The notes under the pieces: model-generated
Databases searched by the model: none
Told to the model about the DNA's origin: nothing
What the model saw: only the letters and a program-made list of their open reading frames with translations
Made by a program: the position numbers and the translations under genes
In this document: one piece after another, positions 1 through 64,000 of the stretch
Layout of the letters: the number at the start of each line of letters is the position of its first letter
Position numbering within the stretch: the stretch's first letter is position 1
Assembly (NCBI RefSeq): GCF_030373985.1
Contig: NZ_JAUCRB010000005.1
Coordinates: 1 to 64,000 of the forward strand
Origin: Wolbachia pipientis
Lineage (GTDB): Bacteria > Pseudomonadota > Alphaproteobacteria > Rickettsiales > Anaplasmataceae
Direction of reading: 5' to 3'
DNA: 64,000 nt

Positions 1-2
1 CA

Positions 3-92
3 TCGATAGCGATGGATAAGGGATTACGTTTTGCAATAAGAGAAGGTGGTAAAACTGTTGGTTCTGGTGTCGTTTCCGAAATTTTGGAGTAG
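3..92 (+). CDS. tuf: Elongation factor Tu, C-terminal end (partial)
   Basis: The window opens inside a gene whose last 29 codons read SIAMDKGLRFAIREGG and end in SEILE, the standard C-terminus of EF-Tu domain III. EF-Tu carries aminoacyl-tRNA to the ribosome as a GTP complex. The 5' part lies outside the window. It is followed after 12 bases by tRNA-Trp and then secE, the widespread tuf-trnW-secE-nusG order. Confidence 0.93.
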   Translation, partial: SIAMDKGLRFAIREGGKTVGSGVVSEILE

Positions 93-104
93 ATGAGAAA
101 CCAT

Positions 105-177
105 AGGAGTGTAGCTCAATTGGTAGAGCGCTGGTCTCCAAAACCAGAGGCTGTAGGTTCAATCCCTATCGCTCCTG
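105..177 (+). tRNA. trnW: tRNA-Trp (anticodon CCA)
   Basis: A cloverleaf can be drawn directly. The 7-bp acceptor stem pairs AGGAGTG (105-111) with CGCTCCT (170-176). The D arm contains AGCTCAATTGGTAGAGC. The anticodon stem CTGGT/ACCAG encloses a 7-base loop with CCA in the anticodon position. The T arm carries the GGTTCAATCC core. The discriminator base is G, as usual for tRNA-Trp. The 3' CCA is not encoded in full (GCA follows) and would be added post-transcriptionally. It lies between tuf and secE. Confidence 0.95.
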
Positions 178-196
178 CATTAATTTTATGTGAAAA

Positions 197-397
197 ATGT
201 TAAAAAGTTTGAGTGTTTTTTTTTGTGGTATAAAACAAGAAATAAGGAGAATTGCCTGGGTGAAGAAGCAAGAGGTGCTATCATCTTTATTCGTTGTGGC
301 AATCTTTATATTATGCTTCTCAGTTTTCTTTTGTCTTGTAGATTTCACATCTCTTTGCACGATTAAGGCTTTATTTGGGATTATTTATGGAACATGA
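197..397 (+). CDS. secE: Preprotein translocase subunit SecE
   Basis: A 66-residue protein with the SecE layout: a short cytoplasmic amphipathic segment with the conserved IAWVKKQEV stretch (about residues 19-27, equivalent to the family R-V-x-W-P-x-x-x-E motif), then one hydrophobic membrane helix (about residues 30-50). SecE clamps SecY in the inner-membrane translocon. The alphaproteobacterial single-TM length fits. Its stop codon overlaps the start of nusG by 11 bases, which implies translational coupling. Position between tRNA-Trp and nusG is the canonical one and supports the call despite weak sequence conservation. Confidence 0.9.
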   Translation: MLKSLSVFFCGIKQEIRRIAWVKKQEVLSSLFVVAIFILCFSVFFCLVDFTSLCTIKALFGIIYGT

Positions 398-1223
398 ATA
401 TAAATGGTACACTATTAAGGTTAATTACGGGCATGAGAGACATGTGCGTAAGTTGGTAAGTAGTGCTATCTATTTCAAAGAGGTATTTATTCCTTATCAA
501 ACGGTATGTAATTCAAAACCTGATATAAAAGAGTTATATGAAGTGTACGTGTGCATGCATTTATGCGATGAGAGCAAAGATATTTTGAATCAAACGCCAG
601 GGTTCTGCAATGGTGAACCTGGGAATTTTGACGTAGTTTCAGATAATGAAGTGAGTTTAAAGCGTAGAGAGTTCAATAAATACAAATGGTATATTTTGAG
701 AGTCGCTTCCAATTATGAAGAGAAAGTTTGCCAACATATATTAGAAAATTCCATAAGATTAGGGATTAATGATTACTTTAAGGAAGTTTTTATCCCATAC
801 GAAGAGCCAAGTGAGGCAGAATTAAGATCTAAAAAAACTGCTAAGCGAAGGAAATGCTTTCCTGGTTATGTTTTTTTATATGTAAATTTGTGTGATGAAG
901 TGTTAAACTTTGTCAATAGTATACCAAAGTCCCTTAAAGTCTATGGATTCTTAAAAAATGGCAATATTCCCAAAGTAATTTCAGACAATGAAATTCTCTC
1001 AATGCGTGATGCACTTTATAATGCTCAAGAGGCAAAAAAGTTAAGTCACGGTTATGAAAAAGGGGAAAAGGTGAAAATTAATGATGGTCTCTTTCAAAAT
1101 TTTACTGGTAGGGTAGATACGATTAATGATGAGAAAAAAATTATTAATGTAGAAGTGTTGATTTTAGGTAAGCCAACAATAATAGAGTTAGATTTGGCTC
1201 AAGTAGAGAAAATAAAGGATTAA
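387..1223 (+). CDS. nusG: Transcription antitermination factor NusG with duplicated N-terminal domain
   Basis: NusG binds the RNA polymerase clamp and couples it to Rho or the ribosome. I choose ATG 387 over an in-frame TTG at 375. The 278 residues far exceed the usual 175-190. Residues about 99-210 form a recognisable NGN domain (YKWYILRV, YFKEVFIPYEE, KCFPGYVFLYV) and residues 222-275 a KOW domain (YEKGEKVKINDG). Residues 5-90 look like a second, diverged NGN copy: YKWYTIKV, YFKEVFIPY, HLCDES and VSDNEV recur in the same order, but the FPGYVF segment has eroded. The extra domain appears to be an internal duplication. rplK begins 2 bases after the stop. Confidence 0.93.
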   Translation: MEHEYKWYTIKVNYGHERHVRKLVSSAIYFKEVFIPYQTVCNSKPDIKELYEVYVCMHLCDESKDILNQTPGFCNGEPGNFDVVSDNEVSLKRREFNKYKWYILRVASNYEEKVCQHILENSIRLGINDYFKEVFIPYEEPSEAELRSKKTAKRRKCFPGYVFLYVNLCDEVLNFVNSIPKSLKVYGFLKNGNIPKVISDNEILSMRDALYNAQEAKKLSHGYEKGEKVKINDGLFQNFTGRVDTINDEKKIINVEVLILGKPTIIELDLAQVEKIKD

Positions 1224-1225
1224 TT

Positions 1226-1666
1226 ATGAGTGTTGTAGTTGCTAAGATTAACTTACTAATGGAAGCTGGAAAAGCAGTACCCGGACCAAAAATTGCTTCA
1301 GTGCTTGGTCCGCGCGGTATACCTGTTCCTAAGTTTTGCGAGGCTTTTAATAAAGTGGCTAGCAGAGCTAACGCTAATTATAAAGTAGGTGACCTGGTAA
1401 CAGTGCGAATCTCCATAAAGGACGATCGCTCTCACGATTTTACTGTCAGTGGACCACCTGTGGCTTACTTGCTTAAACAGGAGGCTAAATTGAGCAAAAG
1501 TTCTAGTAATCCAGGTAAAGAATTGGTGGCTAAATTGCCTATGTCTGCTATAATTAAGGTAGCAAAATGTAAAATGGCTGACATGAAAGTGGATAATGAG
1601 AATTCAGCAGTAAAAATGGTTGTCGGTACTGCTAAATCTATGGGTATAGAAGTTATAGAAGGTTAG
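1226..1666 (+). CDS. rplK: 50S ribosomal protein L11
   Basis: At 146 residues this matches L11, which with 23S rRNA forms the GTPase-associated stalk base. The proline-rich N-terminal motif [15 protein letters not shown] (about residues 18-33) and the C-terminal rRNA-binding domain ending MGIEVIEG are clear. It starts 2 bases after the nusG stop and ends 4 bases before rplA, so it is cotranscribed and probably translationally coupled with both. The canonical rplKAJL-rpoBC order follows. Confidence 0.98.
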
Positions 1667-1670
1667 AAAC

Positions 1671-2324
1671 ATGAACACATATCACGATAGCCCTAAACAA
1701 TGTTTAGAAAAGATTATTGAATCTGCTTCAGCAAAGTTTAAAGAATCAATTGACATTGCGGTTAACTTAGGTGTAGATTCACGTAAATCTGAAGAACAGG
1801 TGCGTGGTACGGTAATTTTGCCTAAAGGTATTGGAAAAGACATCAAAGTAGCTGTTTTTGCCCAAGATAAGCATTTATTAGAAGCTGAAAAAGCTGGTGC
1901 CGACATTGTAGGAGGAGAAGATTTAGTTGAAGAAATGAAAAAGGGTAGAAAACTAGATGTTGATTGGTGCATCACTACTCCCGACTTCATAGCAAAGATC
2001 ACTCCTATTGCAAAAATATTAGGTGCTAAAGGATTGATGCCTAACCCCAAGTTTGGTACCGTAACTTCTAACTTCGTAGAAGTTATTAAGATCATTAAGT
2101 CTGGTCAAATAAAATTTAAGACAGATAAAAATGGTATTATTCACGGTAAATTAGGAAACATCAAGTTCGGTGTTGATGATTTGCTAGAAAATTTGAAAGC
2201 CTTTCTTAAAGTAATTAAAAATAATAAACCTATTTCCGTAAAAGGGGTGTATTTTAAGAGTGTTTTTTTAAATTCAACTATGGGCAAAGCTTATAAGATA
2301 AACAAAGTGGAAGATATAATTTAA
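1671..2324 (+). CDS. rplA: 50S ribosomal protein L1
   Basis: L1 binds 23S rRNA at the mobile L1 stalk and in many bacteria represses its own L11-L1 transcript. The 217-residue protein carries the family signature around [15 protein letters not shown] (about residues 123-137) and the two-domain pattern with [12 protein letters not shown] near residue 45. The C-terminus is a little shorter and more diverged than the usual 225-235 residues. It follows rplK by 4 bases and precedes rplJ by 12. Confidence 0.97.
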
Positions 2325-2336
2325 GGGAGTAACACT

Positions 2337-2855
2337 GTGAAGCGTGAAAGTAAGGATGAGTTTATACAGAACATAATGAATGTGTTTGTAAATAATGATT
2401 TCTTAATACTGGTAAATTTTAAATCTATAAATGCCAATGATTCATTAATTCTTAGGAATGGCCTAAAGTCTATAGCAGGTGGGATATTAGTAGTTAAAAA
2501 TACTTTAGCGCGTTTAGCTTTGGAAAGAGCCGATAGATTTTCTTATTTATCAGATAAATTCTCTGGTCCTGTAGCTATTATATACTCCAGTAGTGTAGTA
2601 GAAGCTGCAAAGCTAATAGTTGATTTCACTGATGCTAATAAAGAAAAGATGTCTGTGATTTGCGCAGCTCACTTAAATCAACTACTTACAGTGGAAGATG
2701 TTAATAAACTGGCTAAGTTGCCCTCTCTGGATGAGTTGCTTATTAAAATTATGCGTTTAATATCTTATAATATTCCTGCACGGTTGGCGTCATCTGTTAA
2801 TTCATCTTCCATGAGACTTATCAGGGTGTTGGATTATTATAGTTCTAAAAAATAA
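2337..2855 (+). CDS. rplJ: 50S ribosomal protein L10
   Basis: L10 (172 residues) anchors L7/L12 dimers to the ribosome. Family features are the N-terminal rRNA-binding domain (VNFKSINANDSLILRNGLK, then VVKNTLARLAL) and a C-terminal helix ending RLIRVLDYYSSKK for the L12 dimers. The start is GTG, preceded by GGGAGTAACACT, so the Shine-Dalgarno spacing suits it. No stem-loop-rich leader of the kind used for enterobacterial L10 autoregulation fits into the 12-base gap after rplA. Confidence 0.96.
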   Translation: MKRESKDEFIQNIMNVFVNNDFLILVNFKSINANDSLILRNGLKSIAGGILVVKNTLARLALERADRFSYLSDKFSGPVAIIYSSSVVEAAKLIVDFTDANKEKMSVICAAHLNQLLTVEDVNKLAKLPSLDELLIKIMRLISYNIPARLASSVNSSSMRLIRVLDYYSSKK

Positions 2856-2871
2856 ATTTGTTGTTAAGTAA

Positions 2872-3282
<411 letters not shown>

Positions 3283-3338
3283 GACGCTTATTTTAATATA
3301 TTAATTTTATATTAATGTAGCGCTTTTAGTTAATTTAG

Positions 3339-11873
<8,535 letters not shown>

Positions 11874-12112
11874 ATGAGCTAGTAAAGACTAGTAACTGTA
11901 CTATTTACAACTGCATGTATGTTGTAATTTAAAGACAATAGCTAAAAATATTTGTATTCCTTCAACAGAGTAGCTTCGAAGGAAAAAAATAGATGGTAGC
12001 GCATAATTAAATGGTCAATAACAAAACATTGGTGATAATGAAAGGTCAAATGTTTAAACTGTTAATTAGCCTTGCAGAGCTATGCAGGATTTGAAGGAAA
12101 AAATACTAAAAA

Positions 12113-12354
12113 TTTGAGGAAGAAAATAGAGTCTTAAAAGCAGAAAATGCTTAGCTGAGAAAGTTTCTGCATATTGACGAAACCGGCTATCATACTAAGG
12201 GTAAAGCAGGTTGGTGCTAGATGTTTGTCAATAATGAGGTAAGCTTTATTCAGTTACCAAACTCAAGAAGAGTGAAATTTTTAAAGAACTACCCAAATAA
12301 GGCGCCCTCAAGTACCCTAAATTTCTTGGAGAACCTTTTTATTGGTTAACTATA
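12113..12354 (+). pseudogene. IS66-family transposase relic
   Basis: Inside the 483-base gap after rpoBC, two stretches in the plus strand match an IS66-type transposase. FEEENRVLKAENA (12113-12151) resembles the N-terminal coiled coil. LRKFLHIDETGYHTKGKAGW followed by a stop, then MFVNNEVSFIQLPNSRR (12155-12270), resembles the catalytic-domain start with the DET motif. The two pieces are directly joined, so the middle of the gene is deleted, and stops interrupt the frame. No terminal repeats were recognised. The rest of the gap (11874-12112) holds nothing I can identify. Confidence 0.6.
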
Positions 12355-12356
12355 TT

Positions 12357-13214
12357 TCAGTTTACAACCCTATCTAAAAAAATGCTAAAAAAAAGCAGCA
12401 GTCCTACGTAAGAGTTATTTTTAAATATGGACATACATTGACTAGAGTCGTCAAGATTGAGATCTTTATATTGGAGGTGAAACATGAACCCTATGACAAG
12501 TAGAGTGATATAAAAAATGTTATTTAATGATGACAAGATACCAGCATATAGCCATGCCATAAGAGATATTAAGTAAAACCTTTTCAACCAACATTTTGTT
12601 GCATCACCAAAATACAATGCTGTTGATTTTATTCCTAGTTTTTCATCATCCTTTTTATCTTGATGAGCGTATATGGTATCATAACCGAGTGTCCAAAAGA
12701 TGCATCCTGCATAAAAGAGCATAGGCTCTATACTGACCTGGTTCTTCACTGCCGACCAGCCCATGAGCGATCCCATATTAAAAGTAAACCCTAAAAACAA
12801 CTGCGGCCACCAAACATAACGCTTTAATAAAGGATAAACAGTTATCATACACATTGAAATTATCCCAAGTATAAGTGTAGTTTTATTGGTGAGTAGTAGG
12901 ATTATTAGTGCAATAGATAGTAATAGAAAAAGTAAAATCAAAGCCTGCTTTACGTTTAGTGCACCACTTGCAAGTGGTCTACATTTTGTTCGTTCAACAT
13001 GTGCATCTATTTCTCTGTCGAAAATATCATTGATTATGCAACCTGCAGGTCTCATTAAGAATGCACCTACAGTAAACAAAATAAGGAGAAAAAAAGTCTT
13101 CCATGATAGAGAAGTTGAGGCTAGGACAACGCCACTCAAACTGGGGAACAATACAAGCCACAAACCTGTTACACTATACAGCCTCATCAATGAAAAGTAA
13201 TAGTTGAAATGCAT
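12357..13214 (-). CDS. ubiA: 4-hydroxybenzoate polyprenyltransferase UbiA
   Basis: UbiA attaches the polyprenyl tail to 4-hydroxybenzoate, the membrane step of ubiquinone synthesis. The 285-residue protein has about eight hydrophobic helices, the first prenyl-diphosphate/Mg2+ motif NDIFDREID (residues 62-70) followed by KCRPLASG, and the second Asp-rich motif YDTIYAHQDKKDD (about residues 178-190). It starts 3 bases after the rbfA stop, so it is read from the same nusA-infB-rbfA transcript, an unusual partner for these translation genes. Confidence 0.93.
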   Translation of the reverse strand: MHFNYYFSLMRLYSVTGLWLVLFPSLSGVVLASTSLSWKTFFLLILFTVGAFLMRPAGCIINDIFDREIDAHVERTKCRPLASGALNVKQALILLFLLLSIALIILLLTNKTTLILGIISMCMITVYPLLKRYVWWPQLFLGFTFNMGSLMGWSAVKNQVSIEPMLFYAGCIFWTLGYDTIYAHQDKKDDEKLGIKSTALYFGDATKCWLKRFYLISLMAWLYAGILSSLNNIFYITLLVIGFMFHLQYKDLNLDDSSQCMSIFKNNSYVGLLLFFSIFLDRVVN

Positions 13215-13217
13215 TGA

Positions 13218-13562
13218 TTAAGTGTGGTTACTTAGTATCTTGCTTACATTGACGAAATTATCGAATGCTAAATCAGGTTTGAAAACTAACTGAGGTATAA
13301 ATCGCAAATCAACATAACTCAATATGGATTTACGTATTAACCACGCAGATTGGTTGATTTCATTAACAATAGTGTTAATATTGCAATTCCTTTCGCTTAG
13401 TGAAGACAACACGATATATACATCTGCTTTTTTTAAATCTTTACTTAATTTTACATCAAATACCACTATATCTTTATCGAATATCTTACCTTCCATTAAG
13501 ACTCTAGATATTGCTCTATGTAACACAGACGCTATTTTTAGGCTTCGGATTTCTTTTCTCAT
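13218..13562 (-). CDS. rbfA: 30S ribosome-binding factor RbfA
   Basis: RbfA is a KH-like assembly factor acting on 16S rRNA helix 1 during 30S maturation. The 114-residue length and the pattern LKIASVLHRAISRVL, then VKLSKDLKKADVYIVLS, then the C-terminal RFIPQLVFKPD fit the family, where the last block corresponds to R-x-x-P-x-L-x-F-x-x-D. It lies 9 bases after infB, in the conserved nusA-infB-rbfA order, and is followed by ubiA. Confidence 0.93.
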   Translation of the reverse strand: MRKEIRSLKIASVLHRAISRVLMEGKIFDKDIVVFDVKLSKDLKKADVYIVLSSLSERNCNINTIVNEINQSAWLIRKSILSYVDLRFIPQLVFKPDLAFDNFVNVSKILSNHT

Positions 13563-13571
13563 ATTTAGCTA

Positions 13572-15893
13572 CTACAATATTCTTTCCTCTTGCACTAATT
13601 GATAAACTTCTAGAATATCTCCCGCTTTAATGTCGAAATTACCATCCAGAGACATTCCACACTCAAAGTTTGTAACTACTTCTTTAACATCATCCTTAAA
13701 TCTACGCAATGTTTTCAATTTTCCTTCGTGTATTAATTTATTGTTGCGTATTACCTTAATTAAAGAATCTTTTTTTACGACTCCATCATTCACATAACAT
13801 CCAATAATATTGCCAGCTTTAGATGGATTAAATATCTGCCTCACAGAGGCAGAGCCAATACGCACTTCTCGTGTTACAGGCTTTAACATTTTAATTAAGC
13901 GCATTTGCATACTGTCAATAAGTTCATATATTACATTATAAGTGTGTATTTCTATACCTTTTTGCTTTGCCAAATCTCTTATTTTTGAATCTACTTTGAC
14001 ATTAAACGCCAAAATTACTGAGTTCGATGCTTCTGCAAGCAGTACATCAGAATCTGTTATTCCTCCTACTGCTTTGTGTAGGATATTTAATTTCACTTGA
14101 CCTTTACGAAGCTTATCAATTGAATTTGATATTGCTTCAATAGAACCACTTACATCGCACTTTAAAACTACAGATAGCTCTTCTATTTCACTATCGTTAC
14201 AACTGAATATATCTAAATTACTATTGCTTGAATTTTCTTCCTTTTTCTTGATTAACTCTAACCTGTATTCAACTATTTCACGTGCCTGCTTTTCAGAACT
14301 TACAACAACAAATTTATCTCCAGCATTTGGCACGCCGTTTAAACCAGTAATTTCAACCGGAGTAGAGGGTAATGCTGTCTTTTCTCTTTGACCAAGGTGA
14401 TTAACCATACTGCGTACTTTACCATACGTTGTACCCACCACCAACATATCACCAACTTTTAGTGTTCCTTCTTCAACTATCAATGTAGCTGATATTCCTT
14501 TGGCTTTATCTATCTTAGATTCTACCACCCACCCAAGTGCTCGACAATCTTCTATTGCCTCAAGCTTCATTAATTCAGCAATTAACAAAATTGCCTCTTC
14601 TAGTTTGTCTAAGTTGATTTTCTTTTTTGCTGATACTGGCACAACCATAACATCACCACCAAGTTCTTCAGGAATAAGATCATATTGAGGTAAACTACTA
14701 ACTATCCTTTCTACATCACCAGATTGCGACTTATCGATCTTATTAATAGCAACTATAATAGAAACATCTGCTGCTTTTGCGTGGCTTATTGCCTCAACTG
14801 TCTGTTTCATTATTCCATCATCAGCTGCAACTACTATTACAACTATATTGGTAATGTTGGCGCCACATTCACGCATTGCAGTGAACGCCTCATGCCCTGG
14901 TGTATCAATAAAAGTAATTTTCTGCTCATCTTTTGTAATTATCTGATAAGCACCTATGTGTTGAGTTATCCCACCTGATTCATTTTCTGCAACATTAGAC
15001 TCGCGAAATGCATCGAGCAATGAAGTTTTACCATGATCAACGTGCCCCATAAAAGTAACAACCGGCGGCTTAGGTCTTTTAAGTAAGTTTCCTCTGTCTT
15101 CTATGAAAAATAAATCCCTCTCTTTGTCAGCATCACTTACTCGTTTAGCTGCATGATTGAATTTTTCCACTATTTCACATGCTATATCCGGGTTCACCAA
15201 ATCATCCACTCCGTAACTCTCATTAACTTCTTCTTTTAACACTTTTAGCACACTTTTACTATCTTCTGCCATACGAATAGATAATTCCCTGATTGTGATC
15301 TTGTCTGGTACTATAACTTCCCTTGATATATTTTTACCTTTAGTGAACTTTGATTTTTTATTTCTTATACCAAACCTTTGCTTAAACACAAAAGATTGTT
15401 CAAGCTTATCATCTATTGAATGTGCAATTATTAGCTTGGAATGCTTAGAATATATATCTTTGCTAGCCTTTAAAGGCTTTTTATTAGCATTCTCATCGTC
15501 AATTCCATCTTCAGTTAGCTTAACTAAGCTAGCACCATTCAAGCCTTTCTTTTTGGTTTCTTTAAATGCAGCATCCGAAATGCCATCTTCATCATCAACC
15601 TTTTTACAACTATCTTCTTCCGCTACTACTTCTTTTTCTTCTTTTAGATTCCTTTCTTTCAGTAAAGCAGCATTCTGTACAGCATTAATACGGAAAACTT
15701 GCTCTTTTTCTGTTAAAGAACCTAATTTACTCTTATATTGTTCTTCTGACCCATGAGGTTTTTTTCTTCTTTTTTTTACTATCGTAGCTACTGTACTTGC
15801 ACTTGCCGAAGAGGCCAAATTAACACCCAATTTAAGCTTGCTAAAGCCTTGAAGTGTTAATTTTTTACTACTGATATCTTCTTCATTATTCAT
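13572..15893 (-). CDS. infB: Translation initiation factor IF-2
   Basis: IF-2 is the GTPase that brings initiator tRNA to the 30S subunit. The 773 residues comprise a charged, variable N-terminal half (1-270), including a [23 protein letters not shown]2N-like segment (about 195-215), then the G domain with P-loop GHVDHGKTS (283-291), DTPGHEAF (G3) and NKID (G4), then domains II-IV ending near the stop. The N-terminus begins with a Wolbachia-like low-complexity stretch and has no full-length enteric extension. It lies 8 bases after nusA and 9 before rbfA. Confidence 0.98.
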
Positions 15894-15901
15894 ATTGTTT
15901 G

Positions 15902-17464
15902 TTATACTACACCAAGCCTCTTACGCGCTTCCATGATTATTGAGTCCACTGTATCTTTTAAATTTTCTTTATCGCTTGCTGAAGAAGAAAGTATACTACA
16001 AAATTCATAACTTGACAAATCTGCTATGTCCTCTAAAGTTTTGATACCATGTTTACTGAGAGCAATTTTATCATCTATTGACAAAGGTAAATTTATTACC
16101 TGATCTTTCATACCTAAACCTCTTAAACCTTCTATTTTTTTATCATTTTCTGCTTTTAGATACTTATTTGCCCTGTTACGCAATTCATTCGCAATATCCT
16201 CGTTAAAGCCTTCTATTGAAGCAAGCTCTTTAATTGAAGCATTGGATATATCCTCCACACTTGAAAAACCTTCTGTGACTAACAGTTGACCCATAATCTC
16301 CTCTAAATTTAGAGCTTCAGCAAACAAAACTGAACACTGACTAAGTTCCCTACCCCGCCTCTCTGATTCCTGCTGAGTACTCAGTATCTCAATCTTCCAC
16401 CCAACAAGCTCTGAGGCTAATCTTACATTTTGACCTTTCTTTCCTATAGCTAAGCTCAATTGATCTTCAGCAACTATTAATTCTACACAATTTTCATTCT
16501 CGTCAATAATAACCTTCGACACTTCTGCAGGAGTAATTGCCTTAATAACAAATTGGCCTAGGTCTGAAGAGTAATGTATGACATCAATTTTTTCTCCATT
16601 TAATTCATGTATGATGGTTTTTATTCTCTCCCCCTTAACTCCAACACAAGCACCTACTGGATCGATGTTCTTATCAGGAGAAAAAACAGCAACTTTAGAC
16701 CTTGAACCAGCATCTCTAGCTATACCTTTAATTTTTACCAAACCATCAGCAATTTCTGGTATCTCTTGATTTAACAATGCTTCCAAAAAACCCTCATGGG
16801 CCCTAGAAAGAATAATTTGGCGCCCATCGTCAGAACGCTTAACAGTTTGTATATAAGCTTTAACCTTATCACCTTCACGAAATGACTCACCACCGATTAA
16901 ATTTCGCAATGGAAGGTACGCCTTAGCACCATTTATGTCTATAATCAGATCTGAATATTCCACTTGTTTAACAATACCATATCTTATTTCTCCCACCTTA
17001 TCTTTAAATTCCTCATATTGCTTTTTTAATTCTTCATATTTAATTACTTGAGCAATTCTTTGTTGGGCAATTCTTGCTGAAGCAAGATCAGTGTTAAGAG
17101 AAAGCAATTCATTAATAGTATCCCCAACTTTTGCACCTTCTTTTATTAACTTGGCTCGTGTAAGAGTAATTGATTCACATCCAGCAGTCTCTTCCCTATT
17201 TGGTCCATCATCAATAACCTTTAACTCTCTGTATGAGGTAACTTTTCCTGTGCTTCTATTTATATTAACTACAATCTTATTTTTGCTACCATATTTTTGA
17301 CGGGCCACTGCTTCTATGGCACTTTCTAATGCCTTCATTATAACTTCAAAATCTAGACCTTTTTGCAGTGAAAGCTCCCCTGCTGTCTTTATTATATCAA
17401 TGCTTCCAACCAAATTATTTTTGTCACTTTTCTGTTTAACACTGCTTTTGCGATTAGCAACCAT
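15902..17464 (-). CDS. nusA: Transcription termination/antitermination protein NusA
   Basis: NusA binds RNA polymerase and nascent RNA to modulate pausing and termination. An upstream ATG at 17512 is in frame, but I prefer ATG 17464 ([12 protein letters not shown]), which gives 520 residues, because the extra 16 residues are hydrophobic and unlike the family. After an N-terminal RNAP-binding domain come S1 ([23 protein letters not shown]), KH1 ([25 protein letters not shown]) and KH2 ([24 protein letters not shown]). The C-terminal helix-hairpin-helix repeats are of the kind found in proteobacterial NusA. The usual upstream neighbour rimP is absent here. Confidence 0.97.
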
Positions 17465-17551
17465 ACAAATAAACCCTATACAATTAGTTATAATTATAAC
17501 TTCAACGGGCAAAAAATACTATCCTCAATGTTAAATAATTGTTAATTTAAG

Positions 17552-20500
17552 TCAAGTTTTTTCATGTCTTTGCATCACAAGCAAAGCAGGAGTAAAAAAT
17601 AAGGTTAAAGCCGTTGCAGCTAATACTCCACATGCTATTGTTGTTGAAATGTCAACCCACCACTGGCTTGATGGGGCATCATATGTGATTTGTAACGTGA
17701 AAAAATTGATATTTAACTTGGTGATCATCGGTATTAAGCCAAGAACTGTGGTTGAAACAGTAAGCAATATTGGCCTAACACGAGAAATTGAAGCATTTAT
17801 TACACATTGCTTAATGTCATTTTTGCGTACCTTAACTTGGTGATGAAAATCATCAAGTAATAGTATATTATTATTCACTATGATCCCTGCTAAAGCAATT
17901 ATTCCTACTCCACACATAACAATTACAAAAACTTTATGGATGAGGAAGAAAACAAAGAACACACATGTAGTAGATAAAAATACTGCCGTCATTACAATGA
18001 ACGTATGATATACACTATTAAAGTGTGTCATTAATACCAAGATCATCAAAGTAATTGCCAGTATAAAAGCCTTTAACAAAAAGGCCCCTGACTTTTGTTG
18101 ATTTTCTTTATCACCTTTAAAATCAATTTTTATTTTCTTACCCCAGTCTCGAGCAATTGAATCTTGAATGAACTTAACTCTTTCATCAACCAAATAGCTA
18201 GGGTCAACATCAGCAGAGATTGTCACTGCGCGTGATCCATTAGTCCTATTCAGTTTGCTTATCTTTTTTTCGGGAGCATATTTCACTATGTTGCTCATAG
18301 GATACGGGCCATTGGCCGTACTAATAAAAAGATTCTCTATAGCCTTCATGTTACGATCCCTTTCAGGAAAACGAAGTATAATATCTACTTCCTGATCCAG
18401 GTTACTTGATCTATATTTTCCAATCAATAATCCACTTGTAACCATTTTTATGAAATCGCCAATAGTTGAAACACTTACTTCAGAACTTGCAGCCTTGTTC
18501 TTGTCAACACTTATGTTCCACTCTATTTTAGGTGTTGACCTGCTATCTTGGATATTTATAAACCCTGATGAAGGTTGATCCATAATTTTTAGAATTTGCC
18601 CTGCTGCTAAATCCAAACTAGACTCATCCCCACTGAGATTAATTTGTATTGGCTTGTCAGCTGACGGTCCTAAATTCTCTTCTTGAATATCAATTACCAC
18701 TCCCTTAATACCCTGCACACTGCTTCTTATATCATTCAATATGTCACTAGCTTTGCGCCTGAGGTTCCAATCCACAAGTTCTAGTTGGATCTTAGCGATA
18801 ACATCATCATCAAACAATCCTGACTTAGCGTAGAAAACTTTAACATCTTTTTCCACATTTAAAATAAGATTTTCTACTTCTCTAAGTAGAAGATCTCGTT
18901 CCTTAGCTGATAAGCTTTCTTTTGCTTTAACACTGATAAAAATATTATCTGAGTCCACCTTCGGGAAAAACTTTACTCCAGGGCCAAAAGTGAAGTACAA
19001 CACACTAAACGAAAACAAAACGAATACAACAGCACATACAAATTTTTTAGGATGGTTTAAGACTTTTTCTAGCATGCATACGTAAGCCCTTATTATAGGC
19101 CCAGTACTCTTTATTTCACCGCTTTCTATTGCACTCATCCTTTCAATTTTCTCTTTCGAAGTTACCGAGGGCCTGCCAAATATAGCACCAAGTGTTGATA
19201 TGAAAACCAAAGCCATGATGAGCGAACCAATCAAAGTTAAAATCATTGTAATTGGTATATACTGCATGAACTTACCGACTGTGTCAGGCCACAATAACAG
19301 AGGAAAAAATACTACCAATTTAGTCAACGTTGACGATAGAACTGGACAGAACATATCATGGACTGAAGTGTGAAAGGCTTCTACCTTATCCATTCCGCAG
19401 ATCATCTTTCTATCAGCATATTCGCTAATTACAATTGCATCATCAACCAACATACCAACTGCCATAATTAAGCTAAAAAGTACAACTATATTTAAAGTTA
19501 TGCCCATGAAGTAAAGAGCTATTATTCCAATAAGAAAGGAACCAGGTATCGAAAGGGCCACAAGGATAGCTATCCTTGTGCCCATAGAGAGTATTATTAT
19601 AACTAATACTAACAACACAGCAAATATTATGCTATTTTCCAGATCATCAAGTACATTGCGGACATTTTTCGATTGGTCGTTCAAATACACCACTTTTAGA
19701 TTTTTAGGTAACTGATCTTTTGCCTTATCCATTAAGTATTTTACTTGATTCACTGTATCTATTATGTTCTTGCCATTACGTTTTGAAATTTCTAATACAA
19801 CACTAGACAATCCGTTAATGCGAGCAAATTCTTTATAATCTTCAAATCTAGGATACACTTTTGCCACATCCTTTATTCTCAAGACTGCATCGCCTTGAGA
19901 TCTAATAGGAATATTCATAATATCTTCTATATCTTTTAATAATCCTGATACCTTGATTGAGTATCTGCCTGTGTCACTGTCAAGAGACCCAACTCTTACT
20001 AATTTATTATTGTTTAACATAGCATGAAATATTTCATCTAATTGAATGTTATATCTTGTGAGAACTGTGGGCTCAATTATCACTTCCACGGTCTCCTTAC
20101 GCATACCTGCCACTTTAACTTTGAGAACATTTGGCAGAGATTCTATTTCCTTTTTTAATTTAAGCGCTATCTCAGTTAAAGCCCTTTCCGGTAAATTACC
20201 AATCAATCCAACATTTAATATAGGAAATAAGCTTAAGTTTACTTCACTGATTATCGGAGATTCTGCTTCAATAGGTAATTTTGATTTTATATCTGAAAGC
20301 TTTGAACGGACGTTACTGAGCACTTCCTTATTACTGTACTCTATGCCAAATTTAAGTATTATATGGGCACCACCATTAGTTGCCAGAGCCTGCAGCTCCT
20401 TAACTCCTTCTATAGACCTTAATTCATTTTCTATTGGAATAACTAATAACTTCTCACTATCTTCAACGGAAATTCCAGAAAATCCAATAAACACACTTAT

Positions 20501-20626
20501 TATAGGAATTTGTATACCTGGGTTGCTTTCTCTTGGCATTTTTATATAAGCATATGAACCAAAGGTAAAAATCACTATAAGCAACAATATTACTGTCCTG
20601 TTCCTCTCTACGAGCAAGCTTTTCAT
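17552..20626 (-). CDS. RND family efflux transporter permease (AcrB-like)
   Basis: A 1024-residue inner-membrane proton antiporter of the HAE/RND superfamily. It shows one N-terminal helix (about 11-29), a large periplasmic porter loop, five helices (about 330-480), a second helix-plus-loop half starting near 527, and five C-terminal helices ending about 1015. The internal two-fold repeat and conserved MAVGMLVDDAIVISE (TM4, with the paired Asp residues) are visible. No membrane-fusion or outer-membrane partner lies next to it, so the substrate cannot be inferred. It is 87 bases upstream of nusA on the same strand and could share its transcript. Confidence 0.93.
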   Translation of the reverse strand: MKSLLVERNRTVILLLIVIFTFGSYAYIKMPRESNPGIQIPIISVFIGFSGISVEDSEKLLVIPIENELRSIEGVKELQALATNGGAHIILKFGIEYSNKEVLSNVRSKLSDIKSKLPIEAESPIISEVNLSLFPILNVGLIGNLPERALTEIALKLKKEIESLPNVLKVKVAGMRKETVEVIIEPTVLTRYNIQLDEIFHAMLNNNKLVRVGSLDSDTGRYSIKVSGLLKDIEDIMNIPIRSQGDAVLRIKDVAKVYPRFEDYKEFARINGLSSVVLEISKRNGKNIIDTVNQVKYLMDKAKDQLPKNLKVVYLNDQSKNVRNVLDDLENSIIFAVLLVLVIIILSMGTRIAILVALSIPGSFLIGIIALYFMGITLNIVVLFSLIMAVGMLVDDAIVISEYADRKMICGMDKVEAFHTSVHDMFCPVLSSTLTKLVVFFPLLLWPDTVGKFMQYIPITMILTLIGSLIMALVFISTLGAIFGRPSVTSKEKIERMSAIESGEIKSTGPIIRAYVCMLEKVLNHPKKFVCAVVFVLFSFSVLYFTFGPGVKFFPKVDSDNIFISVKAKESLSAKERDLLLREVENLILNVEKDVKVFYAKSGLFDDDVIAKIQLELVDWNLRRKASDILNDIRSSVQGIKGVVIDIQEENLGPSADKPIQINLSGDESSLDLAAGQILKIMDQPSSGFINIQDSRSTPKIEWNISVDKNKAASSEVSVSTIGDFIKMVTSGLLIGKYRSSNLDQEVDIILRFPERDRNMKAIENLFISTANGPYPMSNIVKYAPEKKISKLNRTNGSRAVTISADVDPSYLVDERVKFIQDSIARDWGKKIKIDFKGDKENQQKSGAFLLKAFILAITLMILVLMTHFNSVYHTFIVMTAVFLSTTCVFFVFFLIHKVFVIVMCGVGIIALAGIIVNNNILLLDDFHHQVKVRKNDIKQCVINASISRVRPILLTVSTTVLGLIPMITKLNINFFTLQITYDAPSSQWWVDISTTIACGVLAATALTLFFTPALLVMQRHEKT

Positions 20627-20751
20627 GTTAATATTTTATTGAATATGCATACTTTTATACAACATTATATCTAAGATACGTTATATATTAATTAATTCTT
20701 ATATAACTTTTAGAATATCTATATTAAGTATTAAAATCATCACTAAATTAC

Positions 20752-21306
20752 AATAGACCTCCTGTATAACCTAGAAAAAAGGTAATTATTTAAAATATTA
20801 GCTTTTTTGTGTGCTCTTAAATTGCAACTAATCAAAACATTAGGAAATTTACTAAATAAAAAAAGGCAAAAGAAGCCCCGGTTAATATCTATTTTCAGTA
20901 TTGGCGTTTTTTAAGTCTTAAACAGTGCAATCTAGCTGCCTTTAAACTTCAACTAATCTTAGCTTTAATGCTTAAGCAATTTACCAAGCAGAAAAAAGAC
21001 AAAAAAACCACGTGGTAGCTAATTACTCCACTCTTTATTAAAATTTGACGTTGGGTGATGTCTTGAACGCTTTATAAGCGCATTTCAACTTATATAAGAC
21101 AAAACCTAGAAATTTCATAAAGACATACGACGCACATAGTACAAAAAATTAAACAATAGTACGCCAAACACAAGTTTTCTTGTCTTTTTAATCTGCACAG
21201 ACTGGGAAGTTAAATAATACCTTTAAGGACTGGCAAGATTTGTCAAGGAATTTCTTCATTTCTGACGGTCCTAACACACTATCAAAAACTATACAAGAAG
21301 TCTATT
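20752..21306. repeat. TIR-bounded non-coding element, copy D (MITE-like)
   Basis: This 555-bp stretch fills most of the gap between the RND gene and putA. It starts AATAGACCTCCTGTATAACCTAG and ends CTATACAAGAAGTCTATT, so its ends are imperfect inverted repeats. Its reverse complement matches copy C (32604-33064) along most of its length, including GTGCAGATT, TTTAATTTTTTG-ACTATGTGC, ATATAAG-TGAA-GCGCTTATAAAGCGTT, and the TTTTGCCTTTTTT / TTAGTAAATTTC / GTTGCAATTTAAGA module. That last module occurs twice here (about 20815-20895 and 20935-21015), which explains the extra length over copy C. No ORF is carried. It ends 20 bases from the putA stop. Confidence 0.72.
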
Positions 21307-21325
21307 TTCAAAAGAAAAATTCAAA

Positions 21326-24300
21326 TCAATCCAAACACATAAGCTTAGTATTGCCGCCAAATGCTGTAGTATTGACACTTACAACCTTTTCTGTAGAAAA
21401 ACGCTGTAAATAATGAGGCCCCCCAATTTTCGGCCCAGTGCCAGATAATCCTCTACCGCCAAATGGTTGTACGCCAACTACTGCGCCTATCTGATTGCGA
21501 TTGATGTACACATTTCCAACCGATATCTTCTTACTTATTAAATCAATCCGACTTTGTATACGGCTTTGCAAAGAAAACGTAAGCCCATATCCTGTATTGT
21601 TTATATCACTTATAACTTCACTTAACTGTGACTTATTAAAGCGAATGATATGTAAAATAGGGCCGAACACTTCTTGCTTTAGTTGCGAAATTTTTTGTAT
21701 CTCATAAATGTATGGAGGAAAGAAATAACCACTATGAGAATTTGCATCTATGGATACTTTAGATAAAAGGCTTGAATCTTTATCCCTCGACTTTTTCTCT
21801 GTGTATTTAGTCAGCATATCAATAGATGCTTTGTCAATTATTGGACCAATATCAGTGCTAAGTTGTATTGGATCACCAATCTTTAATTCTTGAGCCGCAT
21901 CACATATCATTTTTATCTGTCTTTCTGCTATATCTTCTTGAATAAATAGCACTCTAAGCGCAGAACAACGTTGACCACTACTCCGAAATGCAGAAAGTAA
22001 AACGTCTGTAGTCACTTGCTCTAAGAGAGCAGAACTGTCAATAACCATGGCATTTAATCCGCCAGTTTCAGCGATAAGTGGTACAATGGGGCCATCCCTA
22101 CTAGCAAGCATTTTGTTAATCATTTGAGCGGTTTGTATCGAACCAGTAAAAGCTACACCAGAGATTCTATTATCTAGCACTAATGTTTTACCTAAATATT
22201 GACCATCCCCTGGAATAAAGTGCAGCACATTCTTTGGTATTCCAGCTTCATGTAGTATCTTAACAGCTTCATAGGCAATAATTGGCGTTTGCTCTGCTGA
22301 GCTTGCCAGCACTGTATTACCTGCTGCAAGCGCAGCTGAAACCTGTCCAATAAAGGTAGCGAGTGGAAAATTCCACGGTGATATGCACAAAAAAACTCCT
22401 CTGCCTTCAAAAAAAATGAAGTTATCTTCACCTGTTGGGCCTAGTAATTTTTTCCAGTTATTCAGTTCATTTTTTGCTATCATTGCATAATAACGCAAAA
22501 AGTCGACTGCCTCTCTTACCTCTGCTATTGCATCGGGTAAAATTTTTCCTGCTTCTACGATCAGGATGTAAATCACATCTTTCATTCTTTCCTCAAGCAA
22601 ATCTGCAGCTCTTTCAAGGTGTTTAGCACGCTCTTCTGCTAAAACATTCTGCCATTCAATAAAAGCACTATGTGCTATTTCAAGAGCACTTAAAGCTTGA
22701 TCACTTGTTGTATTCGACACTTCTCCTATTACATTTTTCAAATGTGCTGGATTAACCACTTCAGTAAATTCAGCACTATCAAACAGTAACTCTCCATTAA
22801 TTATTGGTCCAACCTGCCATTTCTTTTCATCAAGCTCTTTAATATAATTTGCAAATCGTGAAATTGTAACTGAATCGCTAATATCCATTCCTAAAGAGTT
22901 TTTCCTTCCCTCTCCAAAAATATCTTGTGGTAGTGAAATGCTTGGATGAGGCTCATACTCTAAGCTTTTGGCTTTTTCTAACGGATCTGAAATTAGCTCC
23001 TCAATTTTAACATTAGGATCATTTATTTGATTGATAAACGAACTATTAGCCCCATTTTCTAGAAGGCACCTAATAAGGTACGGTAATAAATCACTATGTT
23101 TACCAACTGGTGTACATATACGGCAATTGATATTTGTTGCAAGTTCTGACATTGCATAATCATATAAGCCCTTACCCATTCCGTATAAGCGCTGAAACTC
23201 AAACCCAGGATGATTTTTGTCAGCAAGCTCTATTATAGTAGCAAAAGTGTAGGCATTATGAGTGCCAAAACATGGATAAAAATGACTTGATTTACTTAAA
23301 AGTTTCTGTGCGCAGGCAAGGTAGCATACATCTGTGTAGCTTTTTCTCGTAAACACTGGGTACCCACTTAACCCTAATTCTTGTGCGCGCTTGATTTCTG
23401 AGTCCCAATATGCTCCTTTCACAAGTCTCGCCATGATTTTATGCTTTGAACGAATAGCAACATCTTCGACAAAATCGAGAACAGACAAAGCACGTTTCTG
23501 ATACGCTTGCACAGCCAAGCCAAGTCCTTCCCACTCAGAAAGTGACTCATCGAGACGCAATTGCTCGAATAACACTAATGACATCTCAAGCCTTTCAGAT
23601 TCTTCTGCACTTATACATAATGAAATGTTATACTTTTTTGCTTCACGACAGAGCTCCAATACCTTAGCTTTCAGCCCATCAGCTATATTACCAAATTTGC
23701 TAAACTCATAACGGGGATGCAATGAAGATAATCTAATTGAAATTCCATGAGACTTAAAGCAATCGTCTATATCAGTGGATTCACCTATGGCTTTTATTGA
23801 GTACATATATGAATTGAAATATTCTTCTGCATCATCAGCTGTATGCACAACTTTACCGGGCATATCAAAAGAATATAAATATTTGCTATAGTCATCTGAC
23901 TGTATACTTTTTAATGCTTTTTCCATGGTTTCTCCAACAATAAAGTGCTGACCAAGTGCTAGCATTGCTTGCTTCACTGCTTTGCGGATTATTGGCTCTC
24001 CTAAATTTTTAAGTAATCTAGAAATTGCGTGATAGAGTTTTGGATCTTCTCCATTCTTTCCCAATATACTGCTTCCTATTACTAAACTCCACGTAGAAGC
24101 ATTAACAAACAATGAAGATGAACGTCCTAAGTGTTTATTCCATTCTTGATTAACAATTTTGTCTTTGATTAGTTCATCTATTGTATAGTCATCTGGTATT
24201 CTAAGTAGTGATTCAGCAAGACACATTAGCGCTATTCCTTCGTCATTGGAAAGAGAGTATTGCTGCATAAAAGAATCTATGATATCTAATTTATTACCTT

Positions 24301-24466
24301 TGATTTTTTCAGCAACTTGTTTTGCAATATTATAAATTCTATTTTTCGAATCAGCCGAGAGTTCTATTTTTTCTACAAGATAACGCACATAACTTTTTTC
24401 ATCAGTACGATAAAAGCCTTGTAAACGTTTTCTCAATTCGTTAGGTTCTTGTATAGAGCTGATCAT
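21326..24466 (-). CDS. putA: Bifunctional proline dehydrogenase / L-glutamate-gamma-semialdehyde dehydrogenase PutA
   Basis: PutA oxidises proline to glutamate in two steps, passing electrons to ubiquinone via FAD and reducing NAD+. From ATG 24466 (an in-frame upstream ATG at 24487 is possible) it is 1046 residues. The proline dehydrogenase barrel spans about 190-470 (KYNISLCISAEESERLEM, KIMARLVKGAYWDSEIK, YPCFGTHNAYT). The aldehyde dehydrogenase half starts near 560, with SPWNFPLATFIGQ, AETGG (catalytic Glu) and SGQRCSALR (catalytic Cys). No N-terminal ribbon-helix-helix domain is present, so it should not repress its own gene. acnA lies just upstream and an MHS transporter further up, which suggests a proline-to-TCA route. 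Confidence 0.97.
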   Translation of the reverse strand: MISSIQEPNELRKRLQGFYRTDEKSYVRYLVEKIELSADSKNRIYNIAKQVAEKIKGNKLDIIDSFMQQYSLSNDEGIALMCLAESLLRIPDDYTIDELIKDKIVNQEWNKHLGRSSSLFVNASTWSLVIGSSILGKNGEDPKLYHAISRLLKNLGEPIIRKAVKQAMLALGQHFIVGETMEKALKSIQSDDYSKYLYSFDMPGKVVHTADDAEEYFNSYMYSIKAIGESTDIDDCFKSHGISIRLSSLHPRYEFSKFGNIADGLKAKVLELCREAKKYNISLCISAEESERLEMSLVLFEQLRLDESLSEWEGLGLAVQAYQKRALSVLDFVEDVAIRSKHKIMARLVKGAYWDSEIKRAQELGLSGYPVFTRKSYTDVCYLACAQKLLSKSSHFYPCFGTHNAYTFATIIELADKNHPGFEFQRLYGMGKGLYDYAMSELATNINCRICTPVGKHSDLLPYLIRCLLENGANSSFINQINDPNVKIEELISDPLEKAKSLEYEPHPSISLPQDIFGEGRKNSLGMDISDSVTISRFANYIKELDEKKWQVGPIINGELLFDSAEFTEVVNPAHLKNVIGEVSNTTSDQALSALEIAHSAFIEWQNVLAEERAKHLERAADLLEERMKDVIYILIVEAGKILPDAIAEVREAVDFLRYYAMIAKNELNNWKKLLGPTGEDNFIFFEGRGVFLCISPWNFPLATFIGQVSAALAAGNTVLASSAEQTPIIAYEAVKILHEAGIPKNVLHFIPGDGQYLGKTLVLDNRISGVAFTGSIQTAQMINKMLASRDGPIVPLIAETGGLNAMVIDSSALLEQVTTDVLLSAFRSSGQRCSALRVLFIQEDIAERQIKMICDAAQELKIGDPIQLSTDIGPIIDKASIDMLTKYTEKKSRDKDSSLLSKVSIDANSHSGYFFPPYIYEIQKISQLKQEVFGPILHIIRFNKSQLSEVISDINNTGYGLTFSLQSRIQSRIDLISKKISVGNVYINRNQIGAVVGVQPFGGRGLSGTGPKIGGPHYLQRFSTEKVVSVNTTAFGGNTKLMCLD

Positions 24467-24598
24467 GATTATCCACAAAATACCCATTACTATATAAGGT
24501 GAAATTATATCATAACTTCGCGTAGAATGTATTATTATTTACATCAAGGACCAGAATAGACTAAAAAAACTAGTGCTTACTGTAATAACTTTACTAAG

Positions 24599-27202
24599 TC
24601 AAGAAGACTGTGCGAGTATGTAGCTCAACACTCCACCACTCATAAAGTATTTCATCTCAGTTGCAGTTAGTACACAACACTTGAGCTGAATCGATTGCCC
24701 TGAATCATCCTTCTTTTTGATGATACATTCTAGATTTCCATTTGGCACTATTTCACCTTTTATGCTTATTGTTTCGTTACCATCAAATATCTTTCTGGTT
24801 ACTCCACTCTGAAATACAAGCGGAAGGACACCCATACCGACTAAGTTGGACCTATGTATGCGTTCAAAGCTTTCTGCAATTACAGCTTTAATTCCTAGTA
24901 ACGCTGTACCCTTTGCTGCCCAATCTCTGCTTGAACCTGTGCCATATTCTTTTCCTGCAACAACAACTAATGGAACAGCTTCTTCTTTATAGCGCATTGC
25001 TGCATCAAAAATTGACATAGTCTCTTGAGAAGGAATATATTTTGTATAGCTACCCTCAATGCTCACCATTTCATTTCTTATTCTGATATTAGCAAAGGTC
25101 CCACGCATCATCACGTTGTGGTTACCACGACGAGATCCATATGAATTAAAGTCCTGTGGTTCAATTCCAAGATTTTTTAAATATATACCTGCAGGACTAT
25201 TTGAGGCAATATTTCCAGCAGGGGAAATGTGGTCAGTGGTCACGCTATCACCAAATATTGCTAATATTCGTGCATCCTTTATGTCGACCACTCTATATTT
25301 ATCATTCTTCGTTGATAGACTATCAAAGTAATGAGGATTTTGTATGTAAGAGCTTTTAGTATCCCAATTATAAATTTCACTTTTCTCGAACTTTATCTTT
25401 TGCCAATGTTTATCACCAGAGAAAACATTTTCATACTTTTGTATGAACATCTCACGTGTTACTACACTTTGAATGCAATCTCCAATTTCACTATTCGTTG
25501 GCCATATATCTTTAAGATAAACGTTATTCCCATTCTTATCTTTACATATAGGGTCTTTTGTCAGATCAATTTGTACAGTACCTGCAAGTGCATACACAAC
25601 AACAAGCGGCGGAGATGCCAAGTAGTTAGCTTTGGCTAAAGGATGAATTCTTCCTTCAAAATTACGATTACCAGATAAAACCGCAGCGACGGTTAAGTTT
25701 TTACTTTTTATATCATTCTCAATATCTTTATCAAGTGGACCGGAATTTCCAATGCATGTTGTACAGCCATACCCAACTAAGTTAAAACCTAAAGCATCTA
25801 GGTCTTTTTGTAATCCTGATTTTTCTAAATACTCCGTTACAACTTGTGATCCTGGGGCAAGAGAGGTTTTAACCCAGGGTTTTGATCCTATTCCAAGTTT
25901 GACTGCATTACGAGCTACAAGACCAGCAGCAATCATCACGCTTGGGTTTGAGGTATTGGTGCAGCTGGTTATTGCAGCAATAACCACACTTCCATCTCGA
26001 AGTTTATCACTTTCCTTTGACTCATTAATTGGAAACGATGTAGAAAAAGACTCTGACACTTGTGGAAGAAAAACCTTATCCTGTGGTCTTTTGGGACCAG
26101 CCATCACCGGCTTCACGTTTGATAAATCAAGCTCCAGTATATCGAAAAACGCTAACTCATTGCTGCTACGCCACAGTCCTTGTTCTTTTGCATAGACTTC
26201 GACCAACTTAATCAGCTCTTCTGGCCTCCCAGTTAAGCTTAAATAAGCTAGTGTTTTCTGATCAATTGGAAAAAATCCACAGGTTGCACCATACTCCGGA
26301 GCCATGTTGGCTATGGTTGCTCTATCTGCCACAGATAGATAATCTAAACCATCACCGAAAAATTCTACAAATTTACCAACAACACCTTTTGTTCTTAAGA
26401 CATTTGTAATTGTTAGTACTAGATCAGTTGCAGTCACTTCTCCTAGAAGCCTTCCAGTTAATTTAAACCCTACTACCTCTGGAATCACCATACTAATAGG
26501 TTGACCAAGCATTACGGATTCAGCTTCTATTCCTCCAACGCCCCAACCAAGAACTGATAAGCCGTTAACCATTGTAGTGTGGCTATCCGTGCCAACTAAG
26601 GTATCTGGATATACAACCCCATCCTCGTTACATACAACTTGTGCTAAATATTCAAGATTTACTTGGTGACAAATTCCAGTACCTGGCGGCACTACTCTAA
26701 AATTTGTGAAGGATGATTCTCCCCACTTTAAGAATTGATATCTCTCTAAATTTCTTTTTACTTCTAGTTCAACATTTTTACCGAATGCAGAAGCGTTTCC
26801 ATAACTATCCACTTGAACAGAGTGGTCGATCACAAGATCAACAGGGACGGACGGATTTATTTTACTTGGATCACTTCCACTTTTCCTCATATAACTGCGC
26901 ATTGATGCTAAATCGACAATCGCAGGAACTCCTGTAAAATCCTGCATCAATACCCTTGCTGGTTTGTAGCTAATTTCGTGATTAGCATATTTACTAACGC
27001 AACTTGCTAGCATTTTTATATCATCCAGCTTTACATTAATTCCGTCTTCGTTGCGTAACAAATTTTCAAGTAAAACTTTTAGTGAACAGGGCAATTTAGT
27101 TAGATCCACTCCTAAAGATTTACCAGCACTGCTTAGGCTAAAGTAGCTGCATGATTTTCCATCAATGTTTAAAGTTGCTTTTGAATTTAAAGAATTGCTC
27201 AT
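24599..27202 (-). CDS. acnA: Aconitate hydratase A
   Basis: Aconitase isomerises citrate and isocitrate in the TCA cycle through a [4Fe-4S] cluster. The 867 residues follow the AcnA/IRP layout: an N-terminal domain, VGTDSHTTMVNGLSVLGWGVGGIEAE, the cluster cysteines in ITSCTNTSNPS and YGCTTCIGNSGPL, and the swivel domain with RRGNHNVMMRGTFANIR and AGKEYGTGSSRDWAAKG. It reads toward putA with a 130-base gap. In this reduced genome it is the only aconitase visible in the window. Confidence 0.98.
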   Translation of the reverse strand: MSNSLNSKATLNIDGKSCSYFSLSSAGKSLGVDLTKLPCSLKVLLENLLRNEDGINVKLDDIKMLASCVSKYANHEISYKPARVLMQDFTGVPAIVDLASMRSYMRKSGSDPSKINPSVPVDLVIDHSVQVDSYGNASAFGKNVELEVKRNLERYQFLKWGESSFTNFRVVPPGTGICHQVNLEYLAQVVCNEDGVVYPDTLVGTDSHTTMVNGLSVLGWGVGGIEAESVMLGQPISMVIPEVVGFKLTGRLLGEVTATDLVLTITNVLRTKGVVGKFVEFFGDGLDYLSVADRATIANMAPEYGATCGFFPIDQKTLAYLSLTGRPEELIKLVEVYAKEQGLWRSSNELAFFDILELDLSNVKPVMAGPKRPQDKVFLPQVSESFSTSFPINESKESDKLRDGSVVIAAITSCTNTSNPSVMIAAGLVARNAVKLGIGSKPWVKTSLAPGSQVVTEYLEKSGLQKDLDALGFNLVGYGCTTCIGNSGPLDKDIENDIKSKNLTVAAVLSGNRNFEGRIHPLAKANYLASPPLVVVYALAGTVQIDLTKDPICKDKNGNNVYLKDIWPTNSEIGDCIQSVVTREMFIQKYENVFSGDKHWQKIKFEKSEIYNWDTKSSYIQNPHYFDSLSTKNDKYRVVDIKDARILAIFGDSVTTDHISPAGNIASNSPAGIYLKNLGIEPQDFNSYGSRRGNHNVMMRGTFANIRIRNEMVSIEGSYTKYIPSQETMSIFDAAMRYKEEAVPLVVVAGKEYGTGSSRDWAAKGTALLGIKAVIAESFERIHRSNLVGMGVLPLVFQSGVTRKIFDGNETISIKGEIVPNGNLECIIKKKDDSGQSIQLKCCVLTATEMKYFMSGGVLSYILAQSS

Positions 27203-27337
27203 CTTATATAATCGTTATTTAAGTCGAGGAGGACCACAATATTACCATCCCGATATTACTGCATAACCGTACTAATTTCCTGTGTTGCTATAGAGCATGC
27301 AAATCACCAATGTTACCGGCAGTTGGTGCTTGATAGC

Positions 27338-27450
27338 TACATCTGCTGCAAAAATTTTAGGATAAACATCCTGATTGTCAATAATAAACTGAGGTAATCC
27401 TGCCTAAGACAAATACCATTTCATGTCAAGCTTGGTAAAGGAAAATAATA
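27338..27450 (-). other. Inverted partial copy of the yajC leader and first codons
   Basis: Read on the minus strand, this stretch follows 48035-48162 closely. Shared blocks in the same order are TATTATTTTC, CTTGACATGAAATGGT, GCAGG-TTACCTCA-TTTAT, AATCAGGAT/AATTAGGAT, GTTTAT and TTTTTGCAGCAGATGT. At 48130 that sequence contains the yajC start and its FAADV codons; here the reading frame is broken, so no product is expected. It lies about 140-250 bases upstream of the acnA start. Confidence 0.55.
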
Positions 27451-27498
27451 CCTTTGCGGTAATTGGCTGGCATAGAAACGGGACTAAAAATTGAATGC

Positions 27499-27830
27499 AA
27501 AAACTACTTGACAAGTTTCGACAGTCTCATCACTACAGTAATGAGAGTTTTTATAACTCTAAGGTTTGTTTTTGATCTGCAGGCTCAATGACAAAATTCA
27601 GTGAAAAACTCAAAGTATTTTTTAGTGATTGTATCAAGTTATTAGGGCTGCATGTCTTTTAAATTCTTTCTACATTCAGCCAGATAGTGCTTAAACTAAG
27701 CGTCAGCACATTATTACAGTGCCAATTTAAAGTATTAAAGGGTCAAAACTCGCTACTCGTGGGTTCTCTGCCTTTTTTCACTTAGTAAGTTTCTTAATGT
27801 TTAGATTAGTTGCAGTTTAAGAGTCCAAAA
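27499..27830 (+). repeat. Dispersed intergenic repeat, copy A
   Basis: About 330 bases align without frame or gene content to copy B at 50469-50780. Shared blocks include AAACTACTTGACAAGTTT, CAATGACAAAATT, AAAGTATTTTTT, GGGCTGCATGTC, ACATTCAGCCA and CTTAAACTAAG. The last 60 bases also carry the TTTGCCTTTTTT / TTAGTAAGTTTC / TTAGATTAGTTGCAGTTTAAGAG module found in the TIR elements C and D. The repeat has no recognised terminal repeats. Confidence 0.7.
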
Positions 27831-27837
27831 CAAGGTG

Positions 27838-27892
27838 TCACTCCAATGCTCCTATGATGTCATGCAAGTAGCTGACACTGGAGTCCAGCATT
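27838..27892. repeat. Palindromic element (WPE-like), intergenic copy
   Basis: The sequence GTGTCACTCCAATGC ... GCAAGTAGCTGACACTGGAGTCCAGC has the vocabulary of the elements inserted in rsmH, murC and dapF (GTCAT..., AGTAGCTGACACTGG, ..CTGGAATGACACC). Its ends are partly complementary (GTGTCA...TGACAC). It lies directly after copy A and before a nuclease relic. Confidence 0.55.
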
Positions 27893-27894
27893 AA

Positions 27895-28028
27895 TCATAC
27901 GATTTCATCACATAAATCTTTCCATCCTTGATCTATTTCTTCAATTAAGTTTATTTTCCATTTTCTCCACCAGCTTTTAGGAGCTTTTCTCTACTCATTG
28001 CTAAATTTATGTCTTGAAACTCTTCATA
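27895..28028 (-). pseudogene. 3' relic of a GIY-YIG nuclease-like gene
   Basis: Read on the minus strand, YEEFQDINLAMSREKLLK is followed after a one-base frameshift by SWWRKWKINLIEEIDQGW and KDLCDEIV-stop. This matches the C-terminal end of small GIY-YIG endonuclease proteins (YhbQ/UPF0213-like), where SREK-x-LK-x-W-x-R-x-WK-x-x-LI is typical. The catalytic GIY-YIG half is missing. Confidence 0.55.
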
Positions 28029-28109
28029 ACGCTAACTATGGATTAGAAAAATATTAAGATAGGAGGAAAAAAGGGTAAACTCCAGTATTTAAGCAAAAAA
28101 TAGGAGGTT

Positions 28110-28371
28110 ACCCAATAAGTAAGAACAAAACAGAATTGTTTTGTTTTATAGATGATTACTGTAAAATAATAGATGAAAACTTTGCAAGCAGATTACTACT
28201 AAAAGGCAAAAAACCTATATAGAGTACCAGATAACGTATTCTGAAATTACAACAATAATTCCACTATATCAGTAACCTAGATGTGAAAACTTTAAATCAT
28301 AAGGCTGGGCTAATTCCTTTCAAAAACAAACATTCATACACTTCATAAATGCTTGTAGCTTTGGGTAATCT
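28110..28371 (+). pseudogene. IS982-like transposase 5' relic
   Basis: The plus-strand reading ISKNKTELFCFIDDYCKIID, then ENFASRLLLKGKKPI-stop, then (after frame changes) SEITTIIPLYQ, PRCENFKS and FQKQTFIHFINACSFG follows the N-terminal part of IS982-type transposases. Stops and frameshifts exclude function, and the DDE catalytic part is absent. The assignment is from pattern memory only. Confidence 0.45.
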
Positions 28372-28380
28372 TAAAGAAAG

Positions 28381-29592
28381 CTAATCCTCAATTTTCGATA
28401 TTGCAACTAGCCCAATTAATGCGCAGAAAATCATGTAAAAGCTTGCTGAAGTTTCTTGTCCTGTAAACTTGATTACTGTTGTGCATATAAATGGTGCAAG
28501 GCCACCAAAAAATCCAGCAGCTATATTTCTTGATAAACTAAATCCGCTGTACCGCACCTTTGTTGGAAATAATCCGCACATAAGCGCACTGACAGGACCA
28601 AGCGATGCGGCTATTGGAATTATAAAGAGAACGTGTGCCATTATGGTTAGCAAGTTATCACCACTTAGTATTAGTGAAAAAACTGGATAACTTACTACTA
28701 TAAAAGCCATAAATGCAAATTTCATGACTTTTTTTCTCCCTATCTTATCAGAAAGTATTGCAAATAATATGGTCAATCCTCCGAGTGCAATTTGACTCAG
28801 TATTTCCACTATATAGCTAAAATGAGCATTTATTGATGACGTAAGCACATTGAAAAATACTAAGTATATATAAAGAGATGAATTTTCAACTATGTCAACC
28901 CCTACTGATATCAGAAAAGGTTTTTTATAGCTATTTAATAACTCTTTTAATGGTAACTTAGGTGGATTTTTCTGCTTCTTATACTCCGGACTCTCATTAA
29001 GTATATATCTTGTATATATGCTGATTAATCCCATTCCTAAACTGACAACGAAAGGTAGCCTCCACCCCCAAGACTCAAAATTAGATACTTTCTTGCATAT
29101 GAGTACCACTGTAAGACTTAAGATTGAACCAAGAATTGCACTTAATACTTCAATGCTGCCGAAGAATCCTTTCTTGTTTTTAGTGGCATGCTCTATTAAA
29201 AAAGGTGCATTTCCTGCTTCTCCTCCAAGAGATATCCCTTGCAATAACCTTAAACATACCACCAACATTGATGCTAGTATTCCAACATTTTGATACCCAG
29301 GAACGAAGGCAATTAATACAGTCGATAGAGTCATCAATGTAATAGAGAGCAATAAAGCAACCTTTCTTCCATATTTATCACCAATATGGCCAAATATCGC
29401 AGCGCCGATTGGTCTCATTAAGAAGCCCGCTGCAAACACTCCAAAAGCCTTCAGTACACTAATCAATTGATCATCTGATGGGAAAAAAACACTGCCGATT
29501 ATGCTTATCAGGTGGCCAAAAAGCATATGGTCATACCACAATAAAGTATTACAAATTAAACTCGAGAGTACTACTTTTGTTATTTGTTGCAT
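28381..29592 (-). CDS. MFS transporter, metabolite:H+ symporter (MHS) type, proline/betaine-like
   Basis: At 403 residues it has twelve hydrophobic helices and both copies of the MFS cytoplasmic-loop motif (GHIGDKYGRKVALL about residue 69; LSDKIGRKKVMKF about residue 262). The start WYDHMLFGHL and GISLGGEAGNAPFLIEHA (TM5 region) resemble the ProP/MHS family, which moves proline, betaine, alpha-ketoglutarate or dicarboxylates. Proximity to putA makes proline a reasonable but unproven substrate. The usual ProP C-terminal coiled coil is absent. Confidence 0.88.
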   Translation of the reverse strand: MQQITKVVLSSLICNTLLWYDHMLFGHLISIIGSVFFPSDDQLISVLKAFGVFAAGFLMRPIGAAIFGHIGDKYGRKVALLLSITLMTLSTVLIAFVPGYQNVGILASMLVVCLRLLQGISLGGEAGNAPFLIEHATKNKKGFFGSIEVLSAILGSILSLTVVLICKKVSNFESWGWRLPFVVSLGMGLISIYTRYILNESPEYKKQKNPPKLPLKELLNSYKKPFLISVGVDIVENSSLYIYLVFFNVLTSSINAHFSYIVEILSQIALGGLTILFAILSDKIGRKKVMKFAFMAFIVVSYPVFSLILSGDNLLTIMAHVLFIIPIAASLGPVSALMCGLFPTKVRYSGFSLSRNIAAGFFGGLAPFICTTVIKFTGQETSASFYMIFCALIGLVAISKIED

Positions 29593-29830
29593 AATCTTAC
29601 AGTTTGTTTGATATTATAGCATAATACCTTGCTTTTTCAGATGTGATAAGAAAATGTGAGCGTTGTGTGAATATTATATTAATAATGACATTTCATTAAA
29701 TCTCAATATTTTTATATCCTTGACTATATTCAGTATTTTCATACCATCACCCATATATTCTCATAAAATACCATGCTTCAATGAGAAAGCTATTTTTATC
29801 TGCATAAACAAGGTCTTGCGATAGAATGCT

Positions 29831-30826
29831 ATGACACATATACCAGTTTTATTAAAAGAGATGCTATCACAACTATCACCACAAAATAATGGTATATATG
29901 TGGATGCTACTTTTGGAGCCGGGGGATACAGTAAAGCAATATTGGAGTCAGCTGATTGCAAGGTGTATGCAATTGATAGAGATGAAACGGTTGTTAAATT
30001 TTATGATAACTTAAACATCAAGCATCCAGGCAGAATAGAGCTATTTATTGAAAAATTTAGCAACATAAAAAATATATTAAATAATAATAGCTTTGAGCTA
30101 GAACCCTCTATTATCTCAAAATTTTCTCCTGTCATCCTAGCTGGAGTCCAGAAAAAAAATGTGCGGTCACGCCCTGGAATGACACCAGATGGATCTATTA
30201 ATGTTGTAGATGGAGTTATATTCGACATTGGAGTTTCATCTATGCAGCTTGATAGCGGAGAGAGAGGATTCTCATTTTTACATGATGGTCCGCTTGATAT
30301 GCGCATGGATAACTCTTCCCATATAAGCGCTTCAACATTTGTTAACGCTTTGCGTGAAGAAGAAATTGCAAATGCTATATATAACTACGGAGGCGAGCGT
30401 CATTCTCGCAAAATTGCCAGAGCGATAGTAAACGTACGAAAGAAAAAAACTATCAAAACTACACTTGAACTTGCAGACATTGTGCGTTCCGTGGTATCCC
30501 GTAGAAAAAGCAAGATTGATACTGCGACTAGGACATTTCAGGCAATTAGAATATGGGTAAATGATGAGCTGGAAGAACTTAAAAAGGGCATTAAAGCTGC
30601 ATCTGAAATGCTAAATAAAAATGGCAAACTAATTGTCATCACTTTTCATTCTTTAGAAGACCGTATAGTCAAAACTTTTTTTAAAGATTTATGTGAGCCG
30701 AAATCTGCTGACTTTAAGAGATTTTCTCTTTTAAATAAAAAAGTGATCAAAGCAAGTGCAGAAGAAGTAAATGCAAATCCACGTTCACGTTCAGCAAAGC
30801 TAAGAGCTATACAGAGGTTATCATGA
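29831..30826 (+). CDS. rsmH: 16S rRNA m4C1402 methyltransferase RsmH (with palindromic-element insert)
   Basis: RsmH (MraW) N4-methylates C1402 in the ribosomal P site. The 331 residues contain the SAM-binding DATFGAGGYSKAIL (about 25-38), DGVIFDIGVSSMQLD, RGFSFLHDGPLDMRMD and the C-terminal FHSLEDRIVK and NPRSRSAKLRAI. Between strand segments, residues about 100-119 (VILAGVQKKNVRSRPGMTPD) have no counterpart in the family and correspond to a palindromic element in the DNA. The gene overlaps ftsL by ATGA, the usual dcw order. Confidence 0.96.
   Translation: MTHIPVLLKEMLSQLSPQNNGIYVDATFGAGGYSKAILESADCKVYAIDRDETVVKFYDNLNIKHPGRIELFIEKFSNIKNILNNNSFELEPSIISKFSPVILAGVQKKNVRSRPGMTPDGSINVVDGVIFDIGVSSMQLDSGERGFSFLHDGPLDMRMDNSSHISASTFVNALREEEIANAIYNYGGERHSRKIARAIVNVRKKKTIKTTLELADIVRSVVSRRKSKIDTATRTFQAIRIWVNDELEELKKGIKAASEMLNKNGKLIVITFHSLEDRIVKTFFKDLCEPKSADFKRFSLLNKKVIKASAEEVNANPRSRSAKLRAIQRLS
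30128..30186 (+). repeat. Palindromic element (WPE-like) inside rsmH
   Basis: The stretch begins CCTGTCATCCTAGCTGGAGT and ends GCCCTGGAATGACACC. GTCAT...ATGAC and CTGG...CCAG give partial inverted symmetry. It adds about 20 codons immediately before the conserved VDGVIFDIG segment without breaking the frame. The same start and end occur in murC. Confidence 0.75.
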
Positions 30827-31128
30827 AAGTTTTTTGTATCATTTTGATAACTTCGTTCTTTCTTAGCATTGTAGTCCTATTCAGGGTAAAATCGCACGTT
30901 CAGTCACTAAATAGAGAGCTAATAAGAATAAAACGTGAAATTAAGTTAGTGCAGAGTGACATAAAAGTTTTACAAGCAGAGTGGAGTTATTTGAGTAATC
31001 CAAAAAGGCTTGCAAAGCTTATGGAGGAATACCTAAAAAACAACTCTTTAATACTAGCCAGCCAGTTTAAAGATCTTGACTCTCTAAATGGCCGCAGTGT
31101 GTTAGCACAACTCAAAAACCCGGATTGA
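30823..31128 (+). CDS. ftsL: Cell division protein FtsL
   Basis: A 101-residue bitopic protein with a short N-terminus, one membrane helix (about residues 4-21), then a heptad-rich periplasmic segment (SLNRELIRIKREIKLVQSDI) ending in the L-x-x-P-x-R-L motif (SNPKRLAKLMEEYL). That matches FtsL, a divisome scaffold working with FtsB and FtsQ. Position directly after rsmH, with ATGA overlap, is the classical location. The remaining dcw genes are scattered, as in other Rickettsiales. Confidence 0.85.
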   Translation: MKVFCIILITSFFLSIVVLFRVKSHVQSLNRELIRIKREIKLVQSDIKVLQAEWSYLSNPKRLAKLMEEYLKNNSLILASQFKDLDSLNGRSVLAQLKNPD

Positions 31129-31155
31129 TGACTAATGTACTTTACAAGACTAAAC

Positions 31156-32541
31156 TTAAATATAGAGTAAGTTTTTCAGCATAGCTTTAGTTTTTCTGTA
31201 TGTTTTACTTCTTTCTCTATATTTGACTATAGGCTTGAAAATAAATGGTAATCCTAAAATTGTTGCACTTAAAGCTAGGGTTAAAAGTATACAAAAGGTT
31301 TTATGCTTCCCGTGTAGTTCTTTCAGGTGAAGTAGCAAGAATCTGCAAAACTTTCTATAGTTTTCTTTGATGTCTTTTTTGCTATTAACTTTGCTGATAA
31401 ACGTGTCTATTGCAGTATAACCGTCTTTGCACTTAATACTAAGGTCTGCTCCTTTTTCTATTAGGAGCTGAGCTATATCAAAATGATCCTTTTGAACAGC
31501 AAGGTGCAGAGGTGTAAAACTTGGTTGCTCACAGATATTCATACTAGCTTTAACTGCCAGTAACATTCTCACAATTTTTGTATGGCCTCTTTTAGCTGCT
31601 AAATGCAGAGGAGTTCTGTTACATTTAGTGACAGCATTAACATCTACCTTAAACTTCAATAAGAGCTCGACTGCTTTAGTGTTATCATTATAGCTGGCTT
31701 TATGTAACCGGGCATTACCATTGAAATCTTGATCGTTTGCTTCTATTCCTTTTGAAACAAGAAATGCTACCATTTTCTTATTGTTATGTTCAAGAGCACA
31801 GTCCAATGAATCAAAACCATGGTTGTTTTTTGTACAAATAAATTCTTTAAAGTTGGCCTTTGCTTGCCATTTATTTACAATAAGTTTCACTATTTGCATT
31901 TTGTTGTTATACGCTGCTAGGAAAAGCGTAGTATTATTTTCTACGTTTTTTGCTTCTATGTTTGCCCCTTTCTTTATCAGGTACTCTATAATTTCTGCCC
32001 TACTTTCGTAATGTGCATTACATTGATAAATGGTTAAAAGCAAAGGGGTGTGAAAATTATTGTCTTTACATTCAAGATTTGCTCCGCCATCAATTAAAGC
32101 TTGAACACTTCTTTTGGAGCCATATAGTGAAGCTACGTGAAGAGGGGTATAGCCTACTTGGGCATCTTTTGCATTAACTTTTGCGCCTCTTACTATCAGA
32201 AAATCTATTAACTCCTTATCATCTAGTAGTGCAGCAAGGTGCAGTGAAGTAAATCCATTTTTATCCTTAGAATTAATTGTCAGTTGATTAACAAGAAGTT
32301 AAGCAATTTTCTTGTGCCCATGCATAACAGCATAATGCAGTGGATTTCTACTTTCGTTGTCTATGGCACTAAAATCAGCTTCATGCTCTAACAATGATTT
32401 TACTTTAGCTACATCACCTTCTTTTGTAAATTTATGCAAAAGAGTAATTCCATTTACATCTTTTGAGTTAATATCAAATCCACTCTCTACTAATTGGTTT
32501 ATATCTTCCTCATGCGCCATACCGTTTGAATTTCTAATCAA
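31156..32541 (-). pseudogene. Ankyrin-repeat protein gene interrupted by one in-frame stop
   Basis: A single reading frame of 462 codons carries about ten ankyrin repeats (for example NGITLLHKFTKEGDVAKVKSLL, NGFTSLHLAALLDDKELIDFL, CNRTPLHLAAKRGHTKIVRMLL) and a C-terminal hydrophobic helix (about 20 residues) followed by a basic tail. It is broken only by TAA at 32299-32301, within GHKKIA-stop-LLVNQ, where a lysine codon is expected. Both halves are otherwise intact, so the lesion is recent or bypassed. The first half would yield an 80-residue product. Ankyrin proteins of Wolbachia are candidate host-interaction factors; here membrane anchoring is suggested. Confidence 0.88.
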
Positions 32542-32603
32542 ACCCCTCTCGCATCAATAATATTCTTAATTAATTAAGTTTGAGTGAATCTGCGAGAAGT
32601 ATA

Positions 32604-33064
32604 TTAGACTTCTTGTATACCCATATAACAAACTTTTGACAGAGCATTAGGGTTATCCAGAAACGAAAAAGTTGCTTAACAAGCCTCGGCAACTTCCTTA
32701 TCATGAAACTAAAGCTATTAATTTATTTTCAATTTGTGCAGATTAAACGATGAAAGTACAGCGTAGTTGGTGTATTGTGTTTAATTTTTTGCACTATGTG
32801 CACCTTATATCTTTATAAACCTTACCTAGGGCTCCAGAGATTTTTCCCCTATATAAGCTGAAACGCGCTTATAAAGCGTTTAAGACAGTATAGAACGTCA
32901 AATTGAAGGATTAGAGAGTGAAAACCAGCTATCACGTGATTTCTTTTGCCTTTTTTTCGCTTAGTAAATTTCTTAGCATTTACAGCTAAAGCAATTTAAG
33001 ACACACAAAAAACGCTAATATTTTAAATAATTACCTTTTTTCTAGCTTATGCAAGAAGTCTATT
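32604..33064. repeat. TIR-bounded non-coding element, copy C (MITE-like)
   Basis: About 460 bp between the ankyrin gene and rlpA. The left end TTAGACTTCTTGTATAC and right end GCAAGAAGTCTATTA are inverted repeats of about 13 bases. The interior has no ORF and matches copy D (20752-21306) in reverse orientation, including GTGCAGATT, TTTAATTTTTTGCACTATGTGC, GCGCTTATAAAGCGTTTAAGAC, and TTTTGCCTTTTTTTCGCTTA. A small hairpin CGCTTATAAAGCG lies inside. It ends 30 bases from the rlpA stop. Confidence 0.72.
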
Positions 33065-33093
33065 ATAATTTGCTTGGACAGGAACCAGTGTTT

Positions 33094-33768
33094 TTACTTA
33101 TAACTCACTTTCACGCAATATCGATCGTTCTTAAAAAGCACTCTAACGTTTTTTATTCCTTGATTACGAAGCTTTGATGCGGCTGATTTAGCAGCCTGAG
33201 CGTTTACAAAAAATGCGACATATCCCTTACTTTCTGCACTGTCTTGTTTTGGGTGACGTTTTTGCACTTCTTTTTCATACTGCTTTCTATAATGAGGAGT
33301 TTTTTGTATTAACCGTTCCGACATTTTCCTTAAATACTGAACCTTTACCTTTGCAAGCCCAGATTTATGAAGTCCTAAAACTTTCGCTGCCTTTTCTGAT
33401 AGATCTATTATCCTACCTTCAACAAATGGCCCTCTATCGTTAATCCTTATAACAAGTTTCCTTCCATTTTCTAAGTTAGTGACAAGAACAAAGCAAGGCA
33501 GAGGCAAAGTCTTATGTGCCGCAGAAATTAAGTGACGGTTAAACACTTCACCATTTGCTGTAAGTGTGCCATGATCTTCTATTCCATACCAAGAAGCTAT
33601 TCCTACTTCTTCGTGATGATTACAATGTTTTGGATGATAAGTTATACCATTGACTGTGTAGCTATTACCAATTTTGTAATGACCTGCAGTATCATTACAC
33701 CTACTGCGAAAACCGCAACTACTTATCAAAACAAACATTAGGCATAGAAGGGCTAGATTTTTTATCAT
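33094..33768 (-). CDS. rlpA: Septal ring lytic transglycosylase-like lipoprotein RlpA
   Basis: RlpA-type proteins cleave naked glycan strands at the septum. The 224-residue protein has a lipoprotein signal (lipobox LISSC, Cys18), a double-psi beta-barrel domain ([24 protein letters not shown] to [27 protein letters not shown], about 55-145) with the catalytic-type Asp in RINDRGPF, and a C-terminal SPOR-like segment ([17 protein letters not shown] to YCVKVSY) that would bind denuded peptidoglycan. It is divergent from murC, with 86 bases between the starts. Confidence 0.88.
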
Positions 33769-33854
33769 TGTATTTAGTGAAAGGGTTCGATACCATGAGG
33801 ATTGTAAGTTATACTATAATAAATTTGGTAATAAGTAAACGTTTACTGCCAAAT

Positions 33855-37622
<3,768 letters not shown>

Positions 37623-37994
37623 ATTTCCTATTCAATAGCCATGCAGGTGCTTATAAACTAAATCCTATTGATAGGTCCTACCTAACTTCAGCTTGAGTAG
37701 TTCTTTGTTAAGAATACGGAATTTAGGGATAGAACCTCCCCCATGTAAAAAAGATTCAGGAAAAGTGAGCACACCTTAGACAGAAATGTATGTATCCTTG
37801 CAAGCAATACATTTTTTACTAAATTTGGTTGTTTAATAAAAAAGCCTTCAGGCGGAGATAAATTTTGAGCTTTTCAAACATCTCTACTGTAATTAGAGTA
37901 ACATTGGATAAATAAATAAAGTAATTTTTTATATGGTAGATATCCAGAAATTTTAATTTTGTTTTAGCTATCGGTCAGCTTAAGGTTAAATATC
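37623..37994. other. Intergenic region before ssrA
   Basis: No gene is supported in these 370 bases. On the minus strand a short open run, GGGSIPKFRILNKELL, then KLKLGRTY (about 37740-37660), looks coding-like but has no start and is cut by stops. It could be a relic of an unidentified mobile-element gene. Confidence 0.4.
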
Positions 37995-38023
37995 TTGACA
38001 TTTATTAGACATTACTATATAAT
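37995..38023 (+). promoter_or_regulatory. Consensus sigma-70 promoter of ssrA
   Basis: A perfect -35 hexamer TTGACA (37995-38000) and a perfect -10 hexamer TATAAT (38018-38023) are separated by exactly 17 bases. Transcription would start near 38030, a few bases before the acceptor half of the tmRNA. This is the strongest promoter match I saw in the window and fits a highly expressed stable RNA. Confidence 0.85.
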
Positions 38024-38029
38024 AGCCAT

Positions 38030-38330
38030 GTGCGTTTTATACACTACAGCAATAAAATTACCTTGTAATAGGTGTATTGGACCCGAGGGCAGTGCTCGGC
38101 GCCTCCACCATATTTTTAATTCACATGGGGGCGAATAAGGATCGACATGCATAGTAAAGATGGTAACTTTGCTCGGTTAGACACCACCGCTAAGAGTTCA
38201 TAATTTAAATGCAAACGATAATTTTGCTGCCGATGGTAATGTAGCATTAGCTGCTTAATTTAAGTACTATAATTTCATTACTACAAGCACGGTTCAGGGG
38301 ACACCGGGTAACAGAAGTTCCCCAAGAGTT
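38030..38330 (+). ncRNA. ssrA: Two-piece, circularly permuted tmRNA
   Basis: tmRNA rescues stalled ribosomes and adds a degradation tag. The acceptor half comes first and ends GCGCCTCCACCA (38099-38110), with T-stem CCGAG/CTCGG around a GGCAGTG loop. A 16-base spacer follows. The coding half then starts GGGGGCGAATAAGGATCGAC (38127), whose first seven bases pair with CGCCTCC. The tag frame begins GCA 38211 and reads ANDNFAADGNVALAA, stop 38256-38258. A GGGGA/TCCCC hairpin (about 38297-38323) closes the coding half. The 5' and 3' ends are approximate. sspB begins about 20 bases downstream. Confidence 0.93.
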
Positions 38331-38348
38331 GACGTGTATAAGAGTTAT

Positions 38349-38786
38349 ATGGATAAAGCAGATTACAAGAAATCACTTAACTCTACTAAGTTTCAAGTTA
38401 TCAAAAAGGTTTTAGATATCATATCAGTTAACGGTTTTACTCCGCACTTAGAAATATTATTTTTCACGTACATTAATGGTGTTATCGTGCCAGACTACCT
38501 GAGAAGGTCATACCCTACTCAAATGCTTATTATATTACAGTATCAATTTTATGATTTAAAAGTTTTTGAGGATAAATTTAGAGTCAGTTTAAGTTTCCAT
38601 GGGAAACGGGAGCAAGTCACTATACCATTTTTTGCTATTAATGAGTTTCGTGATAAAGTTTCGGGAGATGTTTTAATATTTGACAAAATCAGCATCAATT
38701 CTGAAAAAGAATATAAAAGTGAAAAATGTACTGAAGAATTACCAAATGGCAGTATTATATCCATAGACCAACTTCGTGATAAGTAG
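38349..38786 (+). CDS. sspB: ClpXP adaptor protein SspB (alphaproteobacterial type)
   Basis: SspB binds the ssrA tag and tethers substrates to ClpX. ATG 38349 gives 145 residues; a GTG at 38334 would overlap the end of ssrA. The core matches the alphaproteobacterial family: FFTYINGVIVPDYLRRSYP, MLIILQYQFYDLKVFEDKF, VSLSFHGKREQVTIPFFAINEFRD. The tail after about residue 110 is variable, with the C-terminus not clearly showing the ClpX-binding peptide. Adjacency to ssrA places tag and adaptor under one promoter region. Confidence 0.9.
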   Translation: MDKADYKKSLNSTKFQVIKKVLDIISVNGFTPHLEILFFTYINGVIVPDYLRRSYPTQMLIILQYQFYDLKVFEDKFRVSLSFHGKREQVTIPFFAINEFRDKVSGDVLIFDKISINSEKEYKSEKCTEELPNGSIISIDQLRDK

Positions 38787-38875
38787 TTGCTTATGAGATG
38801 TTTAAAAGTCTTTTCTCTGGCTTTGACAGAATCTCGTTTGACTTTATTGCTGTATAACAATCATCACTAAAAAAG

Positions 38876-38911
38876 ATCTCTCAAACCTATATAAAAAGGC
38901 TATAGAGAGAT
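38876..38911 (+). terminator. Possible weak terminator after sspB
   Basis: ATCTCTC (38876-38882) and GAGAGAT (38905-38911) form a 7-bp stem around a 22-base AT-rich loop containing further TATA pairing. The following TTTACTTTACC is only moderately T-rich, so this is tentative. The rest of 38787-39096 holds nothing identifiable. Confidence 0.3.
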
Positions 38912-39096
38912 TTACTTTACCTATGACCTGTTTTATTAGTAATAAATTACCAAATACTTTCTCACTTTTTAATTAACTTCATTAAACATTAGAATAATAA
39001 ATTATGTTTATTTAACTCTTGATTAAAATATTAATTGCCTAACAATATAAATTGCTATATTCTCAACTAGTATAATTAAGAATTTAAGTGATTAAT

Positions 39097-40295
39097 ATGC
39101 CAAAATATGCTAAGAAATATACTAATAATATTGCTGAGTCTAATACATTAAGAGTTTACTCTTTCAAAGATAATTCTCAAATTAGAGTGTTTTTCAAAAC
39201 TGTAAATGGAGAATTTGATAGAGTTTTTCGGGACAAAAAGTGACGAAGTTCTTAAATTAAGCTACCAATCTAAAAGGTCATAAAAACAAATTTGCCATTA
39301 GTAAAAATGTAGAACAGTGTATTATTTAAGATATAAAATGTATAAGTAGAATTAATGGCAGATATATAATAAAGAATCTATCACCTGATAAACAATATGA
39401 AGAACTATTTAAAAGTGAGCAAGCCATCCAATCTGATTTAAATAGTTTTATGTCACGCAGCATATCAAAAAGCGTGCACTTGAAAGATAGATTTGAAGAA
39501 ATCTTGGACTTTGACCCCGAAGAAGGGTTATGTCACACGTTAAACTATTTTATTGTTCTATAGGATTGAAGAATAAAGAAGATTTTATTAAGCTTTTCAG
39601 TCTTGACAGTGCTGTATCTGAGCAAGATTTTATAACTTATGTTATTGATAAAAGCGAAAAACAAGCACCTAAATTACTAGCAATACAAATGCTGCTAAAG
39701 TGCTTACTTATTTTTGACGTTCAGAGCATTGACAAACGTGAAGGGTATCCATTTTATACAAACGAAGTAATATCGAACAATCACGTGAAGATTTATCCTT
39801 TATAAGAAGGGCAAGTCCATATTGATCAAGAACGAGTCAACCGTGTCTTAAATGATATAAGAACCGGGCATTACTTAGAATTTAATTTCTCCTGTTATAC
39901 TTATAATAAAAAAGGTAACACTGATAATACTCATTACTCTTCTTATGAAGAAAGTGACAGTGGTGACTCTATAGAGAGTAATGATTATAACGAAGGCGCT
40001 ACATATTATATTCTGGTCTATAAAGCGAGAAAATAGTAAATATGTATTTTTTGATTCTAACAAAGGAGTAATTGGTTTTTGCCCTAACACATGAATTGCT
40101 AACTTAACTTCTGAAGGAACTTTTGAGGTAGTAGAGTTAACTGTAAATTCTTACCCATATGATAAATATATTGAAAATTCTCCGACTTTTCCTGATGGTT
40201 GTGAGATTTTTATTACACTTAGAAACGCAACATCAATGTTAGAGAAAGCTGAAAAATTTTACGAAACAACAAAAGGCATAAGCTCAAAGTTATAG
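39097..40295 (+). pseudogene. Decayed gene of unknown function
   Basis: Coding-like segments follow one another on the plus strand, in changing frames and broken by stops. MPKYAKKYTNNIAESN (39097-39243) is the apparent original start. FEEILDFDPEEG (near 39495) precedes MSHVKLFYCSIGLKNKEDF (39530-39805, 91 codons). After one stop the same frame runs on through EGQVHIDQERVNRVLNDIR to about 40036. A shift leads to ENSKYVFFDSNKGVIGF and ends at 40295 (GISSKL-stop). The whole would have been about 400 residues, acidic and soluble. I recognise no family. Confidence 0.7.
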
Positions 40296-40428
40296 ACATA
40301 CCAGTTAATAAGCAGACTAATAAGTTATTATTTACACCTGTCCTAGTGTAAAAATGAATAATTGTTGTAAGACTTGATTTATACTACGCTACATAATAAA
40401 TTTTAGTGTAAATTAGTGAAGATTAGCT

Positions 40429-40704
40429 ATGCATCCAATCATATACTTACTTAACCTGCTACTTGATCTTTATAGCTTCATTCTAATATGTTGGGTTATC
40501 CTAGATTGGCTAATTAAGCTCAATGTGATAAGCATGTATAACGAAGTCGTAAGCAACGTAATGCACACTTTGAACCGACTCACCCATCTACCACTAAAGG
40601 TTATGAGAAGGTATATACAGCCGTTTAACGGGCTGGATTTGTCTGTAATGGTATTGCTAATAGTAATTCACCTTGTAAAATATACAATAAATTACTACTT
40701 TTAA
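40429..40704 (+). CDS. YggT family membrane protein
   Basis: A 91-residue protein with two hydrophobic segments (about 5-30 and 70-90) separated by a polar loop carrying the family pattern around LTHLPLKVMRRYIQPFNGLDLS, where YggT proteins have a P-x-R-x-x-P-x-x-G-x-D-x-S-type motif. YggT proteins are small inner-membrane proteins of poorly defined role, linked to division or osmotic stress in some bacteria. It lies 4 bases upstream of ftsK, so the two are likely cotranscribed. Confidence 0.85.
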   Translation: MHPIIYLLNLLLDLYSFILICWVILDWLIKLNVISMYNEVVSNVMHTLNRLTHLPLKVMRRYIQPFNGLDLSVMVLLIVIHLVKYTINYYF

Positions 40705-40708
40705 GTAG

Positions 40709-42832
40709 ATGTTAAAAAAATACCTGAAATCAGTAATATACCTATCGCTCCTAATATATATATATATATCAGTTCTTAGCTACAACTATAAAGACCCATC
40801 CCTAAACACAGCCACAGATGAAGAAGTGACGAATTTAGGTGGAATAGTAGGTTCGTATTTAGCTGATATATTAGTTCAATTTCTTGGATTAACTAGTATA
40901 GCAGTAGCTACAACAGCAGTTTATTTTTTGATCTCTAGGCCATCAAAAAGGTTGCTGAAAATTCTTTACTTAACATTAGTCAATTTAGGAGTATGCGCTA
41001 TGTTACCACAACTTTCACTCGGCATCACTGCAAGGTATATGCATGGTGGAGTAATAGGAAATTTACTAACTAATAACTGCCCATTTTACGTATTCACTAT
41101 AGCAATATCTATAGGTGTTGTAGGTCTGATTGGTTGGAAGAGAATAATTTACTCTCTACTCTTCCTATGTAAAGAGATAACTTACCTTTTTGTAAAGGTT
41201 CTGTTTTTTAGATTACGTAAAACTGCTGAGTATTCAATTACACCATCAGTAGTAGAGGCAGAACATGGAACTCAAATTACCACCAGACAACAACCAAAAG
41301 AAAGACAGAAAAAAACTACCAGAGAAATTTTTGAACCTTCTGATAAATTTGAGTTTCCAAGCATTCATTTACTTTCTAAGTCAGAAGAATCTTTGCAGAG
41401 AAAACATCTGAATGAAATTGAAAGCAATAAGAACTTATCTTTGTTGGAGCAGGTCCTTAATGATTTTGGCGTGCAAGGAAAAATTATCAGTGTATGCTAT
41501 GGGCCAGTTGTGACTTTATATAAGCTTGAACCACAAGCTGGCACGAAATCTGCAAGAGTAATTGGCCTTGCAGATGACATTGCACGTTCAATGAGTGCAC
41601 TCTCTGCGCGTATTTCAATAATACGTGGACAAAATGCTATGGGAATAGAGTTACCAAACAAGGAAAGAGAAATTGTCATGCTGCGTGATTTACTCGAATC
41701 TTCAGAATATCAAAATGCAAATTTAAATCTTCCAATTGCGCTTGGCAAAGAAATAAGCGGGAAACCAGTTGTTGCGGATCTGGCCAAAATGCCTCACTTG
41801 CTTGTTGCTGGAACCACAGGATCAGGCAAATCAGTTGCGATTAACACTATGATTCTTTCACTCGTTTATCGATTAAGCCCTGATGAATGTAAAATGATAA
41901 TGATCGACCCCAAGATGCTTGAGCTTTCAATATATGATACAATACCGCATCTAATAACACCAGTAGTAACAGAGCCAAAAAAAGCTGTTATTGCTCTTAA
42001 GTGGATAGTAAAAGAGATGGAAAATCGCTATCGCATGATGTCGTATTTAAACGTACGCAATGTAATAAACTATAACCAAAAAATTACGGAAGCGATAAAT
42101 AGCGGAACAGAATTAGAGCGTGTCGTGCAAATTGGGTTTAACTCAACAACAGGCAAACCTTTGTTTGAAAAAATGCCGATTAAAATGGAGACGTTTCCGT
42201 ACATTGTGGTGATTGTAGATGAAATGGCAGATTTAATGCTTGTTGCTGGTAAAGAAATAGAGTGCTCCATTCAACGTTTAGCCCAGATGGCTCGTGCTGC
42301 AGGAATACACATCATAATGGCAACACAACGTCCATCTGTGGATGTGATAACAGGCGTGATAAAAGCAAACTTTCCAACAAGAATCAGTTTTGCTGTATCT
42401 TCTAAGATAGATAGCCGTACAATACTTGGTGAGCAAGGAGCTGAACAATTGCTCGGTATGGGTGATATGCTCTATATGGCCTCCGGTGGTAAGATCATTC
42501 GAGTCCATGGCCCGTTTGTGAGCGATGACGAAGTGCAAAACATAGTTGATCATCTGAAAACGCAAGGTGAGCCAAACTACATGGAGGAAATCACCAAAGA
42601 AGATGAAAATTCTTCTACGGAATTGGGTGGTGAAGCAGAGGATGAAGAGAATGATCTATACAAGCAAGCAGTGGCTATCATTCAAAGGGATCAAAAAGTT
42701 TCAACTAGTTACATTCAACGACAACTTAGAATAGGCTATAACAGAGCTGCAAATATTGTTGAAAGGATGGAAAAAGAAGGTATTATCAGTGCTCCAAATT
42801 ACTCAGGAAAGAGAGAGATATTGGTAGAATGA
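40709..42832 (+). CDS. ftsK: DNA translocase FtsK
   Basis: FtsK pumps chromosome termini through the closing septum and activates XerCD. The 707 residues contain four N-terminal membrane helices (within 1-165), a short linker (170-225), the alpha/beta motor with Walker A GTTGSGKS (368-375), Walker B VVIVDEMADLM, and the gamma winged helix (AVAIIQRDQKVSTSYIQRQL to the end) that reads KOPS/XerCD. The linker is much shorter than in E. coli. A (TA)n tract at about 40752-40769 encodes IYIYI in the first helix. Confidence 0.97.
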   Translation: MLKKYLKSVIYLSLLIYIYISVLSYNYKDPSLNTATDEEVTNLGGIVGSYLADILVQFLGLTSIAVATTAVYFLISRPSKRLLKILYLTLVNLGVCAMLPQLSLGITARYMHGGVIGNLLTNNCPFYVFTIAISIGVVGLIGWKRIIYSLLFLCKEITYLFVKVLFFRLRKTAEYSITPSVVEAEHGTQITTRQQPKERQKKTTREIFEPSDKFEFPSIHLLSKSEESLQRKHLNEIESNKNLSLLEQVLNDFGVQGKIISVCYGPVVTLYKLEPQAGTKSARVIGLADDIARSMSALSARISIIRGQNAMGIELPNKEREIVMLRDLLESSEYQNANLNLPIALGKEISGKPVVADLAKMPHLLVAGTTGSGKSVAINTMILSLVYRLSPDECKMIMIDPKMLELSIYDTIPHLITPVVTEPKKAVIALKWIVKEMENRYRMMSYLNVRNVINYNQKITEAINSGTELERVVQIGFNSTTGKPLFEKMPIKMETFPYIVVIVDEMADLMLVAGKEIECSIQRLAQMARAAGIHIIMATQRPSVDVITGVIKANFPTRISFAVSSKIDSRTILGEQGAEQLLGMGDMLYMASGGKIIRVHGPFVSDDEVQNIVDHLKTQGEPNYMEEITKEDENSSTELGGEAEDEENDLYKQAVAIIQRDQKVSTSYIQRQLRIGYNRAANIVERMEKEGIISAPNYSGKREILVE

Positions 42833-42898
42833 CTAGCAAATCATCTTTACTATGATATCTGCAAGCAGCTGATATAATACTTAATTTAAACAAGATTA

Positions 42899-43879
42899 AT
42901 GGGCTTACCTACAAAAATATTTTTCACCTCGTTTATTTTTGGATTTATTCTTTCCCCTTATTTTATAAAGCTTCTAAAAAAAATCAGCAAAAATGGGCAA
43001 CCACTCAGGTTATGCGGACCAAAAAGTCATTTAATTACAAAAAGAAATACTCCTACTATGGGTGGGATAGTAATACTGATTTCCTCTTTATTACCAATTC
43101 TACTTTGGGCTCAGTTAACACCAGAGATTCTATTGCTGGTATTTATAACTCTATTTTTTGTTCTGATTGGATTTATTGACGATTATTTAAAATTAAAAGC
43201 AAACGACCATCAAGGTTTAGGCACAAAAGCCAAAATACTTATCCAATTTGCTTTTGTCTTGCTTGGTATGTTTGTGTTTAAATTATACTTCACTGAGGGT
43301 TTTACGAAGACGTTCTTATTTAAAGGAATAATGATCGACTTTAGCTACCTATATGTTCCGTTTGCTACATTTGTAATAGTCGGCTCTGCTAATGCTGTAA
43401 ACCTCACAGATGGCATAGATGGCCTTGCTGCAACTCAAGCTATCACTTCTTTTGTTTCTTTAGGACTAGTTGCATACGTGACTCAAGCGGACATGAGCAT
43501 CATTTTATTCTGCATTGCGTTTATAGGAGCGATTTTAAGTTTCTTGTGGTTTAATACACATCCAGCAAAAATATTTATGGGTGACGTTGGCAGTTTATCA
43601 ATCGGTGCAGCTTTAGGATTAACCAGCGTTTTAATTAAAAGGGAAGTGCTTTTCGCTGTTATTGGAATAATCTTTGTAATAGAAACGCTATCTGTAATTA
43701 TTCAGGTATTATATTTTAAATACACAAAATTTAGATATGGAGAGGGAAAAAGAGTTTTTTTTATGGCACCAATACACCACCATTTTGAGAAGAAGGGATG
43801 GTCAGAGAATGAAATAGTTGTGAAATCTTGGATAATTGCTATTACCTGTTCAATCTTCACTATAGCTTTCTTGTTATAA
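42899..43879 (+). CDS. mraY: Phospho-N-acetylmuramoyl-pentapeptide-transferase MraY
   Basis: MraY makes lipid I at the inner membrane. The 326-residue polytopic protein shows about ten hydrophobic helices and the diagnostic motifs RNTPTMGGIVIL, FIDDYLKLK (catalytic Asp pair), VNLTDGIDGLA, FMGDVGSLSIGAALG and PIHHHFEKKGW. No insertion element is visible here, unlike rsmH and murC. It lies 66 bases after ftsK and 6 before rnhB. Confidence 0.98.
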   Translation: MGLPTKIFFTSFIFGFILSPYFIKLLKKISKNGQPLRLCGPKSHLITKRNTPTMGGIVILISSLLPILLWAQLTPEILLLVFITLFFVLIGFIDDYLKLKANDHQGLGTKAKILIQFAFVLLGMFVFKLYFTEGFTKTFLFKGIMIDFSYLYVPFATFVIVGSANAVNLTDGIDGLAATQAITSFVSLGLVAYVTQADMSIILFCIAFIGAILSFLWFNTHPAKIFMGDVGSLSIGAALGLTSVLIKREVLFAVIGIIFVIETLSVIIQVLYFKYTKFRYGEGKRVFFMAPIHHHFEKKGWSENEIVVKSWIIAITCSIFTIAFLL

Positions 43880-43885
43880 AAACTT

Positions 43886-44479
43886 ATGGCATATCCAGAT
43901 TTTACGTTAGAAAATAAATTACCAGGAGTGATAGCAGGGGTGGACGAAGTTGGAAGGGGCCCACTAGCTGGTCCAGTAATGTCTGCAGCTGTAGTGCTTA
44001 CCGATAGGGTAATCATTAAAGGAATTAACGATTCAAAGAAATTGACTGCTAAAAATAGGCAAGTTCTATATGAAAAAATAATGTCTGTTGCAAAGTTTAG
44101 TGTAGGGATAGCAAGCGTAGAAGAAATAAATTCATACAATATTTTGCAAGCAACGAAACTTTCAATGGAGCGTGCATTGATGGATTTAGGTCTAGAATTA
44201 GATTATGTACTGGTTGATGGTAACCAACTACCTAAAGTAAAATGGCAAGTAAAGCCCGTAGTAAACGGCGATAATTTGAGTATATTAATTGCAGCAGCTT
44301 CAATCGTTGCAAAAGTTACAAGAGATCAGCTGATGCAGGAATTGCACAACAAATATCCGGAATACAACTGGTATAAAAATAAAGGGTATGGGACAAAAGA
44401 GCACATAGACGCCATAAACCTTTATGGTGTTACAGAACATCATAGAAAAAACTTTGCACCTATTTTGAAACTACGCTGA
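43886..44479 (+). CDS. rnhB: Ribonuclease HII
   Basis: RNase HII nicks at ribonucleotides embedded in DNA. In 197 residues the N-terminal catalytic block GVDEVGRGPLAGPV (D and E of the DEDD site), DSKKLTAKNR, the LDYVLVDGNQLP Asp and ASIVAKVTRD are all present, followed by YGTKEHIDAI near the C-terminus. It starts 6 bases after mraY, probably on the same transcript, and converges with the virB8-like gene. Confidence 0.97.
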   Translation: MAYPDFTLENKLPGVIAGVDEVGRGPLAGPVMSAAVVLTDRVIIKGINDSKKLTAKNRQVLYEKIMSVAKFSVGIASVEEINSYNILQATKLSMERALMDLGLELDYVLVDGNQLPKVKWQVKPVVNGDNLSILIAAASIVAKVTRDQLMQELHNKYPEYNWYKNKGYGTKEHIDAINLYGVTEHHRKNFAPILKLR

Positions 44480-44491
44480 ACGAATATAAGA

Positions 44492-45160
44492 TTATTTGTA
44501 TTTATAACCATCAACAATAAATTTAAATGGTATTATACCGGCTAGAGTTGCTTTTATATTAGACAGAGTAAAGCTGATGTCAACAGTCTGATTTTTTACC
44601 TCCTTATTTTGCGCAGTTGTAAAAACTACAGTAGCATTTCCAGCAAGTGTGACTAGGTTCTTGATTGATCGATCGACAGATAACTTTATTACATTTATGT
44701 TGGAAATTTTTCTTTGAGATGAAAGCAAATCACCGGCTTCATTGTTAATTCTTTCCTGAAAATCTTGACAAATTCTATATAAAGAATTGTTTTTTATGAA
44801 GTTTTTTTGGTACTTTAGTTCGACAACTTTATTAGATTCATACATTTCAACGTATTTACTCACTAAGTACCTTGCTACGACAGTGTATTCATCTTCATCT
44901 TTACTAAAACTAAGCTTACGCATTACAGAAAACTCATCTTCTGTGTGATCAACATACTTCACAAAATTTAGATCTTTTTTAATAGGAAGCAACAGATATA
45001 TGTTCAGTAATAATAAACATAAACACACCAAGAGAAATGATACTATTAGTACCATCCAAGACCTCTCTACTACACAAAACAGATATCTATGATAGTACCA
45101 TTCAACTGCTTTACTGAAATAACTCTTGTTTTTTACTGATTCAAGCAGTTTATTTTCCAT
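44492..45160 (-). CDS. virB8: VirB8-like type IV secretion protein (isolated copy)
   Basis: VirB8 is the bitopic inner-membrane assembly factor of type IV secretion. From ATG 45160 (GTG 45172 is an alternative) it is 222 residues: a cytoplasmic N-terminus, one membrane helix (about 35-58) and a periplasmic NTF2-like domain with YTVVARYLVSKYVEMYES, followed by SVDRSIKNLVTLAGNATVVFT. Other T4SS genes are not nearby. Wolbachia genomes are known to carry extra virB8 paralogues apart from the main virB8-D4 operon, and this looks like one. The neighbouring hypothetical gene lies 49 bases upstream. Confidence 0.82.
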   Translation of the reverse strand: MENKLLESVKNKSYFSKAVEWYYHRYLFCVVERSWMVLIVSFLLVCLCLLLLNIYLLLPIKKDLNFVKYVDHTEDEFSVMRKLSFSKDEDEYTVVARYLVSKYVEMYESNKVVELKYQKNFIKNNSLYRICQDFQERINNEAGDLLSSQRKISNINVIKLSVDRSIKNLVTLAGNATVVFTTAQNKEVKNQTVDISFTLSNIKATLAGIIPFKFIVDGYKYK

Positions 45161-45209
45161 AATATAAAGCACGATTAGATTGTTACAACAGCAGTAGATC
45201 TCAAAAACT

Positions 45210-45863
45210 TCAAAGTATATCTAAATTTTCTAAAATAGGGTGAATGATTATGTTACCTTGCTCCGCAATAAGGTAGAATTTGTCGATTCTGCTCACATCC
45301 AAATTTATCATTTTTACGCCAAAATTTTCAGGATCATAAGTATTAACTTCTGCACTTTTGTGATAATTATAATAATGTAATTTATTTTGATTGTCAGAAC
45401 AACCAAACTCATCAATAAGGGTTCCCACCTTTCTGCCTTTACCACTTTTAACTAGCCCAAATAAGTCAATTACATGATTTTGTGATCCAGGCTCTACAGA
45501 CCCTTCTGCGGCAAAAAACTTAGGTGTATGGCCAACACATTCCTTCAAATTAAAGTTATGAGGCTTTTTTACACTACCCAAATTTACAAATTTATATTCA
45601 TCTGAAACAACAGAATATTGCGGATCATACTTTTTATGTTCTAAAAACTCATTGCCTAAAATGTTGCAAAACGTTAATTTATAATCACCATCATTTAACT
45701 TAATGACCTTAAGATAACGAAAATCTCTAGGGATTTCTACTTCTTCTTTCGTAATTTGATTGCGTACAACAAACTCATCGTTAAACATATGGTAGCCAAT
45801 TTTTGGTAAAGTAGCTATATTTATTGCCTTGTTTAACTTAAAATTTGCATTCATAAATGCCAC
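45210..45863 (-). CDS. Hypothetical protein, family not recognised
   Basis: This 217-residue protein has no signal peptide, membrane helix or motif I know. It is rich in Asn, Lys, Asp and aromatic residues, and beta-strand-like throughout (YLKVIKLNDGDYKLTFCNILG, KFYLIAEQGNIIIHPIL). The start is probably GTG 45863, with AAGGAG seven bases before it; ATG 45854 would lie too far from that site. A short open frame (45838-46005) overlaps its start. It may be a 5' extension lost by frameshift or a coupled small gene. It is placed between holB and virB8. Confidence 0.7.
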   Translation of the reverse strand: MAFMNANFKLNKAINIATLPKIGYHMFNDEFVVRNQITKEEVEIPRDFRYLKVIKLNDGDYKLTFCNILGNEFLEHKKYDPQYSVVSDEYKFVNLGSVKKPHNFNLKECVGHTPKFFAAEGSVEPGSQNHVIDLFGLVKSGKGRKVGTLIDEFGCSDNQNKLHYYNYHKSAEVNTYDPENFGVKMINLDVSRIDKFYLIAEQGNIIIHPILENLDIL

Positions 45864-46005
45864 CTAACAACTCCTTTCCTTTTTCTAAGGTTACTTCTTG
45901 ATCTGAAGCTATACTTTTAATTAAGCTTAATTCCTTCTTCATGTTCAGTATGGCATTTGTTAGAACCTCTATTGACTGCCATATGGTTAACTTATTAACC
46001 GTCAA
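45838..46005 (-). CDS. Possible small protein overlapping the start of the 45210-45863 gene
   Basis: A 55-codon frame from TTG 46005 (or a shorter one from ATG 45942) reads VNKLTIWQSIEVLTNAILN, then MKKELSLIKSIASDQEVTLE, then KGKELLGGIYECKF-stop. Its heptad-like pattern suggests a helical peptide. It overlaps the downstream gene by 26 bases in another frame. Either it is a real small coupled gene or the 5' part of that gene displaced by one frameshift. Confidence 0.35.
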   Translation of the reverse strand: MTVNKLTIWQSIEVLTNAILNMKKELSLIKSIASDQEVTLEKGKELLGGIYECKF

Positions 46006-46072
46006 ATTATGTACTCTTAATACTAAATCAATAAGATTCTATCTTAAATTTATGTTGAAAGTATTATACTCC

Positions 46073-46900
46073 TTAAACTGATGCTATGATATTAACTATA
46101 TTAGCTAAAACATGCTTTTTATCTAAGTGAAGTTGTTTGGCAGTAACAAAAAGTTCATCTATTTTCTTCCACTGACCTAGCAGAATTTCAACATCGGGTG
46201 CCACTCTCTTTATGCTTTCTAAAATAAAGGTCTGAATTATATATGATGCTAGTTCTAGCTCTATTTCGCTATTAATGACTTTATTGACCACATCAGAATT
46301 CTTTAAATTACGAAGTAATTTATAAAAGCACCTGTATGATTCATAAGTATTGCTGCTTATTGTATTTATTATCATTCCTGGCGTTCCAGGAAATAAAGCA
46401 ATGATCTCATCAAATATTTGATCGTCAAGTTTACATTGAGATGAAACAACATGCTTCGTTTCATCATAAGTTAGTGGTAGTAAATTCAGCTGAAAGCACC
46501 TACACTTAATAGTGGTTTGTATATTGTATGGCATATGGCTAATTATGAATATTTTAGAGTTTTTTGGTGGCTCTTCTAATGTTTTTAATATTGCATTTCT
46601 AGCGTTGTTCGTCATTGCCTCTAAGCTATCTATTATAGCTATCTTATATTCTGATTGAATAGGACTTAAGTGCAGGAAGTTTTTCATCTCTCTCACTTTT
46701 TCTACACCTATTGTATCACCTTCAACGGTACGTAAATCTAGTGCTACTTTGTCATAGTTCTTTATAAGAAACCAATTAGAAAAGGATTTTGCAAGTGTTG
46801 CTTTTCCTATACCTTTTTTACCACAGATTAGCCAAGATTGAACAGATAAGTTGTTCATTAATTTTGTTTTGGCTTGATCATGGCCTATAACTTTTTTCAC
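46073..46900 (-). CDS. holB: DNA polymerase III delta' subunit (clamp loader)
   Basis: Delta' is the stator subunit of the clamp loader. The 275-residue protein starts MKKVIGHDQAKTKLMNNL, has a P-loop-like GKKGIGKATLAKSF (about 27-40), KVREMKNFLHLSPIQSEYKIAIID and ILKTLEEPPKNSKIFIISHMP, where the SRC-type motif appears as IKCRCFQLNLLPL. These are typical of HolB. The zinc cysteines of the canonical module are not obvious. It lies 17 bases downstream of tsaC, on the same strand. Confidence 0.9.
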   Translation of the reverse strand: MKKVIGHDQAKTKLMNNLSVQSWLICGKKGIGKATLAKSFSNWFLIKNYDKVALDLRTVEGDTIGVEKVREMKNFLHLSPIQSEYKIAIIDSLEAMTNNARNAILKTLEEPPKNSKIFIISHMPYNIQTTIKCRCFQLNLLPLTYDETKHVVSSQCKLDDQIFDEIIALFPGTPGMIINTISSNTYESYRCFYKLLRNLKNSDVVNKVINSEIELELASYIIQTFILESIKRVAPDVEILLGQWKKIDELFVTAKQLHLDKKHVLANIVNIIASV

Positions 46901-46917
46901 TTTTTCTCCTATAGAAC

Positions 46918-47505
46918 TCAGTCTGAAAGCATATTATTTACCATTTGTAATGAAACTTCACCCTCTCTTAAAACCTTAATCTTATTTCCAGTTAAGTCAA
47001 TAATAGTAGATTCTATACCGGAAACTAATTCATCATCTTCAACCACTACAGATAAATGTTGTTTGATAGATCTAGGTATATTGCTTGCTTTGCATGCACT
47101 TTTTTCTCCTGAAGCATTGATACTAGTTGCAACTATTGGAGCTTTCAGCTCGTTTAATATTGAAATTGCTATAGGATGATCAGGAATTCTTATGCCTATA
47201 CTGCCTTTGAAGAATTCATTCGGTAATATGTTGTTATTTCTGAGCGGTAAAATATAGGTGATTGGCCCAGGAGAAAAGTGATTTATTAAACCGATATATT
47301 TCTCCCCTGGCTTTGCTATTTTTGTCAAACTGTAAATATCATTAACAAATACAGATAACGGCTTATTTTGAGAACGTTTTTTTATCTTATATATTTTCTT
47401 TATGGCTCCGCTATCTAGTGCGCTACAAGCAAGGGCATACACTGTTTCTGTTGGAAAACACACTAACAAGTTGTTCTGTATTGCATTTATTGTTTCAGAT
47501 ATCAT
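46918..47505 (-). CDS. tsaC: L-threonylcarbamoyladenylate synthase (TsaC/YrdC family)
   Basis: TsaC makes threonylcarbamoyl-AMP, the first step of the t6A37 tRNA modification. The 195-residue single-domain YrdC fold shows PTETVYALACSA, KIKKRSQNKPLSVFV (the K-R-x-x-x-K-P nucleotide site), PGPITYILP, IGIRIPDHP and APIVATSINASGE. No Sua5 C-terminal extension is present. It is the first gene of a minus-strand pair with holB. Confidence 0.93.
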   Translation of the reverse strand: MISETINAIQNNLLVCFPTETVYALACSALDSGAIKKIYKIKKRSQNKPLSVFVNDIYSLTKIAKPGEKYIGLINHFSPGPITYILPLRNNNILPNEFFKGSIGIRIPDHPIAISILNELKAPIVATSINASGEKSACKASNIPRSIKQHLSVVVEDDELVSGIESTIIDLTGNKIKVLREGEVSLQMVNNMLSD

Positions 47506-48129
47506 ACAGCTAATAACTTACATTCACAGTACTCAAGAAGTGAATAATTTTATGTAACCATTTTGATGCCAACTTCAGTGAATCTTGTTGACTTTACCGA
47601 TAGTTTCTCTGGAGCCATACTGAATAACAAGTACTTAAGACACCATAAAAAAGTTCGTTATAACTGCAAAAACTTCTTTGCTAAATTATATTTAAAAACT
47701 ACTAAAAACATAAATTGTCATTGTAAGAGCCTAGTTTAACAGATTTTCTCTGTTTAGTGCTAGATATAGGTCGCTGAGGTTAGTAAAACCACAATAACCT
47801 ATTTAAGGATAGCATTGACACAACTTGCTTTTTTCAAGCAATTTATTATATTGATTTTGGTTACTATCTCTCATTCCTTCTGGCATATTTTTCTTTAGCA
47901 GTTAAATAGTTATTTCATGATGAATTTTATTGTGACTACTAAATTTTTTAGTTATCGTGCAATAAGGCTATGCAAGTGTCGGCTACTTCGATGGCAGAAA
48001 ATGATGCAAGAAGTTTTCCATCTTTTGCAGGAGATATTATTTTCTTTCATCAAACTTGACATGAAATGGTGTTGTAATTATTACTTAAGCAGGTTTACCT
48101 CAATTTATCGTTAATAATTAGGATTAAAT
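47506..48129. other. Intergenic region upstream of yajC with palindromic-element and small-ORF traces
   Basis: No convincing gene lies in these 620 bases. A 57-codon plus-strand frame (47566-47739, MPTSVNLVDFTDSFSGAILN start) is possible but lacks other support. GCAAGTGTCGGCTACTTCGATGGCA (about 47972-47996) resembles the palindromic-element vocabulary. From 48035 to the yajC start the sequence is repeated in inverted form at 27338-27450. Confidence 0.4.
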
Positions 48130-48570
48130 ATGTTTATTTCTGAAGTTTTTGCAGCAGATGTGACTAATAATGTATCAAGTGTTGGTGCATCTTTTGCTAA
48201 TCTTATTCCATTGATTTTAATATGTGTAGTAATTTATTTTTTTATTATCCGTCCACATCACAAAAGATTAAAAGAACATAGAAAGATGGTAGATCAAATA
48301 AAGCGTGGTAATATGGTCGTTACTTCTGGTGGAATAATAGGCGAAATTAACAAAGTTGATGAAGCAAATGCACAGTTTACAATAGAAATAGCTCCAAAAG
48401 TTGAGATAAAAATCTTAAAGTCCGCTATATCTGAAGTTTTAAACAAAGAAGCCCAGACGTTAGTAGCCAAGCCAACTGAAAAAGGCAAAATTGAGAAAAA
48501 CAACAAAAAGAATAAAAGTCAATCAGAGAAAAGTAGAAAGGGGCGAGATAATAAAAACGAAAGTGCCTAG
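48130..48570 (+). CDS. yajC: Preprotein translocase accessory subunit YajC
   Basis: YajC associates with SecDF. The 146-residue protein has one membrane helix (about 22-41) followed by the family block FFIIRPHHKRLKEHRKMVDQIKRGNMVVTSGGIIG and a lysine-rich tail (KPTEKGKIEKNNKKNKSQ). N-terminal FISEVFAADV could look like a signal peptide remnant, but YajC is normally anchored by the helix. The 5' leader is duplicated elsewhere. glmS begins 27 bases after the stop, on the same strand. Confidence 0.9.
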   Translation: MFISEVFAADVTNNVSSVGASFANLIPLILICVVIYFFIIRPHHKRLKEHRKMVDQIKRGNMVVTSGGIIGEINKVDEANAQFTIEIAPKVEIKILKSAISEVLNKEAQTLVAKPTEKGKIEKNNKKNKSQSEKSRKGRDNKNESA

Positions 48571-48597
48571 TAACTCTAAAGAAAGGTTCACTTGGTT

Positions 48598-50418
48598 GTG
48601 TGTGGAATACTTGGCGTAGTAAGTAATGGTAATTCAGTAATACCAACGTTGCTGGCTGGATTACGGAAGTTGGAATATAGGGGTTATGATTCTTCGGGTA
48701 TAGCAATCATAGGCAATGAAGGCAAAATAGAAGTTAAAAAATCAGCAGGAAAAGTCGAAAGGTTATGTGAAATTGTTAGTAACGACAAGGTATCTAGTAG
48801 TACTATTGGCATAGCACATACCCGTTGGGCTACACATGGAGCTCCAGACCTTAAAAATGCTCATCCTATTTATACAAATAACGTTGTTGTAGTTCATAAT
48901 GGCATAATTGAGAATTACAATCTGCTAAAAAAGGGTCTAGAAGAAAGGGGAATGCCGTTTCATACTGACACCGACACAGAGGTCATACCAAACATGCTAA
49001 CACTATATCTTAATGAAGGATTATCACCTATTGATTCTTTATGTAAGTGTTTAAGCAACCTACACGGCTCGTTCGCTTTAGCCCTATTATTTGCGGAATA
49101 CCCAGATGCTCTATTTGTTGCAAAAAGAAATTTACCCTTAGCAATAGGTTATAACTGTAACACCATGTTTGCTACATCCGATTCTAATGCTTTGAGTGCA
49201 CTGGTGGAGCGGATATCGTATCTAGAAGATGATGACATTGCAGTGATAAAGTCCAGCGGAGTTAGTATATACAATAATGGTGCACAAGTTAACCGTAGTA
49301 TAGAAAACAATAGTCCAAGCAATTTTCTAATTGGCAAAAATGGTTACTCTAGCTTCATGCTAAAAGAGATCTTTGAACAGCCTTGTGCACTAAACAAAAC
49401 AATAAGTCAATTTTACAAAAGGTATAAAGGGGTAATATCTACTAACAAAAAATTATTTTCTGAGCTGAATTACATTACTGTAGTTGGATGCGGATCATCT
49501 TATTTTGCTGGGCTAATAGCAAAATATTGGTTAGAAAGTGTTGCTCAAGTTCGAGTGTATCTGGAAATCTCATCAGAATTTAGGTATAGCAACATAAGGC
49601 TAGAAGAAGGGAGCATTGGGTTATTTCTCTCTCAATCTGGTGAAACTGCAGATACCGTCGAAGCACTGCGCTACGCAAAATCACAGAGGCAAATGATCAT
49701 TAGCATAACCAATACATTTAACAGTAGCATTGAAAAAATTTCAGATATTGTGTTGCATACTCTTGCTGGACCAGAAATCGGTGTTGCTTCAACGAAAACC
49801 TTTTCTGCGCAGCTTGCGACTTTAGCGTGCTTTGCCTTAGAACTAGCAAAAATAAAAGGTACATTAAATGAAAAGAGAATAAAACAGCTAAGCAGTGCTA
49901 TCAACTCTATCCCTGAATATGTTGAGCATGTTTTAGATTCGATGAAAATACAACATATATCAAGCAGTATATTAGAACATAACAACATTATTTTAATCGG
50001 TAGAGGAAGCTCATATGGAGTTGCAATGGAAGGTGCATTAAAGATAAAAGAACTTTCATACATAAATACCATTGGCATCGCGGCAGGAGAGATGAAGCAC
50101 GGTTCAATTGCTTTGATAGATTCGTCTGTACTTGTTATAGCAGTTATCCCATACGACAGTTTATTTTTTAAAACGCTATCCAATATACAAGAAATTATTG
50201 CAAGAAAAGGCAGAGTAATTGCCTTCAGTAACAAGCAAGGAGTGCCATTCTTAAGAGAAATTTGTAAGGATGTAGTACAACTCCCAGATGCTGATAGTTT
50301 TATCTTTCCGATCATCTATAGTGTTGCTATGCAATTCCTTGCTTACTCTACTGCAGTAAAAAAAGGGTTAGATGCCGATTGTCCAAGAAATTTAGCTAAG
50401 TCTGTTACTGTTGAGTAA
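48598..50418 (+). CDS. glmS: Glutamine--fructose-6-phosphate aminotransferase GlmS
   Basis: GlmS makes glucosamine-6-phosphate for peptidoglycan precursors. I choose GTG 48598 because it places the catalytic Cys right after the initiator Met (MCGILGVV); a TTG two codons upstream would bury it. The 606 residues have the N-terminal nucleophile domain (HTRWATHGAP, NGIIENYN, TDTDTEVI) and two SIS domains (GCGSSYFAG, SQSGETADT, STKTF, GRGSSYGVAMEGALKIKELSY). The C-terminus PRNLAKSVTVE is canonical. No glmS riboswitch precedes it. Confidence 0.97.
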   Translation: MCGILGVVSNGNSVIPTLLAGLRKLEYRGYDSSGIAIIGNEGKIEVKKSAGKVERLCEIVSNDKVSSSTIGIAHTRWATHGAPDLKNAHPIYTNNVVVVHNGIIENYNLLKKGLEERGMPFHTDTDTEVIPNMLTLYLNEGLSPIDSLCKCLSNLHGSFALALLFAEYPDALFVAKRNLPLAIGYNCNTMFATSDSNALSALVERISYLEDDDIAVIKSSGVSIYNNGAQVNRSIENNSPSNFLIGKNGYSSFMLKEIFEQPCALNKTISQFYKRYKGVISTNKKLFSELNYITVVGCGSSYFAGLIAKYWLESVAQVRVYLEISSEFRYSNIRLEEGSIGLFLSQSGETADTVEALRYAKSQRQMIISITNTFNSSIEKISDIVLHTLAGPEIGVASTKTFSAQLATLACFALELAKIKGTLNEKRIKQLSSAINSIPEYVEHVLDSMKIQHISSSILEHNNIILIGRGSSYGVAMEGALKIKELSYINTIGIAAGEMKHGSIALIDSSVLVIAVIPYDSLFFKTLSNIQEIIARKGRVIAFSNKQGVPFLREICKDVVQLPDADSFIFPIIYSVAMQFLAYSTAVKKGLDADCPRNLAKSVTVE

Positions 50419-50468
50419 TTCACTCTTTATTATCATCCCAACACGTAACGCTAGGCCATGAGATCTAT

Positions 50469-50780
50469 AAAAACTACTTGACAAGTTTGAACAACTTCTT
50501 TACCCCGGAGCTAAGGGCTTTAAAATTAGTTCTTATCTGCAGATTCAATGACAAAATTTAGTAAAAAACTGAAAGTATTTTTTGGCAGGTTACATCAAAG
50601 CATTGGGGCTGCATGTCCTTTAAATTTTTTCACATTCAGCCAAAATCGCTCTTAAACTAAGCCTCAGCGAATTATTACAGCGCCAAGTCACAGTATTAGA
50701 GGGTTAAAACTCGCAGCTAGTGGTTTTTTTGCCTTTTTTCTTTTTTGGTAAATTTGTTAATGTTTGCAGCTAACGTGAAC
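50469..50780 (+). repeat. Dispersed intergenic repeat, copy B
   Basis: It aligns with copy A (27499-27830) in the same orientation, from AAAACTACTTGACAAGTTT through CAATGACAAAATT, GGGGCTGCATGTC, ACATTCAGCCA and ATTATTACAG-GCCAA, ending with the TTTTTTGCCTTTTTT module shared with TIR elements. It lies immediately after glmS and may influence its 3' end. Confidence 0.7.
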
Positions 50781-50805
50781 TGGGTAACCTATAAAAAAAT
50801 AGATC

Positions 50806-50970
50806 CTAGTGTCCGCTACTTGGATGACAGGAGAAAGAAGATTATAGGTGAAATGAGATCCCAGTATCACGCACTGGGATGACACCCTTTTGCCAACATT
50901 ATATACTGAGATGAAGGAAAATAGTGTACTTGGATGATAAGAGAAGGGCTACTTGAATGACGTTTTTCCT
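50806..50970. repeat. Palindromic-element cluster (WPE-like), intergenic
   Basis: GATCCTAGTGTCCGCTACTT-GGATGACAGG and GAGATCCCAGTATCACGCACTGGGATGACACC are two elements in tandem. The second contains the hairpin CCCAGT-ATCACGC-ACTGGG. A third, decayed piece (GTACTTGGATGATAAGAG, GGCTACTTGAATGACG) follows. The same words occur in the dapF insert, so these are non-coding siblings of the protein-inserted elements. Confidence 0.65.
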
Positions 50971-51024
50971 ATGACATCAATTTCAACCACAATTTCGATT
51001 TTTTAACAAATTTAGGAGGCAAGC

Positions 51025-51354
51025 ATGAATTTCAATATTTTTCAAAGAAGCAAAACACATAAACATTCTGCTCTACAGAGCATAATGTAGCCAAGTTGGA
51101 GTGAGCGTAATTATGTGAGTTCTGCTGAAGAAGGCTACGTCAAAAATGTTATCACCTTTTAAACAATCAATATGATAACAAATGCCGCATCTTCAGTACC
51201 GTTTATCTTATATCGGCTTACTAACCAAGGAAAATCACAACTAAAATCCATCCTTTACTGAAGTTACTTTATTCTCCTAAGCCTCATGACACTTAACGAA
51301 AAAAGAGAAGCACTTGGCTTACCGCCGTTGCCGGGTGGTGAGAGATTTGATTAA
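51025..51354 (+). pseudogene. Phage portal protein relic (HK97-type, WO prophage-like)
   Basis: After a strong ribosome site (TAGGAGGC), ATG 51025 reads MNFNIFQRSKTHKHSALQ, a stop, then PSWSERNYVSSAEEGYVKN, a stop, then MITNAASSVPFILYRL. This follows the N-terminal portal pattern of HK97-type phages. A deletion joins this to MTLNEKREALGLPPLPGG-E (51286-51354), the C-terminal portal block, ending at a stop. The middle of the gene is gone. It is a decayed remnant of a WO-like prophage. Confidence 0.6.
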
Positions 51355-51445
51355 AAACCTTATATATAATGAAAGTATATTAACATTAATGAATATAAAA
51401 CATTTGTTTTGCATTATTATATTAATAATAATAATTTTAAGGTAG

Positions 51446-52538
51446 CTTACGAATAAAATACAACAGTTAAATGAACAGCTTGCAAACGCTGTTAAAGAAA
51501 GAAACTTAGAGAGAGTTAAGGAATTGATAGGAGATGGAGCAGAAGTTAAAGTAGTATATCGGCATGGATTTACTCCTTTGCACTTAGCTATTAACTCTGG
51601 CTGTAAAGAGATAGTAGGTTTTTTACTTAACAAAGGAGCGTATACTAAAATAGGGCCTTCCATATGTCAAGCTGTCAGCTAATGACAAAGATATGGTGAA
51701 GTTTTTGCTTGCATAAGGAGAGAGTGTTAATGCAATAAATCAGGATGAAAATACTCCTTTATACTTAGCTGCTCTACATGACTACGAAGAGATGGCAGAG
51801 TTTTTACTTGAAGAAGGATCAAATATTAATGCAGTAAATCGATTTGGATTTACTCCTTTATCTTTGTCTTTTGCTGATCGAGTAGATGTTGCTACACTGA
51901 TAGCAAATCACATAGCAAAGTTAGAAACTGTTGATTTTTATGTAAGTGAAGAGAACTTACAAAGAAAAGATGAATTTATAAACACTTTAAACGAGATGCG
52001 TAATAATTATTTACAGCATTTTCAAAACTGTCAGAGAGAAGCCAAAAAGATTGAAAAAGAAAATAAGCAACTATATGACTTTTTAAGAGAAAGCAATATT
52101 GATGATCTAGTCAGTATATGAGAAAGAAATAAAAATGTACGCAGTAAGTTCGGCAACCAAGAAAGCTTACAATAGCAATATCAAGAATATGCCCATATTT
52201 TAATTAACAAGGCTAATTAAGTAGAGAAAGAGATTTTTCTGCATAACCAGAAACTATTAATTGATGCTTCATCAATACATTACGGACGTAATTTTCAAGC
52301 GATGACATTTGCTGGTATAGAAAACTTTTTTAAAGTTTACAGTGGTGATTTTAATGAAAGGCTAGGAAATGGAGGAATAACTCTGATTAACTTTATAAAT
52401 TTTGAGAATATTGCAAAAGAGATATCCCTACACCGACAGTAACAAGCATTTAAAAAGCTTGTAGAAAGTAGTGCACCGGGTAGAGATCTTAACAGTCCAA
52501 ACGCTGAACAACTTCAAGCATCTACCCAGACTGTTTAG
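51446..52538 (+). pseudogene. Ankyrin-repeat pseudogene
   Basis: QLNEQLANAVKERNLERVKELI and GFTPLHLAINSGCKEIVGFLL open an ankyrin array without an ATG. A frameshift near 51660 and a stop in KFLLA-stop-GESVNAINQDENTPLYLAA follow. The longest open part, from MAEFLLEEGSNINAVNRFGFTPLSLSF (51792-52121), leads into a helical tail (NTLNEMRNNYLQHFQNCQRE). After further stops the frame continues to ASTQTV-stop at 52538 with a globular stretch GRNFQAMTFAGIENFFKVY. It is non-functional as read. Confidence 0.75.
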
Positions 52539-52591
52539 CTAACCGCTGGTTGCATGCAGTTGTGTATCTGTGGTGATTCGTGCAACCTAAG

Positions 52592-53389
52592 CTATAACAA
52601 TGGCTTCAACATCTCCAGCCCCACCTTATAGTTAGGATAAATCAGAGAGACACCAAGATCTCTTTTAACTTTAACATTACTCACTTTTTTTGATCCTAAA
52701 TAAAAACTCTGCACATAACCAGGCAAGGAAGAAACCTCTACCAGCTTTGGAACACTAACATTTAGAAGTTTAGCTGCGTATACTACCACTTCAGACTGTG
52801 TAGTAGGTAAATCATCTGCACAATTGTACACTTCACCAGGTTTTATCTTTTGCATGGAAGAAAATAGAATATTCGATATATCTTCAACATGAATACGAGA
52901 AAAAAAATGCCCTTCTTTTTGCACATTTCTTGCTTTGTTAAGCTGTAAATCAATTAATAGGTTTCTACCAGGACCGTATATTCCAGCTAAACGAAAAACA
53001 TGTACAGGTAATTTGCTATTTAGCCATTTCTTTTCAGATCTAAGGCGGTTTTCTCCTCTGCTTTCTATGGGTTTCGTTTCAGATTCTTCTGTAACCCAAT
53101 TACCAGCATGATCACCATAGACGCTAGTTGCGGACAAATAACCGAGCCATTTGATACTTTGAAAGTAATGACCATACCTCTCCAGCACATCATCACCATC
53201 TGGAGGAATAGAAATCAAAACATGTGTTATGTCTTGAAACGTACCTTTGCTCACTTCGTCATAATTAAAAAGGTCGACATCCTGTAAGTCTTGATTTCTT
53301 GAAGTACCATTAACTTTCCAACCTAAACTCAGTAACTTTTTCGATAGAAACCTAGCTACATATCCATAACCAAAGCAAAACAAGTGCAT
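52592..53389 (-). CDS. NAD(P)-binding epimerase/SDR-like protein
   Basis: At 265 residues it is a short atypical Rossmann protein: FGYGYVARFLSKKL (a G-x-G-x-x-A-type dinucleotide loop, residues 7-20), LSATSVYGDHAGNWVTEES with the usual Ser/Tyr-containing motif, and RLAGIYGPGRNLL. This pattern matches YeeZ-type NAD-dependent epimerase/dehydratases. The catalytic Lys of the Y-x-x-x-K motif is not present, so activity may differ. It starts 5 bases after the upstream esterase stop, forming a two-gene unit. Confidence 0.8.
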   Translation of the reverse strand: MHLFCFGYGYVARFLSKKLLSLGWKVNGTSRNQDLQDVDLFNYDEVSKGTFQDITHVLISIPPDGDDVLERYGHYFQSIKWLGYLSATSVYGDHAGNWVTEESETKPIESRGENRLRSEKKWLNSKLPVHVFRLAGIYGPGRNLLIDLQLNKARNVQKEGHFFSRIHVEDISNILFSSMQKIKPGEVYNCADDLPTTQSEVVVYAAKLLNVSVPKLVEVSSLPGYVQSFYLGSKKVSNVKVKRDLGVSLIYPNYKVGLEMLKPLL

Positions 53390-53394
53390 GGAAA

Positions 53395-54039
53395 TTAGTT
53401 TTTGAAATTTTTCTTAATAAACTCTACACCTAATTTTATTCCTTCCTCATTAATAATATGTCCTAATGCATGAATTGGGTGCCCTTCAACATTTACTCCA
53501 TTTTCTTTCAGAGCTTTAACTGCTAAGTCAAGAGAAGAAAAAGGTACCACATCGTCAGCATCACCGTGAATAACACACATGTTAGGTTTCGATTTAATCT
53601 TCGGTGCAACTTTTGAAGGTGAAAGAAACCTACCAGAATATGCAACAACTGACGCACAAGACTGAGAGCGGGTGAGAGCTGTGTGTATCGCAAGCATCGC
53701 ACCTTGAGAAAACCCAACTAAAGAAAGTTGTGCATCTTTTAAGTTAAGCTCTTTCAACTGCGCATCAATAAAATGATTTACTATTGACGTAGCATTTTTT
53801 AATCCATTATATAGTGCTTCTTCACTGCGATCCTCCAAACTAAACCATTGATAACCGTCACCTACTTCTCCTTCAAACGGTGCATTGGGTACTACAAAAC
53901 ATGAATCAGGCAAAGATTTGCTCATAATTTTAGCAAGGTGAACGAAGTTATCACCACTCGAGCCCCAACCATGTAAACAAACAATTAAATTTTTCTTATC
54001 TTTACTTGCACAAATTTCTGGACCTTTAAGTTCAATCAT
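53395..54039 (-). CDS. Phospholipase/carboxylesterase family hydrolase
   Basis: A 214-residue alpha/beta hydrolase. LIVCLHGWGSSGDNFVHLA forms the oxyanion region. GFSQGAMLA carries the nucleophile Ser, HGDADDVVPF the Asp, and ALGHIINEEG the His of the triad. This fits the phospholipase/carboxylesterase (YpfH-like) family, which cleaves short acyl esters or thioesters; the substrate is unknown. It has no signal peptide and lies just upstream of the SDR gene, on the same strand. Confidence 0.88.
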   Translation of the reverse strand: MIELKGPEICASKDKKNLIVCLHGWGSSGDNFVHLAKIMSKSLPDSCFVVPNAPFEGEVGDGYQWFSLEDRSEEALYNGLKNATSIVNHFIDAQLKELNLKDAQLSLVGFSQGAMLAIHTALTRSQSCASVVAYSGRFLSPSKVAPKIKSKPNMCVIHGDADDVVPFSSLDLAVKALKENGVNVEGHPIHALGHIINEEGIKLGVEFIKKNFKN

Positions 54040-54197
54040 TTCTTTTCTTTTTGTTTTATACCTTTATTTAACACTGATTTTTAAATTTGTAAAAACTATA
54101 TTGAATGTTTTTCTATTATAAAGATAGAAGAAAACTATGTTAATTGCTTGTACAAGGACTTATTTGGATATATATTTTAGTTTATTTAACAAGCACC

Positions 54198-54497
54198 ATG
54201 GACACTGATGATAAAGTAGTTTTTAAGATTTATAAACCAGCAAAAACTGCCACACAATCTGGTCTAGGTAACACACGTTTTTGGTACCTAAAAACTGAAC
54301 CTGACTCTTACTATATTGAACCTCTAATGGGGTGGATTGGTTCAAAAAACCCAAAAAAGCAGATTGTATTAAAGTTTGATTCCCTTGAAAAAGCAGTATC
54401 CTACGCAAAAAAACGCAATATTAAATATATAATTGAAATGCCAAAAGATGTTAAGAGGCGTCCAAAATCTTATGCAAGTAATTTCATATCAAAGTAA
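54198..54497 (+). CDS. NADH dehydrogenase subunit of the NDUFS4 type (complex I accessory)
   Basis: From ATG 54198 (MDTDDKVVFKIYKPAKTATQSG) it is 99 residues. The conserved FKIYKPAKTATQSGLGNTRFW, then MGWIGSKNPKKQIVLKFDSLEKAVSYAKKRNIKY, is the signature of the ETC complex I subunit family, the bacterial relatives of mitochondrial NDUFS4. An in-frame extension to 54144 is hydrophobic and probably not translated. It stabilises the N-module of complex I. It stands alone, away from nuo genes. Confidence 0.9.
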   Translation: MDTDDKVVFKIYKPAKTATQSGLGNTRFWYLKTEPDSYYIEPLMGWIGSKNPKKQIVLKFDSLEKAVSYAKKRNIKYIIEMPKDVKRRPKSYASNFISK

Positions 54498-54706
54498 GTC
54501 CTATTGTAGGATGTAGTAGTTTATGCTTCACAGAAGCTCTGCTATTCAACTTGTTCATCCATTTTTTATCAAGCTCGAAACACAAATAATTCTTATTTTA
54601 ATACGAACAATACCTGCTATCATAATTATAGCACATACTAATTTAGTAATAGATTAACTAATAAGCATTATAATATTGCTAATTGTAAATTTACTGAGAG
54701 GTTTCT

Positions 54707-56375
54707 ATGAGTGAAAAGAAGTACATTTTTAAGATAGCAAAAGGCGAACCAATTGACCCTAAATTAACAAAAGAAAAAATTTATAGAATAAAACTAGTAG
54801 CAGAAGATTCTCAAGAAAGTAAACAAGAAGTAACCTTAGATGAACCTTATTTTATACAATATAAACTGCTTAATAACGAAGATTGTAGTCTTGCTTGCAG
54901 TCCGGTTAACGGCCTCATTGATAATATCGACAATACAAAAGCTAAATCTTTTTGCTCAGACGACTATCCTTGCATTAATAATAACGAAGTATTTAAAACT
55001 GTAAAAATAACACGGAGCGGGGATAACAAATATCAATTGATGGTCAATAATAGAAACGACATCCACCTTATTAGATAAATTGCTTGTTTTGTATGAATCT
55101 TTTCTTTTACCTAATCCTTCATTAGAATTCCCCGTAAATGATTCGACGTTGAAAGAATATTATGACAGGCAATCTAATACGGGAGAAATGCAACTAACTG
55201 TTAGTGGGCGCGGCGACCAAACAGGTCATAGTGGCTTATTAATTAAAGACCTTAGCGGGAATATAGTCTGCAAGGTACATAGTAACATGCTGGTTATAAC
55301 AGAAAAAACAAAACTTACAGAATACCTTGGTGAATTACTACAAAAAGATTATGAATACGTTACTGTAGCTACAAGCAATAAAACTAAAACTATGATGACC
55401 TTGCAATCTACATTTCAGATAGAGATGGAAATCCTATTGCTGATACAAACAATGTTAATGTTCAATTGAGCAATATATTAAAGAACTCAAATTTATATAA
55501 TTCTATAAACTGTCAACAAATCTCAAAGGGTATACTTAAAAATCCAACCAATGATCAACTTCAAGTTTTAGTAGAGCACTTATTCAGCGATCAACTTCCA
55601 GTCTTAGCAGAACACTTAACAGATGACCAACTCCTAGCTTTAGTATAGTATTTCAGTAATGAACAGTTACAAACTCTTACTAAGGAATTGAATGAGACAA
55701 AACTGAAAATTATTGTCCCTGTTTTAAATGAAGATCAACTTGAAATTTTAGTGAGAGAATTAAAACCATATCAGGTGAAAAACATTCTATCTTGCCTTAA
55801 AACAGATCAGTTCAAGACACTTATTAGATGATCTAGTTTGTAGAACTAGAAAAAGATTTAGCTGAGCACCGCCTCGCTATCCTTTCTAAGGAATTAGAAG
55901 ATAACCAACTTAGAACCCTACTAAATTATCTCGAGGAGATAAATTAAAGGATTTAGTTAATAAGCTAGACCATGACAAGCTTGAAGTAATAGCTCAGGAT
56001 TTGATTGACCCTGGCAGAATCGAAATTATAATTGATCACCTGTCTATCAATCCTGAAAAACCTTAAACTTTTGCTAACAAAATGCACGACCAACAATTTG
56101 CAGAATTTTTAAATAAACTAAACGCAAAAAACCTAAAAGACATTATTCATAAGCTACCTCATGAGAAAGCCATACCTATGATTGATACTTTTTGCAAGAA
56201 CAATCAATTCAGAAATGTTCTTGATATGATAAAAGGAAAACTTGAAAATCAGAACAAGCAAACCACAGAAGTTATTTAGATGCCTAAGCAAATCAAGAAG
56301 GATATGCCAAAAATTGCTCAGGCTCCAGATCTTGCAGTGGTAGACAGTAGTAACAATTCGATACTATTTGTATAA
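54707..56375 (+). pseudogene. Decayed gene encoding a protein with about 12-residue helical repeats
   Basis: The original start is probably ATG 54707 (MSEKKYIFKIAKGEPID, 123 codons to a frameshift near 55068). A second segment (55080 onward, LYESFLLPNPSLEFP) and a third (from about 55395, DLAIYISDRDGNPIADTN) follow after shifts. The third carries tandem units such as DQLPVLAEHLTD, DQLLALV-stop-YFSN, EQLQTLTKELNE, TKLKIIVPVLNE and DQLEILVRELKP. Stops and shifts continue to VDSSNNSILFV-stop at 56375, through MHDQQFAEFLNKLNAKNLKD at 56082. The repeat resembles no family I know. Confidence 0.65.
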
Positions 56376-56419
56376 CAGTAATTTATAAAGTAATTAATTT
56401 TTTATAGGAGGACTTTATT

Positions 56420-56848
56420 ATGAACAAAAATAATATAGAATTCTATTCTGGCAAAGAAGTTTCACAAAAAAGTGAATTACACAAACTTCAGAAACCAGAG
56501 TTTATAAAACCTGAAATGAAGGAGATAAGTACTAGTAAGGGAAAGTTCAATATAACTCAGAATATGAAACAAGAGGATATTGATAATGTGCAACCAATCG
56601 GACTAAATGTTAAATATCCTAAGTACTTTTATGATGGCCTTATGCATAGTATTAATACATACAACAATGATATGGATACTGCTATCAAAAAAGGTATGGT
56701 AGAACCACATTCACTAACTACAGATAGCATAGGACAAAGGACAAGCAATATAAAAAGTGAACTAAAAAAACTTTGGGAGAAAATGCCAGAAATTGCGGAA
56801 GCTTTTCTATCACCCCATGTTACTGAAGAAGAAAATATATTACTTTAG
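56420..56848 (+). CDS. Hypothetical protein, family not recognised
   Basis: The start is well defined: AGGAGGAC lies 6 bases before ATG 56420. The 142-residue product is hydrophilic, Lys/Glu/Asn-rich, with no membrane helix or signal peptide, and becomes helical toward the end (RTSNIKSELKKLWEKMPEIAEAFL). It is the only intact gene within the 50.4-57.2 kb decayed zone besides the housekeeping cluster at 52.6-54.5 kb, and might be a host-interaction or accessory protein. No function can be assigned. Confidence 0.6.
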   Translation: MNKNNIEFYSGKEVSQKSELHKLQKPEFIKPEMKEISTSKGKFNITQNMKQEDIDNVQPIGLNVKYPKYFYDGLMHSINTYNNDMDTAIKKGMVEPHSLTTDSIGQRTSNIKSELKKLWEKMPEIAEAFLSPHVTEEENILL

Positions 56849-56944
56849 TGGAAAAGGTAATAACCTGATGTCAAGCTGTTGCCTTCATTACATACTATAT
56901 CAGTATAAGTTTTAAAACTTTAATTTTTTATGTAGGTAATTTAT

Positions 56945-57127
56945 ATGAAAATAGATCAAATCTTACAAACTGATGAGTTGAATGCAATATTAATAGAGGA
57001 AAGGGAAAAAGTTGAAAAACCAAATTAATATGTTGGTAATGATGACGGTAGCCTAATAAAAAGGCCAAATGATTTAGGGTTTAGGGTACAAACTTTAGAA
57101 GGTAGCAGTATTAGTAAAGATGCTTAG
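56945..57127 (+). pseudogene. Short decayed gene fragment
   Basis: ATG 56945 reads MKIDQILQTDELNAILIEER to a stop at 57026. The same frame then reads YVGNDDGSLIKRPNDLGFRV, QTLEGSSISKDA and stops at 57125. It looks like the N-terminal end of a truncated gene. I recognise no family. The surrounding 56849-57191 holds nothing else. Confidence 0.35.
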
Positions 57128-57191
57128 AATTAGATACATTACGGTGGAATAAAAGATAGCCAGGTGAGCTATTTCTTGTGCACAAGTGTTT

Positions 57192-57602
57192 TTAATGCAT
57201 TAGGTAGAAATGGCAATCCAAAAGGGCATTCATGCATATTCCACATTGCTTCCAGTCGCACCCCTTACATGCGTAATCAAATTTCTTCAAAGACATTTTC
57301 TTTCTAATTTTTTTTACCACTTCATTCCAGGTCAAAATCTCACCAATTTTTATTCCTAAAACTTTCATATGCCTTCTATCTAGCTCTAAAACTTTAGCTT
57401 GTTTAGTGCATTTACCTTGTTCGGTCTGGTTTGGGCAAGCACTGCAGATACCATCAAGATTACCGACTACTTTGATTCGAGTATTGGGGTCATTGATTAC
57501 TTTATTCGCTATCTTTCTATAGTTCTTCACAAAACCCTGAGAATACCCATACCCTTGAAATGCAAGAGTGCACATGAAATGATGAGGACGAAACCTTATC
57601 AT
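57192..57602 (-). CDS. DUF1284 family cysteine-rich protein
   Basis: A start at ATG 57602 (MIRFRPHHFMCTLAFQGYGYS) gives 136 residues; a longer in-frame opening lies inside bioY and is not coding. The RPHHF-x-C start and the cysteine clusters CSACPNQTEQGKC and CKGCDWKQCGIC are features of DUF1284 proteins, probably an iron-sulfur or zinc protein of unknown role. Its ATG overlaps the bioY stop (ATGA), implying translational coupling to biotin uptake. Confidence 0.85.
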   Translation of the reverse strand: MIRFRPHHFMCTLAFQGYGYSQGFVKNYRKIANKVINDPNTRIKVVGNLDGICSACPNQTEQGKCTKQAKVLELDRRHMKVLGIKIGEILTWNEVVKKIRKKMSLKKFDYACKGCDWKQCGICMNALLDCHFYLMH

Positions 57603-58144
57603 TTTTTCAAATACTGTAAAGCCGCTACAAGTAAAAAAATCTTCACTAAACCAGGCAGGATAAACGGCAGAATACCAACCATTATTGCCTGTTTCAGACC
57701 TACGTAAACAGCAAGCCAACTGACACCACAGACAAAGATTACAACTGTGCCAGTCAGACAACCTAAAGAATTGCGTGTAAATGATCCACATTTAGAGCTT
57801 AGAAATTCATTTACTTCTCCCATCACTATAACAGCAGCTAAAAACCCAATTAAATATCCACCCACTGGTCCAAGAAAAATATGATAACCACCAGAAAAAT
57901 TTGCAAGAATAGGCAATCCTGCTGCACCAAGTAATAGATATGTAAGCACAGAATAAAATGCCGTCTTGCGGTTAAATTTAAGCCCGATAAGCATCACTCC
58001 TAAACTTTGCAGTGTGATAGGCACAGGCTGCAGCGGTATGCTTATTTGAGCCATTAAAAATAAAAGTAATACGCAAGAGAAAACTTCAACTAATGTTAAC
58101 TTGCTGTTAGATTGCGCTGTAAACATACTCCTCCAGTGAAACAT
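57599..58144 (-). CDS. bioY: Biotin transporter BioY
   Basis: BioY is the substrate-binding membrane subunit of ECF-type biotin uptake. Using ATG 58144 it is 181 residues (58126 and 58177 are other starts). There are about six hydrophobic helices, with SIPLQPVPITLQSLGVMLIGL and GAAGLPILANFSGGYHIFLGPVGGYLIGF, the conserved BioY signature. No ECF ATPase or T-component gene is adjacent, so it either works alone or uses a shared module elsewhere. It overlaps the DUF1284 gene by 4 bases. Confidence 0.92.
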   Translation of the reverse strand: MFHWRSMFTAQSNSKLTLVEVFSCVLLLFLMAQISIPLQPVPITLQSLGVMLIGLKFNRKTAFYSVLTYLLLGAAGLPILANFSGGYHIFLGPVGGYLIGFLAAVIVMGEVNEFLSSKCGSFTRNSLGCLTGTVVIFVCGVSWLAVYVGLKQAIMVGILPFILPGLVKIFLLVAALQYLKK

Positions 58145-58252
58145 ATTAATGTTAATTATATTCCAGAGGTTTTGCAATTTAAATTTGCTTATATTGTGCT
58201 ACAATAAGTTACTTTATATACCTAAATAAAAATGATAAATAAGTAAGATCTA

Positions 58253-58774
58253 TTGACGTTGATGAAGGTAAGGCACAGCAGGCGTTCATATGACCCAGAT
58301 AAAGTAGTACATCAGGAAGAGATAAATATGCTAATAGAAGATGCACGGTTATCTCCCTCATGTTTTGGTGATGAACCTTGGAGATATATAATATGTAATA
58401 AACAAAGTAACCAAAATTCATTGAAAGATTTGCTGAGTTGCCTTACTGAACCAAATCAAAATTGGATAAAAAATGCACAAGTATTAATTATATCATTAAG
58501 TTCCAAAAATTTCCGCAAGCCGGATAAAGGAAAAAATTTTTGGGCTAAGCACGATACTGGTGCAGCAAATTACGCACTTATACTGCTGGCTGCTTCTATG
58601 AACTTAACGGCACATCAGATGAGTGGTTTTGATAGGAATAAAATAGAGGAAAAATTCAACATACCTGGTGATTTTAATATAATGTCAGTGATGGCAGTTG
58701 TTTACGCAGAAGAAGTCACTGAAATCAAGAAAAAAGCGAGAAGGCCAATAAAGGAAATATTCTTTTATGACTAG
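58253..58774 (+). CDS. Nitroreductase family protein
   Basis: FMN-dependent NAD(P)H nitroreductase-like protein of 173 residues. The N-terminal MKVRHSRRSYDPDKVV (R-x-S-x-R-x-x, FMN phosphate site) and SPSCFGDEPWRYII are conserved, as is TGAANYALILLAASMNLTAHQM. The start is TTG 58253 or ATG 58262; an in-frame stop lies 9 bases upstream of the TTG. It overlaps dapF by 8 bases, so the two are probably coupled. Substrate unknown. Confidence 0.87.
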   Translation: MTLMKVRHSRRSYDPDKVVHQEEINMLIEDARLSPSCFGDEPWRYIICNKQSNQNSLKDLLSCLTEPNQNWIKNAQVLIISLSSKNFRKPDKGKNFWAKHDTGAANYALILLAASMNLTAHQMSGFDRNKIEEKFNIPGDFNIMSVMAVVYAEEVTEIKKKARRPIKEIFFYD

Positions 58775-59693
58775 TGGCCAAAGTTCTGAAAGTTTTATCA
58801 ACATGCATGGCACTGGTAATAACTTTGTTATCATAGACTCACGTTCAACAAACAACTTAGACTGGAATTATAAAGGAATTGCCGATCAAAACGGTTGCGA
58901 TCAAGTAATAGTTATAACTAACTCCAGTGTAGCCAATTGCTTCATGCACATTTATAATGCTGACGGCAGCGAAGTTGAAATGTGCGGAAATGCAGCACGC
59001 TGCGTTGGATATTTGATAATGTCAGAAAAAAACACTGAGTATGCCACTATTGAACTAATAAACAAGCGCATCTTAGAGTGTTTTAAAGTTGGCGATAAAT
59101 TCATAAAGGTTAATATGGGTAAACCACTGCTTAAGTGGCTTGAAATTCCCTTGTCTACTCAATATAACACTCTTCACCTACCTATAGAAATAGAAATGCT
59201 AAAAGACCCAGTTGCAGTAAATATTGGTAATCCTCACATAGTCTTTTTCGTTGATAATATAAGTGAAATACCGTTGCAAAACTTAGGGCCAAAGTTAGAA
59301 AACCACATATTCTTTCCCAAGAAAGTGAATGTCAGCGTTGCGCAAATTGAAAAATCTGGAGAAATAGCTTTAAGAGTTTGGGAAAGAGGTGCAGGCATTA
59401 CTGCTTCATGCGGTAGTGCAGCCTGTGCAGCACTTGTTGCATCCGTACTTCGTGGATACGTAAATCCCTTGATGTTACTCCAGTACTTGACACCGAAATC
59501 CAGAAAAAAAGAAGAAGAACAGATCCCAGTATCAGCCACTCGGATGACAGGAGAGGGAGATACTCGGATGACAAGGATGAACACCGGGATGGCAGGTGAT
59601 AGTGCAAAAAGTCTAGTGAATTTACCAGGAGGTCAGTTATTGATTGAGTGGCCAGATAACGTATTCATGACCGGTAATATAGGGTTTTTGTGA
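58767..59693 (+). CDS. dapF: Diaminopimelate epimerase DapF (with palindromic-element insert)
   Basis: DapF converts LL- to meso-diaminopimelate for lysine and peptidoglycan. The 308 residues contain the two catalytic cysteines in EMCGNAARC (Cys73) and ASCGSAAC (Cys215). The usual length is about 275. The surplus is a roughly 45-residue block (about 235-279, starting LMLLQYLTPKSRKKEEEQ and including ATRMTGEGDTRMTRMNTG) between the second Cys region and the C-terminal LPGGQLLIEWPDNVFMTG. The block is low-complexity, Arg/Thr/Met-rich, and its DNA consists of palindromic-element sequence. Confidence 0.94.
   Translation: MTSGQSSESFINMHGTGNNFVIIDSRSTNNLDWNYKGIADQNGCDQVIVITNSSVANCFMHIYNADGSEVEMCGNAARCVGYLIMSEKNTEYATIELINKRILECFKVGDKFIKVNMGKPLLKWLEIPLSTQYNTLHLPIEIEMLKDPVAVNIGNPHIVFFVDNISEIPLQNLGPKLENHIFFPKKVNVSVAQIEKSGEIALRVWERGAGITASCGSAACAALVASVLRGYVNPLMLLQYLTPKSRKKEEEQIPVSATRMTGEGDTRMTRMNTGMAGDSAKSLVNLPGGQLLIEWPDNVFMTGNIGFL
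59468..59607 (+). repeat. Palindromic elements (WPE-like) inside dapF
   Basis: The insert holds CTTGATGTTACTCCAGTACTT-GACACCGAAATCCAG, then GATCCCAGTATCAGCCACTCGG-ATGACAGG, ACTCGGATGACAAGG and ACCGGGATGGCAGG. These are several degenerate copies in tandem, and the GATCCCAGTATCA word is also in the 50806-50970 cluster. The frame stays open for about 45 codons, so the element has been accommodated without loss of the C-terminal domain. Confidence 0.7.
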
Positions 59694-59701
59694 TCCTAAT
59701 T

Positions 59702-60586
59702 CTAGGCTAGGCACTGATGCATAACTTCCAACACCTTCTTACCAATCACTGCAGGAGTCTCTGCAATTGAAATACCAGCACTTCTCATAACCTCTAGCTT
59801 TGCACCAGCACTTCCTCCACTGGAAGAGATGATAGCTCCAGCGTGTCCCATTCGTTTTCCTGTAGGCGCCGTTTGACCAGCTACAAATCCAACAACTGGT
59901 TTCTTAGTTTTTTCTGTCTTTATAAAATGTGATACATCCTCTTCCTCGCTTCCACCTATTTCACCAATGACCACAATACCATGAGTATCGTCATCTTTCA
60001 AAAACAGCTCCATACAGTCAACAAAAGTCATACCGTGAACAGGATCTCCTCCAATTCCGATACATGTTGACTGACCAAGACCAACAGCAGTTGTTTGCGC
60101 TACCGCCTCATAAGTTAAAGTTCCAGAACGAGACATAATTCCTATATGCCCGCGCTTGTGAATATGCCCCGGCATAATTCCTATTTTGCATTTCTCAGGT
60201 GTAATAACTCCCGGGCAGTTTGGACCAATTAACCGACTTTTTGAACCAATAAGCGCGTGCTTAACCTTTACCATATCAAGTATGGGAATGCCTTCTGTAA
60301 TACAAACTATCAATTCTATTTTTGCATCTATTGCTTCGAGTATCGCAGTAGCAGCAAACTTAGCAGGCACATATATCACCGTGGCATCTGCATCAGTTTT
60401 TTCTTTAGCTTCTGCTACAGTATTAAAAACTGGTAAATTAAGGTGAGTGCTCCCACCCTTGCCAGGAGTTACACCACCAACCATTTTTGTTCCATAGCTA
60501 ATTGCCTGCTCTGAGTGGAATGTACCCTGTGCACCAGTAAAACCCTGGCATATTAACCTTGTATCTTTGCTTACTAAAACGGACAT
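59702..60586 (-). CDS. sucD: Succinate--CoA ligase alpha subunit
   Basis: SucD with SucC interconverts succinyl-CoA and succinate with substrate-level phosphorylation. The 294 residues contain the CoA-binding Rossmann start [51 protein letters not shown] and GHAGAI (phosphohistidine loop, His in KRMGHAGAI). It overlaps sucC by 13 bases and reads after it on the minus strand. Confidence 0.98.
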
Positions 60587-61749
60587 ACTCTATTTACCTC
60601 TTTTACTATCTTCTGCGCAGCTTCATTAAGCCCATCTGCAGCAATAATATTTAACCCTGACTCTTCCAAGATTCTTTTGCCTTCTTCAAAATTAGTGCCT
60701 GATAATCTAATCACTAGAGGAACTTTTATGCTCATTTCTTTTGCAGCTTCAACAATACCGCTTGCAATAATATCGCAACGCATTATACCGCCAAATATGT
60801 TAACTAAAATTCCTTTTACGTTACTATCAGACAATATAATTTTGAATGCTTTGGTAACAGTCTCCTTACTTGCTCCACCACCAACATCCAAAAAGTTGGC
60901 AGGCTTTGCTCCGTAGTACTTTATTATATCCATTGTTGCCATAGCAAGACCTGCACCGTTCACCATGCAACCAATATTGCCATCCATTTTTATATAACTG
61001 AGCCCATGTTTTGAAGCTTCTATTTCTTCCTTTACTTCTTCATCATAATCACGGAGTTGTACAACCTCCGGATGACGATATAAAGCATTGTCATCAAAGT
61101 TAATTTTTGCATCAAGTGCAACAAAATCTCCAAAATTTGTTTCAACCAGCGGGTTAACCTCTATTTGACTTGCGTCGGTTAAAGTAAATGCATCATATAT
61201 ATTTTTTGCAACATTTGTTATTTTTTCTACCTGTTCTGGACTTAAATTAAAACTGCTGCTTAATTTGCATCTATCAAAACTTGTAAAACCTGCAACATAA
61301 TCAATATCAAATTTTACAATCTTTGCAGGAGAATTTTTTGCAACTTCTTCAATATCCATTCCACCTTCTGAGGAAAATATGAATGCCGGCCTACTGAGCT
61401 TTGGATCAATTACCAGGCTTAAATAATATTCTTTCTTAATGCTTGATCCTTCCTCAATATATACTCTTCTCACTTGCTGCCCATTTGGCCCTGTTTGGTG
61501 AGTAACTAAAGTCATGCCAAGCATAGACTTTACAAATTGCTTAGCTTCTTCGGCTGATTTTGCTAACTTCACGCCACCAGCTTTACCTCTACCACCTGCA
61601 TGTATTTGAGCCTTAACCACAAACATGTCAGATTTTAATAGGTTTACTTGAGCCTCTACTTCTTCTGCAGAAGTAGTAACAAAACCCTTCGGCACTGGGA
61701 CATTAAATTTACGTAAAATCTCCTTTGCTTGATATTCGTGAATATCCAT
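60574..61749 (-). CDS. sucC: Succinate--CoA ligase beta subunit
   Basis: The 391-residue protein has the N-terminal ATP-grasp pattern [64 protein letters not shown] (metal site) and the C-terminal CoA-ligase domain with [16 protein letters not shown] and LVIRLSGTN. It pairs with sucD, which it overlaps, and is the first gene of a TCA unit after the rpsU gap. Confidence 0.98.
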
Positions 61750-61777
61750 AAAACAACCAACGATAAACTATTAAAAA

Positions 61778-61978
61778 TTACCAGCCATAACGCTGCCTTC
61801 TGCTCTCTTGTTGGCGCCTCTTTTTTTTAGCTTCAGCTTTTTTTTTAGTTCTTTTTTCTGACTTTTTCTCATGATATTGTTTTCTCATTTTTATTCCTCT
61901 TCCTTCTTTCTGAATTGTTTTTTTCAATACTGGAAAAGCTCTATCTACATCACCATAATGAACTGATACTTCAATCAA
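61778..61978 (-). CDS. rpsU: 30S ribosomal protein S21
   Basis: S21 helps the 30S subunit with initiation. The 66 residues begin MIEVSVHYGDVDRAFPVLKK and end in a Lys/Arg-rich tail (KKAEAKKKRRQQESRRQRYGW), as in the family. The start codon is TTG (61978-61976), backed by a full AAGGAGGT Shine-Dalgarno sequence 7 bases before it. A consensus-like promoter lies at 62016-62044. Confidence 0.94.
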   Translation of the reverse strand: MIEVSVHYGDVDRAFPVLKKTIQKEGRGIKMRKQYHEKKSEKRTKKKAEAKKKRRQQESRRQRYGW

Positions 61979-62015
61979 ACGCTATACCTCCTTCGGTAAT
62001 TATCTCAAAAGTTTA

Positions 62016-62044
62016 CTTATAAATTAGAAAATTAACATTGTCAA
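62016..62044 (-). promoter_or_regulatory. Promoter of rpsU
   Basis: Read on the minus strand, TTGACA (62044-62039) and TATAAG (62021-62016) are separated by 17 bases, close to the sigma-70 consensus. The predicted transcript would have a leader of only about 30 bases before the rpsU start. Confidence 0.75.
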
Positions 62045-62181
62045 TTATTTTATAAACTCAAGCATTAAGCTGTAATATGACTAGCACTCCTTAAAAAGCT
62101 CTGCTATTAAAAGCGTTAAAGCCTTTTAACTTGCTGTGCAATAAAGCAATTACACACTGGAATGACAAGAATAGTGCCATA

Positions 62182-62685
62182 TCAATTAAAATTCTCATTG
62201 CTAGCGTTGCTTTTTTGTTGTTGACTTTGCTGCTTATACATAGCTTCGAAATCTATAGGATCTAGCATAAGTGGAGGAAATCCACCACTACTTGTAGCCC
62301 TTGCAATTATTTCTCTCGCAAAAGGGAAAAGAAAAGTAGGCCCACCAATAAATAAAGCTTGCCTTACCTCTTCTGCACTCAGCTCTGCAGGGTTTTCTAT
62401 TGAAAAAATACCACAATATTTCGTTTCACAAATAAAAGCAACACCATCTTTTACGTTCTCATTTTTTACCATCGCTTTAGCTTCTATATGCAAAGTAATC
62501 TCATGGAAAGATTTTTTCTTCTCTCCCTCTTCTTTACCTTCAGTTCCTTCCAATTTCACTGAATTGACATTAACCATTACATTAATACTGGGAGCTTCTT
62601 TTGAAGAAAGGAATGGTGAATTCGGATTTTCAAACGATAGATCCTTAATATATTGACCATGAATTTTCATTTTTTGTTGTGACAC
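62182..62685 (-). CDS. secB: Protein-export chaperone SecB
   Basis: SecB keeps preproteins unfolded and hands them to SecA. The 167 residues carry the family blocks IHGQYIKDLSFENPNSPFL (substrate site), VNSVKLEG, ITLHIEAKAMV, YCGIFSIEN, LFIGGPTFLFPFAREIIARATSSGGFPPLMLDPIDF and a Gln-rich tail. Together with the Tim44-like and dnaQ genes it forms a neighbourhood common in alphaproteobacteria. It is transcribed divergently from the Tim44-like gene. Confidence 0.97.
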   Translation of the reverse strand: MSQQKMKIHGQYIKDLSFENPNSPFLSSKEAPSINVMVNVNSVKLEGTEGKEEGEKKKSFHEITLHIEAKAMVKNENVKDGVAFICETKYCGIFSIENPAELSAEEVRQALFIGGPTFLFPFAREIIARATSSGGFPPLMLDPIDFEAMYKQQSQQQKSNASNENFN

Positions 62686-62858
62686 TTCTGACGTCTCCTT
62701 ATAATTAAGTTGAAGTATTTAATATTTTCTTGTATAATATACCCATTTATAAATGAATAGCAAACCTAACTGTAGATTGACATAGAATAAGCACATTTTC
62801 TTCAATAATTAATAATGTTCAGGTATTTTGTATGTTAAGGCTAAGGAGTTGAGTTAGT

Positions 62859-63512
62859 ATGATAGAACTCGTAATATATGCTTTATTAGCAGCGTTCGTT
62901 TTTTCGCGCTTGTACAATTCCTTAGGAAAGTCAACAAATCTCAACCTCAATAAACTGACTAGCGTACTGAATACAAGCCAAAGTGGAGAAGATGTAGAAA
63001 ACATTGAAGATTACATCGATAGCAACGACAAAAATTCAATAAAAGCTACTTACGAACAAATATTACAAAAAAACAAAGACTTCTCCATTTCTCATTTCAT
63101 GAAAGGTTCAAGTATAGCTTTTGAATTAATAATAAAATATTTCAATCAAGGAAATTTGTCCCAGTTAAAACCTCTCTTGGATAAAGACTTATATAACAAC
63201 TTTGTAGAGAAAATCAAACATCGTAAGGAAGTACATGAATCTATAATTGTTTCTATCATTTCACAAAAGATTTTAGAAATAAAACTAGTAAAAAATGTAG
63301 CACTCATCGCAGTATATTTCCTTTCAGAGCAAATTAACTTTGTTAAGAACGACAAAGGAGACGTTATATCAGGTAGCACATCCACGATCAATAAAGTTGA
63401 GGATGTATGGCAATTCAAAAAAAACGTTACCTCATCAAACCCAAGCTGGTTGCTTATTTCCATAAACTATAAAAAGGCAGACGATGGCAAGAAAAACAGT
63501 AAGCATGACTAG
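62859..63512 (+). CDS. Tim44/TimA-domain inner-membrane protein
   Basis: A 217-residue protein with one N-terminal membrane helix (about residues 2-18), a short linker, and a C-terminal alpha+beta domain (about 60-205: DKNSIKATYEQILQKNKDFSISHFMKGS, IIKYFNQGNLSQLKPLLDKDLYNNF, SWLLISINY), the Tim44-like/TimA layout. In alphaproteobacteria such proteins sit beside secB and dnaQ, as here, and are proposed to act with export. The mitochondrial Tim44 import motor component is a distant relative. Divergent promoter with secB. Confidence 0.82.
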   Translation: MIELVIYALLAAFVFSRLYNSLGKSTNLNLNKLTSVLNTSQSGEDVENIEDYIDSNDKNSIKATYEQILQKNKDFSISHFMKGSSIAFELIIKYFNQGNLSQLKPLLDKDLYNNFVEKIKHRKEVHESIIVSIISQKILEIKLVKNVALIAVYFLSEQINFVKNDKGDVISGSTSTINKVEDVWQFKKNVTSSNPSWLLISINYKKADDGKKNSKHD

Positions 63513-63523
63513 TTTCATTTAAC

Positions 63524-64000
63524 ATGGAAAATAAGCTACGTGAAATAGTACTTGATACTGAAACTACTGGTCTTGATATAGAATCTGGTCATCGAATTAT
63601 TGAAATAGGGTGTGTGGAATTAATTAACCGCATCCCAACAGGCAAAGTATTCCATCAGTATCTTAATCCAGAAAGAGATATACCTTATCACTCATTTAAG
63701 ATTCACGGCATTAGTGAAGGGTTTTTAGAAGATAAACCATTATTTTCAGATGTTGTACTTGAATTTCTGGACTTTATATCTAGCGATATTTTGATAATTC
63801 ACAACGCTGAGTTTGACATTAAGTTTCTTAATATGGAACTGGATAAACTAAATGTTGGGTTAATTTCTTTAGACAGAGTACTAGATACATTGCCACTTGC
63901 GAGAAAAAAGTTTGCAGGGTCACCTGCGTCTTTAAGTGCATTATGCAAACGTTTTGACATATCACTAGAGGATAGAGAATTTCATGGAGCACTAATTGAC
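63524..64000 (+). CDS. dnaQ: DNA polymerase III epsilon subunit (partial)
   Basis: The 3'-5' proofreading exonuclease of the replicase. The start ATG 63524 follows the Tim44-like stop by 11 bases. Exo I is LDTETTG (Asp11, Glu13), Exo II is IHNAEFD, and the His-x4-Asp of Exo III (HGALID) is reached at the last codon before the window ends. The catalytic DEDDh set is therefore present. The C-terminal polymerase-binding tail lies outside. Confidence 0.96.
   Translation, partial: MENKLREIVLDTETTGLDIESGHRIIEIGCVELINRIPTGKVFHQYLNPERDIPYHSFKIHGISEGFLEDKPLFSDVVLEFLDFISSDILIIHNAEFDIKFLNMELDKLNVGLISLDRVLDTLPLARKKFAGSPASLSALCKRFDISLEDREFHGALID

Follow-up and report, generated by a model that had tools for sequence, protein, structure and literature searches.

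An extra, selected NGN domain at the front of the housekeeping NusG of Wolbachia

This locus raises the question of why the housekeeping nusG gene of a Wolbachia genome should encode a protein carrying a second NGN domain in front of the usual one, and what this additional domain may do. The window, i.e., the whole analysed stretch of 64,000 nucleotides from a Wolbachia pipientis contig (NZ_JAUCRB010000005.1), belongs to a genome of 1.05 Mb in 14 contigs. In the first-pass annotation, words repeated within this NusG had been read as a duplicated and partly decayed NGN domain, and it had been asked whether the extra copy contacts the clamp of the fused RpoB-RpoC encoded nearby in a different way. 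The features considered (NGN1 and NGN2 being the first and second copy) are the following:

197..397, + strand: secE (Pfam SecE, E=9.2e-10), with its stop codon within the nusG start, 11-nt overlap
387..1223, + strand: nusG, 278 aa, NGN1-NGN2-KOW (TIGR00922 nusG, 181.5 bits, cut-off 135.7, residues 101-276)
387..668, + strand: NGN1, the extra, remodelled NGN, residues 1-94 (Pfam on residues 1-98; AlphaFold prediction of the domain alone; VIA-align and Foldseek matches)
471..497, + strand: YFKEVFIPY in NGN1 (strand beta2)
543..572, + strand: VYVCMHLCDE in NGN1 (strand beta3; predicted strand 50-57), retained without the preceding FPG turn (alignments)
669..680, + strand: final part of the NGN1 C-terminal helix, plus linker (helix predicted at 86-96; NGN2 strand beta1 from residue 100)
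681..1028, + strand: NGN2, the canonical NGN, residues 99-214 (Pfam, TIGR00922 and structure matches)
774..800, + strand: YFKEVFIPY in NGN2
858..899, + strand: FPGYVFLYVNLCDE in NGN2 (translation, alignment)
921..953, + strand: IPKSLKVYGFL in NGN2 (contains a three-residue insert when compared with Ehrlichia, Anaplasma and Neoehrlichia)
1041..1220, + strand: KOW domain (Pfam KOW, E=0.0037, 17.5 bits, under the cut-off of 22.3; fold match)
3348..11873, + strand: fused rpoB-rpoC, 2841 aa (context)

The open reading frame at 387-1223 encodes the Wolbachia housekeeping NusG, in which the NGN domain has been duplicated internally. Its TIGR00922 score lies above the equivalog cut-off, it is the single NusG match in the whole genome, and it is flanked by secE and rplK and followed downstream by rplA, rplJ, rplL and the fused rpoB-rpoC (ribosomal gene names were read from translations), i.e., the locus shows the secE-nusG-rplK-rplA order that is standard for housekeeping NusG. 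The protein is 85-86% identical to the NusG of Wolbachia strain wOc and of a Rickettsiales MAG. In the window, secE encodes only 66 aa, and the 11-nt overlap of its stop codon with the nusG ATG is common to 39 of 39 Wolbachia loci, for which reason the annotated nusG start can be considered sound. Gene structure suggests that NusG is expressed in this long form. An internal start yielding NGN2-KOW only is not supported: no start codon within residues 60-104 was common to all 39 strains, the most widely shared being those at residues 67 (25/39), 83 (23/39) and 104 (17/39).

Residues 1-98 constitute a genuine NGN domain. Taken alone, they scored 26.4 bits with Pfam NusG (PF02357; gathering cut-off 22.2), residues 99-278 giving 61.8 bits, and the two parts matched each other in BLASTP with E=7e-11 and 32% identity. 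In the profile comparison (14 NGN1 rows against 10 NGN2 rows), P was 1.8e-16, so the repeated words noted at first sight are real and far beyond chance. The codons of the shared YFKEVFIPY differ between the copies in the third base at eight of nine positions, which indicates that the word was kept at the protein level and does not reflect a recent DNA duplication.

A search with the full-length fold was filled with NGN2-KOW matches and was uninformative on NGN1, which was therefore predicted and searched alone. In the full-length AlphaFold model (25 sequences; mean pLDDT 85.3, pTM 0.71), residues 6-96 form a beta-alpha-beta-beta-alpha-beta-alpha arrangement, followed by the second NGN (100-215) and the KOW strands, and the prediction of NGN1 alone from 14 Wolbachia sequences (pLDDT 78.5, pTM 0.70) gave the same elements. 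The predicted linker between the two NGN domains is about three residues long. The best Z of the isolated NGN1 model was obtained with 1m1h, Aquifex NusG (VIA-align Z 9.2, rmsd 5.0, 94 residues), while 1m1g gave Z 9.0 (rmsd 2.8, 88 residues) and 2k06, the E. coli NusG NGN, a Foldseek E of 4.8e-4 (TM 0.67, probability 1.00). The top 35 rows of its structural ranking all represent NusG, RfaH, Spt5 or Pol II elongation complexes, although the title of one entry, 9fyx, names an influenza polymerase complex; lower in the lists, unrelated entries (IlvN, GlnK) also appear. The models thus predict that residues 1-98 adopt an NGN fold. Failure of residues 1-95 to adopt such a fold, or unrelated sequence there in orthologues, had been named at the outset as grounds for giving up the duplication; the fold was predicted, and Wolbachia orthologues carry related sequence at the N-terminus. 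The duplication itself is borne out at the level of sequence and profile as well as by the predicted fold and the tree (see below).

At the C-terminus, residues 220-276 match the fold of the E. coli NusG C-terminal domain with a Z of 9.2. In E. coli NusG, the loop I164-F165-G166 of the KOW domain contacts Rho (PMC7593976). The equivalent loop (window 1161-1169, residues 259-261) is I-L-G in 36 of the 39 Wolbachia; the remaining three (L018, L038 and L039) have I-F-G, as do the Ehrlichia, Anaplasma and Neoehrlichia rows shown.

Comparison of the two copies revealed what NGN1 has kept and what it has lost. Residues W7, F30, V33, F34, P36 and L59 are conserved in both, 15 residues are at least 90% conserved and identical between NGN1 and NGN2, and the fold core is retained. 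In contrast, K149, K150, K156, P159, G160, Y161 and L164, conserved in NGN2 and the outgroup, are not kept in NGN1, whose gaps relative to NGN2 and the outgroup comprise several alpha1 and loop residues, the K-K...K loop, the FPG turn and a stretch around V185. On its polymerase-facing side, NGN1 is therefore without the FPGY turn and the basic loop that are expected of an NGN. The first-pass annotation had described the whole FPGYVF segment as lost; the FPG turn is indeed missing, but beta3 (EVYVCMHLCDE) is present. NGN1 has a median net charge of -6 (from -9 to +3 among strains) and NGN2 one of +3, and NGN1 was the more negative in 38 of 39 strains, although its acidity is not uniform (net 0 in L016 and +3 in L021). 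IPKSLKVYGFL and its three-residue insert are invariant in 39 of 39 Wolbachia and occur in none of the Ehrlichia, Anaplasma and Neoehrlichia rows, which suggests that NGN2 may have been remodelled as well.

For the distribution of NGN1, 87 relatives were searched with the NusG of the window, of which 80 matched. Within the genus (41 genomes, its own and 40 others), a full-length NusG with an in-frame NGN1 was found in 39; in G009 the match was limited to residues 209-278, as in the named record L075, which ends at the contig end, and G020 (71% complete) gave no NusG match. In all 11 same-family genomes and in the 29 matching genomes of the order, the NusG alignment begins at residue 76 or later, and none of these 11 has a second NGN. 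When 216 genomes of the order were searched with Pfam NusG, 11 of the 15 same-genus genomes gave two NGN matches, no such pair was seen in the 201 non-Wolbachia ones, and the four same-genus genomes with a single Pfam match are all full-length in the search of relatives. Among 28 named loci, there were 13 complete Wolbachia-type ones, all with an intact NGN1, 11 from Ehrlichia, Anaplasma and Neoehrlichia with NusG of normal length, three distant ones matching from residue 95 or later, and one truncated. Across the phylum (398 genomes, 358 matched), the window's own was, among the matches listed, the only one before residue 58. NGN1 is retained in small genomes, e.g., that of the Howardula symbiont (a 553,558-base record). 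A duplicated NGN in Wolbachia was not found described in our literature search.

An open frame proves little for NGN1, because NGN2 needs the same frame, and it is the dN/dS ratio that provides the evidence. Calculated as a ratio of sums over 39 Wolbachia genes, it was 0.198 for NGN1, 0.116 for NGN2 and 0.131 for KOW, based on 511, 549 and 605 of 741 pairs, respectively (pairs with dS of 0.3-1.5 were kept and the rest dropped). Synonymous divergence is not lowered in NGN1, hence the constraint acts on the protein. NGN1 is thus under purifying selection, evolving faster than NGN2, and the earlier description of it as partly decayed does not hold: the ratio is about 0.20, and all 39 Wolbachia genes carry the domain intact. 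The double-NGN NusG is real, genus-wide and selected.

The origin of NGN1 was addressed with a domain tree of 61 rows (two copies from each of 22 of the 39 Wolbachia and 17 outgroup rows). In this tree, which is limited by few columns and long branches, NGN1 and NGN2 each form one clade (support 100/100 and 98/97), and the NGN1 stem is long (1.45 changes per column). As the clades are separate, there is no ongoing gene conversion: NGN1 has a single origin, in the Wolbachia stem, with no conversion afterwards, and one old duplication followed by slower change agrees with the tree. Together with the unlike codons, the separate clades led us to reject both gene conversion and a recent date for the duplication. 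When NGN1 and NGN2 were constrained to group together, the resulting tree was not rejected (AU p=0.39), so that NGN1 may be either sister to NGN2 or a slightly earlier branch. Transfer from another source is not favoured, considering this test and the hhalign scores of NGN1 (93.3 to Anaplasmataceae NusG, 90.6 to NGN2). At well-kept residues that split NGN2 from the outgroup, NGN1 resembles NGN2 at four, the outgroup at five and neither at three, which places the duplication far back in the stem.

A different addition at the same place was found in g6, a genus of the same family represented by the two genomes G045 and G051, the housekeeping NusG of which, about 336 aa long, carries N-terminal ankyrin repeats (ANK-NGN-KOW):

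L047:4490-5500, - strand: ankyrin-NusG of g6
L048:2457-3452, + strand: ankyrin-NusG of g6

Pfam E-values were 2.6e-7 and 8e-8 for Ank_2 and 2e-13 and 5.7e-13 for NusG, and the operon position of the gene, read for G045, is the same as in Wolbachia. In the RNA polymerase tree (15 rows), g6 groups with Wolbachia as its sister (support 94/95, slightly under the starred level) and is probably its sister genus; it could be Mesenet, a Wolbachia-related genus. Its ankyrin domain sits where NGN1 sits in Wolbachia. Ankyrin repeats are a typical protein-binding module, and by analogy this parallel may support an interaction role for NGN1.

It had also been asked whether NGN1 could be connected with the fused polymerase subunits. 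A 192-aa query across the RpoB-RpoC junction was uninterrupted in 30 of 31 same-genus genomes, G020 giving no match. Open frames of at least 2,762 aa, with no stop inside the match, show a fused rpoB-rpoC in at least six of the 11 same-family genomes (G041, G043, G045, G046, G049 and G051), the genes are separate in G042, G047, G048 and G050, and G044 is not clear-cut. Fusion is scattered in the family: Wolbachia, Neoehrlichia and some further genera have an uninterrupted frame, and Ehrlichia and Anaplasma have separate genes. Since the fusion occurs in relatives all of which are without NGN1 (0/11 same-family genomes), the two are unlinked in distribution, and contact of the extra NGN with the fused clamp found no support here, the FPG turn and basic loop of the RNA polymerase-facing side also being missing.

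As described in PMC7593976, the NGN of NusG binds the beta' clamp helices (via a hydrophobic patch) and the beta gate loop, and F56 of RfaH (Leu in NusG) is required for RNA polymerase binding; clamp-helix arginines are reported as needed for NusG binding in PMC12364105. In our alignments, the F56 position corresponds to F163 in NGN2, which keeps the whole segment around it, and to an invariant Y54 in NGN1, which lacks the adjoining turn and basic loop. Given Y54, some clamp affinity of NGN1 is possible. We infer, nevertheless, that NGN2 occupies the clamp site, that the short-linked NGN1 acts beside it and does not serve as a second clamp binder, and that NGN2-KOW is the working NusG, NGN1 being a selected accessory domain, docking or self-regulating. 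The reading that we prefer, to which we would assign a probability of roughly 0.45, is that NGN2-KOW would do ordinary NusG work on RNA polymerase. NGN1, having arisen once in the Wolbachia stem, would then have lost its basic loop and FPG turn and turned mostly acidic, selection maintaining it as an accessory domain for protein interaction that a very short linker connects with the NGN2 N-terminus. Most probably, it would dock on NGN2 or on an adjacent surface of the elongation complex and thereby tune NusG binding or recruitment. A more far-reaching version is rather doubtful, namely that the only NusG of Wolbachia became a self-regulated or docking form, with NGN1 as an acidic pseudo-NGN acting in cis on NGN2, and that this lineage adds domains at the NusG N-terminus (an NGN in Wolbachia, ankyrin repeats in the sister genus), linking core transcription to some other process of intracellular life.

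Several other explanations have to be weighed against this accessory docking role. The acidic NGN1 might form an autoinhibitory lid, covering the basic, hydrophobic polymerase-binding face of NGN2 until it is released by a further factor, as the KOW domain does in RfaH. This seems unlikely, as the acidity of NGN1 is not universal and we know of no need for inhibition of a housekeeping NusG; still, the net charges of the two domains are opposite in most strains, the predicted linker is very short, NGN2 was remodelled in the same genus (its invariant insert), and shielding of an NGN has a precedent in RfaH (PMC7593976). Alternatively, NGN1 could hold the elongation complex elsewhere, through a second polymerase or nucleic-acid contact, making NusG more processive and perhaps suiting the fused RpoBC. 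The predicted NGN fold and the invariant Y54 are consistent with such a contact, yet a domain that is mostly acidic and devoid of the basic loop and FPG turn is a poor candidate, and at least six of 11 same-family genomes have the fusion and 11 of 11 lack NGN1, so that we regard it as improbable.

Somewhat less probable still is a structural or chaperoning element, by which NGN1 would aid NusG folding or stability with no polymerase role: conservation is indeed strong at likely fold-core residues, but the conserved K31 and E88 are charged and unlikely to lie in a core, and same-family NusGs manage without NGN1. The least credible explanation is a slowly decaying relic, tolerated since the frame must stay open for NGN2. 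The dN/dS of NGN1 above that of NGN2, its several indels and its lost segments would agree with decay; neutral drift, however, would give a ratio of about 1 and not of about 0.2, 15 strongly conserved residues are the same in both copies, and the domain persists even where the genome is small, as in the Howardula symbiont.

NusG is universal and among the most conserved regulators of gene expression, so that an extra, selected NGN is an unusual change, and the genus-wide NGN-NGN-KOW arrangement represents a natural case of an NGN apparently freed from clamp binding in the cell's only NusG. Nus factors have been proposed as a requirement for transcription read-through between cifA and cifB (PMC7397232), and an altered NusG would therefore bear on how the ratio of the Wolbachia cytoplasmic-incompatibility genes is set.

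Lineage-specific additions to housekeeping NusG are known, as the Aquifex and Thermotoga proteins have an inserted extra domain and the mycobacterial one an N-terminal extension; to our knowledge, none of these is a second NGN. Compared with the housekeeping bacterial NusG (TIGR00922, NGN-KOW), the Wolbachia protein contains a full NusG in residues 99-278 and occupies the same secE-nusG-rplK place, but differs in the extra front NGN and the length of 278 aa, same-family frames being of 171-193 aa except in g6. With RfaH and other specialised NusG paralogues, RfaH being regulated by domain closure (PMC7593976), it shares duplication and remodelling of NusG; unlike in those, the duplicate lies inside one polypeptide and not in a separate gene beside the housekeeping NusG, and the RfaH equivalog score of the window NusG, 29.8 bits, is far below the cut-off of 144.5. 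Finally, eukaryotic Spt5 likewise has extra acidic material N-terminal to its NGN, but that region is not described as an NGN in the available text of PMC7819879, and in Spt5 it is the KOW domain, not the NGN, that is multiplied.
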